Assembly (NCBI RefSeq): GCF_004354555.1
Contig: NZ_PUFH01000005.1
Location: 186,001 to 250,000, forward strand
Source of the DNA: Leuconostoc citreum
GTDB lineage: Bacteria > Bacillota > Bacilli > Lactobacillales > Lactobacillaceae
Reading direction: 5' to 3'
DNA: 64,000 nt
The stretch's first letter is position 1. Each line of letters opens with the position of its first letter. Both the position numbers and the translations under genes were made by a program. The notes under the pieces were generated by a model. The model made no database searches, was not told the DNA's origin, and worked only from the letters and a program-made list of their open reading frames with translations. Positions 1-64,000 of this stretch are shown in pieces.

Positions 1-383
1 AGGATAATGAGGGCTTGCTGTTAGGCGTCTTATTTGGTTATCCCGACACCGATGAGCCTATTTTAGATGAGGCAGTTCAAAACGTTTTGGCTGACAAGTA
101 TAGCTATCATCGTTGGTTGTTTAGTGACTCTGAAGTTTTTGAGAATGAATGGTATATCGATTCTATCGTTGTTGCATCATATGCGCGAGGCCAGGGTATT
201 GGTAAAGCGTTAATTGCCGCAGCCAGTAATCATGCGCAACAGAAAGGCCATCAACTGATTGGCTTGAATGTTGATGACAGTAATCCTAGGGCACAAAAAT
301 TGTATGAACGTTCAGGATTTAAAGCAGTTGGTCGTTTAAGAATAGGTGCACATGCTTATACACATATGCAAAAACAATTATAA
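1..383 (+). CDS. GNAT family N-acetyltransferase, C-terminal part (enters from the left edge)
   Basis: The frame is already open at the left edge (codons from base 3), so the gene starts outside the window and the TTG at 15 is not needed as a start. About 125 C-terminal residues are visible. They hold the acetyl-CoA-binding motif RGQGIGKALI of the Gcn5-related fold and, near the end, LYERSGF, which usually closes that fold. The family moves an acetyl group from acetyl-CoA to an amine; the substrate cannot be told. The stop codon lies at the edge of a terminator shared with the convergent YitT-type gene. Confidence 0.8.
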   Translation, partial: DNEGLLLGVLFGYPDTDEPILDEAVQNVLADKYSYHRWLFSDSEVFENEWYIDSIVVASYARGQGIGKALIAAASNHAQQKGHQLIGLNVDDSNPRAQKLYERSGFKAVGRLRIGAHAYTHMQKQL

Positions 384-422
384 AAAGCAGGGCTACCTTT
401 AATCTGGCAGACCTGCTTTTTT
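382..422. terminator. Bidirectional Rho-independent terminator
   Basis: AAAAAGCAGG (382-391) pairs with CCTGCTTTTTT (412-422). With A-rich and T-rich flanks it can stop both the acetyltransferase transcript and the convergent YitT-type gene. Confidence 0.8.
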
Positions 423-427
423 GGACG

Positions 428-1312
428 TTAAAATAGTATAAATTTTTTCTTTGGACGTAAGTAAGAAAAGCCTTCGCCCAACTGTTCCTGTGTAGCAAAA
501 ATGGACACAAAAGCTTTAGGATCAATTTCTTCAATAATATGTTGCACTGTATTAACTTCAGACGGGTCGACAACTGCGTATACAACGCGTTGTTCGCGAT
601 GAGAGTATCCACCTTCGGATTTTAGTAAACTCGTGCCGCGCTCAAGTTCATCCATGATGGCATGTGAAATTTCTTCGGGATAATCAGTAAAAATCATAAA
701 TGACCTTGCAGCATAGGCGCCTTGTTGTGTTAAACCAACAACTTGTGCGAAAACAAACGAAGCAATTAGGGTGTACATCATATGCACAATATCAATGTAG
801 ACTAATGATAGTAACAACACAACCGCATCTAAAGCAAACATTGTACGTCCAATTTGGATACCGAATTTTTGCTCCATGATACGCGCAACGACGTCCGTAC
901 CACCGGACGTGCCACCGAAACGAAAGACTATACCTAAGCCGATACCGGCAATTAAACCAGCTAACAGACCGGCGATTAGCATATCTTGATGAAGCGCTGG
1001 CGGCATGGGTATCATTTGCCAAACATAAAGCCATATGGACAACGATGAAATTCCCCAAATTGTATAAATCAGTGAGCGACGACCTAATACCCGATACCCT
1101 AATATAAGCAGTGGGATATTTAAAATCAAATTGGTATAAGCAGGATTCCATTGAAATAAGGCACGTAAAATCAAAGTAATACCAGAAATACCGCCTTCTG
1201 CAAGACGGTTAGGGATATTAATGTTGATCAGCGCCCAACCGTAGAAGCCCGTACCAATGGCAATCATGAGTATATCTTTTATTGCGATACGTGCTAAGTT
1301 TGTGTTCTTCAT
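428..1312 (-). CDS. YitT family membrane protein (DUF161/DUF2179)
   Basis: A 294-residue protein with an N-terminal half of five to six hydrophobic helices and a soluble C-terminal domain from about residue 220, the layout of the YitT family (membrane part plus DUF2179). Glycine-rich FRFGGTSGGTDVVARI in the second half of the membrane part is a family hallmark. Members are membrane proteins of low-GC Gram-positives with no settled substrate. The ATG at 1312 has AGGAG about 13 bases upstream (1326-1330). The gene is alone on its strand and ends against the shared terminator. Confidence 0.85.
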   Translation of the reverse strand: MKNTNLARIAIKDILMIAIGTGFYGWALININIPNRLAEGGISGITLILRALFQWNPAYTNLILNIPLLILGYRVLGRRSLIYTIWGISSLSIWLYVWQMIPMPPALHQDMLIAGLLAGLIAGIGLGIVFRFGGTSGGTDVVARIMEQKFGIQIGRTMFALDAVVLLLSLVYIDIVHMMYTLIASFVFAQVVGLTQQGAYAARSFMIFTDYPEEISHAIMDELERGTSLLKSEGGYSHREQRVVYAVVDPSEVNTVQHIIEEIDPKAFVSIFATQEQLGEGFSYLRPKKKFILF

Positions 1313-1416
1313 ACGCAGTAATTCTCCTAGAAAGCATTACCTTAATCTTATCATAAAAACTATTGGCAGTATTAAGTTGTTATTTGGTATAATAGTAGAA
1401 ACTGAGAGGTGTATTT

Positions 1417-1914
1417 ATGACAGATAATAATTATCATCGCCCAAAATTCCGTCAAAAGCGTCATCGCGTTCGCAATACTTTTATAGGTGTTGCGGCGTTA
1501 CTTATTATAAGTTTAGTTGTTTTCATTATTGTTGGTTATACTTCTTCTCCCAAAACGACTGCACCAATCGTTCAAAAATCGGTCCAGAGTAAGACCATTG
1601 ATGAGACGATTGATTCGGGCAGTAGCCAGAACAGCCAATCAGCAGAAAGTAGTCAGCCAGCATCGTCTAGCCGGTCGGAGTCATCGGCAAGCAGTTCAAG
1701 TCACCAAAATGCTTCAAGTCGTCAAGATAAGCAAGATGACAGTATTAAGGAATCAGCACAATTAAAAGGTAAATCAATTTCTGAAGCCATTAATTGGGCT
1801 AAAGCCCATGGCCGTTACTACTCATGGTCGATTACTTCGGGCGGCCAAGATGCTATTGTAACAAGTGTTCATGATGACGGACATAATATTAGCTTTGTGG
1901 CATCTGCTAAATAA
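1417..1914 (+). CDS. Single-pass membrane protein with serine-rich linker and small extracellular domain
   Basis: 165 residues: a basic N-terminus (KFRQKRHRVR), one membrane helix at about 22-42, a serine/glutamine-rich linker at about 45-115, and a C-terminal block of about 50 residues starting KGKSISEAINWAKAHG. That block has the rhythm of a single PASTA-like repeat (GKSxxEAxxWAKxxG), but I would not assign it firmly. Orientation should put the linker outside the cell. GAGAGGTG precedes the ATG, and TATAAT lies at 1388-1393. It runs into the vitamin kinase gene with a 20-base gap, so co-transcription is likely. Function unknown. Confidence 0.7.
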   Translation: MTDNNYHRPKFRQKRHRVRNTFIGVAALLIISLVVFIIVGYTSSPKTTAPIVQKSVQSKTIDETIDSGSSQNSQSAESSQPASSSRSESSASSSSHQNASSRQDKQDDSIKESAQLKGKSISEAINWAKAHGRYYSWSITSGGQDAIVTSVHDDGHNISFVASAK

Positions 1915-1934
1915 AGAACAAGGAATATATTGAT

Positions 1935-2741
1935 ATGCCAGATAAAATTTTAACAATTGCTGGCTCCGATTCACTGAGTGGTGGCGGGATTCAAGCTGAT
2001 TTAGCAACATTTTCAGAGTATGGTTATTTTGGTTTAGCAGTAACAACTGCCATTGTTACCGTGACGACTAAAGACTTTCAGGTTTTTCCAATAGCACCGC
2101 ATATTATTGCTGAACAACTTAATTCTGTTTTGGCTTTAGACGATATTCGAGCTATTAAGATTGGCTTTTTGCCTACTGTAGCCAGTATTGAGATTGTTGC
2201 TGAACATCTTCAGCACATTAAAAATATACCAATTATTGTTGATCCAGTGATGGCCTTTAAAGAAACACAGATAGTTGACACGCATTTTTTAGCCAAAGCA
2301 CTCACTGAAAAAATATTACCATTTGCGACGATATTGACACCTAATCTCAAGGAGGCTGAAATATTGTCTGGTCATGATATCAGTGATGTGAATGACATGA
2401 GAAATGCTGCGAAAGAAATATTTCAGCTAGGGCCAACATATGTTGTTATTAAAGGTGGCAGTCAAATTTTAGGAAATCAGGCCGTAGATGTTCTTTATGA
2501 TGGGCACCAGTTTAGTCTATTTAAACAAGACAAGATAGTAAGAAGCCAGCCTTATCATAGTGGTGCTGGATGTAGCTTATCAGCAAGTTTGGCTGCCAAT
2601 CTGAGTCAAAATAATGTGACTGTTAATCTGGCGCTATCAGACGCAAAAGATTTTGTTTGGCAGGGTATTAAACATGGTGTTAAGTTGAATAATCAATTTG
2701 ATTTTGGTAATGTTTGGCAAGGCGCACGGAGGTCTTTGTGA
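1935..2741 (+). CDS. thiD: ThiD/PdxK-family kinase (hydroxymethylpyrimidine or pyridoxine kinase)
   Basis: A 268-residue ribokinase-fold kinase of the ThiD/PdxK group. It shows the N-terminal substrate loop AGSDSLSGGGIQAD, the conserved VDPVM strand at about 100, TPNLKEAEIL, an IKGG segment, and the ATP/anion-hole region HSGAGCSLSA, where most ThiD proteins have GTGC. The family phosphorylates either HMP(-P) in thiamine synthesis or pyridoxine/pyridoxal. It overlaps the next gene, an ECF S-component, by one base, so kinase and uptake are coupled. No other thiamine synthesis gene is nearby, and pairing with an S-component also fits vitamin B6 salvage. Confidence 0.8.
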   Translation: MPDKILTIAGSDSLSGGGIQADLATFSEYGYFGLAVTTAIVTVTTKDFQVFPIAPHIIAEQLNSVLALDDIRAIKIGFLPTVASIEIVAEHLQHIKNIPIIVDPVMAFKETQIVDTHFLAKALTEKILPFATILTPNLKEAEILSGHDISDVNDMRNAAKEIFQLGPTYVVIKGGSQILGNQAVDVLYDGHQFSLFKQDKIVRSQPYHSGAGCSLSASLAANLSQNNVTVNLALSDAKDFVWQGIKHGVKLNNQFDFGNVWQGARRSL

Positions 2742-3241
2742 TGGGACAAAAACATCAAACTAGGTGGTTAGCAATTATAGCTGTGATTATTGCTTTTAAT
2801 GTGGCACTTTCTTATGTGGTTAAAATTCCAGTGCCAGCAACGAATGGTTTTGTCAACTTAGTCGAAGCAGGTATTTTTGTTGCGGCTATGTTAGGCGGGG
2901 CTAAAAGTGGTATGATTGTTGGTGGTTTAAGTGGCCTGTTACTTGATTTGTTTGCTGGTTACCCACAGTGGATGTTTTTTTCTCTAATCATTCATGGACT
3001 TGAAGGTTTAGTTGTTGGTTATTTTGGTTTCCAAAAACAACTGTTAAGTCAAGTTGTTGGACTAGTTGTTGGTTCAAATATCATGGTGATTGGTTATATG
3101 TTAGCAGGCACGTTACTATATAACTGGACTGCCGGAGTTGCTTCGATTATTGGAAATGTCGTGCAAGCAGTTATGGGGTTAATTGTTGCCTTAATATTGA
3201 TGCCTATTTTCAAGCGACTGCCGCAAATTAATTTAAAATGA
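2741..3241 (+). CDS. ECF transporter S component (vitamin substrate binding)
   Basis: 166 residues, almost entirely membrane helices (about six). It has the ECF-type sequence NGFVNLVEAGIFVAAMLGG and the G-rich helix MIVGGLSGLLLDLFAG typical of S components. Such proteins bind a vitamin and dock on the shared EcfA-EcfA'-EcfT module, which is not in this window. Start chosen at the ATG at 2741: GGAGG lies 8 bases upstream (2728-2732) inside the end of the kinase gene, and the stop/start overlap by one base. The TTG at 2714 has no ribosome binding site. Substrate is inferred from the kinase: HMP/thiamine or pyridoxine. Confidence 0.8.
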   Translation: MGQKHQTRWLAIIAVIIAFNVALSYVVKIPVPATNGFVNLVEAGIFVAAMLGGAKSGMIVGGLSGLLLDLFAGYPQWMFFSLIIHGLEGLVVGYFGFQKQLLSQVVGLVVGSNIMVIGYMLAGTLLYNWTAGVASIIGNVVQAVMGLIVALILMPIFKRLPQINLK

Positions 3242-3249
3242 TAAAATTA

Positions 3250-3284
3250 AAAAAGCGACGGGTACGATTGCCTGTTGCTTTTTA
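3250..3284 (+). terminator. Terminator after the kinase/S-component pair
   Basis: AAAAAGCGAC (3250-3259) pairs with GTTGCTTTTT (3274-3283) with one G-T pair, followed by T residues. It separates the vitamin genes from the men operon. Confidence 0.7.
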
Positions 3285-3309
3285 ATATGATGAGGTAGGT
3301 AGATTCAAC

Positions 3310-4500
3310 ATGCAGTATACTTTTACACGGCCATTAAAGTCTAATGATGAGCATTCGTTGTTAGTTATGCTTGATACTTATGCTATTAGTGCTTATTTTG
3401 AAACACCTAATCAAGACAAAAAGTTATTTGCTTATGGTGCAGAAAAAATCTCTAACGATTTTAACAATATTAATGGAGAAATTATATTTGGTGGACAACA
3501 GTTTAACCAAACTTATTTTAAAGACTCAGTTTTGATGAATGGCTTTTGGTTTTTACCAACCATATACGTTGAATTGACGGAGTCAAGTCTCACTTTTCAT
3601 TCTGAGACCATAAATGATTTTGACAGCTGGCTAATCAAGACAAAACAGCTTCTCAAACAGCAGGTTAGCATACTTAATACAAAGGATGAAGAAGATTGGC
3701 CGACACGCACTCAAATGCTAATTACTGATTTAAATAGCGATGAAGAAGTAAAAAAAGTCGTTTTTGGTCGACAACGGCAAAATCAATTAAGTAGACCGCT
3801 ATATGCTGCTAAGCTTATTATGGCATTGTCTGTGCAGCAAAATACATATCATGTTGTCTTGAAGAATCAGAACGAATTATTTGTGTCTGCCACACCAGAA
3901 AGATTGGTTAAGGTATCGTCAGGATATTTAGAAACAGCTGCCTTAGCTGGCACAATTAATCGTGGCCTAACACCATCTGAAGATCAGTTACTTGGTGAAT
4001 CATTGTTAAGTAGTGTTAAAAACAGACAAGAACATGCCTATGTTGTTCATGAACTTAAGCAAAAACTTCAAACGATGACAACATGTTTAGATGTTCCGGA
4101 AACACCTATTCTGCTAAAAAATAAGCAGGTGCAACATTTATACACACCCATTAATGGCAAGTTAGCGCAATATGGTATCACTGATATCATGACAGCATTG
4201 CATCCCACACCCGCACTCGGGGGCGTGCCAAAAGCACTGGCGTTGGCTTATATTAACGCACACGAGAAACAGCCTCGTGGTCTATTTGCTTCACCAATTG
4301 GTTATTATACTGGCAGTGGTGATGGAGAATTTGCTGTTGGCATTCGGTCGATGCTAATCAACCAGACAACCAGAATAGCAACGTTATTTGCAGGTGCTGG
4401 CATAGTAGCTGATTCAATTGCAGAAGAGGAATACGAAGAAACAGGCTTAAAATTTGAGCCTATGCAACAATTACTAAAGGATTATAATCATGGTGAATGA
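3310..4500 (+). CDS. menF: Isochorismate synthase MenF
   Basis: A 396-residue chorismate-binding enzyme that isomerises chorismate to isochorismate, the first committed step of menaquinone synthesis. The C-terminal chorismate-binding domain shows SATPERLVKV, the HPTPALGGVPK block (about residues 298-308) and the magnesium-site region EEEYEETGLKFEP at the end. It is slightly shorter than typical MenF/DhbC (about 430-460), the N-terminal half being the short part. The ATG at 3310 has a GAGGTAGG site upstream. It heads four overlapping men genes, and its stop overlaps the menD start by 11 bases. Confidence 0.9.
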   Translation: MQYTFTRPLKSNDEHSLLVMLDTYAISAYFETPNQDKKLFAYGAEKISNDFNNINGEIIFGGQQFNQTYFKDSVLMNGFWFLPTIYVELTESSLTFHSETINDFDSWLIKTKQLLKQQVSILNTKDEEDWPTRTQMLITDLNSDEEVKKVVFGRQRQNQLSRPLYAAKLIMALSVQQNTYHVVLKNQNELFVSATPERLVKVSSGYLETAALAGTINRGLTPSEDQLLGESLLSSVKNRQEHAYVVHELKQKLQTMTTCLDVPETPILLKNKQVQHLYTPINGKLAQYGITDIMTALHPTPALGGVPKALALAYINAHEKQPRGLFASPIGYYTGSGDGEFAVGIRSMLINQTTRIATLFAGAGIVADSIAEEEYEETGLKFEPMQQLLKDYNHGE

Positions 4501-6115
4501 TACATTAACGATAAATACAAAACATTTACTATATGCTTTATATGCAAGTGGGGTCAAACATTTTGTTGTGTCACCGGGCTCAAGAACCACACCAATTGCG
4601 CTCATGTTAGCTGAATATGAACGTCAAAATTCAGAAATTGTGGTGTATATTGATGTCGATGAACGCTCAGCTGGCTTTTTTGCTTTGGGTATTGCCAAAA
4701 CCAGACAAGAGCCAGTAGTAGTTTTGGGTACTTCAGGGACAGCCATTACAGAATATATGCCTGCCGTGGCCGAAGCCAAGGTCTCACATATACCATTAAT
4801 CGTACTTTCTACTGATAGACCAGCTGAGTTACAAGATAATGGGGCGCCACAGACGTTGCCTCAACATCGCCTGTTTGGTGAATTAACGCCTTATTTTGTT
4901 TCTTTTACCTTGCAAGATGAGCATGAAGATAATACTGCATATATTGATTACATGACGCAAAAGCTTGTGCATTCGGCAATGGATACGGGACAACCACTAC
5001 AAATTAATTTACCTTTGCGCAAACCGCTAATGCCTAAATTACATGATAGTCATGATGTGTCAATTACGCCATTGACATTTGAAAAAACTCACATTCATAT
5101 ATTACCAATAGTTATTAAACAAACACATGTTGTCATTCTTGCAGGACCCAATGAGGCGGCCGATTATAAAGATGAATTACTACAGTTTTCACGTGATCAT
5201 CAGGTACCGGTTATCGCAGATATTTTAAGCCGAGCAAGAACAACAGATACAATTTTCGGCGTTGATTCATTGATTAAAGCACACTATTTAACAGATGAGT
5301 ATCGCCCTGATTTAGTCATTCGTTTTGGTGGGACGCCAGTTTCAGCTCGCGTCTTGCAATGGTTACAACGAGAAAATATACCTGTTTGGCATGTTGATGG
5401 GCATGCTGGTAATGATCATTCAAGGCACGTGACGCGCGCTTTTCAAATGACGCCAACAGCATTTTTAACCCAGTTGGCATTGACTAACGATATGACATTT
5501 TATCAGCGATGGCAGCAGCTCAATGATATACCACGTCACGCTGTGGGTGAAGCAAGTGTTTCGTGTATGCTCAATCGCATATTGCCTGAAAATACAGCAG
5601 TATTCGTAGCAAATAGTATGGCTATTCGTGATATGGATGATGTATTTTCCGGAAGAACAACACAAAAAATTTATGCTAATCGTGGTGTTAATGGTATTGA
5701 TGGGGTAGTTTCAACCGCATTAGGCATGAGCACAGTGAGCTCACAACGTAGTATTTTGTTGACCGGTGATTTAACGTTGTTTCATGATATGAATGGCTTA
5801 ATGATGGCGAAAAAGTATCAATTGAATATTGATATTATTGTGATTAACAATAATGGTGGTTCAATTTTTTCTTTTTTACCGCAATCTCAGGCTGATGAGT
5901 ACTTTGAAGACATGTTTGGGACACCTTTAGATCTTGATATGTCTAAAGTTGCTTATTTATATGACATGCCTTACATACAGTTGAAAGGGGCAGCAGCGTT
6001 GGGAGAATGTCTCTCTCATCAAGTACATGGCCCTAGATTAATAGAAATTAACTTTGATCGTCAAGAAAATGTTGCCAACCATCGTGAGTTATTGGAATTA
6101 AACCAACATGAATAA
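4490..6115 (+). CDS. menD: SEPHCHC synthase MenD
   Basis: A 541-residue thiamine-diphosphate enzyme joining isochorismate and 2-oxoglutarate to SEPHCHC. Visible family blocks: HFVVSPGSRTTPIA at the N-terminus, GTSGTAITEYMPAVAEA with the catalytic region near residue 85, the central ADILSRA segment, and the C-terminal ThDP/Mg-binding stretch GDLTLFHDMNGL ... NNNGGSIFSFLPQ. The start overlaps menF by 11 bases, and the 3' end overlaps menH by 8, a tight translational coupling. It is cytosolic and needs thiamine diphosphate, a cofactor also sensed by the riboswitch near 17 kb. Confidence 0.93.
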   Translation: MVNDTLTINTKHLLYALYASGVKHFVVSPGSRTTPIALMLAEYERQNSEIVVYIDVDERSAGFFALGIAKTRQEPVVVLGTSGTAITEYMPAVAEAKVSHIPLIVLSTDRPAELQDNGAPQTLPQHRLFGELTPYFVSFTLQDEHEDNTAYIDYMTQKLVHSAMDTGQPLQINLPLRKPLMPKLHDSHDVSITPLTFEKTHIHILPIVIKQTHVVILAGPNEAADYKDELLQFSRDHQVPVIADILSRARTTDTIFGVDSLIKAHYLTDEYRPDLVIRFGGTPVSARVLQWLQRENIPVWHVDGHAGNDHSRHVTRAFQMTPTAFLTQLALTNDMTFYQRWQQLNDIPRHAVGEASVSCMLNRILPENTAVFVANSMAIRDMDDVFSGRTTQKIYANRGVNGIDGVVSTALGMSTVSSQRSILLTGDLTLFHDMNGLMMAKKYQLNIDIIVINNNGGSIFSFLPQSQADEYFEDMFGTPLDLDMSKVAYLYDMPYIQLKGAAALGECLSHQVHGPRLIEINFDRQENVANHRELLELNQHE

Positions 6116-6914
6116 AATCCAGATAATACGTCACTATCCATATCAAATCCACTACCAAAAAAATAGTAATGTACCAAAACGCTGGTTACTGCTCCATGGC
6201 TTCATGGGCTCATGGCATGATTTTGATGATATTATCACGCAACTGCCTGGTGAAGTGTTGGCACTGAATTTGTTAGGCTTTGGTAATCAAGCACCTACCA
6301 TAGACGATTGCCAGCGGTTTACAATGTCTGAACAGGTAAAAGATCTAACTATGATTTTAGATAAATATCAATGGTCGCAAGTGACTATTTTAGGTTACTC
6401 CATGGGTGGCAGGTTGGCGTTGGGGTTTGCTTTAACGCACCCCCAACGAGTGAGTCAATTGTTACTTGAAAGTACAACAGCAGGTATTGATTCAGTAACT
6501 GCTCGGCAACAAAGACAACAAGCAGATTTGACGAAAGCAACGTTAATATTGGACAACTTTGAGGCATTTGTTTTGAGATGGGAAAAGTTGCCTTTATTTA
6601 AAACACAGCAAGATATGCCTTTAGAAAGTAAACAGAAAATGCGACGACAACGTATGGCACAAAACCCCAAAAATGTTGCACAGGCTTTAATCTATATGGG
6701 TACTGGGTCACAACCTAATTATTGGCCATACTTGGATAAAATAGACTTTCCAACTACAATTATTGTAGGAGAGCATGATCAAAAATTTAACCTAATAGGT
6801 GATAAAATGATGGCCTTAATACCCCAGGCAAAGAAAATAGTTATTGCTGGTGCTGGTCATAATGTTCATTTTGAACAGCCTAAAGCATTTATAGAGGCAA
6901 TGCAGTATGTATAA
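6108..6914 (+). CDS. menH: SHCHC synthase MenH (alpha/beta hydrolase)
   Basis: A 268-residue alpha/beta-hydrolase fold protein. The N-terminal HGFMGSWHDFDD forms the oxyanion-hole loop, GYSMGGRLAL is the nucleophile elbow (Ser near residue 98), and GAGHNVHFEQP near the C-terminus carries the catalytic His. This matches MenH, which eliminates pyruvate from SEPHCHC to give SHCHC. The position between menD and menC, overlapping both by 8 bases, settles the assignment from a broad superfamily. Start: the ATG at 6108 inside the end of menD. Confidence 0.88.
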   Translation: MNKIQIIRHYPYQIHYQKNSNVPKRWLLLHGFMGSWHDFDDIITQLPGEVLALNLLGFGNQAPTIDDCQRFTMSEQVKDLTMILDKYQWSQVTILGYSMGGRLALGFALTHPQRVSQLLLESTTAGIDSVTARQQRQQADLTKATLILDNFEAFVLRWEKLPLFKTQQDMPLESKQKMRRQRMAQNPKNVAQALIYMGTGSQPNYWPYLDKIDFPTTIIVGEHDQKFNLIGDKMMALIPQAKKIVIAGAGHNVHFEQPKAFIEAMQYV

Positions 6915-8004
6915 GATAGCAAATCTAATATGGCTGCCGATTCAATTATCACTCAAGCAACCATTCAAAACAGCGCAACAATATACTACTAATCGTGAAT
7001 TAACACTTATCAAATTAACTGTTGTCGATACCATAAGTCATCGTACCGCGGTTGGGATTGGTGAGGTGCAGTCGTTTACTGATTTTGGTTACGCGCTAGA
7101 AAATCAACGAACGAGCCGAGAAATAATCACATCAATAATCACGCCATTCATTAAAACAATAGCATTTCATACACCAATAGAATTTGCAGACCAACTTGCC
7201 AATCAAATCCCCCACGGCTCATTTGCTAAGGCTGGGGTGGAAATGGCTGTTTGGGATGCTATCGGTCAATTGACACAGCAGTCATTGAGAGAAATGGTTA
7301 ATGGTATTAACCTGCAAGTACCGGTTGGCATCGCGCTTGGTGTTAATAGTAGCCCGACTGAGATAAAACAGGCGATGGTCGATGGCTATCGTCGAATTAA
7401 ATTAAAAATTACACCAGAAGTATTAAGGCAATTAAAAGCACAACATTATTTTGAGCATTTTCCTGAGCAAAAATTTTCGCTCGATGCAAATGGCAGTTTT
7501 GCGCAGTCACCAAATGAGTTATTATACGACTTACCACAAAATATTTGTTTTATTGAGCAGCCATTTACAAGTCATGATTTTGTTCGGCATGCAGCTTTTC
7601 AGGCAAAAACAAAGCAAGTATTGAGTTTAGATGAAAGTATCAACAACTTAGATGATATTAAGACACTGATTGCCTTGCAAGCTGCACAAGCAGTGACGAT
7701 TAAGCAAGGGAAAATTGGTGGTATTACCGCCGCTTTGCGTGCCATCAAACTTTGCCATCAAGCTGGCATAAGACCTTGGATTGGGGGCATGTTAAGTAGT
7801 AACATTGGCAGAGCCGTTGATTTAGCTCTGGCCAGTTTACCAGAAATCGCTTTTCCAAGTGACATTTCCGATAGTCAACGATATTTTGAACAAGATGTAT
7901 CGGAAACATCTTTTACGCAAGAAAATGGCTTCATAGCCGTCCCTAATCAGCCTGGTATAGGCATTAAACTGTATCAAGAAATTGATGACAGGTTGGCTTT
8001 TTAA
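6907..8004 (+). CDS. menC: o-Succinylbenzoate synthase MenC
   Basis: A 365-residue enolase-superfamily enzyme that dehydrates SHCHC to o-succinylbenzoate. It shows the KLKI lysine motif of the barrel (RRIKLKITPE), the metal ligands in SLDANGSF, IEQPF and LDESI, and the second catalytic lysine in VTIKQGKIGG. The N-terminal capping domain precedes the barrel. It overlaps menH by 8 bases and is the last gene of this men run. The later steps (menE, menB, menA) would have to be encoded elsewhere. Confidence 0.9.
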   Translation: MYKIANLIWLPIQLSLKQPFKTAQQYTTNRELTLIKLTVVDTISHRTAVGIGEVQSFTDFGYALENQRTSREIITSIITPFIKTIAFHTPIEFADQLANQIPHGSFAKAGVEMAVWDAIGQLTQQSLREMVNGINLQVPVGIALGVNSSPTEIKQAMVDGYRRIKLKITPEVLRQLKAQHYFEHFPEQKFSLDANGSFAQSPNELLYDLPQNICFIEQPFTSHDFVRHAAFQAKTKQVLSLDESINNLDDIKTLIALQAAQAVTIKQGKIGGITAALRAIKLCHQAGIRPWIGGMLSSNIGRAVDLALASLPEIAFPSDISDSQRYFEQDVSETSFTQENGFIAVPNQPGIGIKLYQEIDDRLAF

Positions 8005-8041
8005 GTAATTTATGAGAATCAAACAATAAAACCAAGTAGCA

Positions 8042-8050
8042 TGATATAAT
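8042..8050 (+). promoter_or_regulatory. Extended -10 promoter of trmK
   Basis: TGATATAAT (8042-8050) is an extended -10 element 21 bases before the trmK ATG, with AAGGA in between. No clear -35 was seen, as is usual for extended -10 promoters. Confidence 0.5.
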
Positions 8051-8070
8051 ATTATTAAGGATTTTTAATT

Positions 8071-8760
8071 ATGGATAGTTTAAATTTATCGCCTCGCCTA
8101 GCAATGGTCGCCCGCTTTGTCACGCCTGGTGCTCGGATTGCTGACATCGGCTCTGATCACGGCTATTTACCAGCACATCTTTTGCTCAATCAGAACATTA
8201 CATATGCTGTTATTGGTGAAGTGGCATCGGGACCACTTGAAAATGCAAAGCATGAGCTTGACAGACGTCATTTAACCGCTTACACACAAGTGCGATTAGC
8301 CAATGGATTAGCCGCAATATTACCAGAAGATAACGTGACAGAAGTCACCATTGCTGGTATGGGCGGTATTTTAATTTCTGAAATTTTGTCAGCAGGATAT
8401 CAGCGACATCAAAAATTCGAAAAACTGATTTTACAGCCAAATACTGATGAGCAGGTTCTGAGAACTTGGCTTGAGCAACATCATTACCAGATTACAGCCG
8501 AAGATATTGTTCAAGAGGGCAAGCATTTTTACGAGGTAATTGTAGCGCAACCAGGGGAACAAGTACTTTCAGAAACGGATAGATTATTTGGCCCACTGCT
8601 GAGAAAACAACAAGCACCGGCTTTTTTTGCTAAATGGCAAAAGGAGTTACAACGCATTGAAACCATATTTGATAATTTAGCAGCTGCTGATAAAGTTGAA
8701 ACCTCTGCCTATCAAGAATGGCATATACGTTATACACAAATACAGGAGGTCTTATCGTGA
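8071..8760 (+). CDS. trmK: tRNA (adenine(22)-N1)-methyltransferase TrmK
   Basis: A 229-residue class I SAM-dependent methyltransferase. ADIGSDHGYLPAHLL near residue 25 is the SAM-binding motif I, TIAGMGGILI near 90 is the family's second conserved block, and LQPNTDEQVLRTWL follows. The C-terminal third is the coiled-coil region expected for TrmK. The enzyme makes m1A22 in tRNA. Its stop overlaps the start of the next gene, a Nif3-like protein, an arrangement common in Gram-positives. Confidence 0.92.
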   Translation: MDSLNLSPRLAMVARFVTPGARIADIGSDHGYLPAHLLLNQNITYAVIGEVASGPLENAKHELDRRHLTAYTQVRLANGLAAILPEDNVTEVTIAGMGGILISEILSAGYQRHQKFEKLILQPNTDEQVLRTWLEQHHYQITAEDIVQEGKHFYEVIVAQPGEQVLSETDRLFGPLLRKQQAPAFFAKWQKELQRIETIFDNLAAADKVETSAYQEWHIRYTQIQEVLS

Positions 8761-9545
8761 TTCAAGCACAAGATTTGATTGCTGCTATCGAAAAATTTGC
8801 CCCCAAAAAATTAGCAGAGTCTGGCGACCCAACAGGGTTACAAATTGGGGATCCCAATCAATCAATTTCGCGAGTGATGACAGCCTTGGATGTCAGACCA
8901 GAAGTTGTTCAGGAGGCAATTGCAAAAAATGTCGACTTTATATGGGCACATCATGAGGCAATGTTCTTTCCCGCTAAAAATTTAGATTTAAGCCAACCAC
9001 AAAATAAGATGTATGCTGACCTGATTAATAATCACATTGTTGTTTATGCATCACACACCAATTTAGATAGTGCACAAGGTGGATTAAATGATTGGTTAGC
9101 TGAAACATTAGGCATAAAAAATGTGGTACCCTTAATACCTAATGATGATAAAGTGACTGGATTAGGACGGATTGGTGAATTAGACAAGGCACTATCAGTG
9201 AAGGCATTTGCAAAAACTATGAGTCAGTTATTTCAGGTTAAAACAGTTCGGGTCATCACAAAAGATTTGAACAAACCCGTAAAAAAAGTGGCGGTGCTTG
9301 GCGGTGACGGTGGTAAATGGTGGACAGTAGCACAACGTGCAGGCGCAGATGCTTACGTTACGGCAGATGTTTATTATCATACAGGACATGATATATTAGC
9401 TCATGACTTTACGGTTATCGATCCCGATCATCATATGGAAGCCATTGCTAACCGCTATATGGCAAAAAAAATCACAGCTTGGTTTGGGGATGAGTTAGTG
9501 GCCTTTGAAACGGGTATCAATACCGACCCTTATACCTATATTTAA
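8757..9545 (+). CDS. Nif3-like dinuclear metal-centre protein (YqfO/GTP cyclohydrolase I type 2)
   Basis: 262 residues of the Nif3/DUF34 family, which forms hexameric toroids with a two-metal site. Probable metal ligands are visible as AHHEAMFFP (about residues 63-70), SHTNLDSAQGG (about 100) and, at the C-terminus, FTVIDPDHHMEA plus FETG. Cellular role remains unsettled; the GTP cyclohydrolase label is weakly founded. Start chosen as GTG at 8757, 7 bases after AGGAGG (8744-8749) and overlapping the trmK stop; an upstream in-frame ATG at 8718 lies inside trmK and lacks a binding site. Confidence 0.88.
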   Translation: MIQAQDLIAAIEKFAPKKLAESGDPTGLQIGDPNQSISRVMTALDVRPEVVQEAIAKNVDFIWAHHEAMFFPAKNLDLSQPQNKMYADLINNHIVVYASHTNLDSAQGGLNDWLAETLGIKNVVPLIPNDDKVTGLGRIGELDKALSVKAFAKTMSQLFQVKTVRVITKDLNKPVKKVAVLGGDGGKWWTVAQRAGADAYVTADVYYHTGHDILAHDFTVIDPDHHMEAIANRYMAKKITAWFGDELVAFETGINTDPYTYI

Positions 9546-9606
9546 ATATTATGGGGACGTCCGGACATGTTGTCGACCAAAACTTGAAAGGATAAAGCAT
9601 ATTTAA

Positions 9607-10875
9607 GTGCGATACAAACTTATGACTTCAGAGAAATTTCCTAAATTAATTAATCGTTTTTTGAATTATGTTGCAGTAGATACACAATCAGACGAGCAGG
9701 CTAAAACCATCCCTTCCTCATCAAAAGAAGTAGCTTTTCTAGCCGATTTATCTGCGGAGCTTCAAGCAATTGGCTTGCAACATGTTCGTACGATGGCAGA
9801 TGGTTATGTATTTGCTGAATTACCAAGTAACATTAACAATGACAAAGTGCCTACAATTGGATTTATTGCGCATGTAGATACAGCAGATTTTAACGGTAAA
9901 AATGTTAAACCACAAATTATTGAAAATTATGATGGCTTTTCAACAATTAAATTAGGACATAGTGGTTATGAACTCAGTCCTTCAGCCTTTCCCAATCTTA
10001 AAAAGTATACCGGACATACCTTGATTACGACTGACGGCACAACATTATTGGGCGCTGATGATAAGGCAGGTGTGGCAGAAATTATTACAGCTGCCGAGTA
10101 TTTAGTAGCTCATCCAGAAATTAAGCACGGTAATCTCCGTTTTGCTTTTGGTCCGGATGAAGAAATTGGTATTGGTGCGGATCATTTTGACACGGAGACT
10201 TTTGGCGCAGACTTTGCTTATACAATTGATGGTGGGCCCGTTGGCGAACTAGAATGGGAAACTTTCTCTGCCGCCGGTGCAACTGTTACCATACAGGGGC
10301 GTAATGTTCATCCTGGCACAGCCAAAGATACGATGGTAAACGCGATACAAGTTGCCTTTGATTTTCATGCACAGTTACCGGAAAAGGAGCGCCCAGAACA
10401 TACTAGTGGACGTGAAGGATTTTGGCATGTGATGTCAATTACAGGTAATCCAGAGACAGCTGAGTTACGTTATATTGTGCGCGATCATAACCGTGCTAAG
10501 TTTGAAGAACGCAAACAAAGAATGCTGCATATCGCTGAAAACTTGAATAAAGTCTTTGGTACAGAACGTGTGACAGTTTCACTTAATGATCAATACTATA
10601 ATATGGGTGAGATACTTAAAGATGACATGCAATCTGTTAATTTGGCTGAGCGTGCAATGCAGGCTTTGAATATTGAGCCAATTATCGAACCAGTTCGTGG
10701 TGGCACTGATGGTTCTAAGATTACATTCCTGGGTCTCCCAACGCCAAATCTTTTTGCTGGTGGTGAAAACATGCACGGTCGCTTTGAGTTCATTTCAACA
10801 ACTGTTATGACACAAGCAACCGAGACTATCTTGAAAATTATTGATATGGCACAAGACACAACACAAGTTGACTAA
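9607..10875 (+). CDS. pepT: Peptidase T (tripeptide aminopeptidase)
   Basis: A 422-residue M20 metallopeptidase removing N-terminal residues from tripeptides. Zinc ligands and catalytic residues sit in IAHVDTADF, LLGADDKAGVAEI, FGPDEEIG, and GENMHGRFEFIS near the C-terminus; the dimerisation domain lies between. The start is uncertain: GTG at 9607 follows AAAGGA by 14 bases, while ATG at 9622 has no binding site but gives a more typical N-terminus. An in-frame stop at 9604-9606 rules out anything upstream. It is a single gene with its own terminator. Confidence 0.92.
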   Translation: MRYKLMTSEKFPKLINRFLNYVAVDTQSDEQAKTIPSSSKEVAFLADLSAELQAIGLQHVRTMADGYVFAELPSNINNDKVPTIGFIAHVDTADFNGKNVKPQIIENYDGFSTIKLGHSGYELSPSAFPNLKKYTGHTLITTDGTTLLGADDKAGVAEIITAAEYLVAHPEIKHGNLRFAFGPDEEIGIGADHFDTETFGADFAYTIDGGPVGELEWETFSAAGATVTIQGRNVHPGTAKDTMVNAIQVAFDFHAQLPEKERPEHTSGREGFWHVMSITGNPETAELRYIVRDHNRAKFEERKQRMLHIAENLNKVFGTERVTVSLNDQYYNMGEILKDDMQSVNLAERAMQALNIEPIIEPVRGGTDGSKITFLGLPTPNLFAGGENMHGRFEFISTTVMTQATETILKIIDMAQDTTQVD

Positions 10876-10893
10876 TATGATATCTATCTTAGT

Positions 10894-10929
10894 AAGAGCT
10901 ATTGTTTGAAGACGCAATAGTTCTTTTTT
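10894..10929 (+). terminator. Terminator of pepT
   Basis: AAGAGCTATTG (10894-10904) pairs with CAATAGTTCTT (10914-10924), one G-T pair, followed by a T-run. Confidence 0.8.
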
Positions 10930-10969
10930 GGTACAATAAAGAGTAGAACATTTTTTGGGGGAATTTAGT

Positions 10970-11893
10970 ATGAAGAAAAAAATACTAATGATATATCTTC
11001 CTATACTAGTAATTTTAATTGGGTTAGGATACTTTTGGTACCATTGGCAAACAAATGCCACAATACAACGTGCAACACCAAGACAAGCAGCAAAAGTAGC
11101 CAAGGTAAGCGCCGTTAATTTTGTGGCATTAGGGGACTCATTAACAGAAGGTATTGGCGACGATAAAAACGAGCAGGGTTATTCGGGACGAATTGCTCAA
11201 AAAGTTAAACAGACCTATGGTGTTTCAGTCACAATGCAAAATTTTGGTTTAGCTGGTGATCGTTCAGATCAGATAAGAAAGCGGCTGAATCAAAAAGGCA
11301 ATATACAGGTCGCAGTACAACATGCTAATGCTATTATTTTAACGGTGGGGGGCAATGATTTACAACAATTACTGTTGCAAAACATGTTTTCCAAAACACC
11401 GGAAGATTTGACGAAAACTGTGGTAAGGGGTAAACAGGCATATCAAGGGAAACTCACATCATTATTTAGTGATATTCGTCGACTAAATGCGCAGGCCCCT
11501 ATCTTTATTTTTGGAAATTATAATCCTTTATTTGTGCACTTTCCAAAACGTACAGACTTTAATCAAGATGTGATGCTTTTTAATGCGGTTAACCAGAAGG
11601 TTGCGCGACATGATAAAGCTAGTTATTATGTTGGGACATTTGATTTAACGTACGGTCAATATCAGACAAAAGCCGATAGAGAACGGTTAGTTGAAGAATT
11701 TGATAAATCAGATTTGGGGAATGCTGATTTTAAAGATATCCAAGCTGTCTTAGAAGACAAAAATAACGTGTCAAATCAATGGATTAGTACGATAGATAAT
11801 TACCATCCTAATCATATCGGCTATAATTATATGGCCACACAACTTTTTGAATATTTGCGAAAGGAACAAGTCACATGGCTAACCAAACATTAA
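10970..11893 (+). CDS. SGNH/GDSL hydrolase, membrane-anchored (YpmR-like)
   Basis: 307 residues. One N-terminal hydrophobic helix (about 4-24, after MKKK) acts as signal anchor. The SGNH domain follows: FVALGDSLTEGIGD holds the nucleophile Ser, then NFGLAGDRSDQ (Gly), GGNDLQQLL (Asn), and DNYHPNHIGYNYMA (Asp and His) at the C-terminus, so all four blocks are intact. It is probably an extracellular esterase or lipase; the substrate is unknown. Start at ATG 10970 with GGGGGA 7 bases before it, rather than the TTG at 10955. It overlaps the YpmS-like gene, as in ypmR-ypmS of Bacillus. Confidence 0.87.
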   Translation: MKKKILMIYLPILVILIGLGYFWYHWQTNATIQRATPRQAAKVAKVSAVNFVALGDSLTEGIGDDKNEQGYSGRIAQKVKQTYGVSVTMQNFGLAGDRSDQIRKRLNQKGNIQVAVQHANAIILTVGGNDLQQLLLQNMFSKTPEDLTKTVVRGKQAYQGKLTSLFSDIRRLNAQAPIFIFGNYNPLFVHFPKRTDFNQDVMLFNAVNQKVARHDKASYYVGTFDLTYGQYQTKADRERLVEEFDKSDLGNADFKDIQAVLEDKNNVSNQWISTIDNYHPNHIGYNYMATQLFEYLRKEQVTWLTKH

Positions 11894-12486
11894 CAAGGGG
11901 AAGTCAACCGCGTCAAAAAAAGTCACCATGGTTCTGGGCTTTTTGGACGCTATTAGGAATTATTATTATCACCTTGCTAGGCAGTGGTTTCGTGGCCACC
12001 CAAGCTGTTAAAGTGACAGATAGCCAATCAAAAATTGCTAGTACAGATGCCACATTTGACGTTACTTTGAATAAGAAGCAGGTTAATGCTTTAGTAGCAT
12101 ACTATCTTAATGATTCCCGCACATCAAACTATCAATTCCGGGTCGAAGATAATATTATGATGTATGGCAGTTCTAAATTTTTGGGGCAGACTTTTAAAAT
12201 TGGGATGATCTTATCACCTGAGGTGACCAAAAACGGCAATATTATTTTAACAGCTAAAAAAATGGCCATTGGCAATTTACCATTACCTATCAGCACTGTG
12301 ATGTCTTATGTTAAGACAAATTATCATGCACCTAAATTTGTCACTATCAATCCAAGTAAGCAACAAATATTTGTTGATATGACGAAATTGCCCGTTGTGA
12401 AGGGCATGTCATTTCGTGCTAAGATAATTGACCTTAAGACAGATCAATTTGTTTTTCAGGGAGGATTAGTTCATGATCAAAAGTGA
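11875..12486 (+). CDS. YpmS family protein (DUF2140)
   Basis: 203 residues with a basic N-terminus, a single membrane helix at about 18-40, and a beta-rich extracellular domain that contains DATFDVTLNKKQVNALVAYYL, typical of YpmS/DUF2140. It overlaps the upstream GDSL hydrolase by 19 bases and the downstream YozE-like gene by 14, so the three are one transcript. Role unknown; the standing association with the hydrolase suggests a cell-envelope job. Confidence 0.82.
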   Translation: MANQTLTRGSQPRQKKSPWFWAFWTLLGIIIITLLGSGFVATQAVKVTDSQSKIASTDATFDVTLNKKQVNALVAYYLNDSRTSNYQFRVEDNIMMYGSSKFLGQTFKIGMILSPEVTKNGNIILTAKKMAIGNLPLPISTVMSYVKTNYHAPKFVTINPSKQQIFVDMTKLPVVKGMSFRAKIIDLKTDQFVFQGGLVHDQK

Positions 12487-12700
12487 TCGATCATTTTATA
12501 ACTGGCTGATGACGCAACGTAACCCAGTTGCAACAGATGATATACAGCAATTTGCTAACAATGCCTTTTTGGATTCTACTTTTCCAAAACAGAGTGTTGA
12601 CTTTGATGATATTTCCAATTATTTAGAAGAAAACACAACCTACTTAATGAGTATGGTGACTTTTGATCAAGCATGGGAATTATTTCAAGCACAACGATAA
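12473..12700 (+). CDS. YozE/UPF0346 family small protein
   Basis: A 75-residue all-helical protein starting with the family signature SFYNWLMTQRNP and continuing FANNAFLDSTFPKQS...YLE, which matches YozE/UPF0346 (SAM-like fold). GGGAGGA lies just before the ATG within the upstream gene. No biochemical function is known for the family. It is the last gene of the GDSL-YpmS-YozE unit. Confidence 0.85.
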   Translation: MIKSDRSFYNWLMTQRNPVATDDIQQFANNAFLDSTFPKQSVDFDDISNYLEENTTYLMSMVTFDQAWELFQAQR

Positions 12701-12702
12701 AA

Positions 12703-12748
12703 AAGGAGTAACGTTGCCAGCATATATGGCAATATAAAAAATCTCATG
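12703..12748 (+). promoter_or_regulatory. rbgA ribosome binding site separated from AUG by a hairpin
   Basis: AAGGAG (12703-12708) lies 37 bases before the rbgA ATG at 12746, too far for normal initiation. Between them GTTGCCA (12713-12719) can pair with TGGCAAT (12727-12733). Folding would shorten the path to about 16 bases. No start codon lies closer, and the N-terminus is the family's normal one. Confidence 0.5.
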
Positions 12749-13585
12749 GCACAAATTATTCAATGGTTCCCTGGGCACATGGCGAAAGCCTTTCGTCTCA
12801 TGCGGGAAAATTTAAAGTTAGTTGATGTTGCTTTTGAATTGGTTGACGCCCGCATTCCGGACAGTTCTCGTAACCCTGAAGTCGACAAATTAATCGGTGG
12901 AAAACCACGTTTACTGATTATGACCAAAGCCGATTTGGCTGATCCTGAGCAAACACGACAATGGAAAGCAAAGTTCGAATCAGACGGTCATACTGTTCTT
13001 GTCTTAGATACACGAGATCCAAGAACGCCACAATTAGTAACCAAGGCGGCACGTCGTGCTGTTGAAGCAAAAACAGCAGCGCAATTAGCACGTGGTATTC
13101 AAGATCAACCGATACGTGCGATGATTACTGGTATCCCAAACGTTGGAAAGTCAACCTTGTTGAATCACTTGGTCATGAAAAATGTGGCGCCAACTGCTGA
13201 CAGACCAGGTGTCACGAAAAAAGTGGCTTGGCTAAAAACACCGACAAAATTAGAACTGTTAGATTCGCCTGGTGTTTTATGGCCAAAATTTGAAGATCAG
13301 GCCATTGGTATGAAGCTTGCATTAACTGGTGCAGTAAAAGATACGATTTTTTCAAAAGATGACGCAGCGCTCTTTTTAATTAGTTTTTTCAGAGATTATC
13401 GCCCAGAAGCAATTGTAGCGCGGTATCATTTAGAAGAAAATGCTTTTGAACAAGACAATGTTCAAATTTTATTAGCTATTACTAACAAGCTTGGATTTAA
13501 GGACGATTATGACAAAGCTAGTGAGCGACTACTAAACGATTTACGTAAAGGTAAGCTAGGCGCGTTCACATTGGATGAACTGTAA
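12746..13585 (+). CDS. rbgA: Ribosome biogenesis GTPase RbgA (YlqF)
   Basis: A 279-residue circularly permuted GTPase needed for late 50S subunit assembly. IQWFPGHMAKAFR at the N-terminus is the RbgA signature. The motifs come in permuted order: G4 TKAD (about 58-61), then G1 GIPNVGKST (about 127-135), G2/G3 with DSPGVLWP. The C-terminal domain follows. It runs straight into rnhB, a conserved pair in lactobacilli. Its Shine-Dalgarno is unusually far away and bridged by a hairpin. Confidence 0.94.
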   Translation: MAQIIQWFPGHMAKAFRLMRENLKLVDVAFELVDARIPDSSRNPEVDKLIGGKPRLLIMTKADLADPEQTRQWKAKFESDGHTVLVLDTRDPRTPQLVTKAARRAVEAKTAAQLARGIQDQPIRAMITGIPNVGKSTLLNHLVMKNVAPTADRPGVTKKVAWLKTPTKLELLDSPGVLWPKFEDQAIGMKLALTGAVKDTIFSKDDAALFLISFFRDYRPEAIVARYHLEENAFEQDNVQILLAITNKLGFKDDYDKASERLLNDLRKGKLGAFTLDEL

Positions 13586-13592
13586 ACTTCAC

Positions 13593-14375
13593 ATGACTGA
13601 AACAATTGCGACAATTAAAGAAAAACTAGCCAGTCTAGCAGACCCTCATGATGCACGTTTGCAGACCTGGCGACAGGATAAGCGGTGTGGTGTCCAAAAA
13701 GCAATAGCGCTTTGGGAAAAGCGGTTGGCGCTAGCACGAAAAAAGCAGGCTGATTTTAACCAACGCTTTAATTTTGAACGAGATTACTGGCTAAAAGGCG
13801 TTGAATTAGTAGCAGGCGTTGACGAAGTGGGTCGCGGACCATTAGCGGGTCCTGTCGTTGCAGCAGCAGTTATTTTACCACACGATTTTAACATCGTTGA
13901 TGTTATAGACTCAAAGCAAGTAGCCCAGCATAAGCGAGAACAGTTATACGAAATTATTCTAGATCAAGCTGTTTCAATTGGTATTGGTAGTGTTGATGCG
14001 AAGACGATTGATGAAATTAATATTTATGAGGCAGCGCGTCAAGCGATGACGGAAGCAATCAATAACTTGGCACCACAGCCACAGGCACTATTAATTGATG
14101 CCATGCAAGTTTATTTGGATATAACACAACAATCTTTAATCAAAGGGGATGCCAGAAGTAATTCAATTGGTGCAGCTAGTATAGTTGCGAAAGTGATACG
14201 TGACAAAATGATGACGGACTATGATAAAGTATATCCAGGTTACGATTTTGCCCAAAATGCAGGGTATGGGACTAAAAAGCATTTAGCAGGGATTGATAAG
14301 CTTGGGGTCACACCAATTCATAGGCGGTCATTTCAACCTGTTCATGATGCGATTGTAAATAAAAAGAACTGTTAA
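13593..14375 (+). CDS. rnhB: Ribonuclease HII
   Basis: About 260 residues. RNase HII cuts the RNA strand of RNA-DNA hybrids and single ribonucleotides in DNA. VAGVDEVGRGPLAGPV holds the first two acidic ligands, LLIDAM the third, and SIVAKVIRD plus GYGTKKHL are conserved. An N-terminal extension of about 70 residues is usual in this group. ATG 13593 (MTETIATIKEKL) looks like the family start; ATG 13575, which would overlap rbgA by 11 bases, is possible. Neither has a strong binding site, so coupling to rbgA is likely. Confidence 0.92.
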   Translation: MTETIATIKEKLASLADPHDARLQTWRQDKRCGVQKAIALWEKRLALARKKQADFNQRFNFERDYWLKGVELVAGVDEVGRGPLAGPVVAAAVILPHDFNIVDVIDSKQVAQHKREQLYEIILDQAVSIGIGSVDAKTIDEINIYEAARQAMTEAINNLAPQPQALLIDAMQVYLDITQQSLIKGDARSNSIGAASIVAKVIRDKMMTDYDKVYPGYDFAQNAGYGTKKHLAGIDKLGVTPIHRRSFQPVHDAIVNKKNC

Positions 14376-14394
14376 AGCAGTTCTTTTTATTTAC
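14355..14394. terminator. Bidirectional terminator between rnhB and the Crp/Fnr-type gene
   Basis: A perfect 17-base inverted repeat: GTAAATAAAAAGAACTG (14355-14371) with CAGTTCTTTTTATTTAC (14378-14394). Its left arm includes the rnhB 3' end, and its right arm includes the stop of the convergent regulator gene. Confidence 0.9.
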
Positions 14395-15035
14395 AATAAA
14401 GTGACTTCTCGCTTATTAAGTTTTATTTTACCGTCTCGCGTTAGTTTATTAAATAAGCGGCTTAGTGTTTCCGGTGTAATATGTAGCGAGGCAGCAAGTT
14501 CTTTTTTGGTAACGTCTAGATGAAATGTTTTGCTCATACGAATTGCAGATAAATCTTCAAAGTATTGTACGAGTCGTTCATCAGCATTTTGTAATGATAA
14601 ACTAATTTGACGTTGTTCAAGCGCCGTCAGACGTTCTCCATAAGTATTCAACATTTTTAAAGCCAATGAAGTATTTCGGTGTAATAATGCTTGGAAATCT
14701 TTTCGACGAATCATACAAATGGCAGAATCAACTTTAGCGCGTGCAAAATGATGATGTTTAGCATCTGTAAAAATAGATGCTTCGATATCCATTTGGTGAT
14801 TAGTTAGTGAATAAAGCAGTAACTCTTGGCCGTTATCGTTCACGTTAAAAATGTCAACTTGACCAGAATCGACGACGAAAAGCGCTGATAAATCATCGTC
14901 TGGTTCATAGATATAGCTTCCAGCTGAATATTTCTTTTGATGTGTTGAGATAGTGACCAGTTGTGCAATAATATCGTCAGGCAAATGCGAAAAAATCGGA
15001 GCAGCTTTCACACAAGCAAATTCAGAATGTGACAT
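14391..15035 (-). CDS. Crp/Fnr family transcriptional regulator
   Basis: 214 residues: an N-terminal cyclic-nucleotide-type beta-barrel (about 12-125), a long dimer helix (about 125-150) and a C-terminal winged helix. The recognition helix PETLSRLFNKL keeps the E-x-x-S-R pattern of Fnr (Glu189, Ser192, Arg193). There are only two cysteines (8 and 107), so an Fnr-type iron-sulfur cluster is unlikely; a His triplet at 94-96 could bind metal or haem, which is speculation. It is divergent from nox, with a Fnr-like palindrome between them. It probably controls nox and perhaps itself. Confidence 0.88.
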   Translation of the reverse strand: MSHSEFACVKAAPIFSHLPDDIIAQLVTISTHQKKYSAGSYIYEPDDDLSALFVVDSGQVDIFNVNDNGQELLLYSLTNHQMDIEASIFTDAKHHHFARAKVDSAICMIRRKDFQALLHRNTSLALKMLNTYGERLTALEQRQISLSLQNADERLVQYFEDLSAIRMSKTFHLDVTKKELAASLHITPETLSRLFNKLTRDGKIKLNKREVTLL

Positions 15036-15048
15036 ATTTCACTCTTTC

Positions 15049-15062
15049 TTGACATGAGTCAA
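15049..15062 (+). promoter_or_regulatory. Fnr-like operator TTGAC-N4-GTCAA
   Basis: TTGACATGAGTCAA is a perfect dyad with 5-base arms, one base per arm away from the Fnr consensus TTGAT-N4-ATCAA. Its centre (15055.5) is about 41.5 bases upstream of the likely nox transcription start, the classic class II activator position. It also lies 14 bases from the start codon of the divergent regulator gene. Confidence 0.65.
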
Positions 15063-15082
15063 TTTTTTGTTATTCATTTGAT

Positions 15083-15090
15083 TATACAAT
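15083..15090 (+). promoter_or_regulatory. nox promoter -10 element
   Basis: TATACAAT carries a -10 hexamer (TACAAT, 15085-15090). The -35 region is poor, as expected for an activator-dependent promoter with the Fnr-like box overlapping it. Confidence 0.55.
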
Positions 15091-15130
15091 AGATATATAA
15101 AATTAGTTGGTAATCTTTTGGAGGTAGTAT

Positions 15131-16480
15131 ATGAAAGTCATTATTATTGGTTCGACACACGCAGGCACAGCAACAATAAAATCTATTTTAAAGCATAATA
15201 ACGGGGTAGAAATTGATGTTTATGAGAAAAATGATAATGTGTCGTTTCTTTCTTGTGGCATTGCTTTAACAGTACAAGGTGAAGTAAAAGAAATCAATGA
15301 TTTGTTCTATTCTTCGCCTGCTATACTTGAAGAAGCAGGTGCTAATATTCACATGAACCATGAAGTAACTGCTGTTGATACCATTAATAAAACAGTATCA
15401 GTCACTAACTTGGTGACAGGCGTATCATCAGTTGAAAGTTATGATAAATTAGTTGCGACAACTGGATCTTGGCCAATTATACCGCCAATTGCTGGGATAG
15501 AAGATCAACGTATTGTATTGTCTAAAAACTATACGCATGCGAAAGCCTTAATTAATTATGCTAATGATGATCGTATTAAGCGAGTGGTTATCATTGGCGG
15601 AGGTTATATTGGCACAGAATTAGTCGAAGCTTTCAATGTCAAGGGGCGTGAAGTGACGTTGATTGATAACCAGCCAACGGTGTTAAACCGGTATTTTGAT
15701 CACGAATTTACTGAAAATGTCGCTGAATTATTTCAATCTCATGGTGTGGCTGTGGCAACCGGTAAAATGGTTGAAAGTTTTGAAAGTCAAGATGATGCGG
15801 TTATTGTCAAAACAAATGACGGGAATTTTTCAGCTGACTTAGTTGTGATGTCGGTTGGCTTCAAACCAAATACTGGATTGTTTGCGGGACAACTAGGTAT
15901 GACTGGCAATGGCGCGCTATTAGTCAATGATTACATGCAAACAAGTAATCCAGATGTCTTTGCTGCTGGTGATTCAGTCGCGGTGCATTATAATCCAACA
16001 GGAGAGAATGCGTACATCCCCTTAGCGACAAATGCAGTACGTCAGGGAACATTAATTGGCTACAATCTTATGTCACCGAAAGTTAAATATATGGGAACGC
16101 AATCAACATCCGGACTAAAGTTATATGATTTAAATATGGCTTCATCTGGCTTGACTGCAGCCCACGCGCAAGAACTAGGAATCGATGCGGATAGCATCAC
16201 GATGACAGATAACTTCCGACCAGAATTCATGTCATCAACGGAGCCAGTTTTGATGAGTATTACATGGGAACGTCAAACACACCGTATTTTAGGTGTACAA
16301 TTGCAAAGTAAATATGACATTGCACAGTCTGCCAATGCTGCTTCAATTGCCATTCAAAATCGCATGACATTGACCGATTTAGCATTCGTGGATATGCTAT
16401 TCCAGCCTTGGTTTGATAGACCATTTAACTACTTGAATCTTTTAGCGCAAGCAGCCCTAGATAAGGTTGAAAGCGAATAA
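15131..16480 (+). CDS. nox: NADH oxidase (FAD, water-forming type)
   Basis: A 449-residue flavoprotein of the pyridine nucleotide-disulfide oxidoreductase family. GSTHAGTA (residues 7-14) binds FAD, FLSCGIAL carries the single redox Cys42, VIIGGGYIGTELVEAF binds NADH, and VFAAGDSV is the second FAD motif; the C-terminal dimer domain closes it. Such Nox enzymes reduce O2 to water and regenerate NAD+, which spares ethanol formation in heterofermenters. CoA-disulfide reductases are close relatives, but the sequence reads like lactic acid bacterial Nox. Ribosome binding site GGAGG at 15120. Confidence 0.9.
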   Translation: MKVIIIGSTHAGTATIKSILKHNNGVEIDVYEKNDNVSFLSCGIALTVQGEVKEINDLFYSSPAILEEAGANIHMNHEVTAVDTINKTVSVTNLVTGVSSVESYDKLVATTGSWPIIPPIAGIEDQRIVLSKNYTHAKALINYANDDRIKRVVIIGGGYIGTELVEAFNVKGREVTLIDNQPTVLNRYFDHEFTENVAELFQSHGVAVATGKMVESFESQDDAVIVKTNDGNFSADLVVMSVGFKPNTGLFAGQLGMTGNGALLVNDYMQTSNPDVFAAGDSVAVHYNPTGENAYIPLATNAVRQGTLIGYNLMSPKVKYMGTQSTSGLKLYDLNMASSGLTAAHAQELGIDADSITMTDNFRPEFMSSTEPVLMSITWERQTHRILGVQLQSKYDIAQSANAASIAIQNRMTLTDLAFVDMLFQPWFDRPFNYLNLLAQAALDKVESE

Positions 16481-16512
16481 AAAGCACACCTATTCTGCGG
16501 TGTGCTTTTTTT
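16479..16512 (+). terminator. Terminator of nox
   Basis: AAAAAGCACACC (16479-16490) pairs with GGTGTGCTTTTTTT (16499-16512). It may also serve the convergent thiamine-binding gene. Confidence 0.85.
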
Positions 16513-16523
16513 ATTAATGTTTG

Positions 16524-16829
16524 TTAGCGATACTTATCTGTTTTTTCAGCAATTGTTAATACATTGCCATGTGGTGACATATTAATTTTACTGTAAATCA
16601 TAACAGGAATATCGGTTATTTCTGCCGCAACAAGTGGTAAGGCCTTTAAAATAGTCATCAGTTGGTCATAATCGCCTTCAAGTGTGGTTTCGAAAGCGCC
16701 AACCTGATAAGCAATGCGTGTGTCATTAATATAATCAATAACGTGATCGACTATACGGATGACATCGGATTTATCGGATGTCATCGGTAATACTTGAACA
16801 GCTATGCTTGCGTTAATTTGTACCATCAT
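16524..16829 (-). CDS. Thiamine-binding protein (MTH1187/YkoF-like, UPF0045)
   Basis: A 101-residue ferredoxin-like protein starting VQINASIAVQVLP, with YQVGAFETTLEGDYDQLM in the centre and a C-terminal strand containing YSKINM. This is the MTH1187/YkoF-like thiamine-binding group. It is cytosolic and not a transporter subunit by itself. AAGGAG (16835-16840) precedes the ATG. A TPP riboswitch lies 128 bases upstream on the same strand, so thiamine status controls it. It is the only gene in the unit; its physiological job (buffering or HMP/thiamine delivery) is inferred. Confidence 0.82.
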   Translation of the reverse strand: MMVQINASIAVQVLPMTSDKSDVIRIVDHVIDYINDTRIAYQVGAFETTLEGDYDQLMTILKALPLVAAEITDIPVMIYSKINMSPHGNVLTIAEKTDKYR

Positions 16830-16956
16830 ACTTCTCCTTGGGTTCTATGCATTGAAATGGTGCAATAGAACATGTTAAATGAAGTCCTCCCATAAGCGAC
16901 ATTGAAATCCCACATCAAAATATTGAAGCATGATGACACAAAATTATTGATTGCTT

Positions 16957-17036
16957 CGTAATCTTCCTACGCTAGAATGAACTAGATCAGGTTATATGGG
17001 TATATCTCTCAGCCAATAAGGCACCCCAGATTACAC
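16957..17036 (-). ncRNA. TPP (thiamine pyrophosphate) riboswitch
   Basis: On the minus strand the conserved THI-box core is present: GGGGTGCC, then GGCTGAGAG, ATACCC, ACCTGATCTAG, and CTAGCGTAGGAA. P1 closes through GTAATCT/AGATTAC (17034-17028 with 16964-16958). The downstream leader can form GTTCTAT...ATAGAAC just before the ribosome binding site of the thiamine-binding gene. No T-run follows, so translational control is more likely, though this is not resolved. Confidence 0.92.
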
Positions 17037-17072
17037 GTTAATTGCGTTGTCTGTACTTCGACATTTTAGCAT

Positions 17073-17101
17073 AAGATATGATAATGGACAATGAGATATG
17101 A
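17073..17101 (-). promoter_or_regulatory. Promoter of the TPP riboswitch transcript
   Basis: On the minus strand, TTGTCC (17101-17096), a 17-base spacer, then TAAAAT (17078-17073) with an upstream TG, 37 bases before the riboswitch. Confidence 0.55.
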
Positions 17102-17119
17102 TTACTACTTGGCTGTGGA

Positions 17120-17179
17120 TTTACTTTATCGTATAAGGCGCGTATACTGACTACTTATAAATTAACTTTATAGTAGTCA
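17120..17179 (+). promoter_or_regulatory. Promoter with inverted-repeat operator ahead of the YdcZ-type gene
   Basis: TTTACT (17120-17125), 17-base spacer, TATACT (17143-17148). TGACTACT (17148-17155) and AGTAGTCA (17172-17179) form an inverted repeat with 16 bases between the arms, covering the likely start of transcription. The binding protein is unknown. Confidence 0.5.
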
Positions 17180-17204
17180 TGAGAATATTTGGGAGTAGTA
17201 GGTT

Positions 17205-18137
17205 ATGTTGTATTTTATTGGGTTATTTGCAGGTTTTTTATTAGCTAATCAAAGTCCTATCAACGCAAAACTGGGTTTTGTTTTAAAATCACCTTTGCGT
17301 TCTAGCTTGCTTTCTTTTACAGTGGGAACATTTTTTTTGATACTTATTTATTTTGTTAGTGGACAACAACAAGTTAACCTGATAAATGTGGCCTCCAATA
17401 ATCCATGGTGGATATGGTTTGGTGGCTTATTGGGCGTTATCTTTTTAACGTCAAATATTTTAATGTTTCCGAAATTAGGTGCCATTCAAACCATTATCTT
17501 GCCGATTATTGGTCAGGTTATCATGGGTGTAGTGATCGATACTTTTGGCTTGTTTAATATGCCAATTGGGACACTGACGGTAACTAAGGTTATTGGTATT
17601 CTCTTGTTACTAGGTGGTATTTATGTGGCTGTTGTTCTTGCTAATCGTTTTGAGGTAAAACGCGAGAAAAAGCAATTGGGTGCTGATACTAATATAAATA
17701 TCTGGCGTATGTGGGCCATTCTGGTTGGTGCATTTTCTGCCATACAACAAGCGATTAATGGGCGATTAGGCTATTTATTACACTCAGTAGTGGGTAGTGC
17801 TGTGATTTCTTTCTTTTCTGGGACAGTGGTCATTTTAATTGTTGTATTATTGAAAGAAAGGCGTTTATGGCCAAAAACAGTGCGAATAACTAAACAACCA
17901 GTGTGGTTATTTACAGGTGGGATTTTAGGTGCCTTATTTGTTTTTTCAACCGCTTTTCTTGTACCAAAATTGGGCGCTGGTATGACAGTTACGCTCAGTT
18001 TAAGTGGCTCAATCATTGGGTCGATAGTTGTCGCTCAGTTCGGCTGGTGGCAATCGTTAAAACAAAATGTTACACGTGTACAAATTATTGGCATTGCCTT
18101 AATGGTTGCTAGCATTGCATTGATTAAATTTGGTTAG
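17205..18137 (+). CDS. DMT-superfamily transporter of the YdcZ (DUF606) type, two fused repeats
   Basis: 310 residues, ten predicted membrane helices. Two homologous halves, each a DUF606/YdcZ unit of about 140 residues: the first begins NQSPINAKLGFVLKSPLRSS, the second IQQAINGRLGYLLHSVVGSA, joined by a basic cytoplasmic linker (VKREKKQLG, about 150-158). Single-unit YdcZ proteins are more common, so this is the fused form. Substrate unknown. GGGAGTAG precedes the ATG. It is a single gene with its own promoter and a dyad operator. Confidence 0.82.
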   Translation: MLYFIGLFAGFLLANQSPINAKLGFVLKSPLRSSLLSFTVGTFFLILIYFVSGQQQVNLINVASNNPWWIWFGGLLGVIFLTSNILMFPKLGAIQTIILPIIGQVIMGVVIDTFGLFNMPIGTLTVTKVIGILLLLGGIYVAVVLANRFEVKREKKQLGADTNINIWRMWAILVGAFSAIQQAINGRLGYLLHSVVGSAVISFFSGTVVILIVVLLKERRLWPKTVRITKQPVWLFTGGILGALFVFSTAFLVPKLGAGMTVTLSLSGSIIGSIVVAQFGWWQSLKQNVTRVQIIGIALMVASIALIKFG

Positions 18138-18165
18138 TATCATGGGTTAACAACACGGGAATAGA

Positions 18166-19719
<1,554 letters not shown>

Positions 19720-19788
19720 TAAAACATCTGTTGTTGTGATGCGATAATTATCGTATTACAACCGATACAAAAGGTATAGGTAATAATT

Positions 19789-21126
19789 ATGGCTAATATC
19801 TCAAAAGTATTAAATGATAAAGTTATTCCGATAATAATGAAATTTGTTAATACGCGTGCGATTACTGCGATGAAAAATGGGATGTTGTATCCCATACCAT
19901 TCATTATTGTTGGTGCCATTTTCTTGATTTTAGGTCAGTTCCCTTACAAGCCAATCGCTAGCTATTTTACTAGCGTTGGTTTAGATAGTATTTTTATGCA
20001 GGCATATAATGGTTCATTTGCCATCATGGCTTTGTTTGCAGTCTTTGGCATTGCTTATTCATGGGTACACGATTCTGGTTATGATGGTGTACCAGCGGGT
20101 TTGCTTGCCATTGTTGTTGATGTTATCCTACAGCCCAATACAATCAATACAGTGACTAATGCCATTCATCCCGGCAAAACATCTACCGCATGGTTGGCTA
20201 ACAACGCCATTGACAAAGCTTGGCTCGGTGGAAAAGGTATGATTGTTGCCATTATTGCGGGTATGATTGTTGGTTGGATTTATACTTGGTTTATGAAGAA
20301 AGGCATTACGATCAAATTACCAGAACAAGTCCCAAGTAATGTCGCAGCTTCGTTTACTGCATTGGTTCCAGCCGCAGCGATTATAACAGGTGCAACAGTT
20401 GTGTATGCCATCTTCTCAAAGGCTTGGCACACAACCTTTGCAGAGTGGATTTATTCGGTTATTCAAACACCACTGCAGCATGCTTCAGATGGCCCGGCTG
20501 GTGTGTTTATTATCACTGTGATTCCAGTCTTTCTTTGGTTCTTTGGTGTCCATGGTTCAATTATTGTTTCCGGCATTATGCAGCCGTTGTTACTCGCTAA
20601 TAACGCAGATAATTTAGCATTGTATCGCGCAGGTAAATTATCGTTGGCCAACGGGGCGCATATTGTCACACAATCATTCTTCGAACAGTTTATTACGGTT
20701 ACTGGTGCCGGAGTGACGGTCGGTTTACTGGTATTCATGTTGGTGGGCGCTAAATCCGTGCAGATGAAGACTTTGTCTAAGCTCGAATTAGGCCCGGCTA
20801 TGTTCAATATTAATGAGCCAATTTTGTTTGGTATTCCAATTGTCTTGAATCCAGTCATGATCTTACCCTTCATTTTATCACCAGTTATTACCGGTTTCGG
20901 TACGTATTACGCCATTAAATTTGGTGTCATTCCACCCTTAAATGGTGCTTATGTTCCATGGACAACGCCGCCAATCATCTCTGGATTTATTGTAGGTGGT
21001 TGGAAAGTGATGTTGTGGCAAGCGTTAATGCTATGTGTCACCGTTGGTGTCTACTGGCCATTTGCAAAGAAATACGACAAGATTTTAGTAGAACAAGAAA
21101 AGGCAACAGCGACGACAGCAAAATAA
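19789..21126 (+). CDS. celB: PTS cellobiose/beta-glucoside transporter subunit IIC
   Basis: 445 residues, about ten membrane helices, of the lactose/cellobiose (Lac) PTS IIC family. Typical parts: RAITAMKNGMLYPIPFIIVG near the N-terminus and the conserved FGIPIVLNPVMILPF with NINEPILFG in the second half. It transports and, with IIB, phosphorylates the sugar. No IIA or IIB gene is in this operon, so these must be supplied from another locus. The upstream GH1 enzyme would cleave the product. It ends at a bidirectional terminator. Confidence 0.92.
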   Translation: MANISKVLNDKVIPIIMKFVNTRAITAMKNGMLYPIPFIIVGAIFLILGQFPYKPIASYFTSVGLDSIFMQAYNGSFAIMALFAVFGIAYSWVHDSGYDGVPAGLLAIVVDVILQPNTINTVTNAIHPGKTSTAWLANNAIDKAWLGGKGMIVAIIAGMIVGWIYTWFMKKGITIKLPEQVPSNVAASFTALVPAAAIITGATVVYAIFSKAWHTTFAEWIYSVIQTPLQHASDGPAGVFIITVIPVFLWFFGVHGSIIVSGIMQPLLLANNADNLALYRAGKLSLANGAHIVTQSFFEQFITVTGAGVTVGLLVFMLVGAKSVQMKTLSKLELGPAMFNINEPILFGIPIVLNPVMILPFILSPVITGFGTYYAIKFGVIPPLNGAYVPWTTPPIISGFIVGGWKVMLWQALMLCVTVGVYWPFAKKYDKILVEQEKATATTAK

Positions 21127-21157
21127 AAAAAGGTCACTCGCAAAGAGTGACCTTTTT
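21127..21157. terminator. Bidirectional terminator between celB and the EcsC-like gene
   Basis: AAAAAGGTCACTC (21127-21139) pairs with GAGTGACCTTTTT (21145-21157), loop of 5 bases. Confidence 0.9.
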
Positions 21158-21166
21158 ATAATTAAG

Positions 21167-21907
21167 TTACGACTGCGGATTATTTTTTAAATTCTGCGCT
21201 AATACTTTTGCCAGACGATACCCCAACGGCTTGAATGTGACATATGTTAAACCGCCAGAAATTATGCCACCGATAATTGGGATAGCTTTGGTAACTGTTT
21301 TTTCAATGTGTGCTGTCGTGATTTTATGACCAATACGACTACCAACTTTTTTAACCAATGGATGACGTGTTGACATTACAGCTGCTTGGATAGCTACTCT
21401 TTTACCAATCGACTCACCAGATTTCTTTGATAGCGTAGCAATCATAGAAGCAGCACCCGCAGTGCCAAACATGACACCAAGATAAATAATCAGCTTAACT
21501 TTGTCTTCTTCTGGCAAGGTATCTGTGTTGCTACCAAAAAGTTCATCTTCACCAAAGATGTAGGCAATTTGTTGGGCCATATTAATGGCAAAGGCAAAAT
21601 ACTGTACAACATCGGCACTACCGACAGCTGCCATAATTATTGGGTTGGCTGGTAAGCCGGCAGCAAAGGAAGCCATTGATGTTTTTGTTGTACTTTTGTT
21701 AATGATGTCGTGCGCTTTTTCTTCTAAAACTGAGACAGGATAGACGGCCTGTGGGCCGTGCTTTAAAATAATATTTAAGTCAGGGGAATCAGAAAACTGT
21801 TTTTTTAGAAATGCTTTGCGATTAACACGAATGACTGGTAATTTAGCAATTAAACCAATGGTGTGCAAAGTGAGATTGTAAAATCTATCTGGTTTTGTTT
21901 CAACCAT
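21167..21907 (-). CDS. EcsC family protein
   Basis: 246 residues matching the EcsC domain: a helical, alanine/glycine-rich protein with AAGLPANPIIMAAVGSADVVQYF in the centre, a conserved FGEDELFG, and a C-terminal AIPIIGGIISGGLTYVTFKPLG. Family members are often linked to Ecs-type ABC exporters or appear alone. Biochemical role unknown; the amphipathic helices suggest membrane association. AGGAGC precedes the ATG. It stands alone, convergent to the cellobiose operon and divergent from the pectate lyase gene. Confidence 0.8.
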   Translation of the reverse strand: MVETKPDRFYNLTLHTIGLIAKLPVIRVNRKAFLKKQFSDSPDLNIILKHGPQAVYPVSVLEEKAHDIINKSTTKTSMASFAAGLPANPIIMAAVGSADVVQYFAFAINMAQQIAYIFGEDELFGSNTDTLPEEDKVKLIIYLGVMFGTAGAASMIATLSKKSGESIGKRVAIQAAVMSTRHPLVKKVGSRIGHKITTAHIEKTVTKAIPIIGGIISGGLTYVTFKPLGYRLAKVLAQNLKNNPQS

Positions 21908-22169
21908 TACAATAGTGCTCCTTAATAAAGATAGGTTATTATTTTATTTAATTATAGCGTGAAGAACTGTGTGATTGTTAGAAAAAGACTTACGCTGCTA
22001 TTCATGGTAATAATCGTCTGATGTAAAAAATATTACAGTAAAAAGAAGTTTATAAAACAATCGTTTAATCAGCTTTGTTTTGTTGTACAATATAGGCGTC
22101 TTACCGATTATTTATGATATATTTTACCGATCTAGATGGACTATTGTGATAGTTGACAGGAGAAAAAAC

Positions 22170-23450
22170 ATGTTCAGTAAGAAAAATTATAAGTTATTGC
22201 CAGCGAGTATCGTGATGGGATTGCTGGTGTCGAGTTTTGTGGTATTACAGGAAGTACATGCAGATATAACAAGTCTTGGTCGCCAGTCCGCAACACAGGT
22301 AGGCGGATTTGGTCGCAACGCAGTTGGCGGGAGTCAAGCTGATGCGACACATATTTACACCGTCAATAGCCGTCAAACTTTGTTAAAGGCCTTGGGTCAA
22401 TCGACGAATGATGTGCCCAAAATCATATACCTTTCAGGTACTATTGACATGACGAAAGATAGTCAAGGGCGCACATTGACGGAAGATGACTATGCTCAAG
22501 GAACAGGCTATCACTTGGAAAGTTATTTAACAGCTTACAACCCTAGCACATGGGGTAAAAAGAAAGTTAGCGGCCAGCAAGAGATAAATCGTCTTGCCGC
22601 TCAAAGAAAACAAACAGAGCAAATTGAAGTTAAAGTACCGGCCAACACAACAATTATCGGGTTGCCAGGGGCGTCATTTGTGGGTGGCAATTTGATTTTG
22701 CAAAAAAACAACATTATTGTGCGGAATATTACTTTTGAAACACCGTATGATGATTTTCCGCAGTGGGATCCGACTGATGAGCGCACTGGCAACTGGAATT
22801 CACAATATGATGCTATATCAGTTCAAGGGGCTAGCAATGTCTGGTTAGATCATAACACTTTTGATGATGGACGCTACCACGATAGTCAAAATGGTACGTA
22901 CTTTGGGCGTGAGTATCAACACCACGATGGTATGACTGATATCACAAATGGTGCTGATAACATTACGATATCAGATAGTGTTTATCGAAATCATGATAAG
23001 ACTATGTTAATAGGTAATAGTGACAGTAAAACAAGTGATACCGGTAAATTACACGTTACCTTAGTAAGAAATTTATTTCAAAATACGGTCCAGCGTACAC
23101 CCCGTGTGCGTTTTGGTGATGTGCAGGTGATTAATAATTTCTATCAAAATGATGGCACGAGCACATATCAATTCAAATACGCTTGGGGTCTGGGCAAAAA
23201 GGCGCAAATTAACGCCAAAAATAATGTATTCGTCATTGCTAAAAAATCACCAGTGGCCATCATTAATAAGTTCAAAGGCACTCAATTATCAGATGACGGT
23301 ACAATCTTTAATACAAAGTTTGTTTCGGCTGCGTCTATTAGCCATACATCACCAACTACGAGCACATTAGGCTGGTCAGGACCACTGACAGCATCAAAAC
23401 AATTGCCAGAAAGCATTTTGCAAACTGCTGGTTCAGGTGTTTTAAAGTAG
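22170..23450 (+). CDS. Secreted pectate lyase (polysaccharide lyase family 1)
   Basis: 426 residues. The ATG at 22170 follows CAGGAGAA, and the first 33 residues form a signal peptide (basic KKNYK, hydrophobic core, cleavage after VHA). The mature part is a right-handed beta-helix lyase: ISVQGASNVWLDHNTFDDG and the calcium-site stretch HHDGMTDITNGADNITISDS are family 1 features, and QRTPRVRFGDVQVINNF holds the catalytic arginine region. It would cleave polygalacturonate outside the cell, fitting a plant-associated host. An in-frame ATG-like start at 22080 lies upstream of the likely promoter and is not used. Confidence 0.9.
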   Translation: MFSKKNYKLLPASIVMGLLVSSFVVLQEVHADITSLGRQSATQVGGFGRNAVGGSQADATHIYTVNSRQTLLKALGQSTNDVPKIIYLSGTIDMTKDSQGRTLTEDDYAQGTGYHLESYLTAYNPSTWGKKKVSGQQEINRLAAQRKQTEQIEVKVPANTTIIGLPGASFVGGNLILQKNNIIVRNITFETPYDDFPQWDPTDERTGNWNSQYDAISVQGASNVWLDHNTFDDGRYHDSQNGTYFGREYQHHDGMTDITNGADNITISDSVYRNHDKTMLIGNSDSKTSDTGKLHVTLVRNLFQNTVQRTPRVRFGDVQVINNFYQNDGTSTYQFKYAWGLGKKAQINAKNNVFVIAKKSPVAIINKFKGTQLSDDGTIFNTKFVSAASISHTSPTTSTLGWSGPLTASKQLPESILQTAGSGVLK

Positions 23451-23511
23451 TGTTTTGATTAAAAAGAATTGTTAATACAAAATGTTTGTTCAACGTTAAA
23501 CAAAAAAATGA

Positions 23512-23540
23512 TTGACATTTGTGACATTTTTTTCTAAAAT
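23512..23540 (+). promoter_or_regulatory. Promoter of cfa
   Basis: TTGACA (23512-23517), 17-base spacer, TAAAAT (23535-23540): a near-consensus vegetative promoter 26 bases before the cfa start. Confidence 0.75.
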
Positions 23541-23566
23541 GCAATGTATAAGTAAAGGGGAAAAAG

Positions 23567-24763
23567 ATGTTAGATAAAACAATCTACAAACAAATTTTTA
23601 AAGCTAGTTTTAACGCCCCAATCGACGTTGAATTCTGGGATGGCGAGCAGGTCAGCTATGGTGAAGGAGAACCAATTGCCAAAATTATTCTCCATGACGT
23701 TATTCCAATTAAAGATATTATGGCCCATGCTTCACTAACCTTTGGTGAGGCTTATATGGACGGTAAAATCGACATTCAAGGTGACCTACAAAAGTTGGTC
23801 ACTACTATCTATCAGTCTAAAGATAGCTTTATGAATAATTCGAAGTTTTCGAAATTTATTCCAAAGCATGCACACACGGAAAAAGTAAGTAAGCAGGATG
23901 TTCAGAGTCATTATGATATTGGTAATGATTTTTATGAGATGTGGCTAGATCCCACATTAACATACTCATGCGCGTATTTTGCTAGTGAAGAAGATTCATT
24001 AGAAACGGCACAATGGAATAAAGTTCGTCATATCTTGAATAAATTGCACGCGCAAGAAGGTGAAACGCTTTTGGATATTGGTTGTGGTTGGGGTACGCTT
24101 ATTTTCACAGCGGCCAAAGAATATCACCTAGAGGCAACTGGTGTCACTCTTAGCCAAGAACAATATGATTACGTTTCTCAAAAGATTATTGATGAAGGTT
24201 TAGAAGGTCGAGTACACGTTTACTTGAAAGACTATCGTGAATTAACAGAGACATATGATCATGTTACGTCTGTTGGCATGTTCGAACATGTTGGTAAAGA
24301 AAATCTTGCAACTTATTTTGAACAAGTGAATGCACGTCTTGTTGACAATGGAACGGCTCTAATTCATGGTATCACTGGACAACATGATGGTGCAGGAGTT
24401 GATGCCTGGATCAACAAATATATTTTCCCCGGTGGCTATATTCCTAATATTGCCGAAAATGTTAATCACATTATGCAGGCTAGCTTGCAAATCGATGATA
24501 TCGAGCCATTACGACGTCATTATCAACGTACTTTGGAAATGTGGACTAAAAACTTTCATGACGTTGAAGAGTCTGTTATTGCCAAATATGGTGAACGATT
24601 CTATCGAATGTGGGACTTGTACTTACAAGCATGTGCTTCATCCTTTGAATCAGGGAATATTGACGTTGTACAGTACCTATTAACCAAGGGTGCTTCTGCA
24701 ACAAACTTACCAATGACACGTGCATACATTTATCAAGCAGATGTTGCGCATGGTGTTAAATAA
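23567..24763 (+). CDS. cfa: Cyclopropane-fatty-acyl-phospholipid synthase
   Basis: A 398-residue enzyme that methylates the double bond of unsaturated acyl chains in phospholipids using SAM, which stiffens the membrane under acid or ethanol stress. The N-terminal lipid-binding region contains [34 protein letters not shown] and LTYSCAYF are CFA signatures; [12 protein letters not shown] binds SAM; and FEHVGKENL and [10 protein letters not shown] follow. AAAGGGGAAA precedes the ATG. It has its own strong promoter and a terminator. Confidence 0.94.
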
Positions 24764-24775
24764 ACAAACTAATAC

Positions 24776-24816
24776 AAAACACCTATCTCATAGTTACTTA
24801 TGAGATAGGTGTTTTT
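24776..24816 (+). terminator. Terminator of cfa
   Basis: AAAACACCTATCTCATA (24776-24792) pairs with TATGAGATAGGTGTTTTT (24799-24816): a 17-base perfect stem with T-rich tail. Confidence 0.9.
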
Positions 24817-24853
24817 ATATAGTTTTTAGTAAACCTCACATGTTATAAATGAT

Positions 24854-24882
24854 TTGACTTAACGCGATAATTGGTTTATATT
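24854..24882 (+). promoter_or_regulatory. Promoter of gnd
   Basis: TTGACT (24854-24859), 17-base spacer, TATATT (24877-24882). A cre site overlaps the -10 end and the start of transcription. Confidence 0.7.
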
Positions 24883-24895
24883 GAAAGCGGTTACA
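24882..24895 (+). promoter_or_regulatory. CcpA cre site over the gnd transcription start
   Basis: TGAAAGCGGTTACA matches the cre consensus TGWAANCGNTNWCA at every fixed position. It begins at the last base of the -10 element and is centred near +1. Confidence 0.75.
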
Positions 24896-25019
24896 CAATG
24901 TCTTGTGCATTATTAGATAAAGAAAGGTAGGCAATTATAATGACATAGCATTAGTTGTGTTGCTGCAGTATTTACATCGATTTAAATCAGATAATGATAG
25001 TATACGAAAAGAGGCAAAA

Positions 25020-26447
25020 ATGGTTGAAGCAGATTTTGGTGTTGTTGGTTTAGCAGTAATGGGTAGAAATTTAGCGTTAAATGTTGAATCGCGAGGATAT
25101 CGTGTGGCTGTGTATAATCGTTCTCGTGAACGAACAGATGACCTCGTTAAAAAACATGCCGATAAAAAGTTTGTGCCCAGTTACACTGTGGCATCGTTCG
25201 TGAAAGCAATTAAGGCACCTCGACGCATTTTATTGATGGTAAAAGCTGGTAAAGGAACTGATGCTGTAATTAACGAGCTGTTACCACACCTTGAAAAAGG
25301 GGACACACTTATTGATGGTGGGAACACTTTCTTTGAAGATACAATTAGACGATCAGATACACTGGCAGCTTCGGGCATCAACTTTATTGGTATGGGTGTT
25401 TCAGGTGGCGAACTGGGGGCATTACAAGGCCCTTCATTGATGCCTGGTGGTCAACGCGATGCTTACGACTTAGTTGAGCCAATTTTGAAGCAAATTGCTG
25501 CCAAGGCTCCTGAAGATGGTGTGCCAACAGTAACATATGTTGGACCGAATGGAGCTGGACACTATGTGAAGATGGTACACAATGGCATCGAATATGGTGA
25601 CATGCAACTAATTGCTGAATCGTATGATATTCTAAAGCGTGTGCTCAAATTAGATCAGCAACAACTCGCAACCACTTTTTCAGAGTGGAATACGGGTGAG
25701 CTTGATTCTTATCTTGTCGAGATTACGGCTGATATTTTGACCAGAAAAGACGATCAAGGCTCAGATAAGCCAATTGTTGATATGATTTTAGATCGAGCCG
25801 GTAACAAGGGAACTGGTAAATGGTCATCTCAGTCGGCATTAGAGGTAGGTGCACCACAATCACTGATTACTGAATCAGTTTACGCACGCTATATATCAGC
25901 TATGAAGGCCGATCGTGTAGCAGCCTCTGAAGTCCTTTCAGGACCAGAATTTTCATTTACAGGGGATGAAAAGGCAGCAATAGAAGATGTCCGCAAAGCA
26001 CTGTACTTTGGAAAAATTATGTCTTATGCGCAAGGATTTGACCAATTGAGAATGGCATCTGAACACTATGATTGGCATTTGCCATTTGGCGAACTAGCAC
26101 AATTATGGCGAGCAGGGGCTATTATTCGAGCACAATTCTTACAGCGTATTACTGATGCATTTACTAATAATACGGGGCTGCATAACTTGCTATTAGATCC
26201 ATACTTCAAAGATATTGCGCAAGATTACCAGGCAGCAACCCGTCGAGTGGTTGCATTAGCTGTACAGGCTGGTATCCCAACACCATCTTTGTCCGCAGCG
26301 ATTGCATATTATGATTCATATCGTTCAGCAGTTTTGCCAGCTAATTTAATCCAAGCACAACGTGATTATTTTGGCGCACATACGTATGAACGTACAGACA
26401 AAACTGCTGGTGAAATGTATCATTATGGCTGGTATGATGAGGCTTGA
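25020..26447 (+). CDS. gnd: 6-phosphogluconate dehydrogenase, decarboxylating
   Basis: 475 residues from the ATG at 25020 (GAGGC upstream). It oxidises 6-phosphogluconate to ribulose-5-phosphate and CO2, the central step of the phosphoketolase pathway of heterofermenters. [16 protein letters not shown] is the dinucleotide fold, [10 protein letters not shown] and [16 protein letters not shown] hold the substrate and catalytic Lys/Asn/Glu residues, and [18 protein letters not shown] is the family block. The in-frame ATG at 24957 would add 21 residues unlike the family and has no binding site. Expression should respond to CcpA. Confidence 0.95.
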
Positions 26448-26462
26448 AAATATAAAATAAAC

Positions 26463-26487
26463 AAGACGGCAGCAATGCTGTCTTTTA
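26463..26487 (+). terminator. Terminator of gnd
   Basis: GGCAGC (26468-26473) pairs with GCTGTC (26477-26482), loop AAT, followed by TTTTA. Confidence 0.65.
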
Positions 26488-26627
26488 TTATGCCGGTGTT
26501 CAATCATTTATATGATCAGTCAATAACAATTTTTTGTATTAATTATCACAATGCGATTCAATTTAAATCCGTACTAAAAAGAGTGTAATTGATAATTATT
26601 ATTCTATTCACGTATGAATTTATAATT

Positions 26628-26655
26628 TTGATAAAATAAATTCTGTTTTTATAAT
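26628..26655 (+). promoter_or_regulatory. Promoter of the D-lactate dehydrogenase gene
   Basis: TTGATA (26628-26633), 16-base spacer, TATAAT (26650-26655). An inverted repeat TAAATTCT/AGAATTTA (26637-26644 and 26672-26679) surrounds the -10; it may be an operator or chance in AT-rich DNA. Confidence 0.6.
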
Positions 26656-26724
26656 CCTAAAGTGGCATAATAGAATTTATAAGGTGTCTTTAGGGCACTT
26701 TCAAATTTTTGGGGGTAATATATT

Positions 26725-28410
26725 ATGTCTACTGTTGAAGAGCTAACAGACATTGTTGGAAAAGGTCACATTATCACGTCGCCTGCAAAGTCATTGCGTT
26801 ATCGTAAAGGCTACCGTAGTGGTCAAGGTTCAGCATTAGCTGTTGTACTACCAGGTAATTTGATGGAATTGTGGCAAGTATTAAAAGTCTTGCACGATAA
26901 CAACACAATTATTATTATGCAAGCTTCAAACACTAGTTTGACTGAAGGATCAATTCCTGCACCAGGATATGACCGTGATTGTGTTGTTGTCAATGGGACA
27001 AGAATTAAGGGTGTACAACTTATTAATGGTGGGGACGAAGTATTGGCCTTTCCAGGCACAACGTTGTTTAAATTGGAGAACGCATTAAAGCCGATTAATC
27101 GTGAACCCCACTCAGTTATTGGGTCGTCAAATCTAGGTGCCTCAGTTATTGGTGGTATTAACAATAATTCGGGTGGCGCGCTAATCCAACGTGGTCCAGC
27201 TTACACTGAGTTATCCCTTTATGCTCAGATCGACGAAAATGACGAGCTTCATTTGGTAAACCATTTGGGAATTGAATTAGGCAAGACACCTGAAGAAATG
27301 ATTTACAATATCGAACATCGTAATTTTAATATTGACAATGTCCCTGCTGATAACAAGCGCGTTGGACATAATCGTAATTATGAAGCGCGTGTACGTGATG
27401 TATCATCTCATACACCTACACGTTATAATGCAGATCCTAATGAACTTTACGAAGTGTCTGGTGCATCAGGGAAGTTGGCAGCGTTTGCCGTGCGACTAGA
27501 TACTTTCCCAAAAGATGGTGACTCACAAGTATTTTACATTGGAACCAACGATCCTAGCGTATTAGAAAAGTTACGGCGTCATATATTATCAGAGTTTAAA
27601 AATTTACCAGTGTCTGGTGAGTATATGCATAAAGATGCATATCAACTAGCAAAAAAATATGGTAAAGACTCTCTGATTGTTATTGATGCGTTGGGTACAA
27701 ATACATTACCTTATTTGTTTGGTATGAAAGCCACAACCGAGCGGATACTGAGTCATATTCCAACATTTAAGCCATACTTCCCAGATCGCGTGTTACAACA
27801 TATGGGTCAACTATTCCCCAATCAACTGCCAAAGCGTATGGAAGAATACAGTCAAAAGTATGATCACTATTTGCAGTTAAAGATGACGGGTTCAGGAATT
27901 GAAGAGGCGCGACGCTTTTTGAAGCCATTCTTTGCTGAAGAAGCAGGTGATTACTTTGAAGCAACACCAAAAGAGGCAGATAGAATAGCGACGCACCGCT
28001 ATGTTACCGCAGGTGTGGCCATTCGATATGAAGAAGTTTTCCAAAAGCAGCATATCCAGATTCTACCGTTAGATATTGCTTTACCACGTAATGAATTTGA
28101 TTGGTTTGAACATTTGCCTAAGGAAATTGAAGATAAAATTGAACACAAAATTTATTATGGTCATTTTCTTGATCATGTTATGCATCAAGACTATATTCTC
28201 AAAAAAGGTGTCGATGCACATGAGCTAAAACAAGAAATGCTAAAATTGTTAGACAAACGTGGTGCTATTTATCCAGCCGAACATAATGTTGGACACTTAT
28301 ATCATGCAGCTTCTACTTTGGTAGCACATTACAAGCGCAACGACCCTACAAATAGTTTCAACCCAGGTATCGGTATGACATCAATGTCTAAATACTGGGG
28401 AAATTATTGA
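26725..28410 (+). CDS. dld: D-lactate dehydrogenase, quinone-dependent (FAD)
   Basis: 561 residues, close to the length of the E. coli respiratory Dld. The N-terminal PCMH-type FAD domain contains IMQASNTSLTEGSIP and SVIGSSNLGASVIGGINNNSGGALI; the C-terminal membrane-associated domain follows with IALPRNEFDWFEHLP and HNVGHLYHA. It oxidises D-lactate to pyruvate and passes electrons to a quinone at the membrane. A menaquinone operon (3.3-8.0 kb) lies in the same window, so a small respiratory branch is plausible. GGGGGTAA precedes the ATG. It is not the NAD-dependent fermentative enzyme. Confidence 0.92.
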   Translation: MSTVEELTDIVGKGHIITSPAKSLRYRKGYRSGQGSALAVVLPGNLMELWQVLKVLHDNNTIIIMQASNTSLTEGSIPAPGYDRDCVVVNGTRIKGVQLINGGDEVLAFPGTTLFKLENALKPINREPHSVIGSSNLGASVIGGINNNSGGALIQRGPAYTELSLYAQIDENDELHLVNHLGIELGKTPEEMIYNIEHRNFNIDNVPADNKRVGHNRNYEARVRDVSSHTPTRYNADPNELYEVSGASGKLAAFAVRLDTFPKDGDSQVFYIGTNDPSVLEKLRRHILSEFKNLPVSGEYMHKDAYQLAKKYGKDSLIVIDALGTNTLPYLFGMKATTERILSHIPTFKPYFPDRVLQHMGQLFPNQLPKRMEEYSQKYDHYLQLKMTGSGIEEARRFLKPFFAEEAGDYFEATPKEADRIATHRYVTAGVAIRYEEVFQKQHIQILPLDIALPRNEFDWFEHLPKEIEDKIEHKIYYGHFLDHVMHQDYILKKGVDAHELKQEMLKLLDKRGAIYPAEHNVGHLYHAASTLVAHYKRNDPTNSFNPGIGMTSMSKYWGNY

Positions 28411-28411
28411 T

Positions 28412-28449
28412 AAAAAACAAAGACTTAGTATTCTAAGTCTTTGTTTTTT
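28412..28449 (+). terminator. Terminator of dld
   Basis: AAAAAACAAAGACTTAG (28412-28428) pairs with CTAAGTCTTTGTTTTTT (28433-28449), loop of 4 bases. Confidence 0.9.
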
Positions 28450-28454
28450 TATTT

Positions 28455-28515
28455 AACATGTTGTCTTACAAACAACATGATGTTATACTACTTGTATTAA
28501 ATAAAACAACATGTT
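28455..28515 (+). promoter_or_regulatory. Promoter with three AACATGTT-type operators
   Basis: Promoter TTGTCT (28461-28466), 17-base spacer, TATACT (28484-28489). Three related dyads surround it: AACATGTTGT (28455-28464) over the -35, AACATGATGTT (28474-28484) in the spacer, and AACATGTT (28508-28515, inside AAAACAACATGTTTT) after the start. The Rrf2-type gene downstream is the likely regulator. Confidence 0.55.
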
Positions 28516-28536
28516 TTGAAAAAGGAAGGTTTTGTC

Positions 28537-29388
28537 ATGAAATATGCAATTACTGCAGCAACTGGTCGTTTTGGACAAGCGGCTTTCAATCAATTAAAGC
28601 AATTAGTGCCAATTGAAGATATTGTGATTGTGGCTCGAAATAAGGAAAAAGCGCAAGCAATGTTTGGTAACGTCACAGTACGCCAAGCTGATTATGATAA
28701 TGTTGATGCTTTGAAACAAGCCTTTAATGGGGTCAATCGGGTGCTATTTATTTCTTCACAACCAGGTGGGCAAGTACCACGGTTGACGCAACATTTGAAC
28801 GTTGTGGAAGCATTGTCAGCCAATCAAGTGCAGTTGACAGTTTATACGAGTTTCCCAAAAGCTGAAACAGCGATTAGTGCACTGGCTCACGATCACCGTG
28901 AAACAGAAAAAGCATTAACGCAATCAGGACTTAATGCTGTGTTTGCTAGAAATAACTGGTATCTTGAAAATGAACAAGGCTTCTTGTCAAGTGGGGCAAC
29001 AAATCAGGTTGCTGCTTTCTGGGCTAGTGGACGTGCAGGTTGGGCACTTGAACGAGAATATGCAGAAGCAGCTGCTAAGCTCTTAGTTGCTGAAACCCAT
29101 AAATCTATTTATGAATTTGCTGGACCAATTAATGACTATCAGGCACTTGGTAGTGCTTTGATTGCAGCAACTGGTAAGAAAATTGATATTTTAGCACAAA
29201 CACGAACAGAATACATTGAGGCATTGGAACATACTGGTTTGAACCATGATATGGCCAGTCTGTTTGCTTCTTTCCAAGCACCAATCGAAGAAGGATCATT
29301 AGATTATGGTACAACAGATTTGATAGACGTTCTGGGACATAATTTAGTACCATTACCCGAGGCTATTAACGACATATTGAAGGCATAA
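28537..29388 (+). CDS. NmrA-like NAD(P)H-binding oxidoreductase (QorB/YwnB type)
   Basis: 283 residues with an N-terminal Rossmann fold (ITAATGRFGQAAFNQL) followed by VVARNKEKAQ, VRQADYDN and VLFISSQPGG, the pattern of NmrA/QorB-type atypical short-chain dehydrogenases that bind NAD(P)H and often act on quinones. No Tyr-x-x-x-Lys pair of classical SDRs is evident, as usual in this group. ATG 28537 is preceded by AAAGGAAGG; an upstream TTG at 28516 would include that site. The Rrf2 regulator gene follows, an arrangement like ywnA/ywnB of Bacillus. Confidence 0.83.
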   Translation: MKYAITAATGRFGQAAFNQLKQLVPIEDIVIVARNKEKAQAMFGNVTVRQADYDNVDALKQAFNGVNRVLFISSQPGGQVPRLTQHLNVVEALSANQVQLTVYTSFPKAETAISALAHDHRETEKALTQSGLNAVFARNNWYLENEQGFLSSGATNQVAAFWASGRAGWALEREYAEAAAKLLVAETHKSIYEFAGPINDYQALGSALIAATGKKIDILAQTRTEYIEALEHTGLNHDMASLFASFQAPIEEGSLDYGTTDLIDVLGHNLVPLPEAINDILKA

Positions 29389-29407
29389 TTTGCTGTTTGA
29401 TTTATGA

Positions 29408-29413
29408 TATAAT
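29408..29413 (+). promoter_or_regulatory. Extended -10 promoter of the Rrf2 gene
   Basis: TGATATAAT (29405-29413) gives an extended -10 between the NmrA-like gene and the Rrf2 gene, so the regulator may also have its own transcript. Confidence 0.45.
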
Positions 29414-29455
29414 AATGCCCGTGGTGTCGTAATTTATAAAATAGGGAGCTGACTA

Positions 29456-29887
29456 ATGCGTTTTTCATATAAATTAAGTGATGCAATCCATATTTTGACA
29501 TACATTGACATCTTTCAGGGGAATGATTTATCAAGTCAAGCTATTGCAGCCAGTATAGGCTCCAATGCCAGTGTTGTAAGAAACTTAATGCGTGATTTGC
29601 GTGTCGCGGGATTACTCGTGACGAAACAAGGTGCTGCTGCACCAATATTAGCTAAATCACCTGAAGATATTAGTCTCTATGATGTTTATATTGCGATTAA
29701 TATGGTTCATACTTTACTGCATATTGATCCTAAAACAAATCCGAATTGTTTGGTGGGAAGTCGTATTCAGGATACATTAAATAATTTTTATACAGAAGTT
29801 GAAGTAGCAGCGTACGAAAAAATGCGACATATATCATTGGCAGATGTGACGCAACATATTTTGAACGCAAATGAGATATCTGAATAG
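29456..29887 (+). CDS. Rrf2 family transcriptional regulator
   Basis: 143 residues. N-terminal winged helix-turn-helix with SSQAIAASIGSNASVVRNLMRDLRVAGLL, the Rrf2 pattern, then a dimerisation helix. The loop that in IscR/NsrR holds three cysteines has only one here (NPNCLVGSRIQ), so an iron-sulfur cluster is unlikely, and YwnA/CymR-like sensing is more probable. GGGAGC precedes the ATG. It probably binds the three AACATGTT-type dyads upstream of the NmrA-like gene. Confidence 0.87.
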   Translation: MRFSYKLSDAIHILTYIDIFQGNDLSSQAIAASIGSNASVVRNLMRDLRVAGLLVTKQGAAAPILAKSPEDISLYDVYIAINMVHTLLHIDPKTNPNCLVGSRIQDTLNNFYTEVEVAAYEKMRHISLADVTQHILNANEISE

Positions 29888-29888
29888 T

Positions 29889-29927
29889 AAAAAACGCGCG
29901 TGTGGCAATGTCTGACACGCGTTTTTT
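29889..29927 (+). terminator. Terminator of the Rrf2 gene
   Basis: AAAACGCG (29891-29898) pairs with CGCGTTTT (29918-29925) with additional GTGT/ACAC pairing inside and a T-run. Confidence 0.75.
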
Positions 29928-29943
29928 GTTGACTTTTTTGGTC

Positions 29944-29985
29944 TAATATGACACAATGTCAATATATTGACATTGTGTCATATTA
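29944..29985. promoter_or_regulatory. Perfect 42-bp palindromic operator upstream of a TetR-type gene
   Basis: Two 21-base arms meet without spacer at 29964/29965; each arm contains ATGACACAATGTCAATA or its complement. It starts inside a likely promoter (TTGACT at 29929-29934, 17-base spacer, CACAAT at 29952-29957) and ends 18 bases before the start codon at 30004. It is almost certainly the binding site for the TetR-type product, giving autoregulation and control of the ABC genes. Confidence 0.8.
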
Positions 29986-30003
29986 ATTTGTAAGGAGTAA
30001 ACT

Positions 30004-30528
30004 ATGAAAAGTGGATTACTAAATTTAAGTACTCGAAAACAGGAAAAGATTAAGCAGGCCTTACTATCAGAATTTTCTAACGTGTCATTATTAGAAGCAA
30101 AAGTAGCCAACATCGTCACGTTGGCAGAGATATCTCGAGGTTCTTTTTATACTTATTTTGAGGATATTTATGATGCTTACCAGTGGCTTGCAAGTATTGT
30201 ATTTAAAAATATCCATCAAAGCCTAGAACAAACGCAAGACAGTTTATCTGCGGCTGAAAACTTCATTTTAGAAGCTAAAGATAGTCCTTACTATAATTTT
30301 TTGTGCCAATATTATACTGTTAACGATGCTGTGATGAACAGTCAAAAAAAACCCAGTAGTGGTTATTTTGACGATTTGAGTCATCTTAAAGATGACAATG
30401 AGATTAGCGATTGGTTGATTGCTCAAGCAATACATCGTTTAATAAGAAGCTATTTTATGTATCCGGAAAAATCAGCCGACATTATACAGTCGTTTCAAGC
30501 CCTGAAGGTTTGGCAAAAAAGGAGTTGA
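30004..30528 (+). CDS. TetR/AcrR family regulator
   Basis: 174 residues. N-terminal TetR DNA-binding helices with VANIVTLAEISRGSFYTYFEDIYDAYQWL; the short ligand domain is helical and not assignable to a known inducer class. AAGGAG precedes the ATG. It is followed after 3 bases by an FtsX-type permease and an ATPase, and preceded by a perfect 42-bp palindrome, so it most likely represses this three-gene operon. Confidence 0.87.
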   Translation: MKSGLLNLSTRKQEKIKQALLSEFSNVSLLEAKVANIVTLAEISRGSFYTYFEDIYDAYQWLASIVFKNIHQSLEQTQDSLSAAENFILEAKDSPYYNFLCQYYTVNDAVMNSQKKPSSGYFDDLSHLKDDNEISDWLIAQAIHRLIRSYFMYPEKSADIIQSFQALKVWQKRS

Positions 30529-30531
30529 GCA

Positions 30532-31593
30532 ATGTTTTTAGCCATTAATGAAATGTTAAAAGAAAAGGTGAGATATACGTTAGTCATTGCAGTGATTACA
30601 TTGATTAGCTTTTTAATTTTTATTTTGAGTGCCTTAGCATTGGGCTTGTCAAATGAAAATACTGCTGCGGTTAATTCGTGGCATACGCAAAGTGTTGCTT
30701 TGAATAAAGATGCGGATGGTAATTTGAGCCAATCTTTGATGACTCAAAGTATGGTAACTAACTTAAAGAAACAATCTCATGCTGAAACTGTGGGTATCGC
30801 GCCAGCGATTATAAAATATAAACAAAACCATCGTGACGCTGCAACTTATATTGGCTTGGATAAAAGTAAAGCTATTTATCAAACGCTCAAAATTGTTTCA
30901 GGTCATCAGCCAACGAATCAAGATGAGGTATTAGTATCTGACAAGCTAAAAAATAAAGGCCTATCGCTTGGCGATAACATCACGATAGGCATGCTACCAA
31001 AAAAATTAGTTGTTGTGGGTTTTGTTAAACAAGCAACTTATAATATGGCTCCGATTGTCTATGGCTCTTTGAGTAACTGGTCCGGTGTTAAAGGTGTGTC
31101 GTCACATTATGCAGCAAGTGGCGTGATTAGTCAAAAAAATATCGCAATTGAGGATAAAGAGAATGTCTCGGTTTTAACAAGACAACAATTATTTAATAAG
31201 ATGCCTGGGTATACGGCGCAAAATAGTACCTTTTTGTTTATGATTTCATTTTTAATAATTATATCAATTGTTGTGGTTGCTATTTTCCTGTATATTTTAA
31301 CAATTCAAAAAATGCCTAACTTGGCAGTATTAAGAACGCAAGGTATACCTAGTCGTTATTTGATCGTCAATACGCTTAGTGAAACGACAATCATCATGAC
31401 GATTGCAGTTAGCCTGGGACTCGTTTTATGTGCTATCAGTAGTTGGTTGCTACCGGTTGCTGTACCGATGTATTTTGACCCGTATCTCATTATTTCTGTA
31501 GCATTCGGCCTAGTCATTACCGGTATCATTGCCGCATTAATCCCAATTCGACTTATTATGAAGATTGAACCCAAACAAGGGATAGGAGGATAA
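30532..31593 (+). CDS. ABC transporter permease, FtsX/MacB type
   Basis: 353 residues: one membrane helix near the N-terminus (about 15-40), a large extracellular domain (about 45-235, MacB-like with SGHQPTNQDEVLVSDKLK), then three helices in the C-terminal FtsX domain (about 237-345) containing the conserved VLRTQGIPSRYL. This is the four-helix permease of MacB/Lol-type mechanotransmission systems. Start by GGAGTTGAGC before the ATG. It works with the ATPase encoded 4 bases downstream; the substrate (peptide, antibiotic or lipid) is unknown. Confidence 0.86.
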   Translation: MFLAINEMLKEKVRYTLVIAVITLISFLIFILSALALGLSNENTAAVNSWHTQSVALNKDADGNLSQSLMTQSMVTNLKKQSHAETVGIAPAIIKYKQNHRDAATYIGLDKSKAIYQTLKIVSGHQPTNQDEVLVSDKLKNKGLSLGDNITIGMLPKKLVVVGFVKQATYNMAPIVYGSLSNWSGVKGVSSHYAASGVISQKNIAIEDKENVSVLTRQQLFNKMPGYTAQNSTFLFMISFLIIISIVVVAIFLYILTIQKMPNLAVLRTQGIPSRYLIVNTLSETTIIMTIAVSLGLVLCAISSWLLPVAVPMYFDPYLIISVAFGLVITGIIAALIPIRLIMKIEPKQGIGG

Positions 31594-31597
31594 CAAG

Positions 31598-32272
31598 ATG
31601 GCTAGTTTGAAGCTGGTTGACGTTACTAAAGTATTTGGCGAGGGAACTAATGAGGTTGTAGCGCTCAATCGTGTTAATTTTGAATCTCGTCAAGGAGAAT
31701 TAACCCTGATACTTGGACCATCAGGCTCTGGCAAAAGTACATTATTGACCATTATCGGGGGATTACAGTCACCAACCTCGGGTGAAGTTTATGTAAACGG
31801 TCAGTTAGTAGATGTTAAAGACGTCAAAAGTTCTGATTTTTTTCGGTTGAATCAAGTTGGTTTTGTTTTACAGTCTCATAGCTTGGTCCCCTTTTTAACT
31901 GTGAAAAAGCAATTTGAATTAGCTGATCGTGTTAAAAAACAAAATAATTTGCAAACCGAACAATTTAATCATTACCTGCAAATTTTAGGGATTGACCAAT
32001 TATTGGATAAATATCCAAATCAGTTATCAGGTGGTCAATCTCAACGCGTTGCTATCGCTAGAGCCATATATACTAATCCTGATTTTATTCTTGCAGACGA
32101 ACCAACCGCAGCATTGGATAGTGGTCGTGTTAAAAAGGTGGGCGAATTATTTAAACAAATTGCCACAGCAGAAGATAAAGCTGTTGTTATTGTGACGCAT
32201 GATTTACGGTTAGAGCAATTCGCAGATCATGTTTATCATATTGAAGATGGCGCGATTACACAAACAAAGTAA
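31598..32272 (+). CDS. ABC transporter ATP-binding protein (MacB/LolD type)
   Basis: A 224-residue nucleotide-binding subunit with Walker A GPSGSGKST (about 41-49), Q-loop VLQSHSL, signature LSGGQSQRVAIARAI, Walker B FILADEPTAALD and switch His in VTHD. Partner of the upstream FtsX-type permease; together they form one transporter regulated by the TetR-type protein. GGAGGATAACAAG precedes the ATG. Confidence 0.93.
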   Translation: MASLKLVDVTKVFGEGTNEVVALNRVNFESRQGELTLILGPSGSGKSTLLTIIGGLQSPTSGEVYVNGQLVDVKDVKSSDFFRLNQVGFVLQSHSLVPFLTVKKQFELADRVKKQNNLQTEQFNHYLQILGIDQLLDKYPNQLSGGQSQRVAIARAIYTNPDFILADEPTAALDSGRVKKVGELFKQIATAEDKAVVIVTHDLRLEQFADHVYHIEDGAITQTK

Positions 32273-32309
32273 GCAAAAGAACCTAGCCGAAGCGCTAGGT
32301 TCTTTTGCT
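32272..32309 (+). terminator. Terminator of the TetR-ABC operon
   Basis: AGCAAAAGAACCTAGC (32272-32287) pairs perfectly with GCTAGGTTCTTTTGCT (32294-32309). Confidence 0.85.
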
Positions 32310-32375
32310 AATCAGTGAGCCTAAATATAGGTTAAAATGCAGTGTATTACGTATTATAATTAGTCAAAATATAAG

Positions 32376-32434
32376 TTGACAATATAGTGTCAATGCTTTA
32401 CTATTTAGTTAGTTATATATATAATAAACTAAAT
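32376..32434 (+). promoter_or_regulatory. Promoter/operator region of the MarR-ABC operon
   Basis: TTGACA (32376-32381), 17-base spacer, TACTAT (32399-32404) is a good promoter; TTTACT (32397-32402) with TATAAT (32420-32425) is a second. Two dyads fit operators: TTGACA/TGTCAA (32376-32393) and ATTTAGTT/AACTAAAT (32403-32410 with 32427-32434). Confidence 0.55.
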
Positions 32435-32447
32435 AAAAGGATAACCT

Positions 32448-33020
32448 ATGACATTAGAGGACTATTTTAACGAAGCACGAACGGTGATGGTACATCTTCT
32501 CTATTTGACCAATGCAAAGTCTTTGGATCACGATTTATCTGACAACCAAAGACGTACATTAGAAGTCTTACTCGAAAATGATGACTTGACTGCTGGGCGA
32601 ATTACCGAAACACTTGATATTAAGCCATCAAGTACCACAGCAATTATTAAACAACTTACTAAATTACAGTATGTCACTAAACATAAAGATATGGCTGATT
32701 CACGTATTACGCGCATTAAATTAACAGATAACGGTAGATCAAAAGCAGTGGCATTACAGGAGCGCTTAGAATTAATTGATAGTATTTTTTTTAAGCCGTT
32801 ATCTGCCAAAGAACGACAACAATTATTTGAATTGCTGCAAAAAATGGCTACGTATCTAAGTTCTGATACTTATCTAGATGCAATGCGGCAATTGGTCTCT
32901 GATGACCGGCAATCTCAACGTATGTTGGAACATTTACAAGATGTGAGCCGAGATCGACGTCATATCAATCATTTACGTCAACATATGAGCCATGATTACT
33001 GGCACCATCATAATGATTAA
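32448..33020 (+). CDS. MarR family regulator with histidine-rich tail
   Basis: 190 residues. The MarR winged helix is at about 25-110 (LDHDLSDNQRRTLEVLL, LDIKPSSTTAIIKQLTKLQYV, wing KDMADSRITRIKLTDNG). It is longer than the usual 140-150 residues; the extra C-terminus has seven His in its last 20 residues (HINHLRQHMSHDYWHHHND), which could bind metal. It precedes an ABC exporter gene by 45 bases and most likely represses the pair. Confidence 0.85.
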   Translation: MTLEDYFNEARTVMVHLLYLTNAKSLDHDLSDNQRRTLEVLLENDDLTAGRITETLDIKPSSTTAIIKQLTKLQYVTKHKDMADSRITRIKLTDNGRSKAVALQERLELIDSIFFKPLSAKERQQLFELLQKMATYLSSDTYLDAMRQLVSDDRQSQRMLEHLQDVSRDRRHINHLRQHMSHDYWHHHND

Positions 33021-33030
33021 ACAGATAGTA

Positions 33031-33068
33031 AAGGAGTAGCGGTATAATACCGTTAACATAAAATAATG
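33031..33068 (+). promoter_or_regulatory. Ribosome binding site of the ABC exporter bridged by a hairpin
   Basis: AAGGAG (33031-33036) lies 29 bases before the ATG at 33066. TAGCGGTA (33037-33044) and TACCGTTA (33048-33055) form an 8-pair stem with a 3-base loop directly after it. Folding leaves 10 bases between site and start, close to normal spacing. Confidence 0.55.
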
Positions 33069-34817
33069 GACGAACATGAAGTACATCGCGCAAAGGGACA
33101 GTTTAAGTTTGGTGAGTTCTTCTCACTAATTAATCAAGTTTCACCAAAATATTGGCTGATGAGCATCGGCGTATTGATCGGTTTGGTCGGCACGGCCATT
33201 AACTTAGTCGTGCCTAAAATTGCAGCTAATCTAATCAATACTTTTTCTAAAGGAATTGATTATCATTTATTATTAACTGTTATCATATTATTCATTTTGT
33301 CAAGCGCGCTTTCTGTTGTGGGTGGTGCGTTACTAGGCTTTTTCGGCCAAGATGTTGTATCAAAGTTGCGTCAGAAAATATGGGCCCAATTAATGATCTT
33401 ACGCGTGAGTTATTTTGATGAGGTCAAAGCGGGTGAAATGTCTTCGAGACTTGTGAATGATTCCTCTCAAGTACAAGAACTATTAGCTTCAAAAATACCA
33501 AGTGCGCTATCTGCTATATTAACAGTTATCGGTGCAGTCTTTATGATGTTTACAATGGATTGGCATATGTCACTGGTTGTGGTTGCTTCGGTACCAGTGG
33601 CAGTGGTTTTATTGACACCCTTGATGCTATATGCGGGTCGGTTATCGCTTAAGCGGCAAGATGCTATCGCTGACTTTAATGGTAGTGCATCAGAAGTATT
33701 GGGAGAAATTCGCTTAGTAAAATCTTCTAATGCTGAAAAACAAGCAACGCAATCAACAAATGGTGTTATTGGTCGTTTATACCAAATCGGCTTACGTGAA
33801 ACGGTTTACGATGCAGCTATGGGTCCTATTATGATGATGATTATGATGGGGATGGTATTTGGGTTGTTAGCATTTGGTATTTATCGTGTGTCTCATGGCG
33901 CTATGACTATTGGCACACTCACATCATTTTTGATGTACATCTTTAATTTGATTGGTGCAGTACCTCTGTTAGGTACTGTATTTAGTGAAATGAGCAAAGC
34001 TGCAGGTGCAACGACACGAATTTGGGAAATTTTACGTGAACCGCAGGAAGACTTCACGGCTGGTGATTCAATAAATGTTGAAGGGCAAACACTTAGGGCG
34101 TCACATGTAGACTTTGGGTATACAACAGAAGAAAATATTTTAACAGATGTCTCTTTTGAAGCGAAACCAAATACGGTAATTGCCTTTGCCGGCCCTTCTG
34201 GTGGCGGTAAGTCAACAATATTTAGTCTTGTCGAACGTTTTTATGAACCCACTTCAGGCATTATTAGCATAGGCGATAGTCCATTAAATCAAGTGAATCT
34301 TGCCAGTTGGCGTTCACAAATTGGTTTTGTTTCTCAAGATTCGGCTATTTTAGCGGGAACTATTCGTGATAATTTAACATTTGGTTTGTCTGGGGAATAC
34401 TCTGATGAGCAGCTATGGCATGTCTTGTCATTAGCTTATGCTAAAACATTTGTGGCTGAAATGCCAGCGCAATTGGAAACCCAAGTAGGGGAGCGTGGTA
34501 TTAAAGTTTCGGGTGGCCAGCGTCAGCGTTTAGCTATAGCACGTGCCTTTTTACGAGACCCTAAGATTTTAATGTTGGATGAGGCAACGGCTAGTTTAGA
34601 TTCACAATCAGAAGCGATGGTGCAAAAAGCTTTGGAGAGATTGATGGCTAATCGTACAACGTTAGTGATTGCACATCGCTTATCAACTATTGTCGGAGCG
34701 GATCAAATTTACTTCATTGAGCACGGTCGTGTGAGTGGCTTTGGTACACACCAAGAACTGATGTCAAATCATCCATTGTATCGTGAATATGTTCAGGGAC
34801 AGGCTATTAATCAATAA
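33066..34817 (+). CDS. ABC exporter, fused membrane and ATPase domains (multidrug type)
   Basis: 583 residues: six membrane helices (about 30-315) then the nucleotide-binding domain with Walker A GPSGGGKST, Q-loop VSQDSAIL, signature VSGGQRQRLAIARAF, Walker B ILMLDEATASLD and switch His in IAHR. This is the half-size exporter of the LmrA/BmrA group, working as homodimer or with a partner. The MarR-type regulator upstream supports a drug or lipid efflux role. Start ATG 33066; its ribosome binding site is 29 bases away across a hairpin. The last codons and stop are part of a 25-base inverted repeat. Confidence 0.92.
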   Translation: MDEHEVHRAKGQFKFGEFFSLINQVSPKYWLMSIGVLIGLVGTAINLVVPKIAANLINTFSKGIDYHLLLTVIILFILSSALSVVGGALLGFFGQDVVSKLRQKIWAQLMILRVSYFDEVKAGEMSSRLVNDSSQVQELLASKIPSALSAILTVIGAVFMMFTMDWHMSLVVVASVPVAVVLLTPLMLYAGRLSLKRQDAIADFNGSASEVLGEIRLVKSSNAEKQATQSTNGVIGRLYQIGLRETVYDAAMGPIMMMIMMGMVFGLLAFGIYRVSHGAMTIGTLTSFLMYIFNLIGAVPLLGTVFSEMSKAAGATTRIWEILREPQEDFTAGDSINVEGQTLRASHVDFGYTTEENILTDVSFEAKPNTVIAFAGPSGGGKSTIFSLVERFYEPTSGIISIGDSPLNQVNLASWRSQIGFVSQDSAILAGTIRDNLTFGLSGEYSDEQLWHVLSLAYAKTFVAEMPAQLETQVGERGIKVSGGQRQRLAIARAFLRDPKILMLDEATASLDSQSEAMVQKALERLMANRTTLVIAHRLSTIVGADQIYFIEHGRVSGFGTHQELMSNHPLYREYVQGQAINQ

Positions 34818-34859
34818 AGAAACGGTAATCATTGTGATTACCGTTTCTTTATTGATTAA
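34807..34859. terminator. Bidirectional terminator with 25-base perfect arms
   Basis: Arms at 34807-34831 and 34835-34859 pair perfectly around a 3-base loop; the inner half reads AAAGAAACGGTAATCA. The repeat includes the stop codons of both convergent genes (ABC exporter and VanX-like dipeptidase). Confidence 0.9.
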
Positions 34860-35560
34860 AAAGGTGAGTGCCAAGCAAACTGAGGAGAAGTACCGGTATA
34901 CACAGCATAGGATTGACCTGATACCCATGCCCAATTTTGATTACCGTAGTCATAATGCCACCATTCTTCACTATAATTCGTAAAGCCATGTCGTGTCATA
35001 ATGTCGTATAGTAGTTGTCGGTTTTTTCTTATAACATTTAATGGATCATTAAAATAAGTTGTTTGGGCACGAACACTTGCTTCATCAAAGGGCGTACCCA
35101 TATTGAGCAAACGGCCAACAGAATCGATAATAGTCAAATCAACACTACCGCCTGTATTATGAGGAGACGGCTTCAACAAGTTAGTAGAGGGTAATGCAAC
35201 AATTTTAAGCGTCAATTGTTGTAACTCATTAACAGTCATGTTTGGATTTTGTTGCCGATAGCGTTCGTAGAGTATATCAAATAAAGCCTGTTGTGTTTTT
35301 ATATCACGCCAAGCATCATAAATTAAGAACTTATAGCCAGAAGGTAAATCATTACTTGCTGTAATTAATTTTTCATAAACTCCTTGTCTGAGATATAGTT
35401 CGGGTATGGCACCTGGTAATTTTTGCAAGAAGTATTGTGGACTAATCTGTATTTTTTCTGGAAAAAAATTAATTGGCACAAGATCTTCTTCAAGTGGTTT
35501 GATAGGTACATTTTTAACCGCTAACCAGTCCCATTCAGTTGTTTTTGTAAACGCTTTCAT
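34856..35560 (-). CDS. D-alanyl-D-alanine dipeptidase (VanX/DdpX-like, M15D)
   Basis: 234 residues of the M15D family, which cleaves D-Ala-D-Ala. Zinc ligands appear as SPHNTGGSVDL (His134, Asp141) and His202 in SEEWWHYDYG with the catalytic Glu199; YDAWR (Arg85) is the conserved substrate residue. It has no signal peptide, so it acts in the cytosol. Leuconostoc-type cells end their peptidoglycan precursors in D-Ala-D-Lac, and this enzyme would remove residual D-Ala-D-Ala or recycle it. It is not next to vanH/vanA-type genes. Confidence 0.88.
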   Translation of the reverse strand: MKAFTKTTEWDWLAVKNVPIKPLEEDLVPINFFPEKIQISPQYFLQKLPGAIPELYLRQGVYEKLITASNDLPSGYKFLIYDAWRDIKTQQALFDILYERYRQQNPNMTVNELQQLTLKIVALPSTNLLKPSPHNTGGSVDLTIIDSVGRLLNMGTPFDEASVRAQTTYFNDPLNVIRKNRQLLYDIMTRHGFTNYSEEWWHYDYGNQNWAWVSGQSYAVYTGTSPQFAWHSPF

Positions 35561-35663
35561 AATGTCATTTTATCATGTTTAAACATTTATTTCACTAGTT
35601 CTGCACCGTTTCTTCATCACACGTTACTTGCTGATATTTAAGGATAGAAAAGAGAGGGGATTG

Positions 35664-35672
35664 TGGTATAAT
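35664..35672 (+). promoter_or_regulatory. Extended -10 promoter of rmlA
   Basis: TGGTATAAT is an extended -10 about 85 bases before the rmlA start, leaving a leader of about 77 bases. Confidence 0.45.
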
Positions 35673-35755
35673 GAACGAGTATGTACTAGTAATTTATTGT
35701 CAGATAATGTGTCAGTTACCAAATAATTATAAAGTTAATCAAAGGAGCTTTTATC

Positions 35756-36628
35756 ATGAAAGGCATTATTTTAGCGGGTGGTTCAGGTACAAGGTTATAC
35801 CCTATAACAAAGTCGACTTCTAAACAATTGGTCCCAATTTATGATAAACCTATGATTTATTATCCCATGTCTGTTCTAATGTTAGCAGGTATCAAAGATT
35901 TTTTGATTATTTCAACTCCAGAGTACACGAACCAATTTGAACAACTTTTTAATGATGGTAGTGACTTGGGCTTAAACATTCAATATAAAGTACAGCCTCA
36001 GCCGAACGGATTGGCAGAGGCATTTATACTTGGTGAAGAATTTATTGGGGATGACTCAGTTGCACTGATACTTGGTGATAATATTTTTTACGGGGCAAAC
36101 TTATCAGAAATGCTACAAGCTGCTGCTGCCAAAAAAAATGGTGCAACAGTTTTCGGTTACCAAGTACGCGACCCAGAACGTTTTGGTGTAGTTGCATTTG
36201 ATGAAAATCAGAAAGCAGTTTCTATTGTTGAAAAACCGGAACAACCAAAAAGTAATTATGCGGTAACAGGTCTTTATTTTTATGATAATGATGTCATTAA
36301 TATTGCTAAGTCAATTTCACCTTCAGAACGTGGTGAACTAGAAATTTCAGATGTTAATCAAGCATATTTGGATCGTGGTGATCTTGATGTACAAGTCATG
36401 GGCCGGGGCTTTGCTTGGCTAGATACTGGTACACATGATTCTTTATTGGAAGCATCGAGTTTTATTGCAACAATACAAAAACAGCAGAATTTAAAGGTTG
36501 CTTCTTTAGAAGAAATAGCATACCGCATGGGATATATTACATTAACGCAATTAGAAGCATTAGCACAACCATTGAAAAAAAATGATTACGGCCAATATCT
36601 GTTGCGCTTAGTTGCTACTGAACGGTAA
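35756..36628 (+). CDS. rmlA: Glucose-1-phosphate thymidylyltransferase
   Basis: 290 residues. It makes dTDP-glucose from glucose-1-phosphate and dTTP, the entry to dTDP-rhamnose. [23 protein letters not shown] holds the nucleotide-binding signature, then [20 protein letters not shown] with the metal Asp, [20 protein letters not shown], and [16 protein letters not shown]. Length fits the short RmlA form. AAAGGAGC precedes the ATG. rmlB, C and D are not nearby, but the following gtrA and glycosyltransferase genes are, so it serves surface polysaccharide or teichoic acid glycosylation. Confidence 0.94.
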
Positions 36629-36662
36629 CAATCACATAACGACTTATAAAACTATCGCATAG

Positions 36663-36699
36663 CGAACCACTTTACTAGTAATATGAGTGAAGTGGTTCG
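36663..36699 (+). terminator. Hairpin between rmlA and gtrA
   Basis: CGAACCACTT (36663-36672) pairs perfectly with AAGTGGTTCG (36690-36699). The tail ACTTTGG is weak in T, so termination may be partial. Confidence 0.5.
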
Positions 36700-36797
36700 A
36701 CTTTGGTTTATAGGTTACAGAATTGTTCATTTTAAATTATCAGGTTTTCCTGAGTACATAAAAAGAGCGTCAATTAATGAAAGGCTTTTTAATATAG

Positions 36798-37208
36798 ATG
36801 ATTGAAAATATCAAAAAAATTGCTGCCGATGAAAGAATCCGTTTTTTAGTCGTTGGAGGTTTTAATACAGCGTTTGGATTTCTTATATTTACCAGCATTA
36901 CACTTATGCTGAAACATGTGCCACATGGTTATATGATTGGTTTAATTGTTTCTCAATTCGTTTCCAATTTTGTTGCCTTCTATTTACATCGTAAAGTGAC
37001 TTTTAAGGCTAAGGGACACGCAATGACTGACTTTATTAGGTTTACGATGGTTAATGCAGTGAGCTATTTAATTAATTTAATAGTCTTACCGCTCTTGGTC
37101 AACGTCACTCATATGAATCCGCTTATTGCACAATTCCTAATTTTGCTCGTTACAACCATGATTAGTTTCGTTGGTCATAAATTCTTTTCATTTAGGAGAA
37201 CAAAATAA
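36798..37208 (+). CDS. GtrA family membrane protein
   Basis: 136 residues with four membrane helices. FLVVGGFNTAFGFLIF at about 15-30, VSQFVSNFVAFYLHRKVTF and the final FVGHKFFSFRR are GtrA hallmarks. GtrA-like proteins are proposed flippases or scaffolds for polyprenyl-phosphate-linked sugars in wall glycosylation. Its stop overlaps the ATG of the next glycosyltransferase by one base. Fits with the GT2 and YfhO-like genes as a multi-component surface glycosylation system. Confidence 0.88.
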   Translation: MIENIKKIAADERIRFLVVGGFNTAFGFLIFTSITLMLKHVPHGYMIGLIVSQFVSNFVAFYLHRKVTFKAKGHAMTDFIRFTMVNAVSYLINLIVLPLLVNVTHMNPLIAQFLILLVTTMISFVGHKFFSFRRTK

Positions 37209-38029
37209 TGCTAGATGTATCCGTTGTTATTCCCGTATATAAAGGTAGGCCGTTTATTGAGGAGACTGTGCTGTCTGTTTTGTCTCAGCGTGATGTAGCA
37301 TTTGATTTATCTATAGCATTACAAGGTCCAGAAGATGGTACACGTGAATTATTAGCTGAAATTGCGAAAACTGATTCGCGATTAAAAATTTTTAATGCCC
37401 CAACTGGTGCAGCTAAAGAAAATTGGCAGTATGTCTCACAGCAGGCTACCGGCAAATATATTAAATTAATTCCTCAGGATGATGTTTTATTGCCTGGAAC
37501 ATTAAAACGTCAGTTTGATTTGCTTGAAGAAAATCCACAAGCAGTGCTAACTGCTAGCCTAAGGCAAGTCATTGATGATAAAAATACGATTTTAAAAAAA
37601 TCATGGGGTCTGATGGGAATCACTAAACCAATGAGTGGTACTGCAGTGATGCGGCATGTTATTGGCTTAGGCATGAATGCTCTTGGCGAACCCGGCGGCG
37701 TCATGATGAGACGAGACGCATTTGAGCAAGGCGGTGGTTGGGATTTTTCAAATCCCTATGTTGTTGATTTAGCTTCTTATTTACATGTTCTTGCTCAAGG
37801 TGATTTTGTACCAGACAATCAAATTGGGGTTAAATTCCGTGTTAGTTCGGGGCAGTGGACAGCAGAATTACAAGATGTTCAAAGCCAGCACGTCATTAGC
37901 ATGAACAAAGCGATGCATCGAGACTATCCTACAATTGTGACAAACGCCGTTTTATGGCGTGGTAATGTTATGTCTCAAGTCATGCAATTGGCTCGTTTAA
38001 TGGTTTATAAAGTAAAAGGAATGAAGTGA
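37208..38029 (+). CDS. Glycosyltransferase family 2
   Basis: 273 residues. N-terminal SVVIPVYKGRPFIEETVLSVLSQ, then a short Asp-containing stretch (LIPQDDVLLPGTL, about 90-100), the usual GT-A nucleotide and metal sites of GT2. No membrane helix. It is unlike the next gene, a polyprenyl-type GT2, so the two probably add different sugars or act at different steps. It starts inside the gtrA stop. Confidence 0.82.
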   Translation: MLDVSVVIPVYKGRPFIEETVLSVLSQRDVAFDLSIALQGPEDGTRELLAEIAKTDSRLKIFNAPTGAAKENWQYVSQQATGKYIKLIPQDDVLLPGTLKRQFDLLEENPQAVLTASLRQVIDDKNTILKKSWGLMGITKPMSGTAVMRHVIGLGMNALGEPGGVMMRRDAFEQGGGWDFSNPYVVDLASYLHVLAQGDFVPDNQIGVKFRVSSGQWTAELQDVQSQHVISMNKAMHRDYPTIVTNAVLWRGNVMSQVMQLARLMVYKVKGMK

Positions 38030-38030
38030 A

Positions 38031-38999
38031 ATGGCAGCGAAAAAATTAGCAATTGTTTTACCTGCATATAACGAAGAAGAAGTTATCGAGAAGACAACAG
38101 CACGTCTACATGGCTTGCTGTTGTCAATGATTGAAAATAAAAAGATCACATCTGACAGTTTTATTATGTATGTTGACGACGGTTCCAAGGATCGAACGTG
38201 GGAATTAGTTAATCAACTGCGTGCACAGTACGGCCAAGTACAAGGTATTCGTTTTAGTACTAATTTTGGTCATCAGAACGCACTAATTGCCGGTATGACA
38301 CATTTAACAGGTACAGATGTTGATTATGTGGTTACCATTGATGCTGATTTGCAGGATGATCCGGAAGCCATTGTTGATATGGTAGATTTGGCTAACGCAG
38401 GGAAAGACATTGTCTATGGTGTACGAAATGACCGTACAACAGATACGCTCTTTAAGCGTTACACGGCGCAGGGCTTTTACAAAGTTATGAGTGCTTTGGG
38501 AGTGAATTCTATTCCAAATCATGCAGATTTTCGACTGGTTAATCAAAAAGTGCTCAAAGCATTTTCAGCATATCAAGAGCGTGAAATGTTTTTGAGAGGC
38601 ATTTTCCCCTTGATTGGCTTCAATGAAGGCCGCGTGTATTACGCGCGTGCTGAGCGCGAGGCTGGCGAAACAAAATATCCATTAAGGAAAATGATACAGT
38701 TTGCGGCAACAGGGATTACTTCGTTCTCAATATCACCAATTACTTTTGTACGCAATTTGGGAATTGGTATTTTTGGTATTAGTATTTTATTTTTAATTTA
38801 TATTTTCTTCGGTTGGGCTTTTGGTAAAACGTCAACTGGGTGGCCAACATTGATGGTATCAATATGGATGCTCGGTGGTTTACAGTTAGTGGCAATTGGC
38901 ATTATAGGTGAATACATTGGTAAAATTTTCATGGAAGTCAAGCATCGTCCAAGATATATTATTGCAGAAGAGTTGAATGATTATGATGAACAAGCATAA
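38031..38999 (+). CDS. Polyprenyl-phosphate glycosyltransferase (GtrB/DPM1-like GT2)
   Basis: 322 residues: an N-terminal GT2 domain (LAIVLPAYNEEEVIEKT; YVDDGSKDRTWELV; VTIDADLQDDPEAI) followed by two membrane helices at about 235-300. This is the GtrB/YfdH type, which loads a sugar onto undecaprenyl phosphate on the cytoplasmic side. The two-helix C-terminus and the gtrA neighbour make the role in three-component surface glycosylation likely. It overlaps the next gene by 23 bases. Confidence 0.9.
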   Translation: MAAKKLAIVLPAYNEEEVIEKTTARLHGLLLSMIENKKITSDSFIMYVDDGSKDRTWELVNQLRAQYGQVQGIRFSTNFGHQNALIAGMTHLTGTDVDYVVTIDADLQDDPEAIVDMVDLANAGKDIVYGVRNDRTTDTLFKRYTAQGFYKVMSALGVNSIPNHADFRLVNQKVLKAFSAYQEREMFLRGIFPLIGFNEGRVYYARAEREAGETKYPLRKMIQFAATGITSFSISPITFVRNLGIGIFGISILFLIYIFFGWAFGKTSTGWPTLMVSIWMLGGLQLVAIGIIGEYIGKIFMEVKHRPRYIIAEELNDYDEQA

Positions 39000-41211
39000 G
39001 CAGAATGAATGGCCTATTACCTTTAAAAATGTTGGTCTAATTACCTTAGTCATCGTTGGTTTAAGTCTCATACCTTTAATATTTTTCCATCGTTTTTATT
39101 TTTTAGACGATACGCAGCGTGGTGCAATCGGTCAGTGGTATGAAGTCGGCAAACTATTATCACAAGGTCACTTACCTATTTTTAATGCTGCAGCGCAGGG
39201 CTCAGGTAATTACCTTGCTGAAGGTCAATGGGGGACCTTTAGCCCTTTGGTGTGGTTAATTGCTTTCACAGTTTATCATTCATCTAATTTTGTAATATTC
39301 TCAACTGTTTTTAAAATTATTTTATTAGTTGTTTTAGGTTTGGGCGCTTTCTTTTTAGCCCATTCCATGCACGTTGACAAAAAGTACGCAATTATTTACG
39401 GGTTTATCACCCCATTTGTTGGCTTTACACTTTTTGCAGGCGCAGCATCGTGGGTCACTGATTTAATGGTTTCTGCGCTATTTCCATGGTTTTGGTGGGC
39501 ATTCCGTCGCTTTTTAGAAAAGAATACAGGCCCAATACTTGTTTTCCTGATTGGTTATTCCATCATAACAATAGGTTATGTGTTCGGTACGATTATGCTA
39601 ATTATGACAATGCTTGGCTCATTAATCGCATTTATAATGAACAAACATTGGCAAAGCGTTAAAAAAACTGTATTGTTAGGTGTTAGTTTAGCTGCTGCGA
39701 CAATAGCTGTTTATTTACCTGGTATTGCTATAGCAACAGTGACATTAAGAAATACTTCAGGCATCTTTAATAATAACTTCTTATCGCCCAATTTGTCTGA
39801 TTTGTTGTTTTCGTTTTCACCAGTCGGCTACTCTGAAATGAACTCTTGGTGGACCGCAGGCGGTGTTACATACATGCCATTTATGTACATAGGTTGGCCT
39901 TTGTTATTAATCGCTTTTCTTAACTTCAAGGCTATTCGGTCGTTTATTAATAACCATAAGACTGATTTAATACAGTGGGTGGTACCGTTCTTAATAGCGT
40001 TTTTGCTGCTATTTGGCCCAGACAGTGTTGGTCCGCTACGCTTTCCAGTTCGTATGATGGCTTATTTTGGACAATTACTATTGCTAATGTTGGTGATGGT
40101 GATTTCACAAGTAGGCTTGACTTTTAATAAAGCACGTATTTGGTTCCTCACATCAATAGTTTTGCTTGGCACATATTTAGAAGTGTCCAATACACCAGCC
40201 AGATTGAAATCAGTTTTAGTTATTAATTTAATTATTGGTTTGGTAATTATTGCAATTGCTTATATAAGTAGTGGTGGCAAGAAGTTTCAGTATAAAAATC
40301 ATCGGTTTAACATCAAAAAACCGGCAATTACTATCTTATCGCTAGCTATTGTTATCTCATTTTTTTCGATGATTGTTCAGCAAAGAACCATAGGCAGACA
40401 ACGGGATAGTATACAGCAGCAACACATTACCTATCGATATGTTGACTATGATATGCCAGCAAAAAAAGCTGATATTTTAAATATGGCTAAAAAGTACAAA
40501 GGCAATACAGTTGTATTAGGAAATAGCAGTCATATCATTATGGGAAATGATTGGTATGTTACTGACAATGATTCAATGAATGTATATACGCCCGTTGGCT
40601 TTAAAAAGTTTAGCGACGATTTTCGTGGTGGAGATCCCACGCGCATTCCAGTAAAGCACTATAATAAGCTCTTTACACTAGATAAGACAACGCAATTACC
40701 ATTGGTTGATTTGCTCAAGATTGATACGATAGCAGTTGGTAACGAAGATGATAAAAAGATTTATCAAAACCTTATCCATCGAAAAAATGTGCCTAATGGT
40801 TGGCGTTTAACGTCTTATAATCGCGATTTTGCCGTAATTCAACGTAATGTTTCGGTTGGTCAAGTTGGCAGTGTTGCTTGGAGTAGCTTAAATAGTATTA
40901 AGCAAGTTGCTAACAATAATTATCAAGTTAAAATTTATGTCCCAGCTCATGATAAAAATGAAAAGGTCGTCTTTTCACGAACTGCCTGGCCGGGTTATCA
41001 TGTTATAGGGCACAGTGCTAAGTTAATCACTCCCTTACGGGGGTATTTGACTCAAATTGAGGTACCCGCATCGCACGTGCCAAAAACCATTACTTTGCGG
41101 TTTGAACCACCAATGTTAAAACCTGCATTCGTTTTAGTTGTCTTTTCTGTGGTATTTACCTTGTCTTGGTCATTAATACGCATGTTAATTAAGGTAGTTG
41201 GGAGAAACTAA
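38977..41211 (+). CDS. YfhO-family multi-pass membrane protein, probable GT-C glycosyltransferase
   Basis: 744 residues with a dozen or more membrane helices, an early luminal/extracellular loop (FYFLDDTQRGAIGQWYEVGK) carrying the acidic pair typical of GT-C enzymes, and a C-terminal extracellular domain of about 230 residues before a last helix. This matches YfhO-like proteins that glycosylate lipoteichoic acid with sugars from undecaprenyl-phosphate donors. It is the last gene of the cluster: GtrB-like donor maker, GtrA-like flippase, YfhO-like transferase. Start could be 38977, 38983 or 38986. Confidence 0.83.
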   Translation: MIMMNKHKQNEWPITFKNVGLITLVIVGLSLIPLIFFHRFYFLDDTQRGAIGQWYEVGKLLSQGHLPIFNAAAQGSGNYLAEGQWGTFSPLVWLIAFTVYHSSNFVIFSTVFKIILLVVLGLGAFFLAHSMHVDKKYAIIYGFITPFVGFTLFAGAASWVTDLMVSALFPWFWWAFRRFLEKNTGPILVFLIGYSIITIGYVFGTIMLIMTMLGSLIAFIMNKHWQSVKKTVLLGVSLAAATIAVYLPGIAIATVTLRNTSGIFNNNFLSPNLSDLLFSFSPVGYSEMNSWWTAGGVTYMPFMYIGWPLLLIAFLNFKAIRSFINNHKTDLIQWVVPFLIAFLLLFGPDSVGPLRFPVRMMAYFGQLLLLMLVMVISQVGLTFNKARIWFLTSIVLLGTYLEVSNTPARLKSVLVINLIIGLVIIAIAYISSGGKKFQYKNHRFNIKKPAITILSLAIVISFFSMIVQQRTIGRQRDSIQQQHITYRYVDYDMPAKKADILNMAKKYKGNTVVLGNSSHIIMGNDWYVTDNDSMNVYTPVGFKKFSDDFRGGDPTRIPVKHYNKLFTLDKTTQLPLVDLLKIDTIAVGNEDDKKIYQNLIHRKNVPNGWRLTSYNRDFAVIQRNVSVGQVGSVAWSSLNSIKQVANNNYQVKIYVPAHDKNEKVVFSRTAWPGYHVIGHSAKLITPLRGYLTQIEVPASHVPKTITLRFEPPMLKPAFVLVVFSVVFTLSWSLIRMLIKVVGRN

Positions 41212-41254
41212 ATTCCGTTCCTGACGTAATTGTTAATTATATCATTTCAAGAAG

Positions 41255-41290
41255 AGTGTATTAAATCAAAATTATTTAATACACTTTTTG
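41255..41290 (+). terminator. Terminator of the glycosylation cluster
   Basis: AGTGTATTAAAT (41255-41266) pairs perfectly with ATTTAATACACT (41274-41285), followed by TTTTTG. Confidence 0.9.
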
Positions 41291-41402
41291 TTTTCAATGA
41301 ATTAACAGTATGTCTAATGACACGTTTTTCTGTAAATTATAGTGGGGTAGCATTTTCAGTAATGGCTATATCATATAGTTCATAATCATTTCTTATTGGA
41401 AG

Positions 41403-41427
41403 CACTACATTAAGGTAGTGTTTTTTT
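41403..41427 (+). terminator. Orphan terminator hairpin
   Basis: CACTAC (41403-41408) pairs with GTAGTG (41415-41420), followed by seven T. The previous operon already ends at 41290, and the next promoter starts at 41489, so this stops a transcript for which no gene was found. Confidence 0.65.
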
Positions 41428-41488
41428 GTTTGGCATGTTGATAAATCAACATCTCTGTATTTTTAATACAGTTTTATTTTCTAACTAC

Positions 41489-41519
41489 TTGACTGCGTGG
41501 TTACCACACAGTGTACAAT
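41489..41519 (+). promoter_or_regulatory. MerR-type promoter with 19-bp spacer and central dyad
   Basis: TTGACT (41489-41494) and TACAAT (41514-41519) are 19 bases apart, the overlong spacing that MerR proteins correct by twisting DNA. The spacer holds the near-perfect dyad CTGCGTGGTTACCACACAG (41493-41511). It lies directly upstream of a MerR-type gene. Confidence 0.85.
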
Positions 41520-41552
41520 ATAATCAACTTAACTATTCAAGAAAGGAAGCTT

Positions 41553-42290
41553 ATGCAAAACTATTCCATTTCCGAGCTAGCTCGTATTTTTAAAATTACA
41601 AAGTATACCATTAGGCATTACGTTGATGAAGGATTACTCTCACCCGAAAAAAATTCTGTTAGCGGTTACTATACATTTTCAGAAACTGATCTTTATAGGT
41701 TATATCAAATTTTGACATTTAGAAAAATTGGCTATGCTGTTAAAGATATCAAAAAATTATTAGAACAAGATAATTTTACTGACGTTTTTAGGGTTGCTGA
41801 AGCTAAAGTTCAAGATCAAATTAATTCACTATTGGCAACTAAACGGATTATTCATACGATTATTCAGGCACAAGAAAATACAAAATTTGACAAAATTGCC
41901 TTTGCAGAAAGAGATGGTCGTTTCTTCAAACAAGTGCCAGACAATTTGTTGGCAGAGGAACAGTTAAATTTATTAGAAATTGCTAAATTTGATTCTTATC
42001 AACCAGAGAATGTATGTTATCTTATCAAAAGTAATGGCAATTATGACACATGCTTTCTTGGTAAATCAGATGACTATCATTATGTTATGCCAAAGGGAGA
42101 TTATGCATATAAAAATGTATTGATTCAGGAAGAACAGGAGCTGTATAATCAAATTGAATCATTTAAAAACGATAGTTTTATAAAAAATGCCTTATCTACT
42201 GACAATAGTGTAATACTATGCTATGAAAATATTTTTAGTTCCTTAGCTTATAATCAGGCGACAGTTTTTACGTTAGAGGTTAAATTATGA
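41553..42290 (+). CDS. MerR family regulator with large C-terminal domain
   Basis: 245 residues. The N-terminal MerR helix-turn-helix (YSISELARIFKITKYTIRHYVDEGLLSPEK ... LYRLYQILTFRKIGYAVKDIKKLL) is followed by a coiled coil and a C-terminal effector domain of about 130 residues that I do not recognise. Start at ATG 41553 after AAAGGAAG; the ATG at 41511 lies inside the promoter. It is the first gene of an overlapping run with an acetyltransferase and a UPF0145 protein, and the 19-bp-spacer promoter upstream is its likely target. Confidence 0.87.
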   Translation: MQNYSISELARIFKITKYTIRHYVDEGLLSPEKNSVSGYYTFSETDLYRLYQILTFRKIGYAVKDIKKLLEQDNFTDVFRVAEAKVQDQINSLLATKRIIHTIIQAQENTKFDKIAFAERDGRFFKQVPDNLLAEEQLNLLEIAKFDSYQPENVCYLIKSNGNYDTCFLGKSDDYHYVMPKGDYAYKNVLIQEEQELYNQIESFKNDSFIKNALSTDNSVILCYENIFSSLAYNQATVFTLEVKL

Positions 42291-42907
42291 TTGTTGAAAC
42301 ACTCAGCAAACGTGACATGTTTTCAGAAGACATGCGTCAGCAACTGAGTATGCTAATTTTGGATGGTTTTGAACGTAAATTTACAGTAAAACTTTTTAAC
42401 GTTAATGTTGCTAAAGACATTGCTAAATTTTTAGCGCGTTATGTCAGTGAAAATAATAACCAATTAATTATTGCACATCAAAATACTAACATTTACGGTT
42501 GCTTATTTTACTCAAGCAAAGAAGCAGGTTCCTCACTTTATGATGCAATAAAAAAATTTTACTCTGGTACGACGCGCCTTAAAGTGATTTTGTTCTTTTT
42601 GATACTAGGATACAAACCACTAAGCAATGAAACTTATATTGAGTTTCTGGTAGTCTCAAATAAATGTAGAAGGCAGGGCGTGGGCACGCAATTAATAAAA
42701 TATTGTCAAAGGCAACTGTTAACCAAAAAACTAACGCTATATGTTGCTGCGGAAAATACAAGAGCCATTAAGTTATATCAAAAAAATAATTTTGTCGTTC
42801 GGAAAGTTCAACATAGCATGCTTTCCAGAATTTGTGTTAACCATGAAAAATGGTGTTTTATGGTATGGAAGAAATCAAATGAAGATTGTTACGACCGAAA
42901 TGTTTAG
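42287..42907 (+). CDS. GNAT family N-acetyltransferase
   Basis: 206 residues; the acetyl-CoA motif RRQGVGTQLIKYCQRQ is in the second half (about 130-145), followed by LYVAAENTRAIKLYQKNNF. The N-terminal region of about 90 residues is unlike common GNATs, so the substrate is open. It overlaps the MerR gene by 4 bases (ATGA) and the UPF0145 gene by 29, so it should be made together with both under MerR control. Confidence 0.83.
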   Translation: MIVETLSKRDMFSEDMRQQLSMLILDGFERKFTVKLFNVNVAKDIAKFLARYVSENNNQLIIAHQNTNIYGCLFYSSKEAGSSLYDAIKKFYSGTTRLKVILFFLILGYKPLSNETYIEFLVVSNKCRRQGVGTQLIKYCQRQLLTKKLTLYVAAENTRAIKLYQKNNFVVRKVQHSMLSRICVNHEKWCFMVWKKSNEDCYDRNV

Positions 42908-43202
42908 TAATAAAGATATTGTCGAAGTCAAGGAAGCGGTTTTTAGTGAACAAGTATTGTCAGTAAATATCGTTAAGGATGCCATAAGTGGTATCAAGGG
43001 TATTTTGGGGGGCAAATCTAATAGTTACTCAGAAGAATTCAGCAAAGGCCGAGAACTAGCACTTGTAGCGTTAAAAAGCCAAGCGGCGCTTTTGTCTGCT
43101 AATATCATTATTGATGTTTGTGTGGATTATAATCAATTTGTCAATTCTGATATCATGCTAATTGTTGTCACAGCTAGAGGCACAGCTGCAGTAATAGAAT
43201 AA
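42879..43202 (+). CDS. UPF0145/YbjQ family protein
   Basis: 107 residues from the ATG at 42879 (GGAAG upstream). The pattern VTTEMFSNKDIVEVKEAVFSE, a central GIKGILGGKSNSYSEEFSKGRELAL and a C-terminal ANIIIDVCVDY matches the UPF0145/YbjQ family, pentameric proteins sometimes labelled heavy-metal binding; function unproven. A longer frame from 42741 exists, but it would lie inside the acetyltransferase gene and does not match the family. Third gene of the MerR operon. Confidence 0.82.
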   Translation: MKIVTTEMFSNKDIVEVKEAVFSEQVLSVNIVKDAISGIKGILGGKSNSYSEEFSKGRELALVALKSQAALLSANIIIDVCVDYNQFVNSDIMLIVVTARGTAAVIE

Positions 43203-43275
43203 GTACACTGGGCAATTTGATTCAGTTAGGCGTTAAATTTGCTATTTTTTAAAATTAACTTTAGGTAAAGATGTA

Positions 43276-44274
43276 ATGAAGAAAAAAATATTTGCTGCTA
43301 TTTTTATAGTGCTAGTTCTGATGATTGGAATATTTATTTTTGGTAATGATTACCAAATGTCAGAAAAAAAGGTAATGATTCATACAAAAACTAACAACTT
43401 GCCAACTATTATGACTTTTCCAAAACATGAAAAAATTAAGGGTTTTATTGTATTTGTACACGGCGACGGGGCTCAAAATGCAACGCAAGACGATGGTTAC
43501 AAGCCGTTAATGGAAAGATTTGCTAAGCAGGGTTATGTCTCAATTTCTTGGGATAAACCTGGTGTTGGGAAATCAACGGGTAATTGGCTTCATCAATCGA
43601 TGACTGATAGGGCAAATGAGGTGACCGAAGTTATTGACTGGGTTCATAAAGCCTATCCGAATGCAAACTATCGGATAGGCTTATGGGGCGCTAGTCAAGC
43701 CGGGTGGGTTATCCCTAAAGTAATGAAACAGGAAAATAAAATTAGCTTTGCGCTCTTGGCAGCGCCAGCCATTAATGTCATGCGACAGGGTATATATTAT
43801 AACGTCTGGCAGGCAAAAAAATCGGGCGCTACGAATCAAGAAATAAACAGAATCAAAAGAAATTTTATCAACGATAGTTATTTAATTCAAAAATATAATA
43901 CTTATCAGGAATACAAAATGCATGGGGGTAGTGAAAAGATTAGTGCAGACAGATATCGCTTTGTTCGTAAACTGTTGAATGAAGATGCCACTGCCGATTT
44001 ATCTCAAGTTCATGGGAAGATAGGTCTCGTCTTAGCTGCAAAAGATAAAAATGTTGATTCAGTGGAAACAAAAAATGTTTATTCAAAAGTGATAGACGCT
44101 AAACAACTTAGGATAAAAACGATTCCCAATGTTGAACATCGAATGATCAATCCTGATATAGCTAATTCAGATTTTTTAATTAATCTCGTGGGTGTGATAC
44201 TGCCTAAATACTATTTAATTGATAAAAATTATCTAGATTATTGTGAAACCTTTGTGTCACAGCTATCATCTTGA
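43276..44274 (+). CDS. Alpha/beta hydrolase with N-terminal membrane anchor
   Basis: 332 residues: KKK plus one hydrophobic helix (about 5-22), then an alpha/beta hydrolase fold. FVHGDGAQNATQDD is the oxyanion region, LWGASQAGWVIPKV the nucleophile elbow (Ser near 145), VLAAKDKNVD the acid strand and VEHRMI the probable catalytic His. This is the extracellular-facing esterase/peptidase type (BAAT/dienelactone-like). Substrate unknown. It is separated from the MerR operon by 73 bases with no terminator, so read-through is possible. Confidence 0.78.
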   Translation: MKKKIFAAIFIVLVLMIGIFIFGNDYQMSEKKVMIHTKTNNLPTIMTFPKHEKIKGFIVFVHGDGAQNATQDDGYKPLMERFAKQGYVSISWDKPGVGKSTGNWLHQSMTDRANEVTEVIDWVHKAYPNANYRIGLWGASQAGWVIPKVMKQENKISFALLAAPAINVMRQGIYYNVWQAKKSGATNQEINRIKRNFINDSYLIQKYNTYQEYKMHGGSEKISADRYRFVRKLLNEDATADLSQVHGKIGLVLAAKDKNVDSVETKNVYSKVIDAKQLRIKTIPNVEHRMINPDIANSDFLINLVGVILPKYYLIDKNYLDYCETFVSQLSS

Positions 44275-44348
44275 TCATATTAAATCGAATTAAAATTTTT
44301 GTCACCAATCAATGACGCCAAGTTATAAAAATAGGAATAGGAGTAATA

Positions 44349-44792
44349 ATGATACGTGCTGTTACATTAAAAGATCTCAATAAAATTCATCAAATAAATA
44401 GAGATGAATTAGGTTATGATTATCCGTTAGACAAATCTTTAAATCAATTACGTAAAATTTTAAATGATCCAAACCATCATTTTTTAGCACTATATCAGAA
44501 TGATTTTGATCATAAAATTCTTGGTTATGTTCATGCTGAAATTTATGAAGAGATATACGCTGATCCAAGCCTCAATGTCCTTGCCTTAGCCGTATCATCA
44601 GATAGTCAAAAATCTGGGATAGGCACGCAGCTTATGGGATGGCTTGAAGATCAGGCTCTAAAAAACGGCTTGACTAACATTCGTCTAAATTCTGGCATGT
44701 CAAGAACCGCTGCTCATAATTTTTACGAGCATATTGGTTATAAGCATATTAAAGACCAAAAAAAATTTCTAAAGATACTTTTATATGAATAA
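44349..44792 (+). CDS. GNAT family N-acetyltransferase
   Basis: 147 residues, single GNAT domain: VLALAVSSDSQKSGIGTQLMGWLEDQ carries the acetyl-CoA motif, then IRLNSGMSRTAAHNFYEHIGYKH, the end of the fold, resembling aminoglycoside- or polyamine-type GNATs. The substrate cannot be inferred. AGGAGTAAT precedes the ATG. Confidence 0.85.
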   Translation: MIRAVTLKDLNKIHQINRDELGYDYPLDKSLNQLRKILNDPNHHFLALYQNDFDHKILGYVHAEIYEEIYADPSLNVLALAVSSDSQKSGIGTQLMGWLEDQALKNGLTNIRLNSGMSRTAAHNFYEHIGYKHIKDQKKFLKILLYE

Positions 44793-45183
44793 TCGTTAAA
44801 GCACACAATCAATCATACTGATGTTGTGTTGAATTGCAGGAGAGCGTTTAGAAGGTACTTAAAAACGTAGGTAATGCTTTCCACGTTAGTTACTTTCGAT
44901 AATATATATTATGTTAACTTCAATTGGTATTGAACTTGTCAAGTGCTATTTTAACAAACGAACGAAAATTATTTGTTTAAACGTGTTATATCAATTGTTA
45001 TGACGCTCTTGATCCTACTTATTTACAATTATGTTACATTGAGTATATGCGCTGTAAATTGTAATACAATTTTTTGATGGTAAATTTTAATACACATAAT
45101 AACAAGACGTCAACACAAAAACAAGGCAGTTTTTTACTGTCTTTTTTATTTTTTATGCTTTTGTAATTAAAACTTAAATTACT
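44793..45183. other. Intergenic stretch downstream of the IS30 transposase, no gene recognised
   Basis: AT-rich. It contains a 15-base palindrome AATTGTAATACAATT (45057-45071) and a short hairpin with T-run (AGGCAGT/ACTGTCT near 45123-45147) that may terminate read-through. One end of the IS30 element probably lies here, but I could not fix its inverted repeat. Confidence 0.4.
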
Positions 45184-46194
45184 TTATGCTGTGATAATTC
45201 GTTCATTAAATACCGTTCTCGGCGTTTTATATGCTAGTACGACTCTTGGACGCTCGTTTATGTCTTTAATCGCTCGCTGAAGACGTTTTTGCGTTAATTG
45301 GTTAAAGTTGTATCCAGATGGAAAAACACGTCTTAAATCGCGATTAAAACGCTCATTAGTGCCACGTTGTCCTGGAGATTGCGCATCAGCGTAATATAAT
45401 TTCTTTTTATAAGTATTTTCTATTTGATTGATGAACATAACACTTGTGAATTCGGTACCACGGTCACAAGTTAAACTATCACATACAAGCTGAAAACGCG
45501 ACATAAATGTGTCAATAGTCGTCCGAACATCTTCAGCGTTTTTACTTGTTGTTTTGATACCAACCATGAAGCGAGTTTTACGTTCCACAAAGGTAATCAC
45601 AAATGACTGTGAGTCTTGTGGACTCATGACACCATCAATCTCCCAATGGCCAAAGGTACTACGACTATTTATAATTTCAGGTCTGAAACGGATACTTCTT
45701 TTTTCTATCGCAACTCTGGTTTTTCCTTCGTTTGCTGGTTTCAAACGTAATTTTCGTCGTCGTTTACCCTTAAGCGGTAAATCAGATACTTTAGCTTGTA
45801 GTTGGTTACTGATAACCCAGTTATAGATGGTTCGTGTAGAAATATTGAGATTTGGCACGCCTTTCGCGATTTGATCTGGTGACCAATGTTTTTTGATGAT
45901 TAAATCGTCAATGATCTTCCTTCGACGAGGTGTTAATTTACTTGCTTTTTTATGCTTGATTTGAGCAAATACTTGAGCTCTTTTTTCAGCCTGATGTGGT
46001 TCGTACGTGTGCCTAAGAACAGTTTTTTTACCACGCCACAGTACGACCCGAGCATTACGCTGTAATTCAAGCGTAATAGCGGCCCGTGAACGATGTAAAC
46101 GTCTAGCAATCTCACTATTAGACAAGCCTGCATCTATAAAATTTTTAATTTGCAGTCTTTCTTCGAAATCAATCCTCTTGTATGTTGATGGCAT
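45184..46194 (-). mobile_element. IS30 family transposase (intact gene)
   Basis: A 336-residue transposase. The N-terminal helix-turn-helix region SNSEIARRLHRSRAAITLELQRN is the IS30 DNA-binding domain. The DDE catalytic residues are present: Asp in FGHWEIDGVMSP, Asp in SLTCDRGTEF, Glu in GTNERFNRDLRRVFP. The frame is complete, so the element may be active. GGGGAGA precedes the ATG at 46194. Terminal inverted repeats were not resolved by eye, so only the gene is delimited. Confidence 0.93.
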
Positions 46195-46280
46195 TCATTG
46201 TCTCCCCTGTATTCAGTAAATGTCGAATGGTGTAGGCTAGCCGTTACACAAATCAGAATGATGATATGAAAATAAACAAA

Positions 46281-46415
46281 TATGTTATGAGTATAAGATG
46301 ATGTATTGATACATGTGAACATAAGTATGTTATGAGTATAAGATGATGTATTGATACATGCGAACATGAGTATGTTATGAGTATAAGATGTTGTAATGAT
46401 GCATACGGGCATTTA
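46281..46415. repeat. 45-bp tandem repeat, three copies
   Basis: Units at 46281-46325, 46326-46370 and 46371-46415. Each begins TATGTTATGAGTATAAGATG; units 1 and 2 differ at two positions, unit 3 diverges in its second half. Each of the first two units contains the dyad ATGTATTGATACAT. It is contiguous, with no spacers, and lies just upstream of the IS30 transposase gene. Confidence 0.92.
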
Positions 46416-46583
46416 GGTGAAAAAGCTTACTACTTTGGGATCAAACCTATATCTGTTCAAAACGGTTGGTGTATCTGCTAATTTTTCACGTTATTCAATC
46501 TTTCTTATTATCACACGCTGAATAGGCCTACGGCATAATATAAGCACGGTGGTTATTCTAAAAGATGTTGTTTTTGCTCGATT

Positions 46584-46615
46584 AAAAAGCGTTATTGATT
46601 AAAATAACGCTTTTT
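46584..46615. terminator. Terminator of the DUF1349 gene
   Basis: AAAAAGCGTTATT (46584-46596) pairs perfectly with AATAACGCTTTTT (46603-46615); works on both strands. Confidence 0.9.
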
Positions 46616-46626
46616 ATGTTGCACAC

Positions 46627-47232
46627 TTAATCTGGCTGTTGCCCATCATGGGCTAGCCATTGACAATCAGTCATTTCAAAATTTGTAAATATTGACTGAA
46701 ATGATGAATTTTCAGGCGAACAAGCATAAATGCCAAAAGCTATTTCGTCGTCATCTTCTAACATATGAAATATTCTCATCTGTGTGAAATGATTACCATC
46801 AAAAGAACTCTCAATCAAATAGTCATTGTTTCTTCGGCTCATTCTATACCAAACCTCATAAATATCGCCTGCTACATTTGTTGTTGCCCAATCTGAGTAA
46901 CCTTGATTAGTCACAACGCTTCCCAAGTGTTGCGTGACACCATCATCAAATTCTACTGCTGCCTTAAACCAATTTTGACTGTTCAAATACATGACTATCC
47001 CACATTGGTCAAAACGGTGATTACTATCAATAAAATTGGTTTTGACTGAAAAAGAAAAATACTTTTCTTTTGTACTAGTTAAAAATAATGGTGCGTTATC
47101 ATTTTGAAAATGGTAGTAAGTTCGTTGCCACAAGTCTGTAAAAGGCAAAGAAACGATTTTGATATAATCATCTTTTATGTCAAATTCTTTGACATCTTGT
47201 GTCCAAGTAAAATTTTCCAACGCCAGTTTCAT
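46627..47232 (-). CDS. DUF1349 family protein (concanavalin-like)
   Basis: 201 residues of the DUF1349 family, a beta-sandwich. YFSFSVKTNFIDSNHRFDQCGIVMYLNSQNWFKAAVEFDDG and the following VVTNQGYSDWATTNV are family patterns; the end FGIYACSPENSSFQSIFTNF is also typical. Cytosolic, possibly carbohydrate-binding; function unknown. AGGAGAG precedes the ATG. It has its own terminator. Confidence 0.85.
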   Translation of the reverse strand: MKLALENFTWTQDVKEFDIKDDYIKIVSLPFTDLWQRTYYHFQNDNAPLFLTSTKEKYFSFSVKTNFIDSNHRFDQCGIVMYLNSQNWFKAAVEFDDGVTQHLGSVVTNQGYSDWATTNVAGDIYEVWYRMSRRNNDYLIESSFDGNHFTQMRIFHMLEDDDEIAFGIYACSPENSSFQSIFTNFEMTDCQWLAHDGQQPD

Positions 47233-47351
47233 GAAACTACTCTCCTTTTTATTACAACCATAAAATTAACGTGAGAACTGATGTTGCTTGTATTATACAG
47301 ATGATAAGCATTATTGTCCTATGGCACTCGAATATAGTGTAACATTAGTCA

Positions 47352-47396
47352 TTAAAACGGGCGCTCCAAGAAATTTTCGCAAATTATTGGAGCGCC
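47352..47396 (-). terminator. Terminator of fabI
   Basis: GGCGCTCCAA (47360-47369) pairs perfectly with TTGGAGCGCC (47387-47396); on the minus strand it is followed by CGTTTTAATG. Confidence 0.75.
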
Positions 47397-47443
47397 TATT
47401 ATTGTTACTTATTAATATTACTGTGATTGGATATACCAGATAA

Positions 47444-48199
47444 TTAAATAAGGTGGGTACCCTTATCCACGTAAATTGTGTCTCCAACGATGCCACTAGC
47501 AAAGGGACTTAATAAGAAAGCCGCCGCATTGCCGACCTCTTCAATTGTAACGCCAACCCCATCAACAGTACGTTCGTCTGATATTTTAATTAAATCACCA
47601 TGATTTTTAACACCAGTAACTGCTAATGTTTTAACTGCGCCAGCGGAAATAGCATTGACGCGAATAGCCTTATCAGCCAAATCACGTGCTAAGTATCGCA
47701 CTGCTGATTCAAGCCCTGCCTTAGCAATTCCCATAACGTTGTAATTAGGTATTGCTCTTTCAGAACCCATATAAGTGAGTGTTACGATGGCACCATTTTC
47801 ATTCATGATTTCATGACCATATTTAGCCGCAGCGATTAAGGAATAGACGCTGATATTTTGGGCTAATGAAAAGCTATCTAAAGTACCGTCGGTCACTTTA
47901 TTGTCTAAATCACTCTTTTCAGCATAAGCGATGGCATGTACAATACCATCCACTTTACCAACTTTTTCAGCGATATTTGCAAAAGCAATTTCTATGTTTT
48001 CTGGCTTAGCAACATCACACTCAACTTTTAAAACTGAATCATCAACAAATCTATCTAGGCTGCGTTTCATTCGATCATTTTGATAAGTCAAAATGACTTG
48101 CCCCCCCTGATTAATAATTGCTTGCATACATCCAAAAGCCAAACTACTTTTATTTGCTACACCCATAATAATAATTTTTTTGTTATCTAACAGTCCCAT
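47444..48199 (-). CDS. fabI: Enoyl-[acyl-carrier-protein] reductase FabI
   Basis: A 251-residue NADH-dependent enoyl-ACP reductase, last step of each fatty acid elongation cycle. MGVANKSSLAFGCMQAI is the FabI-type nucleotide motif, YMGSERAIPNYNVMGIAKAGLE carries the catalytic Tyr and Lys (Tyr-x6-Lys), and SAGAVKTLA follows. It stands alone rather than in a fab cluster and lies in an accessory region near an IS, which suggests an additional reductase (possibly giving triclosan tolerance) or an unlinked main one. No clear ribosome binding site was seen beyond a weak GCGAAG. Confidence 0.92.
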   Translation of the reverse strand: MGLLDNKKIIIMGVANKSSLAFGCMQAIINQGGQVILTYQNDRMKRSLDRFVDDSVLKVECDVAKPENIEIAFANIAEKVGKVDGIVHAIAYAEKSDLDNKVTDGTLDSFSLAQNISVYSLIAAAKYGHEIMNENGAIVTLTYMGSERAIPNYNVMGIAKAGLESAVRYLARDLADKAIRVNAISAGAVKTLAVTGVKNHGDLIKISDERTVDGVGVTIEEVGNAAAFLLSPFASGIVGDTIYVDKGTHLI

Positions 48200-48545
48200 A
48201 CTTCGCGTACCTCAAATTTATATTTTATTAAACTATGCTCTAATTTAGTAAAATTGTCAACGAAACAATCTTAAAAGTAAGAATTAGTCTTAAGATTCTT
48301 CACCATGCTCTTGTGAAAGCAATCAAACAAATCGTGACATCAGGTTTAATCAATTAGGTAATAAATCGCCCAGTATCATCAAAATGATGCTTGAACGATC
48401 ATTTTCAGCATTACAAGTCGAAGTGTTTAGTAGTAGTCTATAATTGCGTTGTGCTCTCACTTTACACATAAAATGTGTCATTTAAAATTGATATAATAGT
48501 AGCTGTGACTTACAATCTAAATATTATGAGCACTGAGGAGGCACT
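48200..48545. other. Intergenic region with two short open stretches, not assigned
   Basis: Between fabI and the acetyltransferase gene. On the plus strand two short stretches stay open without a start: one ends ALVKAIKQIVTSGLIN at 48357, another ends with a stop near 48443. They may be debris of one decayed gene or chance in AT-rich DNA. I recognise neither. Confidence 0.3.
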
Positions 48546-49079
48546 ATGAATAAAGTTGTTAAATTACAATTTGTGACGAAAGCTGATTTGAAACAATGGT
48601 GGGAAAAAAGTTACGGTCCTGAAGCAGACCTAAAGTGGATGCAATTCAACGGGCCCTACTTTCAAGATCCCGTTCTAACTTGGGAAGCATTTTATGACCA
48701 TCATCTGACAAGGTCAGTCAATAATCCGATGCGCAAACTGATCATCTATAATGGCACCATTGTAGGTGAATTATCAGCTTATTGGACAGATGGTACGCTA
48801 AAACAGTGGCTAGAGCTAGGTATCGTCCTTTTTGACTCTGATAGTTGGGGGCATGGTATTGGGACGGCCGCATTTAGACTATGGATTCAGGAAATGTTTG
48901 ACCTATTTAGTTATTTACCTCATGTTGGTTTTACGACATGGTCAGGCAATAAAGGTATGCAAGTATTAGGTGAGAAGGTTGGTATGACAAAAGAAGGCGT
49001 TATTAGAAATGTCAGATATTGGAAAAGTGAGTATTACGATGCGATAAAATATGGCATATTGAGAAACGAAATTAAATAG
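48546..49079 (+). CDS. GNAT family N-acetyltransferase (RimJ/RimL-like)
   Basis: 177 residues. LGIVLFDSDSWGHGIGTAAFRLWI is the acetyl-CoA motif, then VGFTTWSGNKGMQVLGEKVGMTKEG, the RimJ/RimL-like end, and a final strand. These enzymes acetylate ribosomal protein or other N-terminal amines, or amino acids. TGAGGAGG precedes the ATG. It is a single gene between fabI and a TetR gene. Confidence 0.85.
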   Translation: MNKVVKLQFVTKADLKQWWEKSYGPEADLKWMQFNGPYFQDPVLTWEAFYDHHLTRSVNNPMRKLIIYNGTIVGELSAYWTDGTLKQWLELGIVLFDSDSWGHGIGTAAFRLWIQEMFDLFSYLPHVGFTTWSGNKGMQVLGEKVGMTKEGVIRNVRYWKSEYYDAIKYGILRNEIK

Positions 49080-49200
49080 TTTTAATACATCAATCTCACT
49101 TAGACTGCCATTGTGCTATTTTGATGGACATTGAAATTAGTAACAGTTATCCAAACTACCGCACTAGCTACTATGGGCGCCAGTTTGTTATATTTTTCTA

Positions 49201-49800
49201 TTAATTTAATGCGCTTAAATAAGTTGGCAGTAAGACATCCTCAATTATTATCTGCACATCCTTTTGTTCAAGCGAGCCTCTAATTAGTATTTGGTATCTT
49301 ATCCAATCAAATGGTAATAATTTTATTTCTTCTTTGAGGTTAACATATTTGATTTCACCTCTGGCCTGAGCTCTCTGAAGAATTTGTTCAATAGCTCTAA
49401 TATCAACTTCTATTCCCTCATCAAGCACCTTTTTTAAGACATCTTGTTGTTGCTGACTCGATTCAATCATTATCCCGCCTGTACTGTAAACATCAAAAGT
49501 ACGTATACTAACGATAAAACGATTTAATAATTGTTCTAGGTCTTCTTTCAGTGAGTGGCCTTGCCAAACGATTTCATCCATTTGTCCACTGTTTTCTGTT
49601 TTAATCTTATATTTTATAGCCGCAACTGCTAATTCAAATGGCGTGTCCCACCTTCTGTATAGGACGGATTTACTCGTTCCAGCTAATTCAGATACATGAC
49701 CAAAATTCAATTTTAAGAAACCTTCTTTTTCCAATGCTTCAAGTGTGGCTTGATAAATAGCAGTTTCTAATTCTGTGCCACGTCGACGTTTATTAACCAT
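49201..49800 (-). CDS. TetR family regulator of the adjacent MFS gene
   Basis: 199 residues. The N-terminus NKRRRGTELETAIYQATLEALEKEGF and the HTH VSELAGTSKSVLYRRWDTPFELA are TetR features; the C-terminal domain resembles TetR_C of drug regulators. It is divergent from an MFS transporter gene 109 bases away, with a dyad in between. A close paralogue sits at 56.2 kb with the same layout. GAAGGGTG precedes the ATG. Confidence 0.88.
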   Translation of the reverse strand: MVNKRRRGTELETAIYQATLEALEKEGFLKLNFGHVSELAGTSKSVLYRRWDTPFELAVAAIKYKIKTENSGQMDEIVWQGHSLKEDLEQLLNRFIVSIRTFDVYSTGGIMIESSQQQQDVLKKVLDEGIEVDIRAIEQILQRAQARGEIKYVNLKEEIKLLPFDWIRYQILIRGSLEQKDVQIIIEDVLLPTYLSALN

Positions 49801-49858
49801 GATAACTCACCCTTCAAATAAGATAATTTTAGTTTCTTATTGTTTTATTTCTCTACAA

Positions 49859-49889
49859 GTAGTATTATATCATTTATAGTAAGATACTA
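49859..49889. promoter_or_regulatory. Candidate TetR operator before the first MFS gene
   Basis: TAGTAT (49859-49864) and ATACTA (49884-49889) form an inverted repeat; the inner TAGTA-AGA-TACTA (49877-49889) is a tighter dyad. It is 21 bases before the MFS start and between the divergent genes. Confidence 0.4.
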
Positions 49890-49909
49890 ATATTATCTAA
49901 TAGGAGAAA

Positions 49910-51400
49910 ATGATGGCAACAGTAAAAATACCTAAATCTACCTTAATTGTCGCATGGGTGATTGTCTTTGGCGCTATGGCTCCCTTGTTGGATGCCACTA
50001 TGATGAATATCGCTATTAATAGTTTAGTCAATGATTTTCATAATTCAGTCACCACTGTTCAATGGACGATTACGTGTTATATGTTAGCTACCGGTGCAGC
50101 AGTACCTTTTTCAAGTTGGCTACTAAATAAGTATGATGGCAAATATGTTTTCTTAGTTGGTGAACTGCTATTTAGTCTAGGATCAATCTTGGCAGCGATT
50201 TCCCCGAATATTCAATTTTTAATTGGTTCTCGACTGATACAAGGATTTGCTGGTGGCTTAATTATGCCGTTACTAACCACTTTATTAGTGCAAACTGCGG
50301 GAGCCGATGTTATGGGGCAAATGATGGCTACTGTAGGATTACCTATGATAATCGGGCCATTATTAGGGCCAATTATAGGTGGCTTTATTATAAAATATCT
50401 ATCTTGGCGCTGGTTATTCTGGATAAATATTCCGGTTACTATCATTTCAATTATTTTAATTATGATTAAAATGCCCCACTACCGGCCACAAAATCAAACA
50501 GCAAAACTAGACTTTATTGGGACAACACTCATTATTATCACAACAATCACCATCATTTATGGTATTGTTGCTGCTACTCAAACTGCCAGTTTTTCCAATA
50601 AAACAACACTAACTTGTCTGTCAATTGGTTTTTTGAGCATTATTCTGTACATAATATGGGCGCTTCGGCTCGGTGATAAGGCAGTTATGCCACTCGAATT
50701 ATTCAGTTTTTCCTCTTTTAACGGGTCAGTTATTGGCCTATTTATTGCAGGCACAGTTCTCAATGGTGCAATGATATTGCTACCCCTATTTTTTCAAAAT
50801 GTACGTGATATGACGATTACCGCGGCTGCTATATCCTTAGTACCACAAGGTATTGGTATGCTTATTTCTCGCCCTTTGACTGGCAGAATGACAGATAAGT
50901 TTGGTGCAAAATACGTCGTCGCAGTCAGTACGATAATTACCTTTATAAGCACTATGCCTTTTTATTGGATTAACCAATATACAAGTTATTGGATTATTGC
51001 TGCCTTACTGCTACTACGAGGCATAGGGACGGGTGGCATTTTAACACCATTAATGACCGATTCTTTCACAAATATGAGAAAAAAACAAATTGCTAATGCT
51101 ACAGTAGGTTCACGTCTAATACAAAATATTGGTAGTGCTTTTGGTTCAGCCATTGTAACGACAGTGGTCACTGCTTTCTCAGCCAATCACGTCAAAAACT
51201 TCCAACAGCGATTAAAGGTTGGTGAATACCATATTAAACCTAATGAAATGGCTACTTTTGTCCATGAACATCTGTTAAATATCAGAGTTGAATCATTTCA
51301 AGTGGGATTTCTTGTTATTGCAATTGCGAGTCTACTTATTCTTCTCCCAACGCTACTACTGTCAAATAAAACGCAGCTAAAAAATAATAAAAGTATGTAA
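49910..51400 (+). CDS. MFS drug transporter, DHA2 (EmrB/QacA) type
   Basis: 496 residues, 14 predicted membrane helices. LLDATMMNIAINSL is the DHA2 N-terminal motif D1, GSRLIQGFAGGLIMPLLTTLL is motif B, GLPMIIGPLLGPIIGGFI is motif C of drug antiporters, and RPLTGRMTDKFGAK the second-half motif A. It exports lipophilic drugs by proton antiport. AGGAGAAA precedes the ATG at 49910 (a second ATG follows at once). It is controlled by the divergent TetR; a small membrane protein gene follows after 20 bases. Confidence 0.92.
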   Translation: MMATVKIPKSTLIVAWVIVFGAMAPLLDATMMNIAINSLVNDFHNSVTTVQWTITCYMLATGAAVPFSSWLLNKYDGKYVFLVGELLFSLGSILAAISPNIQFLIGSRLIQGFAGGLIMPLLTTLLVQTAGADVMGQMMATVGLPMIIGPLLGPIIGGFIIKYLSWRWLFWINIPVTIISIILIMIKMPHYRPQNQTAKLDFIGTTLIIITTITIIYGIVAATQTASFSNKTTLTCLSIGFLSIILYIIWALRLGDKAVMPLELFSFSSFNGSVIGLFIAGTVLNGAMILLPLFFQNVRDMTITAAAISLVPQGIGMLISRPLTGRMTDKFGAKYVVAVSTIITFISTMPFYWINQYTSYWIIAALLLLRGIGTGGILTPLMTDSFTNMRKKQIANATVGSRLIQNIGSAFGSAIVTTVVTAFSANHVKNFQQRLKVGEYHIKPNEMATFVHEHLLNIRVESFQVGFLVIAIASLLILLPTLLLSNKTQLKNNKSM

Positions 51401-51420
51401 TTCAAAGTCTGAGACATCTC

Positions 51421-51942
51421 ATGCAAAAAGATATAAATACCCTTATAGAATATTGGTACATTGTGCTGTTAGTAGGCGCTTGGATTGCTTTTATCAGCAC
51501 ACTACTAACAAAAAAATATTTAAGTAGCCGTCGTTTGGGTGCTTTAAAAGTGTATGTTGCCCCAATACTACTTTTGCTTTTCGGACTTAACAAAATGACT
51601 CATTTTAAATATTTATTACCTACGATTATTCTTTTTGTATTTATGATTATACTATTTGGCTTTATTGGAGCGCATTGGTCTTACAAATTACAGCAGTTTT
51701 ATTATTACAACAATAAAACCGAGATGGTTGGTGGTACTTATAGTATCTTTTTAATGCTAGCTAACATTTTTATAATGCTGCTATTAAGTTTTCATAGTTT
51801 TGTAAATCCAATAGCTTATCATTCTTTTCAGTACATGATAGTTTATGCTACTTTAGGAGGTTCGGTGAAAGGTCTTTTGATTGGCCAATCTGTTAACATG
51901 TGGTGGCATCTTAAAGCTTTAAAACTGAAAAAAAGTGATTAG
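51421..51942 (+). CDS. Small integral membrane protein, unassigned
   Basis: 173 residues with five hydrophobic segments at about 10-28, 43-62, 65-85, 105-125 and 138-155, and a basic C-terminus (KALKLKKSD). I do not recognise the family. It follows the MFS gene by 20 bases and has no promoter of its own that I can see, so it is likely co-expressed. It may be an accessory of the exporter or an unrelated passenger. Confidence 0.65.
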   Translation: MQKDINTLIEYWYIVLLVGAWIAFISTLLTKKYLSSRRLGALKVYVAPILLLLFGLNKMTHFKYLLPTIILFVFMIILFGFIGAHWSYKLQQFYYYNNKTEMVGGTYSIFLMLANIFIMLLLSFHSFVNPIAYHSFQYMIVYATLGGSVKGLLIGQSVNMWWHLKALKLKKSD

Positions 51943-52002
51943 TTTATTAGTTATGATAGACACAACCCAACAAATAAATTATTTACGCAAAAAAGGCAGT
52001 TA

Positions 52003-52011
52003 TGCTATAAT
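52003..52011 (+). promoter_or_regulatory. Promoter of the antitoxin RNA
   Basis: TGCTATAAT is a consensus extended -10 element; TTTACG (51982-51987) is a weak -35 with 18-base spacing. Transcription should start near 52018. Confidence 0.7.
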
Positions 52012-52017
52012 AAACGT

Positions 52018-52136
52018 ATAGAAAAAGTCGCAGCATCAACTGCGACTCCTAGCAAACCCGTTTTAGACGGTGGCATCACTAATAATTCACTTAAATGATC
52101 ATCAGCTGTGCGAAGCTAAGATGGTCATTTTTTTGT
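52018..52136 (+). ncRNA. Antisense antitoxin RNA of a type I toxin-antitoxin locus
   Basis: A short transcript of about 120 bases, deduced from an extended -10 promoter (52003-52011) and a terminator (52096-52134). It begins with the hairpin AGTCGCAG/CTGCGACT (8 pairs, within 52026-52047). It has no coding frame with a ribosome binding site. TCCTAG (52047-52052) and GTTTTA (52060-52065) recur in the same order in the toxin leader on this strand (52243-52248 and 52263-52268), so they are complementary to the toxin mRNA. This is the layout of the Fst-type RNAI/RNAII systems. Confidence 0.72.
52096..52134. terminator. Bidirectional terminator shared by toxin mRNA and antitoxin RNA
   Basis: TGATCATC (plus strand, from about 52096) pairs with GATGGTCA (to about 52127), with AGCT/AGCT inside, followed by TTTTTTT. 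The toxin stop codon lies in the right arm. Confidence 0.75.
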
Positions 52137-52229
52137 GCTGTTTTTGATCAACACAACAACTAAAGTAATTAACGCTAGGATAAACATCCCAAAGCTAATC
52201 ATCAGCTGTAATGTATCCGGTACGGACAC
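52125..52229 (-). CDS. Holin-like type I toxin, 34 residues
   Basis: Starts at GTG 52229 with AGGAAAGGAG upstream. The product, M-S-V-P-D-T-L-Q-L-M-I-S-F-G-M-F then a hydrophobic run to KNSTKK, has one membrane helix (about 9-28) and a charged tail. This is the putative holin-like toxin type (Hol_Tox: MSV..TLxLMISFxxFIxALITLVVxLIK) of Gram-positive type I systems; such peptides insert in the membrane when over-produced. Too short for routine gene calls. The antisense RNA runs convergently and overlaps at the 3' end, and the terminator is shared. Confidence 0.82.
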   Translation of the reverse strand: MSVPDTLQLMISFGMFILALITLVVVLIKNSTKK

Positions 52230-52257
52230 AAGGCCTCTCCTTTCCTAGAATCTGAGT

Positions 52258-52275
52258 TTACAGTTTTAACACCAT
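52258..52275 (-). CDS. Five-residue leader peptide in the toxin mRNA
   Basis: ATG GTG TTA AAA CTG TAA, preceded by GGAGG 8 bases upstream (52288-52284). It lies between the toxin promoter and the toxin start. A leader frame of this kind could tune toxin translation; coding is inferred from the ribosome binding site only. Confidence 0.4.
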   Translation of the reverse strand: MVLKL

Positions 52276-52327
52276 AAGCACCACCTCCATTCAGGATAGC
52301 CACCATCTTAACTTGTTTGCTTTTAAT

Positions 52328-52336
52328 AGTATATCA
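52328..52336 (-). promoter_or_regulatory. Promoter of the toxin mRNA
   Basis: On the minus strand TGATATACT is an extended -10 (TGnTATACT); the transcript should start near 52320 and be about 220 bases long, including a leader of about 90 bases. Confidence 0.6.
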
Positions 52337-52490
52337 TATATCAAAAAGGCATTCTAAAGACGTTATGGGCTCTTTAGAATGCTTTTTCTAATTTTTAAAA
52401 GCGATTCTGTAATGTATTTTTATTCACTATTAGTCTAGCAAGTGATTCAAATTATTTAATAAGCAATAAACAAAAATGAGTAATGCTACG

Positions 52491-52912
52491 TTACTGTACT
52501 TTCTTTAAATTTAATCTTTGGAACATGTACATTAATACATTAAATAAATAATTGAATAGTCCAAAAAAATGCCTTGTCGTGTTGCTAAAAACGTGAGATG
52601 CAATTTTTGACTTTGAATATCCAGAACCTCGTTTTCCAGTAAATGACGACGGCGGGTGGCAATGAGAACATAACCACAAATACCATACGTTAAGAATAAT
52701 ATATTGATTGACATGTACCATATTAGAATATCTTGTACGTGCTTGTAGTTATCTAAACTGACAATTACAAAAACAATAACGTTACTAATTAAGGTATAGC
52801 AAAACAGTGCCATAAATCCGGTATTACCAATTTTATAGAGCTCCTGACGCCGATATTCGTCTAATACCCCTTGAACACCATAAAAGCGTTTGATTATTTT
52901 TGACGTTCTCAA
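52491..52912 (-). pseudogene. DUF3278-like membrane protein gene, broken
   Basis: The main frame (to 52532) gives IIKRFYGVQGVLDEYRRQE, the DUF3278 pattern, then two membrane helices. It stops at the end of a frame that one extra T on the minus strand (an A7 run on the plus strand at about 52566-52572) would extend with GIFFGLFNYLFNVLMYMF to the stop at 52491. The 5' end is fused to a piece of an Xre-type gene in another frame. The original start is missing, so I treat it as decayed. Confidence 0.65.
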
Positions 52913-53005
52913 TCAAATTAATGGTTTGCCTAGCTACGCCAACGGCCTGTGCTAACTCATATTGTGACATTTTTTTGCTTTGTGGTACATTTTGATATGG
53001 TTCAT
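52833..53005 (-). pseudogene. Xre family regulator gene, truncated and frameshifted
   Basis: From ATG 53005 (GGAGAG upstream) MNHIKMYHKA reads into an A7 run (minus strand, about 52980-52971), after which the frame is off by one; the continuation from ATG 52970 gives SQYELAQAVGVARQTINLIEN, a clear Xre helix-turn-helix. Eight A would join the two. After INLIEN the sequence jumps into the DUF3278-like gene, so the rest of the regulator is deleted. Such Xre/DUF3278 pairs are common in lactic acid bacteria; here both are broken. Confidence 0.7.
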
Positions 53006-53106
53006 GATGCTCTCCAATGTCCTTTATATATGACTAAACATTAATCACGTGATTTGTAACTACTTTTCTGAAATGCAGTAAGACAAACTAATCTGCGATA
53101 AACATC

Positions 53107-53128
53107 AAAAAAAGGCAATTGCTTGCCT
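53107..53128 (-). terminator. Terminator downstream of the 53198 gene
   Basis: On the minus strand AGGCAA (53128-53123) pairs with TTGCCT (53118-53113), followed by TTTTTTT. Confidence 0.75.
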
Positions 53129-53197
53129 GTTCTCGTTCTTTTAAATTCATACTGATGGCCATTAACATAATAGTTAATCGCAAGGTTTCATATATTA

Positions 53198-54070
53198 TTA
53201 TTCATGCTTAACCTGCTTTGCCACGTGCTGCTTCTTTTCCATATGTTTAATTGCCATTTCTAACATAAATTTTTGAACTGCGTTAGGTTGTTGTTCTGCG
53301 GCAATGTGCAGGCCATTGTTGAATTCAACCATTAGGTGCCATTTATGCCCATCTACAATTTCTTTTGGTGCAGCAGTTGGTAAAAATACACCAAGTTTTA
53401 CTTTCATACCAGTTGTTGTTTGAGTCAACTGATGCATGCCAATTAGTTTTGTATCAATATTTAGTGATTTCAAGTACGTTTTCCCAGCCATCACTAAGCT
53501 AACATTGTGATCTGGTGCTATGGGATACTTAATATCCGAGTCTGGACGCAGATCTAAGTAAGATGGTTCTTTATACATCCCAAAGGTTTCAATAATTGTT
53601 TGCTCCCCTTTGCTATTGGCATCGAAATAATAGTGCTCTGGGTGAATTGTTGAAGGCAAATAGAGATTATTTTTCTTAGCAAGTAACTGATTAAACATCA
53701 TAAATTGCACAAGAGAAATATTTTCTGTTTCAACTTCTACAATACCTGCTTGATATTTTTGAGGATTAGGCGATGCTAAAGCTATTTCACGCCACATGTC
53801 ATTGCTTTCCTCGATTTCAGATTGAAATAAGGTTAGCATTTTTTGTTTGCCAATTTTTTCTCTAGTTTCTGCTAATGCCACTTTGGCATTTTCGAGTGGC
53901 AACTGAAGTAGCGATTCCAAATCTAGTATTTGATTATCTAAAGTTATGGGAATAGCCTTTGCATCAAATATTTTAAATACATGATGATACCTTTGTAATT
54001 CAACAGCTCTAATGTCTTCTTCTGTGACAACTTGTCCATCGAATCTAAAAGTAATTTTGTAGTTTGCCAT
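53198..54070 (-). CDS. Uncharacterised cytosolic protein of the YhgE-like operon
   Basis: 290 residues, no signal peptide or membrane helix, mixed alpha/beta by look, with a lysine/histidine-rich end (KHMEKKQHVAKQVKHE). I do not recognise the family. It lies 12 bases behind the YhgE-like membrane protein gene and shares its transcript; AGGAGATA precedes the ATG. The presence of one operon with a TetR gene upstream suggests an envelope-stress or efflux unit, but nothing specific can be said. Confidence 0.7.
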   Translation of the reverse strand: MANYKITFRFDGQVVTEEDIRAVELQRYHHVFKIFDAKAIPITLDNQILDLESLLQLPLENAKVALAETREKIGKQKMLTLFQSEIEESNDMWREIALASPNPQKYQAGIVEVETENISLVQFMMFNQLLAKKNNLYLPSTIHPEHYYFDANSKGEQTIIETFGMYKEPSYLDLRPDSDIKYPIAPDHNVSLVMAGKTYLKSLNIDTKLIGMHQLTQTTTGMKVKLGVFLPTAAPKEIVDGHKWHLMVEFNNGLHIAAEQQPNAVQKFMLEMAIKHMEKKQHVAKQVKHE

Positions 54071-54082
54071 AATGAATATCTC

Positions 54083-55123
54083 CTATACTTTCGATTTTTT
54101 ACCAATTTTGAATAACAACATACCAACAACGACATAAGCTAATAATACAGTTAATGGGTATGCAATAGCATGTCCATTAAAGAAGGCAATGTTTCTTAGT
54201 AGTGTACCAGTTGCTCCTGGTGGTAGTAATTGCCCCAGCGCTCCCCAACCAGTTGGTAACATTTCTGGTGCGGAAGCTAATCCAGATAGAGGATTGCCCA
54301 ACAATATTAGCAATACGGCTGCAATACCTAGTCCTGGATTACCCAAAACTTCTAATATACCAAGTACAAAGAACCCTGTTGCAGCAATGCCTAACATAGC
54401 CCCTAATGAAGTTAAGAAATAATTGCCATCAAATGTACCAATGCCATATTGAATAACAGCAACTAATCCCAGGCCCCCAATTACCGCAAAACTAATGACT
54501 GCGGCAAATTTTTGTCTTTTACCTTTAACCATGTTAGCAATAGCAACCGCCCCAATCCAACCACCAAGAGCAATTGGTAATGCCCCGGCTGCTAAACCAG
54601 TTCCCTTGGAATCAGCCTTTGGGAAAGCCCTGACTTCAACAATCTTAGCAGTTTTAGCATTCAACTGTGCGAGCTTCTGATTTAAAGCCTTAATTGTGTT
54701 AACGTCATTTGTTTTGCCAATTATCTGATTAATTTGTGCTGACCCAATAGCCTTTTGTTGTGTTACAACACTGTTTCCGATTTGCGTTAAAGCCTGTGCC
54801 ACGGCAGCCGATGCTGCGGTAGCTTCGTAGACTGTTAAGTTTCCCGAAGCATCAAGTGATATGGCGCCATAAATATCACGCTTATTAATTTGCGCTTTTG
54901 CTTGGTACGCCGTCGCATATTCACTCACTTTGAATTCTTTGTTTCGTAATGGTTTTGCCATTTTCTGAAAAGTTTCATCGTTAGTGGCAATGATACCAAT
55001 TGGCACACTATTAATGCCCGAATTAACTGCTGGTAGTGAAAAAGCTGTCATCATAATCGCTAGAACTGCAGTTAAGCCAATAGTTAAAGTCAATATGAAT
55101 CGCCATGTAGATTTAGGTTTCAT
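54083..55123 (-). CDS. YhgE/Pip-like (ABC-2 type) membrane protein, short form
   Basis: 346 residues. One helix at about 10-32, an extracellular domain (about 35-170) with VPIGIIATNDETFQKMAKPL, then about five helices (185-340) with FVLGILEVLGNPGLGIAAVLLILLGNPLSG and LPTGWGALGQLLPPGATG, typical of the YhgE/Pip and ABC-2 membrane family. It is about half the length of full YhgE proteins, lacking the long coiled middle. No ATPase partner is encoded here. The TetR gene upstream has its own terminator, so regulation acts on a separate promoter. Confidence 0.8.
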   Translation of the reverse strand: MKPKSTWRFILTLTIGLTAVLAIMMTAFSLPAVNSGINSVPIGIIATNDETFQKMAKPLRNKEFKVSEYATAYQAKAQINKRDIYGAISLDASGNLTVYEATAASAAVAQALTQIGNSVVTQQKAIGSAQINQIIGKTNDVNTIKALNQKLAQLNAKTAKIVEVRAFPKADSKGTGLAAGALPIALGGWIGAVAIANMVKGKRQKFAAVISFAVIGGLGLVAVIQYGIGTFDGNYFLTSLGAMLGIAATGFFVLGILEVLGNPGLGIAAVLLILLGNPLSGLASAPEMLPTGWGALGQLLPPGATGTLLRNIAFFNGHAIAYPLTVLLAYVVVGMLLFKIGKKSKV

Positions 55124-55135
55124 TTGTTATCCCCT

Positions 55136-55154
55136 TTTGTTTTCAATAAACAAA
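55136..55154 (-). promoter_or_regulatory. Candidate TetR operator before the YhgE-like gene
   Basis: TTTGTTT (55136-55142) and AAACAAA (55148-55154) form an inverted repeat with 5 bases between. It lies 13 bases upstream of the YhgE-like start and next to a TATGAT -10-like element on the minus strand. Confidence 0.45.
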
Positions 55155-55177
55155 TCATAGCAAAGGAGAAAAATAAA

Positions 55178-55211
55178 AAGAACCAACAATTTTCGAAAAG
55201 TGTCGGTTCTT
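55178..55211 (-). terminator. Terminator of the TetR gene at 55.2 kb
   Basis: AAGAACCAACA (55178-55188) pairs with TGTCGGTTCTT (55201-55211), one mismatch/wobble. The TetR stop codon lies in the arm; on the minus strand T-rich sequence follows. Confidence 0.75.
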
Positions 55212-55785
55212 ATGCGATGATTCCTTTAAACATTATTGGTAATATGTGACTGACAATACCTGAAAATTCTTCTGGCGTCTCAACAAAATCTCGTTTTATC
55301 CAATTCTGAATTAAATTAACCATAACCCCATCAATGACAGCAAACGAATAAACTTCCGGTACAGTCATACGCTCGGGTATATCAGTTTGTAATAATAATT
55401 GTTCTGAAAAATTTGAGAAACGTGAAAAAAACAAACCATCTGATTTATCGCTGTAAAATAACTTAAATAAAGCTTTCTTGTCGTAAACACGATTTATGAT
55501 AGTTTCAATTCTGCCCCTCACAATGTCCTGGTCGTTTAAGCTATATACATTAACTTCAGGCAAATCTTTCGTTAGTTCAGTTAATAAATTCACCTGTAAA
55601 TGCGTGATTAAGTCTTCTTTATCTAAAAAATGTGCATAAAACGTTGAACGGTTAATTTGGCTATTAATAATTAATTGGCTGACAGTTATTTGTTTATAAC
55701 CAACACTTTGAAGTAATTTTAAAAATTCGCTCACGATTCTTTTTTCGACCGTATCATAAATTATTGTATTTTTATTCGTTTTCAT
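55210..55785 (-). CDS. TetR/AcrR family regulator (DhaS/TetR_C-like)
   Basis: 191 residues. The HTH QITVSQLIINSQINRSTFYAHFLDKEDLI is of the group with a Phe-Tyr-Ala/Thr-His-Phe recognition helix, and the C-terminal domain reads like DhaS-type TetR_C. It is encoded just upstream of the YhgE-like operon on the same strand, with a terminator and a dyad between, and most likely regulates that operon. Confidence 0.87.
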   Translation of the reverse strand: MKTNKNTIIYDTVEKRIVSEFLKLLQSVGYKQITVSQLIINSQINRSTFYAHFLDKEDLITHLQVNLLTELTKDLPEVNVYSLNDQDIVRGRIETIINRVYDKKALFKLFYSDKSDGLFFSRFSNFSEQLLLQTDIPERMTVPEVYSFAVIDGVMVNLIQNWIKRDFVETPEEFSGIVSHILPIMFKGIIA

Positions 55786-55943
55786 AATTTGAGTATATCA
55801 AATGATATCTTTTTTGTTCATCATAATATTAACTATCTTGCAAGGCATGTGGCTGTCCTTCACTTGTCAAAACGATTTGAACAGCCGGTCGATTTCTCAT
55901 GCGATTACTAAATAGGCTTAAATTTTCTAAGTAGGCAAAATTG

Positions 55944-56195
55944 TCAATTTTTCGATGAAGTATGGTAAACCACTTTCTTCGAGTAAAATATGTGGGCTAA
56001 CGAGCTAGCACCAGAAGCATAAAATAGGCACATAGATGCCTCTTCATTTCTAAATATATCGAAATACCATGTCAAAAAAACTACAATACCTGCAATAAAT
56101 TTGGTAAATATTTTTGAAATGTTTGCTGCTTCAAAGATAAATACTTCATTTGTTTTATCTGTCTTTTTATATTTTGATTTATCGGCGTTAAGGGT
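55944..56195 (-). pseudogene. Remnant of a small membrane protein gene (DUF6442-like)
   Basis: An 84-codon open stretch without a usable start, read on the minus strand. It encodes a charged region (DKSKYKKTDKTNEVFIFEA), then a hydrophobic helix (FIAGIVVFLTWYFDIF) and a second one ending ASSLAHIFYSKK. The layout recalls DUF6442 proteins that often accompany Xre-type regulators. The missing N-terminus and absence of a ribosome binding site suggest decay. The overlapping plus-strand frame has no support. Confidence 0.4.
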
Positions 56196-56250
56196 TCACA
56201 GGCACAGCATGTTACATAACCATAATATTGACCTGCTTGATTACGTTTGG

Positions 56251-56838
56251 TTACAACTTACCGCCGGCATAGAATGCCGGTAATATAATTTCATCAACTA
56301 AAGTCGGAATATCTGGGCCAGTTGCATTATTCACCAAAATACTATGATAGCGCAGTATTTCAAATAAAAGTAACTGCACCTGTTCACTGGGTGCTTGATC
56401 TAATTCTTGATTTTCAATAGCGTGATTGCTTATTTTCGCCATAGTAGCTAAGTTAGAGCGACGAACTTGTGACATCAAACGTTTTGCAAGTAAAGAACCC
56501 TGGCTAAACTCTTGAACACTTGCGCGAACAAATTCATTATTAACATGTGAGCCATAGTTTTCATAATAATGACCAAGTGCAATTAAATCAGAGCGCAAAC
56601 TGCCAGTATTAATCGCAATATCATACGGTGGTTCGCTAAACTCATTAGCTGTAATCGCATCATGAACCAACTCAAAAACACTATCCCAACGGCGATATAA
56701 CACAGTTCGGCTAGTTTTTGCTTCTCGAGCAATTTGCGCGAAAGTCGTCTTGTTATAACCATCTCTTTCTAAAATACGCAAAGTTGTTTCATAAATTGTG
56801 TTTTCGAGTTGATCTCCTCGACGTCTTTTGTCTGCCAT
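56251..56838 (-). CDS. TetR family regulator of the second MFS gene, possibly leaderless
   Basis: 195 residues from ATG 56838 (MADKRRRGDQ), the start that matches its paralogue at 49.8 kb. The HTH FAQIAREAKTSRTVLYRRWDSVFELV is TetR type. No ribosome binding site is seen; instead TGTTATAAT, an extended -10, ends 6 bases before this ATG, so transcription would begin at or next to the start codon. It is divergent from an MFS gene and likely controls it. Confidence 0.85.
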   Translation of the reverse strand: MADKRRRGDQLENTIYETTLRILERDGYNKTTFAQIAREAKTSRTVLYRRWDSVFELVHDAITANEFSEPPYDIAINTGSLRSDLIALGHYYENYGSHVNNEFVRASVQEFSQGSLLAKRLMSQVRRSNLATMAKISNHAIENQELDQAPSEQVQLLLFEILRYHSILVNNATGPDIPTLVDEIILPAFYAGGKL

Positions 56839-56844
56839 AGCGTT

Positions 56845-56853
56845 ATTATAACA
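56845..56853 (-). promoter_or_regulatory. Extended -10 promoter touching the TetR start
   Basis: On the minus strand TGTTATAAT occupies 56853-56845; the start codon begins at 56838, giving a leader of about zero bases. Confidence 0.55.
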
Positions 56854-56895
56854 CATTTAAGATACACAATGCACCTTTTGACCCTAAAAAAGCAT

Positions 56896-56945
56896 TGCTT
56901 AACGATTAAATTAATCGTATTCTATTTAGTGTACGTTATGTACCT
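56896..56945 (+). promoter_or_regulatory. Promoter and dyads ahead of the second MFS gene
   Basis: TTGCTT (56896-56901) and TATTCT (56918-56923) with a 16-base spacer. The spacer holds the perfect 15-base dyad CGATTAAATTAATCG (56903-56917). A second dyad, TAGTGTAC/GTACCTA with one mismatch (about 56927-56945), lies after the start of transcription. Confidence 0.45.
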
Positions 56946-56958
56946 AATATAAAAAGGA

Positions 56959-58377
56959 GTGAAGTATGTCAGAAAAAAAGATAATAAAGTCCCAAGTGCC
57001 TTAATGGCAATGGCTTGGGTTCTAGTTTTAGGGGGTCTTGCCCCCATGTTAGACGGAACAATGGTCAATATTGCTATCCCCCACTTGGTCAGTACTTTTC
57101 ACACATCGCTATCTCACGTGCAGTGGATAGCAAGTGCTTACTTGCTCACCATGGGAATTGCGATTCCATTTTCAGGATGGCTATTAAACCACTTTAATGG
57201 TCGTTTGGCCTATCTATGGGCACAAATTATTTTCTTGATTGGCTCAATCGTAGCAGCATTGTCTCCTGATTTGAATTGGTTAATCGGTGCTCGAGTAGTA
57301 CAAGGTTTTGGCGCTGGACTAGTTATTCCAATGCTTACAACACTACTTGTTCAGCAAGCTGGTGTCTACTTTAGAAAGTTAATGCTCATCGTTGCTTTAC
57401 CAATGATGCTAGGGCCTATATTTGGACCAATTATTGGTGGCCTAATTATGAACTCAGTGTCATGGGAATGGATTTTTTGGGTGAACGTACCTGTCAGTGC
57501 ATTAGCAATTATCGGTATTTTTTGGAAGTTACCTTCTATGCCTGCGCAAAATACTAAGAAACCATTTGATTTAATCGGGACTCTGCTATTCGGAGGGTTT
57601 GCTACATCTTTGATTTATGCTGTGGTTAAGGCTAATAAAACTTTATGGAATCAAGATACAAAGCCCTTTATTATATTGGGACTTGCCTTGTTTGTTGTCT
57701 ATCTCATATGGGCCTATTTCCGTAAAGGAAATGCGGTTTTACCATTACATCTATTTGGTTTCAAATCATATGTTGGTGCCACGCTTGGCTTGATTTTAGC
57801 AGGCGTTGTTATGAATGGTACTTCGCTCTTGTTAACCACATATTTCCAATCGGCACGAGGATTCAGTGCTTTAAATGCTGCTTATGCATTAATTCCACAA
57901 GGTATCGGTATGTTTTTGGCTCGACCACTAACAGGAAAACTAATGGATAAGCTGGGTATGAAGAATTTAGTTTTCTGTAGTTTAGTATTAGTAGTTGGTG
58001 GTCTAGCCGCGCTAACAAAAGTAGATGAAACAACTAGTATGTGGTTAATCAGCGCCATCTTATTCATCAGTGGCATTGGGATTAATACAGTTTTCATGCC
58101 TTTAATGACAGATGCATATACTGGCATGCCAAAACAAGATGTCCCTGAAGCAACCATTGGTACCCGAATTTTTCAAAATGTCGGAGGTGCATATGGTACT
58201 TCCTTAGTGGCAATGCTAGTCGCGAGTCAATTGACTCACCTACTAACCACAAAACACATGACGTTTTCCCCACACGTCTATGCTTTAGCACTACAACACG
58301 GTTTCTTTTGGCTGGGTGTACTTGCCCTGGCAATTGTAATTCCTGGATTCTTATTGAGTGGTAAAGACAAGCATTAA
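56959..58377 (+). CDS. MFS drug transporter, DHA2 type (N-terminal frame interrupted at an A7 run)
   Basis: About 470 residues, 14 membrane helices: MLDGTMVNIAIPHL (motif D1), GARVVQGFGAGLVIPMLTTLL, ALPMMLGPIFGPIIGGLI (motif C), RPLTGKLMDKLGMK. It parallels the MFS at 49.9 kb. The start is odd. ATG 56966, perfectly placed 6 bases after AAAAAGGAG, reads only MSEKKIIKSQVP before a stop; one extra A in the A7 run (56973-56979) would put it in frame with the transporter. As it stands, initiation needs GTG 56959, inside the Shine-Dalgarno, or a later ATG. Confidence 0.85.
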   Translation: MKYVRKKDNKVPSALMAMAWVLVLGGLAPMLDGTMVNIAIPHLVSTFHTSLSHVQWIASAYLLTMGIAIPFSGWLLNHFNGRLAYLWAQIIFLIGSIVAALSPDLNWLIGARVVQGFGAGLVIPMLTTLLVQQAGVYFRKLMLIVALPMMLGPIFGPIIGGLIMNSVSWEWIFWVNVPVSALAIIGIFWKLPSMPAQNTKKPFDLIGTLLFGGFATSLIYAVVKANKTLWNQDTKPFIILGLALFVVYLIWAYFRKGNAVLPLHLFGFKSYVGATLGLILAGVVMNGTSLLLTTYFQSARGFSALNAAYALIPQGIGMFLARPLTGKLMDKLGMKNLVFCSLVLVVGGLAALTKVDETTSMWLISAILFISGIGINTVFMPLMTDAYTGMPKQDVPEATIGTRIFQNVGGAYGTSLVAMLVASQLTHLLTTKHMTFSPHVYALALQHGFFWLGVLALAIVIPGFLLSGKDKH

Positions 58378-58378
58378 T

Positions 58379-58443
58379 AAAAGCACTTATACAAAATTAT
58401 GGCTGCGTCAAATACAGCTAGATAATTGCGTATAAGTGCTTTT
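58379..58443. terminator. Bidirectional terminator between MFS and the lac/gal regulator
   Basis: AAAAGCACTTATAC (58379-58392) pairs perfectly with GTATAAGTGCTTTT (58430-58443); AATTAT/ATAATT pair further inside. Confidence 0.85.
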
Positions 58444-58482
58444 AAACGATAATACTGACTTAAAACATAATATTCAGAATCA

Positions 58483-59508
58483 TTAGACGCTCTCACGAAT
58501 CATCAAAGTTGACGGAATTATCAATTCTACTGGTAATTCTCGTTCGCCTACCAAGCGTTCGCGAGCTAAACGTAAGGCAGCCTTGCCCATTTCCTCAGCC
58601 TCTGGATGAACAGTAGTCAGAGACGGCGTTAAAAATCCAGCAACCTCAATATCATCAAAACTCACAATAGCAATATCTTCTGGGATTTTAAAACCAGCAG
58701 TTTGCAAACCACGATACAAGCCGATAGCAATCGGATCTGAAGCAGCAAAAATTGCAGTAGGGCGTGGGTTTTTGTTGAGAATAATTGGTACAACTTCCAA
58801 TGCTTGCATAGTGTCCCAACCAACTAAAAAAGAAGATAAATTTTCTGTCAAGCCGTGGGTAGCCATCCACGTACGATAGACGCGGTGCCTGGGATCAATT
58901 CTTTCGTTAACGACCATACCGTGTTCATCGTATAACGCCACATCTGCCCCAACAAAGGCAATATTTCGGTGTCCTTTTGCAAATAAGTAGTCTAGTACCC
59001 GATAAGATTGGGCGGAAAAATCATTATGTACGGTATCGTAATTTGTTACAGGCTGATCATCGTCTACCATAACCACATGTGGGTTCAACGATTGGATTTT
59101 TGCAAGTAAAGTAGGGCTCACATTGCCAACAATAATGACTGCACCGTATTGCGATAATTGTTTCCAATTTTTTTTAGGTGCATCTAATCGAAATACCATA
59201 TCAACTTTGATCTGCCAGCGCGTTGCGGCAACTTCAATGCCAGTCCTAATTGAACGAAAATATGGATCATTTAACTCGCGTTCCTCACTAAATGTACTGA
59301 TTAACGCAATGGATAGTTTATCTGTGCTATGGTGAGCAGCAGTTCGGCGACCCGATTTTTTCAATTGATAATTTAATTTATTAGCCACCTCAATAACGCG
59401 TTGGCGCGTTTGTTCAGTAACTTGCAGTGTGTCATCTTGATTTAAAACACGTGACACAGTCGCAGGTGATAAGCCTGCTTGTCGAGCAACATCTCGAATA
59501 CTTACCAT
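58483..59508 (-). CDS. galR: LacI/GalR family transcriptional regulator
   Basis: 341 residues. The N-terminal HTH VSIRDVARQAGLSPATVSRVLNQDD with the hinge is followed by a periplasmic-binding-protein-like sensor domain (IVGNVSPTLL, FAASDPIAIGLYRGLQ, VSFDDIEVAGFLTPSLTTV). It is encoded last in the minus-strand order transporter-lacZ-galM-regulator, after a terminator and with its own promoter carrying a palindrome, so it probably represses itself and the operon, induced by lactose or galactose. The name is by context. Confidence 0.87.
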   Translation of the reverse strand: MVSIRDVARQAGLSPATVSRVLNQDDTLQVTEQTRQRVIEVANKLNYQLKKSGRRTAAHHSTDKLSIALISTFSEERELNDPYFRSIRTGIEVAATRWQIKVDMVFRLDAPKKNWKQLSQYGAVIIVGNVSPTLLAKIQSLNPHVVMVDDDQPVTNYDTVHNDFSAQSYRVLDYLFAKGHRNIAFVGADVALYDEHGMVVNERIDPRHRVYRTWMATHGLTENLSSFLVGWDTMQALEVVPIILNKNPRPTAIFAASDPIAIGLYRGLQTAGFKIPEDIAIVSFDDIEVAGFLTPSLTTVHPEAEEMGKAALRLARERLVGERELPVELIIPSTLMIRESV

Positions 59509-59528
59509 AATTCACCTCATTGAGTATG

Positions 59529-59558
59529 ATTATACGCTGTTTAGTAAACAAAATTCAA
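59529..59558 (-). promoter_or_regulatory. Promoter and operator of the LacI/GalR-type gene
   Basis: On the minus strand TTGAAT (59558-59553), 18-base spacer, TATAAT (59534-59529). The spacer contains the perfect 13-base palindrome TGTTTAGTAAACA (59538-59550), a GalR-box-like operator. Confidence 0.7.
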
Positions 59559-59567
59559 ACAAAAAAT

Positions 59568-59592
59568 AAGACAACACTTAAAGTATTGTCTT
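59568..59592 (-). terminator. Terminator of galM
   Basis: AAGACAACACTT (59568-59579) pairs with AAGTATTGTCTT (59581-59592), one mismatch; on the minus strand it is followed by ATTTTTTG. Confidence 0.75.
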
Positions 59593-59599
59593 AAGAAGA

Positions 59600-60640
59600 T
59601 TATTTTTGCGTATACGCATATATAATGGTGTGCGTTCGCTTTTCTCCAGCGGGCAAAAATGTATCACCTAATGCCCGTAAATTTTCACTATTTGGTGCCG
59701 TTTGTGCTTCAATAGCAACTGCTAATGATGGATGGCCATCCCCTCGATTCAGATTTTTTACGACCTGACTATCGAGTTGTCCCGCTGTAAAAATCACAGC
59801 CGCATTGCGATCTGAATAGATTGTTATTCGTCTACCAGAATGGCGATCTTCTAGGTAACCAATGGGTGTTGTCAAATCCGGTCTGACTAAAAAGACATCA
59901 TCAAATCCACCTTCACTTGTCGTTTCCTGTAAACTATGGAGCGCCTGTCCAAAATCGGAATGATTTTTCAAATCAAACAAAGAGTCAGCATTGTCAATCA
60001 AACCACCAGTTGGTACCTTATCATGATTAACCGCTAAATGTTGCGTACTATTCAGCCACAAATCATGTTCTAAAACGGTCTGCTCTTCTTTATTTGCAAG
60101 ATTAAAGTATGTGTGCACTGTTGGATTAAAGACACCGTCCGTGTCAAATTGTGTTCCGGTAAAGGTTATTATGACACGGTCATCGGCCGTTAGTTGATAG
60201 GTAACCGACACATCTAATGTGCCTGGAAAACCATCATCATCGGACGTCTGCTTGCGATAAAGTGTAACCGAATTATTGGACTCGTTAATTGTTACTTCAA
60301 AGAATTGTTCACCTAAACCTTGCGCACCGCCATGCAATGTATGACCATTTTCATTACTCGGAGTTGTAATCTGCTGCCCATTTTGTACCCACTGGCCATT
60401 TCTAATACGACCTGCCGTTCGACCAATCACACGATTAATATTATAATCAGCAAGTAAATTTTCTAATTTATCACTAGACAGCACCAAATTGACCCGTTCA
60501 CCTGATGGTGTGGCAACTGAAAATTCTTGTAAAATGCCAGCAAAATTCAACACACCCAAACGCGTGTCGTTTTTATTCTGTAATGTATATTTGTAGACTT
60601 TTTGACCGTGATGTTGGCCAAAATCAGTGATTGTAATCAT
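59600..60640 (-). CDS. galM: Aldose 1-epimerase (galactose mutarotase)
   Basis: 346 residues. It interconverts alpha and beta galactose/glucose, feeding the Leloir pathway after lactose cleavage. NENGHTLHGGAQGLG and FNPTVHTYFNLAN carry the two active-site His residues, FDDVFLV the conserved Asp, and VAIEAQTAPNS the catalytic Glu. AGGAAG precedes the ATG. It follows lacZ by 12 bases in the same transcript and ends at a terminator before the regulator gene. Confidence 0.93.
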   Translation of the reverse strand: MITITDFGQHHGQKVYKYTLQNKNDTRLGVLNFAGILQEFSVATPSGERVNLVLSSDKLENLLADYNINRVIGRTAGRIRNGQWVQNGQQITTPSNENGHTLHGGAQGLGEQFFEVTINESNNSVTLYRKQTSDDDGFPGTLDVSVTYQLTADDRVIITFTGTQFDTDGVFNPTVHTYFNLANKEEQTVLEHDLWLNSTQHLAVNHDKVPTGGLIDNADSLFDLKNHSDFGQALHSLQETTSEGGFDDVFLVRPDLTTPIGYLEDRHSGRRITIYSDRNAAVIFTAGQLDSQVVKNLNRGDGHPSLAVAIEAQTAPNSENLRALGDTFLPAGEKRTHTIIYAYTQK

Positions 60641-60652
60641 ATTACTTCCTTT

Positions 60653-63694
<3,042 letters not shown>

Positions 63695-64000
63695 CTATTT
63701 TGCTGTTAAGTTGGCTTTTAACTCTTCAACAATTTGATTATGCATTTTTTCGGTTAATTTGACACGCCAAGCAAAGATTACCGCAGCAAATAACATTAAC
63801 GCACCAGGCAGCAAGAAGGCCAACATGTTAAAAGTATTAATGCCATGTGCACTGACACTGGCCGCCGTTGCATGCCCTGTCATACCGGCTGCAACAGTAA
63901 TGAATCCAACAATACCGTTTGAAAATGCACCTGCAATTTTATCAAGCAAAGGTCGAATTGACAATGTCACAGCTTCATTACGTACACCATTTTTCAATTG
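63695..64000 (-). CDS. Sugar symporter (GPH/MFS type, LacS-like), C-terminal part, continues past the right edge
   Basis: About 100 C-terminal residues, the frame open to the window end. Two hydrophobic segments are seen (FSNGIVGFITVAAGMTG and FNMLAFLLPGALMLFAAVIF), then a cytoplasmic tail LTEKMHNQIVEELKANLTAK, a typical end of the glycoside-pentoside-hexuronide symporters (MelB/LacS). The chain stops without the IIA-like domain of LacS proteins, so phosphorylation control is absent. It lies 10 bases before lacZ in transcription order. Confidence 0.82.
   Translation of the reverse strand, partial: QLKNGVRNEAVTLSIRPLLDKIAGAFSNGIVGFITVAAGMTGHATAASVSAHGINTFNMLAFLLPGALMLFAAVIFAWRVKLTEKMHNQIVEELKANLTAK

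Follow-up and report, generated by a model that had tools for sequence, protein, structure and literature searches.

The window analysed here is a stretch of 64,000 nucleotides of Leuconostoc citreum DNA, in which two divergent genes, one coding for a Crp/Fnr-type regulator and the other for an NADH oxidase-like flavoprotein (nox), flank a gap of 95 bp that holds a palindromic box. The features of this locus are the following:

14391-15035, minus strand: Crp/Fnr-family regulator of 214 aa, with Cys8, Cys107 and the recognition helix PETLSR (Pfam, alignment, AlphaFold model)
15049-15062, both strands: box TTGACATGAGTCAA, an exact TTGAC-N4-GTCAA centred on 15055.5, at -41.5 from the predicted nox start
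15081-15086, minus strand: TATAAT, candidate -10 of the regulator, overlapping the nox -10; no clear -35 was seen
15085-15090, plus strand: TACAAT, -10 of nox, starting 22 nt after the box
15097, plus strand: predicted transcription start of nox, 7 nt past the end of the -10
15120-15124, plus strand: GGAGG, putative ribosome-binding site of nox, read from the sequence
15131-16480, plus strand: nox, NADH oxidase-like flavoprotein of 449 aa (family models, solved relatives)
16479-16510, both strands: terminator-like hairpin past nox (two such hairpins found against a shuffled mean of 1.4, weak by itself)

An earlier, sequence-only reading of this DNA had correctly located the box between nox and the divergent Crp/Fnr-type gene, and had placed its centre 41.5 bases ahead of the likely nox start, in agreement with the -10 and the predicted start given above. 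It had also named the target an NADH oxidase, and the protein is Nox-like: the nearest solved chains are named NADH oxidase (5er0, 5vn0, 5voh) and NADPH oxidase (2cdu). The narrower assignment is not supported at the equivalog level, as the top NCBIfam model for the nox protein, that of the H2O-forming NADH oxidase, gives 434 bits against a cut-off of 600. A Thiamine_BP-family gene (16524-16829, minus strand) and the TPP riboswitch upstream of it (RF00059, 69.8 bits; window positions 16947-17038, minus strand) converge on nox.

Membership of the regulator in the Crp/Fnr superfamily was supported by matches to PF00027 (cNMP_binding; 59 bits, cut-off 27.5) and PF13545 (HTH_Crp_2; 40 bits, cut-off 27). 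Its AlphaFold model is fair to good (pLDDT 88, pTM 0.61), and FNR structures rank at the top of a fold search with this model. The recognition helix, P-E-T-L-S-R at residues 188-193, keeps the E-x-x-S-R of Fnr as Glu189, Ser192 and Arg193, as had been proposed from the sequence, and the count of exactly two cysteines (8 and 107) was confirmed. Neither FNR proper nor CRP is supported as the assignment: two cysteines stand in place of the four cluster cysteines of FNR, and the NCBIfam Fnr model gives 56 bits against a cut-off of 228; the CRP model gives 52 bits against 266, and the recognition helix is of the E-x-x-S-R kind. The FLP-type pattern, with one N-terminal cysteine and one near position 107, was found in 72 of the 72 Lactobacillaceae/Lactobacillales rows (duplicates included; 62 rows without duplicates), which upholds the earlier view that the protein is probably not an Fe-S sensor. 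Judged by its cysteine pattern, the regulator would fit the two-cysteine FLP proteins and not the Fe-S FNR. In distant homologs outside Lactobacillales the columns of Cys8 and Cys107 are not invariant, which counts against a redox activator. Cys107 aligns with the cysteine at chain position 131 of the Aliivibrio fischeri FNR constructs, which we take to be Cys122 of FNR, and Cys8 presumably lies, by extrapolation, near the N-terminal cluster loop (FNR numbering). His3, His32 and His94 are invariant in the 14-row alignment, and several FLP-like paralogs have histidine-rich N-ends.

The exact TTGAC-N4-GTCAA has a single match in the 64-kb window, where about 0.07 would be expected from base composition. 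Allowing one mismatch gave no enrichment within the window (five matches against a shuffled mean of 2.55, with 12 of 100 shuffles reaching five), and 18% of shuffled versions of the 95-bp gap contain some 5-4-5 inverted repeat. The palindrome by itself is thus weak evidence, and conservation and spacing have to carry the case for the box. The TTGACA within the box was rejected as an ordinary -35, because neither strand offers an acceptable -10 at a distance of 16-18 nt. The genome that contains the window was also examined for a wider regulon, in view of its 49 TTGAYNNNNRTCAA sites compared to 9 for a reversed-pattern control, and the idea was set aside: of the other 48 sites, 43 fall inside open frames that measure 300 nt or more and five outside such frames, and TANNNT at 22 nt follows one of the 43 and none of the five. 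Box-N22-TAYAMT occurs once in this genome, at nox, and the protein therefore looks like a local, single-target activator.

Across the family, box-N22-TAYAMT is present in 170 of 301 Lactobacillaceae genomes and the reversed pattern in 15 (hand count), a control that differs from the true pattern in composition. In 91 shared genomes a spacing control counted 71 matches for 22 nt, compared with 25 for the spacings 16, 17, 18 and 19 nt combined (hand sum), an excess of about elevenfold per spacing. These family-wide matches will be divided among several Crp/Fnr paralogs. One case is the 22-kb Leuconostoc contig L024 (G016:C2), where a ferritin-family (Dps-like) gene lies beside an FLP-like paralog; the box/-10 layout occurs at 22 nt for the ferritin-family gene and at 21 nt for the gene of the paralog. 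This contig carries several boxes with a -10 after 21-22 nt, and the same site sequences were found at G003:C10 and G005:C22.

Among the 19 Leuconostoc genomes searched, 13, the window's included, carry the regulator beside a nox that is at least 80% identical. All 13 orthologous loci have TTGA-N6-TCAA at the same place, followed by TACAAT after 22 nt, and 12 of the 13 sequences are distinct. In these loci the central N4 of the box has no invariant column, C or T occupies the fifth position of the box, opposite G or A, and 10 of the 22 columns between box and -10 are invariant. The stretch from the box to the regulator start is also nearly invariant in the genus, making the conservation wider than the box, and the genus comparison alone cannot isolate the box. 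The counts omit L076-L084 (same species as among L002-L013) and L014 and L015, which repeat L086 and L094; the region of L013 equals that of L010, and L084 and L013 were kept out of the protein rows because the gene is broken or cut.

A wider comparison was obtained from a GTDB genome scan with 14 aligned regulators, of which the best 80 of 181 relatives were used. Of these 80, 44 are from Lactobacillaceae; nine repeat Leuconostoc nox loci, leaving 35 further loci, which include L117 and L118, with paralogs at 33-34% identity. Among the best 80, the nearest named relatives of the window's regulator come from L. lactis and L. holzapfelii (79% identity). Within the same best 80 of 181, TTGA-N6-TCAA is kept in 35/35 further loci, and in 34 of the 35 the divergent gene behind the box encodes a CHRD-like protein of about 185 aa instead of nox (in L108 the divergent frame has just 119 aa). 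When the Leuconostoc and the further loci were pooled (47), TA[TC]A[AC]T followed the box after 22 nt in 45 loci and after 23 nt in another, the remaining locus having it out of register or not at all; none of the 46 loci with a -10 at 22-23 nt has one at 16-21 nt. The distance from the box to the regulator start varies from 13 to 28 nt (39 loci of this set in which the match starts at a start codon). The fixed spacing on one side and the variable distance on the other indicate that the register is held with the promoter of the target. A minus-strand -10-like hexamer (TATAAT, TATACT or TATATT) occurs at the same offset in 41 of these 47 pooled loci.

The name CHRD-like is only a hint, as the two proteins scanned score 15-16 bits with Pfam CHRD, under the cut-off of 24.1. 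NCBIfam gave no match for this protein, and its structure model is poor (pLDDT 56). The protein has an invariant HWEHFHGFPD stretch (loci L085-L119; e.g. L094:2358-2912), and its gene is also found on 63 plasmid records, those listed calling the product "hypothetical protein". In Levilactobacillus enshiensis (L115:2500-3020) regulator and box are retained and the CHRD-like gene is gone; the box there lies 6 nt after a TATACT facing the regulator.

In four Leuconostoc genomes that lack the ortholog (G001, G014, G015, G016), another nox, 44-46% identical, is preceded on the same strand by a Crp/Fnr regulator that is 31-32% identical to that of the window. In these tandem loci TATAAT or TATACT follows 23 nt after a box that lies ahead of nox, and the minus strand offers just TAAGCT as -10. 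In the same loci (L169-L172) the box overlaps the TGA stop codon of the regulator. The tandem regulators, whose box is of the same kind, have the recognition helix PATLSR and thus lack the Glu, which counts against the operator reading. In a tree with three of the four, the tandem regulators group with the FLP-like paralogs (100/97), and the regulators of the 12 divergent nox loci make up a single clade (100/100) next to those linked to CHRD-like genes; the program warned of long branches, which leaves deep placement unsure. Two further genomes without the ortholog, G013 and G017, have Nox-like genes that are only 33-34% identical, and no box was found in the 260 bp ahead of the three of these that were checked.

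Taken on the sequence data, we put at roughly four in five the probability that the neighbouring regulator uses the box as its operator and thereby activates nox. The site between the two genes would very probably be a real on-switch, because its position is exactly the same in dozens of related bacteria, and perhaps it reads the redox state of the cell. Position -41.5 is that of a class II activator. What was found matches a class II FNR/CRP-dependent promoter, with the -10 in register at 22 nt (45/47 loci), a control with wrong spacings and a predicted start. Activation of nox, which had been expected from the layout alone, would thus agree with the class II geometry, with the -10 at 22-23 nt in 46 of the 47 loci and with the boxes that precede nox in tandem loci.

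In the proposed mechanism, a dimer of the regulator would bind TTGAY-N4-RTCAA centred at -41.5 and recruit polymerase to nox, giving class II activation at a promoter with a poor -35 region. The minus-strand TATAAT (15086-15081) would place the start of the regulator message near 15074. Read in the direction of that message, this predicted start precedes the box by about 19 nt, and occupancy of the box should therefore hinder the regulator's own transcription; the overlapping -10s of nox and regulator would not be used simultaneously. Probably, then, the protein is a dedicated, redox-controlled local activator of nox, and probably it also represses its own gene via the overlapping divergent -10. 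The Fe-S ligand set of FNR is lacking, and Cys8 and Cys107 would be the likely partners of a thiol redox switch, to which we give slightly less than an even chance. Oxygen or oxidation may then raise nox, with Nox in turn consuming oxygen and NADH; both the signal and its sign are predictions.

The same operator and the same activation of nox could go together with a signal other than a disulfide, namely a metal, heme, cluster or small ligand held by Cys8 and Cys107 with His3, His32 and His94, a tentative alternative that we rate below even odds. It would fit the invariance of the three histidines in the 14 rows and the histidine-rich N-ends of several FLP-like paralogs, and the nearest solved sequence is that of DNR, a heme NO sensor. 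Passages of PMC5039431 also cite non-cysteine cluster binding for FlpA, with cluster activation debated. Set against this, both cysteines persist in all FLP-like paralogs, whereas His3 and His94 do not. It is unlikely that the regulator represses nox, or that the box mainly serves the regulator's own promoter and activation of nox is not its job. The box does adjoin the ribosome-binding site of the regulator, just past its candidate -10, and L115 retains it after loss of the divergent gene; however, its register is fixed with the -10 of the target and not with the regulator start, the tandem loci have it past the regulator stop and ahead of nox, and -41.5 is an activator position, as in the FNR class II promoter FF-41.5 given in a passage of PMC4505428.

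A palindrome of the same form lies at the gap gene, where the 5' end predicted for the GAPDH message carries TTGAC-N4-GTCAA, immediately behind TATAAT, in 18/18 main Leuconostoc copies (L216-L233; in the window's genome L040, G000:C3:27907-27920). It is always fully paired (18/18), and the copies that have it include those of G017, a genome lacking any Crp/Fnr match, and of G013, whose match is partial; G018 gave no gap match at the threshold, and the extra copy L234 has no palindrome. Since the palindrome does not depend on a Crp/Fnr gene being found in the genome, an RNA stem-loop, perhaps a stabilising one, is its probable nature, and the gap site was set aside as a target of the regulator. 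Similar palindromes therefore exist for other reasons, and such motifs have to be judged by promoter register. The second gap copy of G017 (G017:C2:145349-147772; L234, L173), which is 71% identical, directly adjoins a Nox-like gene. A stem-loop in the regulator leader, as probably at gap, would accordingly be a foldable structure with precedent, since the strict motif follows TATAAT in all 18 main gap leaders, G017 included. We nevertheless regard it as the least probable account of the nox box: the inner pair is T/G in 4/13 nox boxes (3/12 distinct ones), an A-C mismatch in the regulator message that occurs in 0/18 gap copies, and the tandem-locus box lies in no regulator leader. Control of nox by Rex, the NADH/NAD sensor with the site consensus TTGTGA-N6-TCACAA, would leave the box incidental and is very unlikely. 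No Rex site better than those of shuffles was found in the 95-bp gap, where the best match to this consensus has 8 of 12 letters and is reached by 34% of shuffles, and this target was rejected. In its favour, PMC4972977 describes a motif resembling the Rex site upstream of nox in L. oligofermentans, and Rex regulons that are predicted to include nox in other Lactobacillaceae.

Returning to activation of nox through the box, the comparison of loci suggests a wider reading, to which we give even odds: regulator, -41.5 box and two overlapping -10s would form a portable redox promoter cassette that is constant across Lactobacillaceae, while the gene behind it has been swapped, being CHRD-like in most genera and nox in Leuconostoc. 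In this cassette reading nox would have been captured twice, one of the captures being that by the distantly related two-cysteine tandem regulator. What is new here is the constant promoter cassette whose targets were swapped; protein family, site type and promoter class were already known. If true, it would provide a first functional lead for a well-conserved CHRD-like protein of many lactobacilli, and an example of a fixed promoter whose target gene was swapped. The locus also brings together, in a food bacterium, a regulator, its proposed operator and a single physiological target that can be assayed simply, through NADH oxidation, a grouping that makes the redox-sensing idea directly testable.

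The published physiology on oxygen and Leuconostoc nox is mixed. In L. mesenteroides E30, NOX activity is reported to be higher in respiratory than in anaerobic cultures (passage of PMC8871477); our guess is that this strain has the tandem kind of nox. In the proteome paper PMC7033586, one sentence gives higher levels of acetolactate synthase or of NADH oxidase "for L. gelidum subspecies or B. thermosphacta"; its discussion names acetolactate synthase alone for L. gelidum, a rise of NADH oxidase with oxygen not being clearly reported for Leuconostoc, and its abstract describes both Leuconostoc as without proteomic regulation under modified atmosphere. For L. pseudomesenteroides, one sentence of PMC12010140 mentions variable Crp/Fnr expression. 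In searches of open-licence PMC papers, no link between Crp/Fnr and nox in Leuconostoc was found.

Among the known systems, Rex is likewise a redox regulator predicted to act on nox in Lactobacillaceae (PMC4972977), but it belongs to another protein family, has another site and is a repressor, and the nox gap has no Rex-like site. DNR of Pseudomonas aeruginosa is the best sequence match among solved structures (1.7e-25, with a profile of the 14-row alignment), although its pathway differs from that of the regulator. DNR senses NO through heme. The FNR of Escherichia coli and A. fischeri shares the fold, the E-x-x-S-R, the TTGAY-N4-RTCAA site and the class II position, and has a cysteine aligned to Cys107; unlike FNR, which is global, the window's regulator has two cysteines, no N-terminal cluster motif and a role dedicated to its neighbour. 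FLP half-sites are of the C/A-TGA type, and the FLP of Lactobacillus casei is reported to be a thiol-disulfide switch. According to passages of PMC5039431, FLP-type proteins are Crp/Fnr regulators of Gram-positive cocci and lactobacilli, and sensing by two-cysteine FNR-like proteins is debated. The same source describes FlpS of Streptococcus suis as activating its target better without oxygen and a C129S change as without effect, which counts against both the sign and the switch proposed here. The FLP of L. casei, the FlpA and FlpB of Lactococcus lactis, and FlpS resemble the window's regulator in having two cysteines instead of four (PMC5039431); the targets of FlpS are arginine deiminase genes, whereas the window's regulator sits beside nox with a box at -41.5.
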